Shown in pieces: positions 1 to 24,088 of a DNA stretch of 24,088 nt; position 1 is the stretch's first letter; the number at the start of each line of letters is the position of its first letter. The position numbers were made by a program, and so were the translations under genes. The DNA comes from a virus: positions 1 through 24,088 of the IMG/VR virus record IMGVR_UViG_3300042691_035038; one strand, 5' to 3'. The notes below the pieces were generated by a model. The model was not told the DNA's origin. It did not search any database and saw only the letters and a list, made by a program, of their open reading frames with translations.

Positions 1-1868
1 ACGCTGGGATTAAGCAGCTTTGCGAAAAATATCTGGTTCAGAACAGAACTACCAAGAAGCTGTATGAAACACCGCAATTTGCTTATATGTTGATTGCAAT
101 GACCTTATTTAAGGATTATAAGGGAGAGCGCACCAACTACATCAAGAAGGCTTATAATTATTTCAGCCAGCACAAGATTAATTTGCCTACGCCTATTATG
201 GCAGGAGTAAGAACGACTCTAAAGTCTTATGCTTCTTGCGCTTTGTTTACCGTAGACGATTCGCTTGAATCTATCTTCGCTAATAATAGCGCAATTGGAT
301 TTGCTACTGCAAATCGTTATGGTATCGGTATTAACGCAAGTCGTCTTCGTGCAGTCAATGCGCCTGTTAAGGGTGGCATGGTTAGCCATACTGGCCCAGT
401 TCCATTCCTCAAGATGTTCGAATCCACTGTAAAGTCTTGCCATCAAAATGGTATTCGCGGTGGATCTGCAACAGTAAATGTCGCTTGGTTCCATCATGAT
501 ATCGAAGACATTCTTGTATTAAAAAATAATGCTGGCACAGATGACAACCGTGTTCGCAAGCTCGACTATTGCATTGGGTTTGATCGGACATTCTATGATC
601 GTTTGATAAAAAACGAAAGCATTACTTTGTTTTCTTATCATGAAGTTCCAGAGCTTTGGAATAGCTTTGGTATGCCAGAATTTAAAGAACTTTATGAAGC
701 AGCAGAAAAGAACAAAAGTCTTAAATTTAAAAAGACAATTAATGCCCGTGATCTTTTCTTTTTGTTCTCTAAAGAGCGTGTAGAGACTGGTCGCATTTAT
801 TTGATGAATGTTGACCATGCTAACTCGCATGGCTCTTGGAACGCTCAAGTTGATACTAGTAATCTATGCCTTGAGGTCAATCACCCTCTCAAGCCAATCA
901 AGGACTTGAACGATCCTAATGGAGAAATCGGCGTTTGTATTTTGTCTGCCGTTAATCTGCTTGAGGTTGTGAAAGACGAGATGGAACCTGTATGCGAAAT
1001 TATTGTCCGTATGCTGGACGCTCTGATCGATCATCAAAATTATTTCGTTCCTGCTGCTGCAAACTTTGCAAAGAATCGCCGCAGTCTTGGAGTTGGCGTT
1101 ACTAATCTTGCTGGCTACCTTGCTAACATTGGAGTCAAGTATACCGACAAGAATGCCGCCAACAAAGCTGCCGCTATCATGGAACTTGTAAGCTATAATC
1201 TTATTAAGGCTTCAGTTAAGATGGCTCAAGAAAAGGGACCATGCGCTTTATTCTCTGAGACAAAGTTCTCAAAAGCCATTCTGCCAATCGATACTTATTG
1301 CAAGAATATTGATGAGTTTGTTACTGAGAAGCTGCATTGTGACTGGGAAGAACTCAGAAAGCAAATTAAAACTCACGGTATGCGTCACAGCACCTTGACT
1401 GCTTTGATGCCTGTTGAGTCCAGTTCTGTAATTCAGTCATCGACAAATGGCATTGAACCTCCTCGTTCCTTGATTTCTTACAAGCGTTCAAAAGCTGGAG
1501 TTATTCCCGTTGTTGTCCCTCACATCAAAAATAACAAAGATAACTATACCCTTGCATTTGAAATGCCCAACAATCAAGGATATTTGAAGGTAGTTGCCGC
1601 TCTCCAAAAGTTTGTTGATATGAGCATCTCAACTAATCTTTATTATAATGCCACTCGTTATCCAAATAAAATCCCAAGTCAAGGAGAACTTGTTGGCGAC
1701 TTAATGTTGGCTTATAAGTATGGAATTAAAAATCTTTACTACACAAATACATTTGACGGCGACACGCAGACCGCATTACATACGAAACAGGAAGTTAAAC
1801 AAGAAGTGAAAACTGAAGAACCGCAAGATGACACCCAAGGCTGCGCGGGTGGAGCTTGCACCCTATAA
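1..1868 (+). CDS. nrdA: Ribonucleoside-diphosphate reductase class Ia, large (alpha) subunit, 5'-truncated
   Basis: Reduces ribonucleoside diphosphates to deoxyribonucleotides together with NrdB. The frame is open from base 3, before the first in-frame ATG at 87, and reads KYLVQNRTTKKLYETPQFAYM, which is NrdA sequence; the true start therefore lies outside the window. About 621 codons are visible against about 761 residues in E. coli NrdA, so roughly the first 145 residues, including any ATP-cone, are missing. Counting from the ATG at 87, the first redox Cys is C51, the catalytic N-x-C-x-E is N259/C261/E263, the second redox Cys is C284, and the radical-transfer tyrosine pair is in LYYTNTF near the end. 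The C-terminal tail carries the CxxxC pair (CAGGAC) that is re-reduced by thioredoxin or glutaredoxin. All key residues are intact. The gene sits 2 bp upstream of nrdB. Identification rests on family knowledge and is very secure. Confidence 0.97.
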   Translation, partial: AGIKQLCEKYLVQNRTTKKLYETPQFAYMLIAMTLFKDYKGERTNYIKKAYNYFSQHKINLPTPIMAGVRTTLKSYASCALFTVDDSLESIFANNSAIGFATANRYGIGINASRLRAVNAPVKGGMVSHTGPVPFLKMFESTVKSCHQNGIRGGSATVNVAWFHHDIEDILVLKNNAGTDDNRVRKLDYCIGFDRTFYDRLIKNESITLFSYHEVPELWNSFGMPEFKELYEAAEKNKSLKFKKTINARDLFFLFSKERVETGRIYLMNVDHANSHGSWNAQVDTSNLCLEVNHPLKPIKDLNDPNGEIGVCILSAVNLLEVVKDEMEPVCEIIVRMLDALIDHQNYFVPAAANFAKNRRSLGVGVTNLAGYLANIGVKYTDKNAANKAAAIMELVSYNLIKASVKMAQEKGPCALFSETKFSKAILPIDTYCKNIDEFVTEKLHCDWEELRKQIKTHGMRHSTLTALMPVESSSVIQSSTNGIEPPRSLISYKRSKAGVIPVVVPHIKNNKDNYTLAFEMPNNQGYLKVVAALQKFVDMSISTNLYYNATRYPNKIPSQGELVGDLMLAYKYGIKNLYYTNTFDGDTQTALHTKQEVKQEVKTEEPQDDTQGCAGGACTL

Positions 1869-1870
1869 AA

Positions 1871-2926
1871 ATGAAAACCGTACTCAACACTGTAAACGTA
1901 GATTCTCTTAAGCAACCGCTCTTCCTTGGCGAAGACTTGGCGATTCAGAGATATGATCGCCTAAAGTATCCCAAGTTCTATGATCTTTATGATCAGCAGA
2001 TTAATTTCTTCTGGCGACCACAGGAAGTTAATCTTACAAAGGATGCGGCTGATTATAAGAATCTATCTCCAGAAGAAAAGTTTGTTTTCGATAGCAATCT
2101 CCGCTTTCAAACCATGACAGACTCAATGCTGTCGCGCAGTATCAATTCTCTTTCTGATTATGTCAGCAATCCAGAACTTGAGATCTGCATGAATGTTTGG
2201 TCATTCTTTGAAACTATTCATAGTAATAGTTATACATATATCTTGCAGAATGTACATCCAGATGCCACGAAGTTCTTCGATTCTATTTTAGATGATAAGG
2301 AAATTGTTAAAAGAGCACAGTTTATCTCTAATAAATATGACGCTCTCCTTAATACCAAGAGCAATGACCCAAGGCAGCAAATCTTTGACGCACTTCTTTC
2401 GACTCAGATTACCGAAGGAGTAACCTTTTATGTTTCTTTCGCCTGTTCATTTTATTTTGGCTATCGCGGAAAGATGGAGGGTAACGCTAAAATTATTAAT
2501 TTAATTTCGCGTGATGAAAATCTTCATGTCGCTATCACTCAAAATATCTTGAAGGTTTTGCGTGACCAGCCAAAGGAAGGTTTTCAAGATATCATTAAAA
2601 AGAACGAAGACCGCATCTATGAGGCCTATCGTATGGCTGTAGATGCAGAAAAAGATTGGGCCGACTACCTTTTCTCAAAGGGCAGCTTAATTGGTCTTAC
2701 TGCCGATTCGCTAAAGCATTATGTTGAATGGCTTGCTGATAATCGTCTAACTTCTATGGGTTATAAGAAGTTATATAATGCAAAAGGTAATCCTATTGCT
2801 GGATGGTTGGATAGTTTCTACGATAGCAAGAAGATTCAAGTCGCCCCACAGGAGACCGAAATTTCTTCTTACGTTAAAGGCGTAGACAGTAAGATCGACG
2901 AATCTGTATTCGATATTAAATTCTAA
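1871..2926 (+). CDS. nrdB: Ribonucleoside-diphosphate reductase class Ia, small (beta) subunit
   Basis: Carries the di-iron centre and tyrosyl radical that activates NrdA. Starting at the ATG at 1871 the protein has 351 residues, close to E. coli NrdB (376). All metal ligands are visible: D84, E114, H117, E182, E216 and H219. The radical tyrosine is Y121 in the ETIHSNSYTY segment, so this is a tyrosyl-radical class Ia enzyme and not a Tyr-less variant. The C-terminus ends in a short hydrophobic tail (SVFDIKF) that normally docks into NrdA. A TTG at 1856, inside the nrdA 3' end, would add five residues; ATG is preferred because alignment to NrdB begins after it. A purine-rich GGTGGAG at 1848-1854 is about 16 nt upstream, longer than ideal. 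The stop codon at 2924-2926 directly abuts the stop of the opposing tail gene, leaving no terminator space. Confidence 0.97.
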   Translation: MKTVLNTVNVDSLKQPLFLGEDLAIQRYDRLKYPKFYDLYDQQINFFWRPQEVNLTKDAADYKNLSPEEKFVFDSNLRFQTMTDSMLSRSINSLSDYVSNPELEICMNVWSFFETIHSNSYTYILQNVHPDATKFFDSILDDKEIVKRAQFISNKYDALLNTKSNDPRQQIFDALLSTQITEGVTFYVSFACSFYFGYRGKMEGNAKIINLISRDENLHVAITQNILKVLRDQPKEGFQDIIKKNEDRIYEAYRMAVDAEKDWADYLFSKGSLIGLTADSLKHYVEWLADNRLTSMGYKKLYNAKGNPIAGWLDSFYDSKKIQVAPQETEISSYVKGVDSKIDESVFDIKF

Positions 2927-5900
2927 TTACTCAAGCGACAGTATAGAACCTCTAGAGTCGAGCCACTCCGATTCATCTCGGAATAGCTCGGCTCTTTCGT
3001 TTGGTCTGATAACAGAGATTTCATTGCCGTTAGCGTCAAGAATGTAAAGATTATGTTTGCCTCCTCTATTGACAATAACCACAGAATTTCCTTCAGCTAA
3101 ATCTGCGGGAAGAGTTATCGAAGAATCGCTATTAGGAGTAACCAAATTAATTTGATTGATCTGACTTTCTGGCATTTTATATTCTGTTTCTACTCTTTTT
3201 ACTTTGCCTCCAGATCCAGAAATCGTCGTTCCATTGTATTCAAATTCAAGACCTAAAGTTGCCGTTTCTGCACCAATTGCAGTCCAATTAACTGTTGAAC
3301 CCAATGTTTGAATTTTATATTTAAAACCTTTTGTAAGTGAGCTTGTGTGAATGTCTATAACATCAAAATCTTCGTTCCTGCCTCCATCTAACGTGAATTT
3401 ATTTGCAATAGGAGTTACAGTTTCCACGGGTTCAACTTCAAGATATCCGCTAACAACCTGAGAAAGAAAACCGGGACCAAAATCATCCCAAGGTCTAAAT
3501 CTAAAATAATGCCATTTGCCTGTTTCCAAACCTTCCGCTAATCTAATTGTATTTACGTAATTTCTTGTTTTATCAAGATTTACATAATTAAATTGATTAG
3601 TGTGATTTATAACGTCAGCTTCAAACACTCTTTTTACTTGGGCGCTTGTACCGTTTATCGCTACGCCATTGTATTCAAATTCGACACCAACATTAATACC
3701 AGTTTGCATCGGAGCGCCAATTGCTTTCCAATTAACATTATTACCTGTAGCTACAACTTCATACCAATTTCCTGACTCCATATCAGTATGATTTATGATA
3801 TCTGGATATCCTTCTCCAGTATATACGTCTACGCTATAAACGTCTTTTATTGAATTTGGATTATAACAATTGAAAACTATTTGACCTTTGGAAACTTCTT
3901 CTGTTAGTACTGTAAAAGAAATACCAGAAAATCCTGTTGTATTTGCAGTGGTTATATCATAAAGGTTTGCAATGCCTAAAGGATTACCTTTTGTTGATGG
4001 TACAATTCTTCCTTCGCCGCTTCCATATGCCAAATAATGTTCTAATCCCCAACTTTCAATTGTCGTAGACTTATCTACATTAGCATTGTAATAATCTATT
4101 AAGTCTTGATATGCATAAACGTATGCTTCGTAATCAGCCTCTCCACTTCCTCTATAGTTAATACCAACCGCAGTTCTTGTCCCAGAGCTTAAACCAGTTC
4201 CATTATAAAAAGTTGCAGTTGAAAATGCTCCAGAAACGTCTCTAAAAGTCAATGGTATTAGATCATCTTCGCTCCTAATAAGATCTCCATCACTATCTCT
4301 AATTCCAGATCCAGAAACTACTGTTATAGCGCCAATTGTACTTGCTACATCAGGACTCCAGACCGCCAATCCAGTAAAGTCTCTTCTGCCATAATATCCA
4401 GAAAGAATATAATAAGGAGAATTTTGATAAGAATCTATAACCTGTATGTCTGTATAAGCTGGGTATTGATTATGAGCATAAAATGTAGCATCTGAAATAT
4501 TATTACCGGCATCTTTAACTTTTACTCTTAAAGCCAAAGATCTTGAATATTGAACATCTTTTGCAGAATCTCTTTCTCTGCTGAATAATTCAGCATTCAT
4601 ATCTTTAGTAATTGTATAAGACAATCCTTGATATTGTTTTATTTGTTTTAAAATATTTCCAGCAGAATCTAAAATTTCTAATGTGACATCTAATGGAAAA
4701 TTCATAAATGGATTTTCCAAAATTTGTTCTTTTGTAGACATAATTCCGCCAGTAGGGTCAACATATTTCCATCTAAATGTAACATCGGCGGATGTAAAAT
4801 TACCATTTCCTAATCCATAAAAAGCAAATCCTTCGCCAAGATCTTCTATTATTGAATAATTTAAAGAATTTTTATCGGCAGTATCAATTGTAAAACCGCT
4901 AACAATTGTTCTTCCATAAATTTCTCCTAATTGACCAGTTAAAGTAGCTTGTGGAAGTACAATTATTGATGTTTGCGCGGCGTCAGTAGACAATAATTTA
5001 TAAACAACTCCTTGAGAATAAACATCAAAATCATATTGGCCATAAATTCCATTTGTTGGTATAGTGATATCTGTTACTCCTGAAGCTGTAGTATAAACAT
5101 CCGTAATTGAATCATATTCATCGCTAACCGTAGAATAATCTGGCCTGCTTACATATATTTTATAACCAGTTATAGGACTATCTGTTCCAGACCAGTTTAT
5201 ATATATTCCTGTATTATTCACTGAATAAGCAATAATTATACCAGATGGAGGATTAGGTTTAACAACTACATCATATGGACCTTGAACATAATAACTTGGA
5301 GAAGTGTCCATCATATCTTTTTCAATCCAATCTTCTTTATTCGCTAAATATTCAATTCCGACCACAGAATATTGATTAGCTTCTTCTTCTTTTGTGGCAA
5401 TTGTTTTATAAAGTTTTGGCTCAACTCCAGAGCCACTTAGAACATAAAGGGAGCCTTCAGAAATTAAATCTAAGTTTTGAGGCTCTGTATTTACGGAAAG
5501 GTTATAAAAACCTCTTGGATATCCTGTGCCGTATATTAATCCGCTATAACCAATTCCACTTGCTTCAGGTAAAATTCTCAAATCACTCTGACCCAAAGTT
5601 CCCGCTCCTGTATATACATCTAAACCAAGAGAAAGAAATCCACTGTAAACATGGGCGGCAGTTAAAGTTTCATTTAAATAAACTTTACTTGAACCATAAA
5701 AGTCTTTAGGTAACCCTACTGTATAATAGCCGAAAGAGTTACCCTTTGACCACTTAGATTGATCAGAATTAGTCGAAATATAGTCGAGAGTAAAAGTGGT
5801 AGCAGATTTTTGATGCGCTCTAGTGCAAATATAAGTTTCTGAATTATATTTTACAATGTTGCCAACAGCGTATTCTCTTCCAGCTTGCCATTCTTCATAA

Positions 5901-8752
5901 TTTGATTCGCCTCTATTGCCAAAATCAGCTTGGACGAATGTATAGTATGGGCGTAACTTAGAATAAGCTAATAAATCTCTATAATTAAATTTTACACCAG
6001 GATAATCTAAACCTCTTTTACTACCAGCTTCAAGTAGACGATAACCTTCTTTAATTAGCGCGACACAATATAAGCAATTATCTTTGCTAGTATTCGTGTC
6101 TAATCCTAATTTGAATACTTCTGTTGCTGCGTATCCGGTTGACCATATTGCATTTGGAGTTGTAGAGTCTAGTGTCCCACTTGGCCACATAGCAATAACA
6201 ACATCTCCAGCACTTGCGTTAGTATAAACAGAGTTAGACCATATGCTGTTAATATTACCTAAGAAGGCAGACTGCTCATAAGCGCCTCCACTATTGTATC
6301 TATAAATAACAGCTGCACTAGAAGCTTCTAATCTTGAATTAGACCCAATAATCCAAGCAAAATCTCCACTTTGGGCTAAACTAGTATTATTAAAACCAGT
6401 TATAATTCCTTCCCAACTTGGGGTTGATGCAGATATTAATGACCCAGTTCCAGCATCTCCAGAAAAATTAACATCAATTTCTAAATACGATAAAACACCA
6501 GAAACTCCAGAAAATGTCAAAGTGTCCCATCTTGGATTTCCATCGACAACTGTATGACTTGGGAAAGTGTAAGTTGCTCCAGTTAATGTAGTTAATCCAG
6601 TATATAAAGATCCCGAAACTCTAGATTCGGAGGTATAAACATCAGTAATTACTGATTGTAATAAAAAGTCTCCAGTGACGGTTAGTGTCGCTCCGTATGT
6701 ATCGTCAACTACTGTATGAATATTAAATTTTCTTGTTTGTCTTTGCCTCCTTGCTCTAATTTGTTCAAGAGTGCCAGTAAACCCACCATCGCTTCCAGTT
6801 AAAGAATTTAAATCAGAAACAGCAAAGTTACCAGATGGAACATGAATATAAATTCCAGACGCAAGCCCGCTCACAAATTCGCCGTCAATCTTTATTGTTT
6901 TTGCGCTTTCATTAACTTCTAGTATTCTTCCAAAACTTCTACCGACATTTCTTATTTCATCGCTTACTCCAAAGATATCTCCTGGTTGTAGATATGCGCC
7001 CTCTAAGCCCGCAGTAAATGTAACGGTATCAGATTCAAACATTGAACTGCATAAAATATATCTACCAATTCGTCTTGCTTCTGATCGTGAAGTGCAGCCA
7101 GCGGCATTAACTTTAAATGGATTAAGGCCAAAATTTCTGATGCCATCAACATCTTCGACAAACTCTACTTTTGTTTTGTAGTCGTCGTACTTGTCGTTGT
7201 ATGTGACTTCTACGCTTGTGTATCTCTTGTTCTTTGCTGTTTCCGTATAATTAAAAATTCCATCTTTTACGTTTGCGTTAGCAAAATAAATTAAAGGTTC
7301 TTTGTTCTTGTCTGCAAAAAACGAAAATCCTTCAGTGTTCCAATAAATAATTCCTTTAAAAATAGCAGCTACATCTTTCAATATATTGTAGGCTTCGTCT
7401 TTATTATAAAAGATAATATTGCAAGTGTATCTTGGCTCTAAACCACCTTTGCCATCTGGCACTCCTTTGAATCGGCCATCGTCATCAACAGCGTCACAAT
7501 ACCTTCCAATATCATACAAAGTCCATTTATCAACAGACGAAGAATCGATATAGTTGCCTAATCCATAATTGAAGTCTGTAATTATATCATATAGAATCCA
7601 TGCTGGATTGTCCGTCCAAGCTAATTTAAATGTTCCGTCCCAATTCCCATAATAAACTCTATTGCTGTCGTAGAAATTCGTGTCGCAAAATTGCTGTAAT
7701 TTAATATCGGAATCATTTGCTAAGTTAAATTTAGCGCCGCCGCTATCTTCCGCGAGTTCTCTTAAAGTCCTTGTGCCAGAATAATCTGGATCAGTATGGA
7801 AATAGTAAAATTGAATTCCAGCTTCCCTTGCTCTATTTAATGATATTTGATAAGTTTCTGGAGTCATCGTTTCTGGAGTTGATCCAGAAAAATAAACTAC
7901 TTTTCTAACAGTATTAACCCAAAGTTTTTCCGTGACTGTCGATTCAGAATTTTTTCCAACTTCATCTGTTATGCTGAATTGCGTTTTTCTTAAAAAGAAA
8001 TTAGCTATGCTCGTTTCATTTGGATTAACCGCTGGACTGAGTTGAGAGGCACTTAGAGCAGCATCAAGAAGTTTAATCAAATTAGTTTGATTTGCGCCAG
8101 CAGAATCTGGTGTTTCAACTTCTGCAAAACTACTTGAATTATAATATGTAAAATTGTTTATAGTTTCCTGAGTCGCTTCGTTGACTACAAAATTAGTGTT
8201 ATTTGCAGCAGTCTGCCATATTGAAAATCTTGTATTTGTATATCCAGATAAAAGTTTAAATATAAATTGACTCAAATTTCTTTTTAACAATTGGCGAGTA
8301 GCCGTATTCATATTCTGGTCAATTACAAATATAACATCAAGGGTATTTGGATTTGCAGGATAGTCTGGATTTGAAAAAACATACCTTCTATCTAAACCAT
8401 TACCGCCAAGAGGAAAATAATTAGAAGGTACCTTAACCTTCTTCATTTTAACGTCAAATTCTCTTTGAGGAATACTGGAAAAGGTTCTTGAATCAAATTT
8501 TAATCCAACGTGAGCGGTCAATGGGTAAGAAAAATTTCTATCAACTACTTCATAAATACCATCTACAGAAACTTCTTTTTTAACAAGTGGAGAAATAGTT
8601 TCGGGGCTTTTCTTTTCAATTGTGATAAACCTGTCTCTTCCATTCTCAGCGTCAGGCAAGACAATTTCACTTGAACTGATTAGTCCAGCTTGACTGATAA
8701 CGTCTGTATCAATTGTACCACCTCCTATATTCTCGCCGTTTGGTTCGCTCAT
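2927..8752 (-). CDS. Tail tip hub / host-specificity protein J, C-terminal part (1941 aa) with vWA-like insertion
   Basis: Homologue of phage lambda J from the point where J reads 'ALVGVQVDSEQF' onward; J forms the central tip that binds the receptor. Landmarks shared with J: AHVGLKFDSRTFSSIP (80-95), VPSNY (108-112), NWDGTFK (370-376), DNPAW (381-385), DKW (408-410), EPRYTCN (439-445), GCTSRSEARRIG (552-563) and PGD (590-592). Between VPSNY and NWDGTFK, where lambda has only a short linker, about 250 residues are inserted that read as a von Willebrand A-like domain. Further on lie a CBM5/12-like segment (about 951-1003), a fibronectin-III-like segment (about 1166-1262), a HYLAYG..EGR module (1539-1585), two copies of a small NW-x-AIGA module and a beta-rich C-terminal tip. 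At 1941 residues it is far longer than J (1132) although it lacks the J N-terminus, which is encoded by the gene at 9357-10232. It is the last gene of the minus-strand tail operon. Confidence 0.93.
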   Translation of the reverse strand: MSEPNGENIGGGTIDTDVISQAGLISSSEIVLPDAENGRDRFITIEKKSPETISPLVKKEVSVDGIYEVVDRNFSYPLTAHVGLKFDSRTFSSIPQREFDVKMKKVKVPSNYFPLGGNGLDRRYVFSNPDYPANPNTLDVIFVIDQNMNTATRQLLKRNLSQFIFKLLSGYTNTRFSIWQTAANNTNFVVNEATQETINNFTYYNSSSFAEVETPDSAGANQTNLIKLLDAALSASQLSPAVNPNETSIANFFLRKTQFSITDEVGKNSESTVTEKLWVNTVRKVVYFSGSTPETMTPETYQISLNRAREAGIQFYYFHTDPDYSGTRTLRELAEDSGGAKFNLANDSDIKLQQFCDTNFYDSNRVYYGNWDGTFKLAWTDNPAWILYDIITDFNYGLGNYIDSSSVDKWTLYDIGRYCDAVDDDGRFKGVPDGKGGLEPRYTCNIIFYNKDEAYNILKDVAAIFKGIIYWNTEGFSFFADKNKEPLIYFANANVKDGIFNYTETAKNKRYTSVEVTYNDKYDDYKTKVEFVEDVDGIRNFGLNPFKVNAAGCTSRSEARRIGRYILCSSMFESDTVTFTAGLEGAYLQPGDIFGVSDEIRNVGRSFGRILEVNESAKTIKIDGEFVSGLASGIYIHVPSGNFAVSDLNSLTGSDGGFTGTLEQIRARRQRQTRKFNIHTVVDDTYGATLTVTGDFLLQSVITDVYTSESRVSGSLYTGLTTLTGATYTFPSHTVVDGNPRWDTLTFSGVSGVLSYLEIDVNFSGDAGTGSLISASTPSWEGIITGFNNTSLAQSGDFAWIIGSNSRLEASSAAVIYRYNSGGAYEQSAFLGNINSIWSNSVYTNASAGDVVIAMWPSGTLDSTTPNAIWSTGYAATEVFKLGLDTNTSKDNCLYCVALIKEGYRLLEAGSKRGLDYPGVKFNYRDLLAYSKLRPYYTFVQADFGNRGESNYEEWQAGREYAVGNIVKYNSETYICTRAHQKSATTFTLDYISTNSDQSKWSKGNSFGYYTVGLPKDFYGSSKVYLNETLTAAHVYSGFLSLGLDVYTGAGTLGQSDLRILPEASGIGYSGLIYGTGYPRGFYNLSVNTEPQNLDLISEGSLYVLSGSGVEPKLYKTIATKEEEANQYSVVGIEYLANKEDWIEKDMMDTSPSYYVQGPYDVVVKPNPPSGIIIAYSVNNTGIYINWSGTDSPITGYKIYVSRPDYSTVSDEYDSITDVYTTASGVTDITIPTNGIYGQYDFDVYSQGVVYKLLSTDAAQTSIIVLPQATLTGQLGEIYGRTIVSGFTIDTADKNSLNYSIIEDLGEGFAFYGLGNGNFTSADVTFRWKYVDPTGGIMSTKEQILENPFMNFPLDVTLEILDSAGNILKQIKQYQGLSYTITKDMNAELFSRERDSAKDVQYSRSLALRVKVKDAGNNISDATFYAHNQYPAYTDIQVIDSYQNSPYYILSGYYGRRDFTGLAVWSPDVASTIGAITVVSGSGIRDSDGDLIRSEDDLIPLTFRDVSGAFSTATFYNGTGLSSGTRTAVGINYRGSGEADYEAYVYAYQDLIDYYNANVDKSTTIESWGLEHYLAYGSGEGRIVPSTKGNPLGIANLYDITTANTTGFSGISFTVLTEEVSKGQIVFNCYNPNSIKDVYSVDVYTGEGYPDIINHTDMESGNWYEVVATGNNVNWKAIGAPMQTGINVGVEFEYNGVAINGTSAQVKRVFEADVINHTNQFNYVNLDKTRNYVNTIRLAEGLETGKWHYFRFRPWDDFGPGFLSQVVSGYLEVEPVETVTPIANKFTLDGGRNEDFDVIDIHTSSLTKGFKYKIQTLGSTVNWTAIGAETATLGLEFEYNGTTISGSGGKVKRVETEYKMPESQINQINLVTPNSDSSITLPADLAEGNSVVIVNRGGKHNLYILDANGNEISVIRPNERAELFRDESEWLDSRGSILSLE
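3185..3361 (-). repeat. Small NW-x-AIGA module, copy 2 in J (residues about 1798-1856)
   Basis: The translated segment reads KYKIQTLGSTVNWTAIGAET, then LGLEFEYNGTTISGSGGKVKRV. It matches copy 1 at 3620-3817 over NW(K/T)AIGA, EFEYNG and the closing VKRV. It lies just before the beta-rich C-terminal tip of the hub protein. Confidence 0.6.
3620..3817 (-). repeat. Small NW-x-AIGA module, copy 1 in J (residues about 1646-1711)
   Basis: The translated segment follows the pattern G-x-W-Y-x-V ... NWKAIGAP ... GVEFEYNG ... G..AQVKRV. A second copy lies 3185-3361 in the same gene, and two diverged copies occur in the I-like fusion protein (10487-10648 and 11039-11185). The pattern resembles the short 'G-Y-I..G-T-D-F-T-A-I-G-A' beta module seen in many environmental phage proteins (from memory). 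Confidence 0.6.
3998..4138 (-). other. YxxAYxDLI...HYLAYGxxEGR module in the J protein
   Basis: Residues about 1539-1585 contain ADYEAYVYAYQDLIDYYNAN, then WGLEHYLAYGSGEGR. This matches the small repeat unit (Y-I-A-S-x-x-D-L-I ... HY...G..EGR) often found in tandem in large bacterial RTX-type secreted proteins. Here it occurs once, in the distal half of the hub protein. Function of the unit is not established. Confidence 0.55.
5744..5902 (-). other. CBM5/12-like (chitin-binding type 3-like) segment in the J protein
   Basis: Residues about 951-1003 read YEEWQAGREYAVGNIVKYN followed by an ETYICTRAH strand and a closing W. This W...Y..G..V.Y....Y.C pattern is that of small carbohydrate-binding modules of the CBM5/12 type, which are common as accessory domains in phage tail proteins. 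Similar segments occur in the L-like and I-like proteins of the same operon. Ligand unknown. Confidence 0.5.
7688..8341 (-). other. vWA-like domain inserted in the J hub protein (residues about 138-355)
   Basis: The segment shows the alternating strand/helix pattern of a von Willebrand factor A domain. Strand 1 is TLDVIFVIDQNMN, followed by an amphipathic helix, a second strand (TRFSIWQT), NQTNLIKLLDAAL in the position of the MIDAS threonine helix, a strand VRKVVYFSG, then SLNRAREAGIQFYYFHTD and a final ELAEDSGGAKFNLANDSDI that is typical of the vWA C-terminus. The metal site is altered: DxNxN (D145/N147/N149) replaces DxSxS, T223 is present, and the usual last Asp is Ser289. Metal binding may therefore be lost or unusual. 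The domain call is by eye. Confidence 0.75.
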
Positions 8753-8755
8753 TAT

Positions 8756-8770
8756 ATTTTATGATAAAAT
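8756..8770. promoter_or_regulatory. 15-bp perfect palindrome in the gap before the J C-terminal gene
   Basis: ATTTTATGATAAAAT is a 7+1+7 perfect dyad that fills most of the 18-bp gap between the stop of the 8771-9355 gene and the ATG at 8752. It contains one G/C pair only, so it is not a plausible intrinsic terminator. On the minus strand a TATAAT lies just upstream (8786-8781), so a small operator or an internal start for the 6-kb J gene is possible, but AT-rich dyads also arise by chance. Confidence 0.3.
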
Positions 8771-9355
8771 TTATCCTGTTATTATAAAGGTTCTTGTATT
8801 AAAAAATTGATTATTTGGATCGTTAGATGTTCCACTCGCTATTAATCTAAATGGATTATTATCTGGAGAAGCCGCATCTATATAAACATAATGAGTTCCA
8901 ATGCTAAGTTTTTCTGTTATTGAGGCGGGAATAACAAAACTAAAAACACCAGCAGAGCTTATTTCTGTGGCAAGAGCTTCAACTTGGTATGGAATTAAAT
9001 TTCTCTCTGCATTTTTAATATTCATATCTATCTGTGCAACAATATTTATTGCAGGTTTAACAGTTGGAGTTGTACCATCTGATAATATATAAGTTGCTGT
9101 TCCAGATAATGTGATAGTTTGCCCTCTTGTGAATTCTGTTCCAGAACTTCCACCTCCACCAGTGATCGAATTAAATACAGCAGTAGCGCCATCTCCCACA
9201 ACACCCGCATTATAAATTATTCTGCTCGGAGCACTTGGGAAATAGTCTTTCTGGGCTCTTTTTCTTAAATTATAAATTATTGGCAATACCGCAGAATAGT
9301 TTCTGGGGCTTATTTTAGAAGCTAAAACTTCTTCGTATGTTTTTTCTAATGCCAT
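8771..9355 (-). CDS. Unknown tail-operon protein, beta-rich / Ig-like (194 aa)
   Basis: Not recognised as a named family. The N-terminal 40 residues are charged and probably helical (KTYEEVLASKISPRNYSAVL), followed by a Gly/Ser/Thr-rich beta-type region with a GGGGSSG linker near residue 88. The C-terminal half (VFSFVIPASITEKLSIGTHYVYIDA) reads like an immunoglobulin-like fold. No signal peptide or membrane segment is seen. The start ATG lies 1 bp after the stop of the preceding gene, so it is translated in the same operon. It sits exactly between the two halves of the J hub, which suggests a structural role at the hub (inference). No catalytic motif is visible. Confidence 0.75.
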   Translation of the reverse strand: MALEKTYEEVLASKISPRNYSAVLPIIYNLRKRAQKDYFPSAPSRIIYNAGVVGDGATAVFNSITGGGGSSGTEFTRGQTITLSGTATYILSDGTTPTVKPAINIVAQIDMNIKNAERNLIPYQVEALATEISSAGVFSFVIPASITEKLSIGTHYVYIDAASPDNNPFRLIASGTSNDPNNQFFNTRTFIITG

Positions 9356-9356
9356 A

Positions 9357-10232
9357 TTAATTTGATGTTTGAGTTATCGGCTTAAGAGTTTCTAACATAT
9401 CCGATGAAAGGCCAACGGTTCTTGCGCCAATACTTCCGATTACAAATGAATTTCTATTTACCAGACCTCCTGCAACAGAAGACGCTGCGCCAGAACTTGA
9501 AGACGAATTAAATTGGCTTAATGGTTCGCCAAGCATACATGCATATGGGCTTTGGACAGTTCCATTCAACTCATATTGTTTAGTAAAGATTTTATTTGAG
9601 CCTTCTACTCCACAGGTTACAACAATAGTTAAATTAGTCGATTTGCTCATGCCCATTGAACCAGCGGAGCCGTCACTTCTACCTTGATCAACTGTATCAA
9701 ATAGAGCCTCTACAATTAAACTTACTCTTATTTTTTTAACATCTTTGTTTTTTACATGATGAACATAAATAAATGGATCTTTAGTATCTGTGGGCCAGCC
9801 CGTCGCCCATGCAGTAAAGTTTCTTGGCGATCCTCCATTTACTGCTGGCCTAACATCTTGATCTGTTGTTATTGGCCCAAGTAATTTAAAATTAGCTGGT
9901 CTCCATATGTATACATTTTTAAAATTTTGTAATGGAGTTTGATTTTCCGTTCCTAAATTGATTTCCATTACTACATTTCTAAAATTATATTTGCCATCAT
10001 AATTCATTACTGGTACTTTATTTAAATAAATACCTTTGAGCATGTCCAATCCATAAACTTTTTTGCCAAATTGATCAACCAGTCCATAAATTGGACCCTC
10101 GCAAAGCAAATCAACGCTTTCTGAAACCGAAATAGATCTTAATAAAGATTGCTGATCTGGAGGAACTAAAGCTGGTATCGTTTTATCTCCTTTTGATCCT
10201 CTATAAAATCTAATTGGATTTAAAATTTTCAT
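9357..10232 (-). CDS. Tail tip hub protein J, N-terminal part encoded as a separate gene (291 aa)
   Basis: Residues about 27-90 match the N-terminus of lambda J: LLRSISVSESVDLLCEGPIY followed by LKGIYLNKVPVMNYDG and INLGTENQTPLQNF, corresponding to J's 'LLSVIDAISEGPIEG', 'LNSTPVLDTEG' and 'FRAGEQEQTP'. Residues about 165-215 (VKKIRVSLIVEALFDTVDQG and the following strand) match J's 'IDRLRFTFGVQALVETTSKG'. The match stops where the 1941-residue protein at 2927-8752 takes over, so the hub is made from two polypeptides. The last 60 residues are Ser/Gly/Ala-rich and have no J counterpart. The start ATG overlaps the upstream stop (TAATG), implying translational coupling. It is not a simple frameshift, because a complete gene lies between the two parts. 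Confidence 0.85.
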   Translation of the reverse strand: MKILNPIRFYRGSKGDKTIPALVPPDQQSLLRSISVSESVDLLCEGPIYGLVDQFGKKVYGLDMLKGIYLNKVPVMNYDGKYNFRNVVMEINLGTENQTPLQNFKNVYIWRPANFKLLGPITTDQDVRPAVNGGSPRNFTAWATGWPTDTKDPFIYVHHVKNKDVKKIRVSLIVEALFDTVDQGRSDGSAGSMGMSKSTNLTIVVTCGVEGSNKIFTKQYELNGTVQSPYACMLGEPLSQFNSSSSSGAASSVAGGLVNRNSFVIGSIGARTVGLSSDMLETLKPITQTSN

Positions 10233-12859
10233 TAGGCTGTTTGAACACTTTGGGATAAGATTGGCTCGCCAATTCCCTTGAATGAAGTTGTCGTAGATAA
10301 GAATTGTATATTTATTTTAACTGGAGAAGAGTAAAGCGTTTGCTTGTTGTTTATATTAACTTTACATCTGTATCTTGCTTTATAAGCAGAATATCCAGCA
10401 CTTTTTGCTCCATTGATAGTTGGCCTTTGTGATTCAAATCTTACCAATCTGTTTGATTCGGCTGACACCTGTTCAGAGTAAGTTATAAAATCTTCTGCGA
10501 CAGTTCCGTTATTTGTCGCGGTTGATGAATTTTTGACAAAAACAATTTGGGCGTCAGAAGATGGAGATCCAATAAAAGTCCAATTTGTAGTGCTTGGCGT
10601 TACTATTTTATATTCTTCTCCAGCAATCATTTCTGATGCTGTGATTGTTCTTTTTCCAATATCAGAAAATTTTTGAGTTTTTGGCGTGGTTAAATCAGAA
10701 ACAGAATGAAATAATTTTTCTTTTGGTACGAGTTGCCAATTTGAAAATACTCCATCTCTGTTAGTGTCATATCTATAATATAAACTAATTCCTTCGCTAC
10801 CTCTTAAATCTTGCAGTCTTGCAAGTAAACGATGATAGCCAGCAGTTAAATACAATGTTGTAGTAGAAGAATTAAGTCCAGAAATTTCAGCGCTGCTTGG
10901 TTGACTGATCCAAGGTGGGTTTGCAAATCCAGAAAACATTGCATGGCCGCTGTAATATGCACTAGCCAAAGTAGAATCTATATATAAATCTGAAGCATCA
11001 TCGGAGTCAAGTTTAAATTCATATGCGCCTACTGGCATTATTTTGCCATTTCCAGTTCCTTGCACTTGTTTTTTATAAAATGTTGAGCCTATTCTTGGAG
11101 GTATAGCTGTTCCACCTAGTCCAGTAAATCCTAAACCACTCCATTGTCCTGTATCTCCAATTTTAATAATTTCGTACAATCCAGTGCCTGTTCCAACTTC
11201 AAAAACATCTTTTATAAAACTTTTACCATCGCCACCAACTGTCGGCACATAAAAATAACCAAGAAACTCCATCCCATAGTTATCAATATTTGCTGTAGTT
11301 CCATTTATTTTACCTTCGTATACATTGTCTATTGCGCCAATATAAATATATTGATTTTTATTTTCGTAGGCTGGATAGTCAGAGAATAAAGTATTCATCT
11401 CTGCTGTAGTAGTAGGAGTTTCAACTCTAGTCCAATAAGTTGATTCTGGAACTGGTGCTCCTCCTGCCAATGCTCCCGTAGTTGGCAAATGCCCAGAAAC
11501 AGCACTAAAGCATTTATATAAATATTCAAGATTTGGAGGTAAAATTTTTCTCCAATAAGTTGAATTAATGCTTGGACCGGCTCCGGTTGGTAATTGTCCT
11601 GAAAATCCTGTCGCAACAATAGCTTGAAAATATGTGTTTGTATCTGATCCTGTTGGATAATTTATTAACTCACCGCTAAAATAATTGTATCCAGTGTCCC
11701 AAGTTCCAAATTTTAAATTATTAAATTGTGCAGGACCAAATTTAACTAATTCTCCTACAGAATATTTTTGAAAATATCCACTTTGATTACTTTTCAATCC
11801 AGTAAAATTAGATTGAACTATAAAATCTGGAGTATGATAAGATCTAATAACAAGTCCTGATTTAACTGCGTATGGATTTTCTATTTTTACTTTACCCTTT
11901 GAACTGTCATTGCTTAATTCTTCCCATTCGTAAGTAACGTCTTCATCAAACGTAGTCAAATCTGGGTTAGAAATAATTTCTCCATTTCTTCTCACAACAA
12001 CTTCTACTGGGGTTGATATAACTTTATCTGCGCTATTAGTAGTTATATCTATATAAGAATTCAAAACATTAACTGAGCAGAATGTAACCGTATCCTCCAT
12101 GTCAACTGCCTGTTCTGTTGAGAACTTATCAATAACTGAACCTCCAGATTCAGCTTCGTCTTCCGCAACAAGTTCAAGATAATCATTAATTGGCTTGTCA
12201 ACAGGAGTCATCAATTGTTTAATATCCGTGGTCAGAGCGTAGTGGTCCACTCCCGCGCTGATTTGAGAAGAGCCGATTTTCAAACGTCCATAACCAACTG
12301 GAACAGCTTGGCCTTGAGAAGTGTTAGATGGTTTGTTGCCGAATAAATAAGATTTGCCACCAGCTTGAACTTCTTGATTAAAGTCTGGTTTAGGCTGGGG
12401 GAAAAGAAGTGTCATTACGCCTTGAACGGCCAAAGCTGCTCCAATCATTCCTAACGTCGTAGCCAACATGCCTCCTCCAGAAAGAGCGGTTGTACCTAAA
12501 GCTGTAGCCATTCCTTTAGCTACAGCCGCTCCAAATCCTCCTGTCGCCGCTATCAAAGCGGCTCCCACAATAATCATTCCAATTGCCGCTCCATTTTTTC
12601 CTGCGCCCCAAACAATCGGAACTATATGAATTTCATTTGGGGCTTTTTGAACTTCTATTTCTTTTGGATGTTGAATTACCGCATCATCAACAACAATTCT
12701 GTAATGTACTCCCTGCATTGCAAGTTTTTTGACTTCATTCAAAAATCCTCTTTTGTTTGAGTTGATCGCAAGTAAAGCCTCCTTTGGAGAATTTATATTA
12801 AATTTAAATTCTTCACCAAATTTGTTTCGCAATTCGCCGTATAAGTATACATTAGTCAT
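10232..12859 (-). CDS. Tail assembly protein I-like, fused to large carbohydrate-module region (875 aa)
   Basis: Residues 1-80 match lambda tail protein I, a beta-grasp (ubiquitin-like) domain: NVYLYGELRNKFGEEFKFNI is close to I's 'LYGELAKRFGRSFHFDV'. Residues about 86-155 are Gly/Ala-rich and hydrophobic, as in I, followed by VPVGYGRLKIGSSQISAG (187-204). Lambda I is about 223 residues, so about 650 residues are extra. These hold an Ig-like part (about 280-350), two segments with CBM5/12-like spacing ending in STYWRKI and STYWTRV (about 387-480), a PA14-like domain (about 525-697) interrupted by a small GTGNGK module, a further NW-x-FIG module (738-791) and a C-terminal beta domain. The start overlaps the K-like gene by 8 bp and the stop overlaps the next gene by 1 bp. 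Confidence 0.85.
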   Translation of the reverse strand: MTNVYLYGELRNKFGEEFKFNINSPKEALLAINSNKRGFLNEVKKLAMQGVHYRIVVDDAVIQHPKEIEVQKAPNEIHIVPIVWGAGKNGAAIGMIIVGAALIAATGGFGAAVAKGMATALGTTALSGGGMLATTLGMIGAALAVQGVMTLLFPQPKPDFNQEVQAGGKSYLFGNKPSNTSQGQAVPVGYGRLKIGSSQISAGVDHYALTTDIKQLMTPVDKPINDYLELVAEDEAESGGSVIDKFSTEQAVDMEDTVTFCSVNVLNSYIDITTNSADKVISTPVEVVVRRNGEIISNPDLTTFDEDVTYEWEELSNDSSKGKVKIENPYAVKSGLVIRSYHTPDFIVQSNFTGLKSNQSGYFQKYSVGELVKFGPAQFNNLKFGTWDTGYNYFSGELINYPTGSDTNTYFQAIVATGFSGQLPTGAGPSINSTYWRKILPPNLEYLYKCFSAVSGHLPTTGALAGGAPVPESTYWTRVETPTTTAEMNTLFSDYPAYENKNQYIYIGAIDNVYEGKINGTTANIDNYGMEFLGYFYVPTVGGDGKSFIKDVFEVGTGTGLYEIIKIGDTGQWSGLGFTGLGGTAIPPRIGSTFYKKQVQGTGNGKIMPVGAYEFKLDSDDASDLYIDSTLASAYYSGHAMFSGFANPPWISQPSSAEISGLNSSTTTLYLTAGYHRLLARLQDLRGSEGISLYYRYDTNRDGVFSNWQLVPKEKLFHSVSDLTTPKTQKFSDIGKRTITASEMIAGEEYKIVTPSTTNWTFIGSPSSDAQIVFVKNSSTATNNGTVAEDFITYSEQVSAESNRLVRFESQRPTINGAKSAGYSAYKARYRCKVNINNKQTLYSSPVKINIQFLSTTTSFKGIGEPILSQSVQTA
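10487..10648 (-). repeat. Small NW-x-FIG module in the I-like fusion (residues about 738-791)
   Basis: The translated stretch AGEEYKIVTPSTTNWTFIGS, then IVFVKN and NNGTV matches the Y-K-I ... T-x-NW-T-x-IG ... F....NGTV order of the two J copies at 3185-3361 and 3620-3817. Confidence 0.55.
10769..11287 (-). other. PA14-like domain in the I-like fusion protein (residues about 525-697)
   Basis: The key block is GAYEFKLDSDDASDLYIDST (611-630) followed by LYLTAGYHRLLARLQDL and EGISLYYRYD. The 'Y-x-F-x-x-x-S-D-D-x-x-x-L-x-I-D' block and the 'AGYH' strand are the signature of PA14/GLEYA domains, which bind glycans or mediate assembly. Residues about 559-607 within the domain look like an inserted small module of the NW-x-IGA type. 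Confidence 0.7.
11039..11185 (-). repeat. Diverged small IG module interrupting the PA14-like domain
   Basis: The translated stretch LYEIIKIGDTGQWSGLGFTG, then IGSTFYK and GTGNGK follows the same Y-x-I...G-x-T...IG..F....GTG.G order as the NW-x-AIGA modules elsewhere in the operon, but is the most diverged copy. Confidence 0.4.
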
Positions 12860-13214
12860 ATTGCTTTTTTAATGCCTCCACATACGCTTTATTTACATGC
12901 AGTTGTCTTGGCAAAACTAAATTAAACTTTTGAGTTTCTTTGCTATAGATTAAATATGGTACGCAACAGTTTTCGCAATTAAATCTATCAAACTTGGACT
13001 CTTCTTCTCCTGTTGTTGGATGAGTATGATAAATTGCGACCAATTTGCCGCTTCTGAGATACTTTAAAATCTCTAAAGGATGAATTTCAAATACATCATT
13101 TTGATACGTAGCAATATTTCTTGCTGGCTCTGATTTCAATTCTCCATTTTCCATAAAAATGAAACCACAAACTTCTTTATCGGAATTTTTAGCGTGATCG
13201 ATTATTGATTGCAT
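12852..13214 (-). CDS. Tail tip K-like protein, JAMM/Mov34 metallopeptidase domain only (120 aa)
   Basis: Zinc-dependent JAMM isopeptidase-fold protein corresponding to the N-terminal domain of lambda tail protein K. The motif HxHx(7)Sx(2)D is perfect: H63, H65, S73 and D76 in YHTHPTTGEEESKFD. The upstream catalytic Glu is E14 in KEVCGF. A Cys cluster (C80, C83, C84) follows. Lambda K has a second, C-terminal NlpC/P60 peptidoglycan hydrolase domain; here the protein ends after the JAMM fold and no such domain is seen in the neighbours. The start ATG overlaps the stop of the L-like gene (TAATG), and the 3' end overlaps the I-like gene by 8 bp, so it is translationally coupled within the L-K-I-J order. 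Confidence 0.9.
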   Translation of the reverse strand: MQSIIDHAKNSDKEVCGFIFMENGELKSEPARNIATYQNDVFEIHPLEILKYLRSGKLVAIYHTHPTTGEEESKFDRFNCENCCVPYLIYSKETQKFNLVLPRQLHVNKAYVEALKKQYD

Positions 13215-14716
13215 TATTGTGAGCTTATTGAATATTCTTCTGTACCAGGAAAACCACCAAACGGTAAATGGCTTTCGTTGCCAAATCTTAATTTACATCC
13301 GTCAACTGTTTTAGAACACTGATCTCCAGCCCAATGTTCTTTATTGAATGCGGGATATTTTGATCCCGTTGCTGTGTGGGATTTTGTACAAATATAAAAT
13401 CTTAGCAATGGGGTCCAATTAGGAATAGCATTTATATCCTTTTTGGCTACTTTTATATTATGGTTTTCAATATAAACATACTCTCCCATTTTGTATGCCG
13501 CTCCATTCTGCCATCTTCCTCTATTCAGACCATCATATAAAGCACTGTTATTTAAACCAACCCAACTTGATAATTGAGACGATGTAAAAAATCTTTGAGA
13601 AGATGTTAAGACACTTTGCTCTGCTGGATCATAATAAAATTTATAAGAAGGTACAGCTACCCAACTTGGGGCAGATGTTGATGGAATCTTATAATAAATA
13701 GTTAATCCTTGAGCAGAAGTTTGTTCGTAATGTCTTATAAAAATTCTATGGTATCCAGCGGACAAAGGTATTTGCCCTGTTGTTCCTTTGGGAGCAGAAC
13801 CGCTTTGTGCTCCTGGTCCATAATCGGATGCAATTAAAGTTCCATTTATCCATAATTCAGCCGAATCATCTGGATCAACTCCAAATTCATAAACTCCAGC
13901 TTCATCAATATCAACTTTTAAATATCCAATAAATTCCGTTGCAGTATTGTCTGCCGCTACTATACTTGTAGTTTCAGTTATAATTTCAGTACTATAAGTT
14001 GCAGCCGCAACAATACTCGTAAATGTTGATGTGCTAGGAACGCTTGCACCAGCGGCTGTATAGTATCTTCTAATCAACCCGTTCCTAAAATCCAACGCTT
14101 TTCTTAAACGCATATTATTTTCGTCAGCAACTGGTACTCCCATGTATTTGCAACCATTGCCGCGATAATGAAAGCCACAATAGCGAGCCATCACTGAGCG
14201 TTTAGGGAAAGTTACATTATCTAATTCAAGCGGGGAAGCTAACTCAAATTCTACTATTGCTCTATTTTCACTGGCCCTTCTTAAAATAAAGAAAACTTGA
14301 TCTTCAAGACCCGCTGTTGCATCAGCCGAGCCATAAGGGTTTTTGCCTTCTGAGAAGTTTTGATTGTCGAGAAACTTAACAAATGTTCTCTTTCTGACGA
14401 CCTTGGCCCCAACAAGGTTATTGTAGCGTCTAATTAAGTTAGAGACGAAAAAGTCTTGGTTTGAAATAGCTAACTTGGGCCTTGGTAAAGACCCGTCGCC
14501 TTTACTTTCAAAACCTGAACTTTGTATTGGAAATGGCAGATACTCAACGCCTTGCCAATAAACAGAGCCATTTATGTTGTTGGTTCCCCCATGAACATAA
14601 AGTTTATCGTCGGGCCTATTAACGTAATCGTAATAAATAACAAAAAACTCCAACAATGCTGTTGGTTCTAGAGAAAACAGCTCCGCATTAATTTTTTGAT
14701 TAGAAGCCCTTGACAT
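13214..14716 (-). CDS. Minor tail protein L-like with PA14 and CBM-like insertion (500 aa)
   Basis: Homologue of lambda L, the iron-sulphur tail tip protein between the tube and J. Residues 50-116 match closely: YWQGVEYLPFPIQSSGFE, RPKLAISN and LVGAKVVRKRTFVKFLD. The four expected cluster cysteines are C180 and C189 (RYCGFHYRGNGCKYMG) and C467 and C474 (DQCSKTVDGCKLRFGN), with the final FGGFPG also as in L. In lambda the two Cys pairs are separated by about two dozen residues; here about 275 residues lie between them, holding a PA14-like domain (about 214-364) and a CBM5/12-like segment (about 401-463). Total length is 500 against 232 in lambda. This is the first gene of the minus-strand tail operon. 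There is no tail-tube or tape-measure gene upstream on this strand. Confidence 0.93.
   Translation of the reverse strand: MSRASNQKINAELFSLEPTALLEFFVIYYDYVNRPDDKLYVHGGTNNINGSVYWQGVEYLPFPIQSSGFESKGDGSLPRPKLAISNQDFFVSNLIRRYNNLVGAKVVRKRTFVKFLDNQNFSEGKNPYGSADATAGLEDQVFFILRRASENRAIVEFELASPLELDNVTFPKRSVMARYCGFHYRGNGCKYMGVPVADENNMRLRKALDFRNGLIRRYYTAAGASVPSTSTFTSIVAAATYSTEIITETTSIVAADNTATEFIGYLKVDIDEAGVYEFGVDPDDSAELWINGTLIASDYGPGAQSGSAPKGTTGQIPLSAGYHRIFIRHYEQTSAQGLTIYYKIPSTSAPSWVAVPSYKFYYDPAEQSVLTSSQRFFTSSQLSSWVGLNNSALYDGLNRGRWQNGAAYKMGEYVYIENHNIKVAKKDINAIPNWTPLLRFYICTKSHTATGSKYPAFNKEHWAGDQCSKTVDGCKLRFGNESHLPFGGFPGTEEYSISSQ
13328..13516 (-). other. CBM5/12-like segment in the L-like protein (residues about 401-463)
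   Basis: RWQNGAAYKMGEYVYIENHN, then RFYICTKSHT and HWAGDQC follow the W..G..Y..G..V....Y.C...H......W spacing of small chitin-binding type modules. It directly precedes the second Cys pair. Confidence 0.5.
13625..14077 (-). other. PA14-like domain inserted in the L-like protein (residues about 214-364)
   Basis: GLIRRYYTA opens the domain, followed by FIGYLKVDIDEAGVYEFGVD, then DPDDSAELWINGTLIASDYG, IPLSAGYHRIFIRHYE and GLTIYYK. This is the standard PA14 order: Y-x-F-x-x-x-x-D-D-S-A-E-L-W-I-N-G, then the AGYH strand. It is placed between the two cluster-binding Cys pairs of L. Confidence 0.85.
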
Positions 14717-14740
14717 TTCCTTTTACCCTTAGATTATATT
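14710..14740 (+). promoter_or_regulatory. Candidate leaderless promoter of the 14747 gene
   Basis: A perfect TTGACA (14710-14715), lying inside the first codons of the divergent L-like gene, is followed by TATATT at 14735-14740 (19-bp spacer). Transcription would start at about the ATG at 14747, and no Shine-Dalgarno is present. The same TTGAC-to-ATG distance (35-37 bp) recurs at 15226, 23275 and 23843. Confidence 0.5.
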
Positions 14741-14763
14741 ACACCGATGGCCTTAAAAAACAA
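14733..14763 (-). promoter_or_regulatory. Candidate promoter of the tail-tip operon
   Basis: On the minus strand a perfect TATAAT -10 occupies 14738-14733, with a weak TTGTTT -35 at 14763-14758 (19-bp spacer). Transcription would begin near 14726, about 10 nt before the ATG at 14716, leaving AAAAGGAA just before the start codon. It overlaps the plus-strand promoter on the other side of this 30-bp divergent gap. Confidence 0.45.
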
Positions 14764-15229
14764 AATAAAAATAGAATCCTTTGTTGTCGATGCTTTGCGA
14801 CCCAAGGATATACCCGAAGCATTAAAATTAGCCATTGTAGCCCAATCAAAATTCGGGTTAAGTTCAATATCTGCACCGTCGTTGTTTTTAAATGAAATTG
14901 TGGATTTAATAAATAAGAATACAGAGTTTTCTTTTGTCTTTAGAACGCCAACAGGCAAGCTGTTCGCCGCTTTTATAATAAGACCAGAAACTAATATTTC
15001 CGCTGAATTAGCGTTGGCTTTAAGCGATCCAAATATATTGCAAACAAAAGAAATGTACGATGAATTTCACAGAGTTTTAAACTCTTCTAAATTTAAAATA
15101 TTTTTGGCTAAAGTCTATAAAAAAAGAAAAAAAATTCAAACATACATCAAATTTTTAAATATTCTGGGTTTTAAAGAAATCTTGAACGAAAACGAAGAAT
15201 TTATCACGCTTTGCTCAAAAAAGGCTTGA
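14747..15229 (+). CDS. Unknown protein, weak GNAT acetyltransferase resemblance (160 aa)
   Basis: Not confidently recognised. The N-terminus (VVDALRPKDIPEALKLAI) and C-terminus (TYIKFLNILGFKEI, then a final beta strand) loosely follow the layout of GNAT-fold proteins, in which an N-terminal R/D-I-x-E-A helix and a terminal 'Y..F...GF' segment are common. The central acetyl-CoA loop (Q/RxxGxG/A) is not visible, so enzymatic activity is doubtful. The middle contains a basic run (KVYKKRKKI). This is the first plus-strand gene after the tail block; its start lies 30 bp from the divergent L-like gene. The start is ATG without a Shine-Dalgarno. Its stop TGA is part of the TTGACA box for the next gene. 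Confidence 0.7.
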   Translation: MALKNKIKIESFVVDALRPKDIPEALKLAIVAQSKFGLSSISAPSLFLNEIVDLINKNTEFSFVFRTPTGKLFAAFIIRPETNISAELALALSDPNILQTKEMYDEFHRVLNSSKFKIFLAKVYKKRKKIQTYIKFLNILGFKEILNENEEFITLCSKKA

Positions 15230-15253
15230 CAAATTAAATAAAACCAGTATTGT
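15226..15253 (+). promoter_or_regulatory. Candidate leaderless promoter of the deaminase gene
   Basis: TTGACA (15226-15231) and TATTGT (15248-15253) are separated by 16 bp, preceded by an A-tract. The predicted start is about 15260, two bases from the ATG at 15262. The TTGACA contains the stop codon of the preceding gene. Confidence 0.55.
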
Positions 15254-15261
15254 CGAAGACA

Positions 15262-15639
15262 ATGAAGTTCGAAAGGCTTATTCAGCTTGCGAGAAACCTT
15301 ATTATTTATGACGACATTGACTTACGGTGTCGGCACTTTGCGTTTATTTTAAATAAAAATAAGATCATATCAATAGGCAAAAACTCAAAAAAATCTCATC
15401 CAATTAACCAAAAGTATGGTTATTTTGATGGTAGTGGGCTTCACGCAGAGGCTTGCGCGGTAATTAAATCTGGCAACGTTGATCACGCTAAACACACTTT
15501 AGTTACATTTCGTATTGACAGAAATAATAGGGTTGCTATGGGTAAACCGTGCAAATACTGTCAAAAACTGTTGAAAGACGTAGCTTTCAAAGAAATTTTT
15601 TATTCAAATGAGCAAGGCGAATTCGAAAGATCCAAATAG
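15262..15639 (+). CDS. Zinc-dependent cytidine/deoxycytidylate-type deaminase (125 aa)
   Basis: Member of the cytidine deaminase-like superfamily. The zinc and proton-shuttle motif HAE is at residues 61-63 (GSGLHAEACAVI) and the second zinc motif PCxxC is C97/C100 (GKPCKYCQKLL). The 125-residue length fits a single catalytic domain. The substrate (free nucleoside, dCMP or a nucleic acid) cannot be told from the motifs. A role in pyrimidine supply beside the RNR genes is reasonable but inferred. The ATG at 15262 is preferred over an in-frame TTG at 15250, which would fall inside the predicted -10 box. The 3' end overlaps the next gene by 32 bp. Confidence 0.8.
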   Translation: MKFERLIQLARNLIIYDDIDLRCRHFAFILNKNKIISIGKNSKKSHPINQKYGYFDGSGLHAEACAVIKSGNVDHAKHTLVTFRIDRNNRVAMGKPCKYCQKLLKDVAFKEIFYSNEQGEFERSK

Positions 15640-15931
15640 ATTAGATGATGGCTTTGGCAATATCTGGTACAAATGCAATCTTAATGAGGATTGCGGCTTA
15701 CATATTGTACGCCCAGGTAAGTCACAATGTTGGTGTGACTCTATTGAAAAGCTATATCATGAATTTGACCTTGAGCGTTTTGGGTGGGCTGGCGATGGCT
15801 GGTACTTTTGGAACGAAACCCGAAACGTATGCTATGGCCCATACTCAAGCGAAAGCCGCGCCAAAGAACAATATCTTAAACATTTAAAATTACTAGACAA
15901 TGAACATCCTGATAATCGAAGCGACCAGTAA
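15608..15931 (+). CDS. Small Cys-rich phage protein, unknown function (107 aa)
   Basis: Not a named family. Residues about 10-45 contain DDGFGNIWYKC, then CGLHIVRPGKSQCWCD, a Cys-rich cluster of four residues that could bind a metal. The second half has WAGDGWYFWNET and CYGPYSSESRAKEQYLKHLK, the latter resembling the short 'GPY/F-x-[ST]-x-x-x-A' helix found at the end of many small phage proteins. The frame overlaps the deaminase gene by 32 bp at its start and the glycosyltransferase gene by 32 bp at its end, so the three are probably co-translated. There is no Shine-Dalgarno. Confidence 0.75.
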   Translation: MSKANSKDPNRLDDGFGNIWYKCNLNEDCGLHIVRPGKSQCWCDSIEKLYHEFDLERFGWAGDGWYFWNETRNVCYGPYSSESRAKEQYLKHLKLLDNEHPDNRSDQ

Positions 15932-16892
15932 GCGAAAGCCTCTTGCAGAAGACTATAGTGATACATCGATTGTTCACTGTCGAAATAGTCTTATTTTAAA
16001 GAAGGCTTTGGGAGCAGACCTTCTTGACGGCGAGTACTTCCTGCCAGAAGTCCTAAAGAAGCAGTATGATGTTATTATTTGCTGCTATGCTTCGCCTTAT
16101 ATGCCTCATGTCCCTTACCGTCAAGTTCTAGAAAAGAACCCGAATGCTCGCTACATTTGGCTGGTAAATGATCACGATGTTGAGGACAATCAGCTTTTGC
16201 GCTGGGGCATTCAGAACATGGGTCTGAGTTACGATATGATTTGCAACAACCCCAGAGAAGGCTATAGGCACTGGATATTGAACAAGAATATTGCAAATAA
16301 GAAACTTAATGATTTTATTAACAAATGGCTTACTGTTAATTTAAATTCATTAATTATGGATGACACAAGAACGCCAGTTGATATTTCAAATAAGAATGGC
16401 GTTATTTACTATGGTACTTATCGCAAATGGCGTGCTGAGTCATTCAAGAAGTTCTTAACCGAAGGAGTATTTCTTTCTGCTTCTAATAAAAACTGGAAGA
16501 AGTTTGAAGCTCTTGGCTGCAAGTGCAACTACATACCTAAACTTGAGTGGCAAAAAAATAACGAAGATTTGAGAAAGTTTAAATATTCGATTTATATTGA
16601 AGATGAACACACTCATACTCACTACGCTTTCCTTGCCAATCGTTTCTATGAGTCTCTAATGTCTGATGTTGTGATGTTATTTGACGCGGACTGCTCTAAC
16701 ACTATCAAACAATGCGGATATGTTATTCCAGAATGTTTTATTCTCGACAATGATAAACTTAAAAATGGCGTAATTAATTACGCAAACTCACTTGCTTTTC
16801 AAGCAAACTTGATGTACCAACAGACATTCTTCTCTCAAGCAATGGACGAAAAATTAACAGCAATCAATCAAATAAAAGAATTTATCAAATGA
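15900..16892 (+). CDS. Putative GT-B-type glycosyltransferase (330 aa)
   Basis: Likely transfers a sugar from an activated donor. The N-terminal half has the alternating strand/helix pattern of a Rossmann domain (YDVIICCYASPYMP, then ARYIWLVNDHD). The C-terminal half has NKNGVIYYGTYRKWRAESFK, FKYSIYIEDE and then YAFLANRFYESLMSDVVMLFD. This resembles the donor-binding part of GT-B enzymes, in which an E near the C-terminal helix contacts the nucleotide sugar. No family assignment is certain. The first 400 bases use visibly more G/C-ending codons than the rest of the gene. It opens the run of glycan-type genes; its stop overlaps the next ATG by 4 bp (ATGA). Confidence 0.65.
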   Translation: MNILIIEATSKRKPLAEDYSDTSIVHCRNSLILKKALGADLLDGEYFLPEVLKKQYDVIICCYASPYMPHVPYRQVLEKNPNARYIWLVNDHDVEDNQLLRWGIQNMGLSYDMICNNPREGYRHWILNKNIANKKLNDFINKWLTVNLNSLIMDDTRTPVDISNKNGVIYYGTYRKWRAESFKKFLTEGVFLSASNKNWKKFEALGCKCNYIPKLEWQKNNEDLRKFKYSIYIEDEHTHTHYAFLANRFYESLMSDVVMLFDADCSNTIKQCGYVIPECFILDNDKLKNGVINYANSLAFQANLMYQQTFFSQAMDEKLTAINQIKEFIK

Positions 16893-17155
16893 AATTTTTA
16901 ACACGATTTGTAGTACCTAATGTATCGGCCCAGAAAATTGGTGTTGATTTAACTAAAACATATGTTTGTGAAATCTACAGCCAAAAGCCGCCGCCAAATT
17001 TCGTTAAATTAACATGTCCCGATTTAAATGGCGAGTTTTTGATGGAGGTACAAGAGTTCGACTTTCTTGAAGATAGGATTGTATTTCGTGGTTGGTTAAA
17101 TTATAATATGCAATATCTCTCTAGAGCAGCCCTTGAACTAAAGTCTATTCTATGA
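16889..17155 (+). CDS. Small unknown protein (88 aa)
   Basis: Not recognised. It is beta-rich and soluble, with a Pro-rich turn (QKPPPNF) near the middle and no signal peptide, membrane segment or metal motif. ATGA overlaps at both ends (with the glycosyltransferase gene upstream and the 17152 gene downstream) support real, coupled translation in an operon. Function cannot be inferred beyond its position in the glycan-type cluster. Confidence 0.7.
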   Translation: MKFLTRFVVPNVSAQKIGVDLTKTYVCEIYSQKPPPNFVKLTCPDLNGEFLMEVQEFDFLEDRIVFRGWLNYNMQYLSRAALELKSIL

Positions 17156-17382
17156 AATGGTACAAACCTTTATGTACTTTTGAGGTAATTGCTGATAATT
17201 ATTATTATCCTGGCGTAAGGTCGCAGCCAATTTATCTTTACAAAGATCAAGAGTTTTCTGTCTGGAACAAGCAAAAGGATTTATTTGACGCCGATTGCGA
17301 GCATTGGGCTACGCATGATGGCTGGCTCCTCAAAATAGAAAGAAAGCATTTAGCGCATCTTGTGGAGGTGGATGATTTATGA
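17152..17382 (+). CDS. Small unknown protein (76 aa)
   Basis: Not recognised. It is short and aromatic-rich (DNYYYPGV, CEHWATHDGWLLKI), and may be a single small beta domain. It overlaps the upstream gene by 4 bp (ATGA) and the downstream start by 4 bp. The end of the gene encodes the only strong Shine-Dalgarno in the plus-strand cluster (17364-17369), serving the next gene. Confidence 0.7.
   Translation: MKWYKPLCTFEVIADNYYYPGVRSQPIYLYKDQEFSVWNKQKDLFDADCEHWATHDGWLLKIERKHLAHLVEVDDL
17364..17369 (+). promoter_or_regulatory. Strong Shine-Dalgarno GGAGGT for the 17379 gene
   Basis: GGAGGT lies 9 nt before the ATG at 17379. It is the only near-perfect anti-16S match placed before a start codon that I could find in this window. 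Confidence 0.7.
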
Positions 17383-18062
17383 TGACTATAAAAGAGCAGG
17401 AAAATAAGGTCTTTGAGGAGATTACAAAAGTCAAATCTGAAATAGAAACTATTGTCGGATTTAAAGTAACAAAGACCAATTACAAAAAAGCTATCATAGA
17501 AATGACCAGAAGAGCGGCCAATAAAGGAGATATTTTATCTCAACTTTCTCCAGACTCTCAAGAAAAAATCCAAAATTTCTTTTCTGTTTGTCAGCAATTT
17601 CTGGGCGAAGTTATTTGGCAAAATATTACTGATAAAAATATTAAAATTTATATTTCTTACAAAGATAATCCTTTGACTTCGTGGAACATACCTATAGATG
17701 TTTTCTGTACCAAAGAAGAAGCGTATCAGTTATCTGTCGCTATGATGGCTAAAAGTTTATCAGATTGCTTCTCAGCTTATTTTATGTCTCCAGCATTAAG
17801 GCAAGCTGTCGTTGAAGGAGATGAGGTTGCTGTTAAAGCATTATATCACTCGTTTAACCGCCCATCAATGCAATCGTCCTTAAATAATTTAATTATGTTA
17901 AAAGAAAATTTTCCTGATTTTTATAAACATATTACGACTAAACTTGATGTGATGACTGTGGAAAGCATGGAAGAATTTATCAAAAATAAAAATGGGACTC
18001 GAAAAAGCAATAAAACACGGCAAGGAAAAAAGAAAGCAGTATCGCGGGTCAAAAGCGTTTGA
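17379..18062 (+). CDS. Unknown phage protein (227 aa)
   Basis: Not recognised. It is largely helical: an N-terminal charged helix (KEQENKVFEEITKVKSEI), a central mixed region with SWNIPIDVFCTKEEAYQLSV, and a highly basic C-terminal tail (about 205-227, many K/R). The tail suggests nucleic-acid contact, but its composition is partly constrained because the next gene overlaps it in another frame for 71 bp. It has the only good Shine-Dalgarno on this strand and ATGATG at the start. Position between glycosyltransferases gives no clear clue to its job. Confidence 0.75.
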   Translation: MMTIKEQENKVFEEITKVKSEIETIVGFKVTKTNYKKAIIEMTRRAANKGDILSQLSPDSQEKIQNFFSVCQQFLGEVIWQNITDKNIKIYISYKDNPLTSWNIPIDVFCTKEEAYQLSVAMMAKSLSDCFSAYFMSPALRQAVVEGDEVAVKALYHSFNRPSMQSSLNNLIMLKENFPDFYKHITTKLDVMTVESMEEFIKNKNGTRKSNKTRQGKKKAVSRVKSV

Positions 18063-18189
18063 TCACACTTGCAGAAATCATGGCTCATGTAGTTATTGCA
18101 AAGATAACAGACTTTTTTCTGATAAAAAAAGAAAATATTCTATTGACGAAGAGTACGATGAGTTTATAGATAGCGAAGACGATTTATGA
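17992..18189 (+). CDS. Small CxxHxxCxxC protein, possible zinc finger (65 aa)
   Basis: The first 50 residues contain KAIKHGKEKRKQYRGSKAFD, then TCRNHGSCSYCKDNR. The Cys/His arrangement C-x2-H-x2-C-x2-C could hold zinc. I recall a similar short protein with a conserved 'RGSKAFD..CRNHGSC' block in other phages, but its function is not known to me. The C-terminus is acidic (DEEYDEFIDSEDDL). The start lies inside the 17379-18062 gene in the +1 frame, giving a 71-bp out-of-frame overlap, and the stop overlaps the next ATG by 4 bp. Confidence 0.75.
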   Translation: MGLEKAIKHGKEKRKQYRGSKAFDHTCRNHGSCSYCKDNRLFSDKKRKYSIDEEYDEFIDSEDDL

Positions 18190-19391
18190 GATTCTCTCTT
18201 ACTACATCTTTTTATAATAATTCTCATCATGTTGAGCGTCTTTATAATTCAATTAAAGCTCAAACTTATAAAAATTGGGAGTGGATTGTAACTGATGATT
18301 TTTCTCAACACTCATCTTCTAAAGAATTGCTGATGGAGATAGCAAAAAATGATAGAAAGGTTAAATATGTTGACCAGTACTATAAAAAAGAAATGTTTTG
18401 GAATCCACAAAATTTCTGCAAAGACGCAGAAATCATAGTACAAATGGATTCAGATGATACCCTAGTACCAAAAGCTCTTGAAGTTTATCATCATTTTTTT
18501 ACAAAATTTCCAGATGTTATATTAATGATATCTGCGGCACATGAAATCAACGAAAAAGATAAAAAATGGAAGTGGTATGATTTTTTAGATAATAGATTAT
18601 TTAATAATTTATCTTGTGGGTATATGACTTTTTTTAGAGCTTGGAGAAATAATTGTAACATTATTTATAATTTCAATCCAGATAATTTAATGAAACATTA
18701 TTTCAATGATTATTCATTAGTGTGCTCTATTGAAGAGTATGGGAAAGTTTTATCTTTGCCTAGAGATTTATATCGCAGAAGCTCCAGAGAGGAGTCTATT
18801 TCTTCTGTACCAACCCCTACTCATAGTGTTGAAAATGAAAGGATTTATTTATCTGACAAAATAAAAAAAAGAAGACTTAATCCTGAATTTGATAGTTTTA
18901 ATAGATATTTTGATCCAATTTTAGATTTTAAATATTGTTTTTCTGATATATCATTTGGAGAAACCTCTCAGCAATTAAAGATTTCTTTTCATTCAAAATG
19001 TTTAAACTCTCAAAAAGAAAACTTATTGAAAGAGTTATACTTCGACCATCACATCATTTTTAATAAAACAGATGGAGATGAAGACTATCTTTTTGTAAAT
19101 GCTGCATCTACCGATGATATTAAAAATTTCGTTCAGACAGCAAAAAATTTTAATATCAAAAATTTAGTGTGTGTTATAAATAAATCTTTTTTTGATCCTG
19201 AAGACCTGTTCAGTAATAAAAAAACTTTACATGATCTTGACGAAAGGCCAATACCAAAAGGTTTAAAATTTAAAGAAAAAAATTTTATTGGATTAACTCA
19301 TGAAGAAATTTTTAATTTATTTTCTGAAACTGGTTTTTCGTTTCACTTCATGGAGCATTGTCAATATAATTTTTATAGAATTTTAAAGTAA
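18186..19391 (+). CDS. Family 2 (GT-A) glycosyltransferase (401 aa)
   Basis: Inverting glycosyltransferase of the GT2 type. The N-terminus is canonical: FSLTTSFYNNSHHVERLYNS, then KNWEWIVTDDFS, and the DxD metal/nucleotide-sugar motif in IIVQMDSDDTLVPKALE (D88/D90/D91). The GT-A domain occupies about 1-220. The C-terminal 180 residues form a separate, unrecognised domain rich in Asn, Lys and Phe. No membrane segment is seen, so it acts on a soluble or protein acceptor or works peripherally. The gene is among the most AT-rich in the window and differs in codon use from nrdAB. It overlaps the upstream gene by 4 bp. Confidence 0.88.
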   Translation: MRFSLTTSFYNNSHHVERLYNSIKAQTYKNWEWIVTDDFSQHSSSKELLMEIAKNDRKVKYVDQYYKKEMFWNPQNFCKDAEIIVQMDSDDTLVPKALEVYHHFFTKFPDVILMISAAHEINEKDKKWKWYDFLDNRLFNNLSCGYMTFFRAWRNNCNIIYNFNPDNLMKHYFNDYSLVCSIEEYGKVLSLPRDLYRRSSREESISSVPTPTHSVENERIYLSDKIKKRRLNPEFDSFNRYFDPILDFKYCFSDISFGETSQQLKISFHSKCLNSQKENLLKELYFDHHIIFNKTDGDEDYLFVNAASTDDIKNFVQTAKNFNIKNLVCVINKSFFDPEDLFSNKKTLHDLDERPIPKGLKFKEKNFIGLTHEEIFNLFSETGFSFHFMEHCQYNFYRILK

Positions 19392-19407
19392 AATATATTT
19401 AATAGAC

Positions 19408-20301
19408 ATGATTAAACCAATTATTTCAACTGGGCCAGAATGGATTGGACTCGGAGATGTTTTATGGTTTCTCCCGACTATAAAAAAACTTTCTTTGACG
19501 CTGGATCAAAAGTTAGATGTAGTTACTAAATATCCTGAAGTTTTTTTAAATAATCCGTATGTAGATAAAATCTTTGATTCAGAGACTTTTGATAAAAAAA
19601 GTCAAAACGGCAATCATTATTTTTTTGATCCTTATAAAAACGGTGATGGATTTTTATTTTTTACTTCAAACAACAGGCAAATGATAGCTAATCATTGTAG
19701 AATATCTCTTTTGCCGCATGAAGAAGAAATTGAATTTTATCCAAAAGGACAACCTCTTAATTTCTTACCTCCAAAATATATTTATTTAAATGCCTCAATA
19801 AGAGGCCCAGATAGAAATTTGGGCAAAGAAAATTGGCAAAAACTTGTTGATATTTTGAATGAAAACAATATTCCAGTTGTTGTTGAGGGGCCAACTGAAC
19901 ATACTTATAGTCTAGAAATAAGAAATGGAGTAAATTTAATAGGCAAAACTTCATCTTTAAGTGAAACTTGGCACACGATAAACCAATCATCAGCTTTTAT
20001 TTCATTTGATACTGGAATGTATATTTTTGCGGGGTCAACACAAACTCAAATATTTTTAATAAATACTTATTTTGAAGATTATTGGCACAGACCATCTAGA
20101 AAAGGATCTTACGATTATAAATTTTCAGTTATAAAAGGAAATTGCGAAGAAAAATGTATGAGCAATTTTAAATATTACAAAACTCCAATGGGTCTTTATC
20201 AACCTAAAGCGCAAAGTTGTCCATTAAAAATTAATTTTAAGTGCATTCCATCTGTAGAAACAATAGCCAAAAATATTATTAATTATTGGAAAACAATTTA
20301 A
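19408..20301 (+). CDS. Family 9 glycosyltransferase, heptosyltransferase-like (297 aa)
   Basis: GT-B enzyme of the ADP-heptose:LPS heptosyltransferase type. Shared features are the N-terminal WIGLGDVLWFLPTIKKL (about 11-27), the YIYLNAS strand opening the C-terminal domain, and SFDTGMYIFAGSTQTQIFLI (about 198-217), equivalent to the 'D-S/T-G-x-x-H-x-A-x-A' donor site. Usual bacterial members are about 320-350 residues, so this is a compact version. A Cys cluster near the C-terminus (NCEEKC, QSCPLKINFKC) is unusual. Its presence with a GT2 enzyme suggests building of an oligosaccharide, possibly LPS-like. It is very AT-rich, and the start ATG has no Shine-Dalgarno. Confidence 0.85.
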   Translation: MIKPIISTGPEWIGLGDVLWFLPTIKKLSLTLDQKLDVVTKYPEVFLNNPYVDKIFDSETFDKKSQNGNHYFFDPYKNGDGFLFFTSNNRQMIANHCRISLLPHEEEIEFYPKGQPLNFLPPKYIYLNASIRGPDRNLGKENWQKLVDILNENNIPVVVEGPTEHTYSLEIRNGVNLIGKTSSLSETWHTINQSSAFISFDTGMYIFAGSTQTQIFLINTYFEDYWHRPSRKGSYDYKFSVIKGNCEEKCMSNFKYYKTPMGLYQPKAQSCPLKINFKCIPSVETIAKNIINYWKTI

Positions 20302-20302
20302 C

Positions 20303-20953
20303 ATGCCTCACCTCAACGCAAATATTCCTGTATTTCCCGCTTATTTAAAAAGCGACTTTCTTTACAATAACGAAAACGACAAAACCAAATATGTTTTATG
20401 CGAAGTCTTTGGAGTAACCAGCTTAACAAGAAGGTGCTTGACTTTTCAGGTGATGACAGAGTTTGGCTCGCGGCATGATCGTGTTCCAATTCATTATTTA
20501 GTTAATGAGCCAGAACATTCTGATTTCCCATTAGATTGGCTTCAGCTATGGGATTGTTTTTCTTACGATATTTCAGTAACCAGATGGGAGTATCACAAAA
20601 ACTCTAAGGTCAATATTCAATTAAAAAATCACGAATGGATTGAAGGCAAATATCTTTTTACTATTGATTGGCACGACAATCCAGACGCTTCTTACGGATA
20701 TTCTGAAATGGCTGGTGGGCATAAATGCGGTCATGTTATTTGGGGATTGAAAGACAAAAACAGTAAACCTGTAAATCAATTATTTTTGCAGCCAAATAAT
20801 AGAGTCCTTTGGAAAGATGGTGGAGCTTTTATTTCAAAAAAACTTGACAAACCTGATTGGCAGGTATTTACTCAGGAATTCACTTGCGAAGGTGAGGGTA
20901 AGTGGATAGCGGGTGACAGCTGGGATTATTTTTACCAATTTAAAAAAGAATAA
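20303..20953 (+). CDS. Conserved-looking phage protein of unknown function (216 aa)
   Basis: Not assigned to a named family. Distinct blocks include TKYVLCEVFGVTSLTRRCLTF, VPIHYLVN, FTIDWHDN, GHKCGHVIWGLKD and QPNNRVLWKDGGAFI. The HKCGH segment and the acidic residues near it might form a metal site, but no catalytic motif is certain. It looks soluble and beta-rich. I have the impression of similar proteins in other large aquatic phages. It begins 1 bp after the GT9 gene and ends 8 bp before the cytidylyltransferase gene, so it is part of the same operon. Confidence 0.75.
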   Translation: MPHLNANIPVFPAYLKSDFLYNNENDKTKYVLCEVFGVTSLTRRCLTFQVMTEFGSRHDRVPIHYLVNEPEHSDFPLDWLQLWDCFSYDISVTRWEYHKNSKVNIQLKNHEWIEGKYLFTIDWHDNPDASYGYSEMAGGHKCGHVIWGLKDKNSKPVNQLFLQPNNRVLWKDGGAFISKKLDKPDWQVFTQEFTCEGEGKWIAGDSWDYFYQFKKE

Positions 20954-20961
20954 TCGAAAAT

Positions 20962-21402
20962 ATGATTGACCAAGTTTTTAATCTTGTTGTTTACACGGGT
21001 GGTACTTTTGACTTATTTCATGCTGGGCATGTCAATTTTTTGAAAAGGTGCAAAGAGATTGCAGGTAAATCGGGAAATGTTATTGTTTCGTTGAATACAG
21101 ATGAGTTCATCAAAGAATATAAAGGTAAACCGCCGATTGTTGGTTTTTCTGACCGAATGGCTGTTTTAAAAGCCTGTAAATATGTTGATCAAGTTGTCGC
21201 TAATTCTGGTGGCGCTGATTCCAAGCCAACGATTTTAGAAATAAAACCTGATATTATAGCCATTGGCACTGATTGGGCCAGAAAAGACTATTACAAACAG
21301 ATGCAGTTTACCCAAGATTGGTTGGATGAAAAAAATATCAGCTTAATATACATTCCTTATACCAAAGGCATTTCTTCAACAGAAATTAAACAAAGAATAT
21401 GA
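20962..21402 (+). CDS. Cytidylyltransferase-like nucleotidyltransferase (TagD/GCT type, 146 aa)
   Basis: Transfers a nucleotidyl group to a phosphorylated alcohol or sugar; the closest type is glycerol-3-phosphate cytidylyltransferase. The HxGH signature is HAGH at residues 20-23 in YTGGTFDLFHAGHVNFLKR, and the second signature is GISSTEIKQRI at the C-terminus, equivalent to the 'R-T-x-G-I-S-T-T' motif. CKYVDQVV matches the R-Y-V-D-x-V block. Length (146) is near the usual 130. The exact acceptor (glycerol-phosphate, heptose-phosphate or other) cannot be read from the motifs. It would supply an activated building block to the neighbouring glycosyltransferases (inference). Its stop overlaps the next ATG by 4 bp. 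Confidence 0.88.
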   Translation: MIDQVFNLVVYTGGTFDLFHAGHVNFLKRCKEIAGKSGNVIVSLNTDEFIKEYKGKPPIVGFSDRMAVLKACKYVDQVVANSGGADSKPTILEIKPDIIAIGTDWARKDYYKQMQFTQDWLDEKNISLIYIPYTKGISSTEIKQRI

Positions 21403-21932
21403 TAACAGTGATTTGCACTACTCCTAAGAGAGAAGCGTGGCTAAAGGATTGTTTGCAATCTTTTGGTGAAAGGCCAGTTATGATTTTATCTGACTATACT
21501 TTTGAAATAGGTAAGATAAATTTTGTAATGAAACACACAAATATTGAAAAGTTTTTGTTATTGCAGGATTCAGTTATTTTTAAAAATGTCGAAAAGTTTT
21601 ACGAAACTCTTTCGCAATATCAAGGCTCTGTTTCGGTCAACAGTTATCCAGGATTTTATGGTTCATATATGGGCGTTTATGAAAGAAGAATACTTAAAAA
21701 AATGCAAATCCCAATAGCCAGATCAAAGAGAGATCAAGTAATTTTTGAAACAACTTTCAATAAAGGTTATGTGGAACTTTTGGGCGGCTCTGTTCCAATT
21801 ATGTATCCTGAGTTGAATGATCTCAACAATACAGGTCTTGCAGAACGACATGGTAGAACAAATCTGGTTTTAGAAAATGACGTTATGATAAAATACAAAG
21901 GAACATGGCGTTGGGATCAAATTAAAGATTAA
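21399..21932 (+). CDS. Small glycosyltransferase-like protein (177 aa)
   Basis: The layout is that of a minimal GT-A fold: a first strand ITVICTTPKREAWLKDCLQS, then a strand with KFLLLQDSVIFKN in the place of the usual DxD region, and GYVELLGGSVPIMYPEL followed by GLAERHGRTN near the acceptor side. The canonical DxD is reduced to QDS, so catalysis is not assured. At 177 residues it is shorter than typical GT2 enzymes (over 220). It is coupled by a 4-bp overlap to the cytidylyltransferase, which favours a role in the same pathway. Confidence 0.55.
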   Translation: MITVICTTPKREAWLKDCLQSFGERPVMILSDYTFEIGKINFVMKHTNIEKFLLLQDSVIFKNVEKFYETLSQYQGSVSVNSYPGFYGSYMGVYERRILKKMQIPIARSKRDQVIFETTFNKGYVELLGGSVPIMYPELNDLNNTGLAERHGRTNLVLENDVMIKYKGTWRWDQIKD

Positions 21933-21941
21933 ATCACAAAT

Positions 21942-21958
21942 AACTTAACTACAAATAA
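21942..21958 (+). promoter_or_regulatory. AACTTAA-N3-CAAATAA element before the cupin gene
   Basis: AACTTAA (21942-21948), a 3-bp gap, then CAAATAA (21952-21958) directly before the ATG at 21959. The same two blocks with the same gap precede the next gene at 22348-22364. No Shine-Dalgarno is present. It may be a phage-specific promoter or initiation element; no consensus known to me matches. Confidence 0.35.
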
Positions 21959-22354
21959 ATGAATACTTTGTCTCCGCAATTAATTTCATTTCCTAAGCCA
22001 CAAATCCACCTCAAAGGATGGGGTTCAGAAACTTGGCTAATTAATTGCCCCGATTATTGTTGCAAGTTTCTTGACTTTAAAAAAGATGCCAAGGGCAGTA
22101 TGCACTTTCACGATAAAAAGCATGAAACTTGGTACATCCTTTCTGGAACCGTCTGTGTTTCTTGGACAGACGCTAATACAGGAATGACAAATAAAAAAAT
22201 CATAGCTCAAGGCGAAATGGTAGATATTCCACGTTTGCAGCCGCATCAAGTTTATGCTTTGGAAGAATCCCGTATTCTTGAAGTCTCTACCCAACATTTT
22301 GAAGAAGACTCTTATCGTGTTCTTCCTGGTGATTCTCAATCACGAACAACTTAA
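21959..22354 (+). CDS. Cupin-domain protein (131 aa)
   Basis: Single-domain cupin. Motif 1 is complete: G-S-M-H-F-H-D-K-K-H-E-T-W-Y-I-L-S-G, fitting HxH(x)4E(x)6G. Motif 2 is GEMVDIPRLQPHQ, with the last His ligand. The N-terminal WGSETWLIN and YCCKFL resemble the cupin half of type II mannose-6-phosphate isomerase, suggesting a sugar-nucleotide or sugar-phosphate role, though many cupins have other jobs. It probably binds a divalent metal through the three His and one Glu. It lies between the small glycosyltransferase-like gene and the methyltransferase, which supports glycan metabolism by context. Confidence 0.85.
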   Translation: MNTLSPQLISFPKPQIHLKGWGSETWLINCPDYCCKFLDFKKDAKGSMHFHDKKHETWYILSGTVCVSWTDANTGMTNKKIIAQGEMVDIPRLQPHQVYALEESRILEVSTQHFEEDSYRVLPGDSQSRTT

Positions 22355-22364
22355 AAGCAAATAA
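22348..22364 (+). promoter_or_regulatory. AACTTAA-N3-CAAATAA element before the 22367 gene
   Basis: AACTTAA (22348-22354, including the stop of the cupin gene) and CAAATAA (22358-22364) have the same spacing as at 21942-21958, here 2 bp from the ATG at 22367. Confidence 0.35.
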
Positions 22365-22366
22365 GT

Positions 22367-22618
22367 ATGAAATTTGAAATTACTCAAGGTTGTACCGCAT
22401 ATGACTTTACTGTAGACGGAAAACGGTACAATGATCTTTCCTCAGAAGAAAAAGCAAAAATTATCGATCATGTTCTGGCAAAGGTAAAAGAGCAAATTCT
22501 TAATAATCACATGGCGTTTGAAGGAATCATGGAGCATTTCCAATATGATTATCATGAAATTGGCCCTAAATGCGGTCAATGCGGAGATTCGGTAAGTAAA
22601 ACAATCATTACTATTTGA
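22367..22618 (+). CDS. Small unknown protein with terminal CxxC (83 aa)
   Basis: Not recognised by name. The middle is a charged helix (SSEEKAKIIDHVLAKVKEQI). The C-terminus is KCGQCGDSVSKTIITI, a Cys-x-x-Cys 'knuckle' followed by a beta strand, a layout I have seen at the end of other small phage proteins. The last 18 bases of the gene are part of a direct repeat that recurs at 23287-23307, and its stop overlaps the methyltransferase ATG (TGATG). Confidence 0.75.
   Translation: MKFEITQGCTAYDFTVDGKRYNDLSSEEKAKIIDHVLAKVKEQILNNHMAFEGIMEHFQYDYHEIGPKCGQCGDSVSKTIITI
22596..22616 (+). repeat. Direct repeat flanking the methyltransferase gene, left copy
   Basis: GTAAAACAATCATTACTATTT matches 23287-23307 (GTGAAACAATCATTACTATTT) at 20 of 21 positions. 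The left copy is the coding end of the 22367-22618 gene. A looser ATTC[G/T]GT match precedes both copies, with a 4-bp gap. Confidence 0.85.
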
Positions 22619-23265
22619 TGAAAAATCAATTCAAATTGACTAACGTTCAAGATTTGCCAATGATCGTTTACGAAGATTTCGATATCATTTCCAATGAAAT
22701 TATAAAAAATAAAAATTTTTATGAATTTGAAATTTTTAATAAATGGAAATCTTACTTCCCATCTGACGGACTGATGTTAGATATTGGAGCTAATATTGGA
22801 AATCATTCATTGATGTTTCACAAATATTTTCCTAATTTAAATATATGGTCTTTTGAAATTCATTATGTTAATTTTACTTTCTTAAGAAAGAACACTGAAC
22901 TTTATCCAAAAATCAAGTGTTTTAATGTTGGGGTTGGTAGTTGCAACGGAATAGTTCACTATGGAAATGGGCCTGAGTTTAACAAGGGCGGCGTAACAAT
23001 TTCTCCAGATGGTCAGAATGTCAATTTCGTATTATCTTTAGATAGTTTTTCATTTCCAGAGCCTGTTAAATTTATAAAAATAGACATCGAACAGCATGAA
23101 TTTTCTGCATTTCAAGGTATGACAAATATGTTAAAAAAAGACAAACCCATAATTTGGTTAGAAGATTTTAATGGAATAGCAAGTGAATATTTATTTAATT
23201 TAGGTTATCAAATTATTGATGTAGAAGAAAACACTCACAATTATTTAATGACAAATAAATTTTAA
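22618..23265 (+). CDS. FkbM-family methyltransferase (215 aa)
   Basis: SAM-dependent methyltransferase of the FkbM type, which commonly O-methylates sugars. The SAM-binding motif I is LDIGANIGNHSL (54-65), followed by the acidic SFEIH (78-82). VKFIKIDIEQHEFSAFQGM is the characteristic FkbM motif with 'K-I-D-I-E/V-G-H-E', and the C-terminus ends with the typical 'L..LGY.I' block. The ATG at 22618 is used; a TTG at 22615 would add one residue. The gene is flanked by 21-bp direct repeats (22596-22616 and 23287-23307), suggesting a single-gene insertion. By context it would methylate a product of the neighbouring glycosyltransferases (inference). Confidence 0.9.
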   Translation: MKNQFKLTNVQDLPMIVYEDFDIISNEIIKNKNFYEFEIFNKWKSYFPSDGLMLDIGANIGNHSLMFHKYFPNLNIWSFEIHYVNFTFLRKNTELYPKIKCFNVGVGSCNGIVHYGNGPEFNKGGVTISPDGQNVNFVLSLDSFSFPEPVKFIKIDIEQHEFSAFQGMTNMLKKDKPIIWLEDFNGIASEYLFNLGYQIIDVEENTHNYLMTNKF

Positions 23266-23274
23266 AAAAATCTT

Positions 23275-23305
23275 TTGACTAATTCTGTGAAACAATCATT
23301 ACTAT
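23275..23305 (+). promoter_or_regulatory. Candidate leaderless promoter of the 23310 gene
   Basis: TTGACT (23275-23280), preceded by an A-tract, is followed by TACTAT (23300-23305) after 19 bp. The expected start is about the ATG at 23310. The -10 half belongs to the right copy of the direct repeat; the -35 half lies inside the inserted segment. No Shine-Dalgarno is present. Confidence 0.45.
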
Positions 23306-23307
23306 TT
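23287..23307 (+). repeat. Direct repeat flanking the methyltransferase gene, right copy
   Basis: GTGAAACAATCATTACTATTT is a 20/21 match to 22596-22616. Read in the frame of the left gene it gives ETIITI and a stop, so it looks like a remnant of the 3' end of the 22367 gene. It is followed by AA and then the ATG of the next gene. Confidence 0.85.
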
Positions 23308-23309
23308 AA

Positions 23310-23846
23310 ATGATTAATAATGTTTATAAGTTGTCTGATGAGCAGCGCAAACTTGCTGAAAAACTTGGCATGGCTCGCAACAACGCAAAACATGAATCGT
23401 TCCGAGATAAAGATCGATTTAAAATTAACAGAGAAAGCGGCTACTCTCATATCCTTGGCATCTCTGCCGAGATCGCCTACGCAGCTTTAACTAATCAAGA
23501 AATCGATACTAAAATTTATGACCTTGGCGATCAGATTGATTTTGATGGTGTTGAAATCAAGGCTGCGACTTGGCCCCATAAGAATATTGAATTAAAAATT
23601 CCTTTTGAAGAATATGAGAAAAAGAATCCTAAAATCTATGTTCTCGCCAGAATTGACAAAAATTACACTACAGTTGAATTCATAGGTTCAATCTCAAGAA
23701 AAACATTTGACCAGTTAAAGTACCACAAGAAGCATACCCAAGTAGATAACTGGTGCGTCAACGAAGATCAAATGTTCAAAGTCCTAGCCTTCTTCAAGGA
23801 TGGCAAGTACGAGCAAAAAGAATTTAATTCAAAAAAAATCTCTTGA
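23310..23846 (+). CDS. PD-(D/E)XK nuclease-fold-like protein (178 aa)
   Basis: Residues 52-90 read SAEIAYAAL, then GDQIDFDGVEIKAATW. This fits the PD-(D/E)XK pattern: an N-terminal Glu (E54), Asp at 77/79, then E82-x-K84 followed by a strand. IELKIPFEEY and VLARID continue the core sheet, and NWCVN is near the end. Such proteins include restriction-like and repair nucleases in many phages. The N-terminal 45 residues are basic and may contact DNA. The gene sits directly before a UV-damage endonuclease gene, which supports a DNA-processing role (inference). Its stop TGA lies inside the TTGACC box that precedes the next gene. Confidence 0.65.
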   Translation: MINNVYKLSDEQRKLAEKLGMARNNAKHESFRDKDRFKINRESGYSHILGISAEIAYAALTNQEIDTKIYDLGDQIDFDGVEIKAATWPHKNIELKIPFEEYEKKNPKIYVLARIDKNYTTVEFIGSISRKTFDQLKYHKKHTQVDNWCVNEDQMFKVLAFFKDGKYEQKEFNSKKIS

Positions 23847-23848
23847 CC
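23843..23848 (+). promoter_or_regulatory. TTGACC box upstream of the UV-endonuclease gene
   Basis: TTGACC lies 35 bp before the ATG at 23878, preceded by an A-tract as in the other boxes. A good -10 hexamer cannot be seen in the expected place (23865-23873), so the promoter call is weaker than for the other three sites. Confidence 0.3.
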
Positions 23849-23877
23849 CCGTTCCATTTTGTGTCAGAGTAAGCACC

Positions 23878-24088
23878 ATGCAACTCGCACTCTGCTGCAT
23901 CTCCAACGTTCTTGCCGAGCAAGGTCACAAGTTCCAGACTATGACCTTGACCCGTTTTTTGTCGCTGCCCCGTGCAGACGCCATTCGCACTCTCAGTGAC
24001 CGCATCCTCAACAACTTTATTGTTACCAATCGCGTCATTCAGCATTGCGCCGACACTGGCATTGCTGGCTACCGTTTGTCGTCCACGC
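23878..24088 (+). CDS. UV-damage endonuclease UvdE-like, 3'-truncated by the window
   Basis: Seventy codons are visible. MQLALCCISNVLAEQGHKFQ opens the protein, followed by LSDRILNNFIVTNRVIQHC and GYRLSS. This matches the N-terminus of UvdE/UvsE enzymes: a first strand with 'C-I-S' and a long helix with 'R...N......I..C', then 'YR-x-SS'. UvdE is a TIM-barrel metallo-endonuclease that nicks 5' of UV photoproducts. The frame is open to the last base, and the rest lies beyond the window. Base composition is visibly richer in G and C than the preceding genes and closer to nrdA. The only start without a long extension is the ATG at 23878, with no clear Shine-Dalgarno. Confidence 0.8.
   Translation, partial: MQLALCCISNVLAEQGHKFQTMTLTRFLSLPRADAIRTLSDRILNNFIVTNRVIQHCADTGIAGYRLSST

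Follow-up and report, generated by a model that had tools for sequence, protein, structure and literature searches.

Phage mosaicism is usually seen only once its joints have decayed. In T4-type phages, mobile regulatory cassettes consisting of promoter stem-loops (PeMob/PeSL) were reportedly described by Arbiol et al. in 2010 (cited in PMC4503421). The locus that we analyse here is like them in that exchangeable phage accessory genes are flanked by repeats of a short regulatory sequence located where genes meet. Unlike PeMob-type elements, which lie at many sites of a genome, each border sequence here derives from the flanking genes and has only two copies within the window (the whole 24,088-nucleotide stretch of viral DNA analysed). 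T4-type phages also show microhomology joints in break repair, as well as co-conversion (PMC2988022). The slots of the free-standing T-even seg and mob homing endonucleases share with our locus an intergenic site between conserved genes, nucleases in some relatives and microhomology joints (PMC2988022), whereas here the gained gene is a methyltransferase. In T6, SegB drives segmental amplification of a microhomology-bounded segment (PMC13096335). A small microhomology-flanked segment beside a nuclease gene is common to both cases, but in T6 one and the same segment is repeated in tandem under selection, while here two different genes appear to have been stacked once.

The locus reads A/L - FkbM - R - L - B - R - uvsE, where L and R are two border repeats, and comprises the following features:

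21959-22354, + strand: cupin gene, whose leader (21932-21958) resembles that of gene A (22338-22364), with 22 of 27 bases identical
22367-22618, + strand: gene A, 83 aa, a conserved hub gene with homologues in relatives
22596-22616, + strand: L copy 1, coding 3′ end of A and leader of FkbM
22618-23265, + strand: inserted gene, FkbM-family (PF05050) methyltransferase of 215 aa, by Pfam and phrog_8156
23264-23279, + strand: R copy 1, AAAAAAATCTTTTGAC, a copy of the uvsE leader with its -35-like element, beginning at the FkbM stop codon
23280-23290, + strand: new junction where R copy 1 meets L copy 2, with a shared GTG at 23287-23289
23287-23307, + strand: L copy 2, non-coding, repeats A's 3′ end and forms the leader of B
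23310-23846, + strand: gene B, 178 aa, the usual slot occupant in the nearest relatives and, by its motif, a possible PD-(D/E)XK-like nuclease
23832-23847, + strand: R copy 2, AAAAAAATCTCTTGAC, at the end of B; the TGA of its TTGAC is B's stop
23878-24088, + strand: start of the UvdE/uvsE-type UV-damage endonuclease gene, which bounds the slot on the right; the homologue in contig L004 matches PF03851 at 1.6e-34

The two copies of L (GTAAAACAATCATTACTATTT and GTGAAACAATCATTACTATTT) are identical at 20 of 21 positions, with a longest exact run of 18, and the preliminary description had placed this 21-bp repeat with one mismatch correctly. It is the sole pair of 21-mers with one mismatch or fewer in the 24 kb (mean of first-order Markov simulations, 0.017). 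With up to three mismatches allowed, L matched nowhere in the window but at these two places; the expectation from dinucleotide shuffles is 0.01. That description had also asked if the repeat might be common elsewhere in the genome; a search for a third copy within the window found none. Copy 1 encodes the last seven codons of A and its stop (SKTIITI, then TGA), and the ATG of FkbM at 22618 shares one base with that stop (TGATG). Copy 2 runs into the TAA ATG of gene B, just as it does at the empty sites described below, and FkbM is, as first proposed, the only gene between the copies.

We compared the locus with IMG/VR contigs, which are fragments whose gene calls are mechanical open reading frames. 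The search with protein A returned 23 loci, that is, 22 further homologues 72-96% identical and one 100% copy. Six contigs representing three sequence types (L004-L009) lack FkbM, and in them A is followed directly by B: A's TTTAA abuts the ATG of B through the same joint as in L copy 2. The clean A-B junction predicted from the window alone thus exists in nature, and it is not the case that all relatives carry the gene. In two further contigs (L002, L003) the uvsE leader lies directly 3′ of A, and B is missing. The flanks of these relatives are 85-95% identical to the window. The only near-identical record (L001/L024) also contains FkbM and is 100% identical over 2,972 bp. A chimeric assembly was considered and rejected, as the junction is identical in this second contig, 3300031951_012499.

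The FkbM reading frame is intact, with its stop at 23263-23265. Its product has motif I and matches Pfam Methyltransf_21 (E=3e-9, 37.7 bits against a cut-off of 22.7) and phrog_8156 (1.6e-19); it thus resembles the family in domain and motif, while being only ~26-31% identical to phage relatives; matches in a phage database reached no more than 26-30%. Since the neighbouring genes include glycosyltransferase, cytidylyltransferase and cupin genes, the enzyme's probable role, as family and context suggest, is O-methylation of a sugar that the surrounding glycan genes produce. Two observations concern this neighbourhood. GT2- and GT9-type genes at 18186-20301 are unique to the window among its relatives and, at 27-29% GC, as AT-rich as FkbM. 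The conserved gene c3 at 20303-20953 matches phrog_3704, which is labelled ferredoxin (2.6e-48), yet sits amid glycan genes.

That FkbM was gained in the lineage of the window, and not lost elsewhere, is well supported by comparison of the sequences, because relatives have empty sites, the outgroups hold other genes where FkbM sits (c16 or HNH), and its GC content is 27.5%, compared with 34.9% in A and 36.3% in B. The preliminary description had likewise read the locus as a gene gain. An FkbM search whose reach was close relatives only gave a single match, the contig identical to the window, and no donor was found in bacterial and archaeal genomes. We also considered a mobile FkbM gene, and rejected it: the FkbM-type genes elsewhere in L010, L057 and L061 belong to a different subfamily, are ~31% identical and have no flanking repeats.

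A second direct repeat had been missed. R (AAAAAAATCTTTTGAC at 23264-23279, AAAAAAATCTCTTGAC at 23832-23847) corresponds to the promoter-like start of the uvsE leader, AAAAAAATCTYTTGAC, and follows FkbM as well as B. R copy 1 differs from the uvsE leader start by 1 mismatch in 16, and none of 20,000 random window pieces scored as high against this leader as the piece after FkbM. The similarity may extend to 23289, the bases after TTGAC (TAATTCTGTG) still being uvsE leader with a small gap of 6 bases (extension p about 0.004). R copy 1 is a short stretch rich in A and T. Its 15-mer pattern by itself turns up in shuffles not infrequently when 2 mismatches are tolerated, so the assignment relies on its exact position at the FkbM stop. 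In relatives R occurs once, directly after the gene that precedes uvsE (A in L002/L003, B in L004/L005), which suggests that FkbM was probably once that gene. TTGAC lies 29-33 bases 5′ of the uvsE ATG in 17/17 relatives checked, and in the window the distance is 30 bases, to uvsE and to B alike, so that it may well be a -35 element; a scan for consensus promoters gave no excess over shuffles. The TGA of this conserved TTGAC is often the stop of the preceding gene, as for B in the window (23843-23847) and c11 in L062 and L105.

The region just before uvsE is an accessory slot with variable content. A uvsE profile scan yielded 80 loci, with c11 directly before uvsE (31 loci), HNH (11), A and c16 (8), A and HNH with or without c26 (5), A only (2) or a GT2-FkbM fusion (1, L126); further contigs have A-B and A-FkbM-B. 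Altogether, 8 arrangements were observed between c3/c11 and uvsE, plus A-B and A-FkbM-B. The fusion (L126:1507-2901; PF05050 1.9e-9, GT2 1.5e-4) lies between c11 and uvsE and, judging from its domain matches, shows as an independent case that FkbM-domain genes can occupy the slot. It shortens the C-terminus of c11, and an apparent HNH remnant, read by eye, lies downstream. Separately, L046:6668-11924 (also L004-L009, L060 and L065) holds a curli-type secretion and cyclase cassette between c3 and A, inside phage contigs. Its genes, several with strong Pfam matches, are for CsgF, CsgG (1.9e-51), a curlin-like protein rich in Asn, a FecR protein and a CHASE2-nucleotide cyclase (CHASE2 3.6e-39, cyclase 1.4e-21).

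Both borders of the slot are duplicated in the window: the left one (L, where gene A ends) and the right one (R, where the uvsE leader starts). The duplication of R as well as L points to a tandem stacking of two alternative slot occupants, and we think it probable that FkbM was gained in this way, by recombination between related phages. One parent would have carried FkbM in the slot (A-FkbM-R-uvsE) and the other B (A-B-R-uvsE). R would then have been joined ectopically to L through a few shared bases, possibly only the GTG at 23287-23289, placing FkbM in front of L-B and giving A/L-FkbM-R-L-B-R-uvsE; the exact breakpoint would fall within 23280-23290. L would be present twice because the same bases serve as the last codons of A and as the leader of B, so that both copies are needed, and selection may have acted on this leader. 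The scan for FkbM, among close relatives only, found no A-FkbM-uvsE parent. The microhomology-type origin proposed at the outset is plausible, but L is not a simple insertion footprint, since the R border is doubled too.

A one-step event would do without a second parent. Foreign FkbM DNA would have been inserted illegitimately at a staggered break in the end of A, with fill-in duplicating 21 bp in the manner of a target-site duplication and any R-like sequence being coincidental or foreign. The single gene, its foreign composition and the clean 21-bp duplication all agree with such an insertion. We nevertheless regard it as unlikely, given that it leaves unexplained why a nearly exact copy of the first bases of the uvsE leader, AAAAAAATCTTTTGAC, begins at the FkbM stop codon and why the bases before L copy 2 resemble that leader; nor was any transposase or integrase-like gene found in the FkbM cassette.

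The recombination could also have been triggered by homing endonucleases, with nucleases of the slot cutting slot-less relatives, and co-conversion and microhomology repair dragging along or stacking neighbours such as FkbM. HNH+AP2 endonucleases, identified by Pfam and PHROGs, occupy the slot in many relatives, and T4 offers precedents both for co-conversion with microhomology repair (PMC2988022) and for SegB acting with microhomology (PMC13096335). B and c16 carry nuclease-like motifs, by motif only: they share the E..D..ExK columns, a pattern that suggests a PD-(D/E)XK-like nuclease for B. B had no match to a Pfam nuclease domain, its predicted structure is poor (pLDDT 48), and the slot of the window itself is devoid of an HNH gene. 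This trigger, which we hold to be doubtful, would be compatible with the stacking of two occupants and could supply its breaks.

It had further been proposed that FkbM is gained and lost in a phase-like manner. In such a reversible cassette, recombination between the 21-bp repeats would switch the gene on and off in the population, and excision through L would indeed recreate exactly the A-B junction of the relatives, while excision through R would, in principle, give A-FkbM-uvsE. Contrary to this proposal, no empty genome close to the strain of the window was found in IMG/VR, the nearest empty flanks being about 93-95% identical, and the only near-identical record is filled. Furthermore, the 18-bp exact core of L falls short of the minimal pairing lengths (MEPS) of 23-27 bp for Red-beta and 31-34 bp for RecA (PMC3945230), and no dedicated recombinase was found in the FkbM cassette. 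Phase-like switching is hence very unlikely, and loss back to A-B should be possible but rare. An ancestral FkbM lost through the repeats would leave the very junction observed in relatives, but this is hardly credible, as it requires independent losses in all other lineages, including the outgroups with c16 or HNH, and is at odds with the foreign composition of the gene.

Other gene ends in this family have outlived their genes. In the window and in L004, L005, L006 and L014, a stretch of 24 bases before A agrees at 21-23 positions with the coding end of c11, a gene that is itself absent. Before uvsE in genomes with c16 (L010, L014, L043), the 3′ end of HNH is recognisable in a stretch of 52-59 bases, about 45-48 of which are identical, and in L010 this remnant is still open in frame. 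The null p-values for these kept ends are conservative, as random pieces could overlap the true site. Such matches suggest that a gene end overlapping the leader or promoter of the next gene tends to persist when its own gene is replaced. The 21-bp repeat fits this rule, A needing the bases as codons and B as leader.

We also rejected a general system of repeat-bounded cassettes: in a triple test on ~50 other insertion polymorphisms none had a comparable repeat, leaving FkbM as the only case with a strong one, which also counts against the generality of the stacking route. A test on leaders only added weaker cases, namely cupin and A, c6 and c20 in L010, and the promoter-like c17 and c14 in L046. 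From its leader, the cupin gene may be another, weaker example of a gene between similar leaders. In L010 the c6 and c20 leaders (1145-1169 and 1770-1794) are alike, and an FkbM-type gene lies just upstream of c6. It is conceivable, if rather improbable, that the accessory genes of this family travel as units of leader plus ORF, joined where one gene's end doubles as the leader of the next, with occupants that stack, duplicate both borders and later resolve to either single-occupant state.

The 21-base repeat is best read as a scar of recombination, that is, as ordinary phage mosaicism that happens to be unusually legible. For this recent gain of one gene, the two borders that stem from the parents can still be read, and relatives provide empty sites as well as other occupants. 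The locus thereby illustrates how a slot can take up a further gene, as opposed to exchanging one, while the preceding gene and the leader of the following one stay unbroken.
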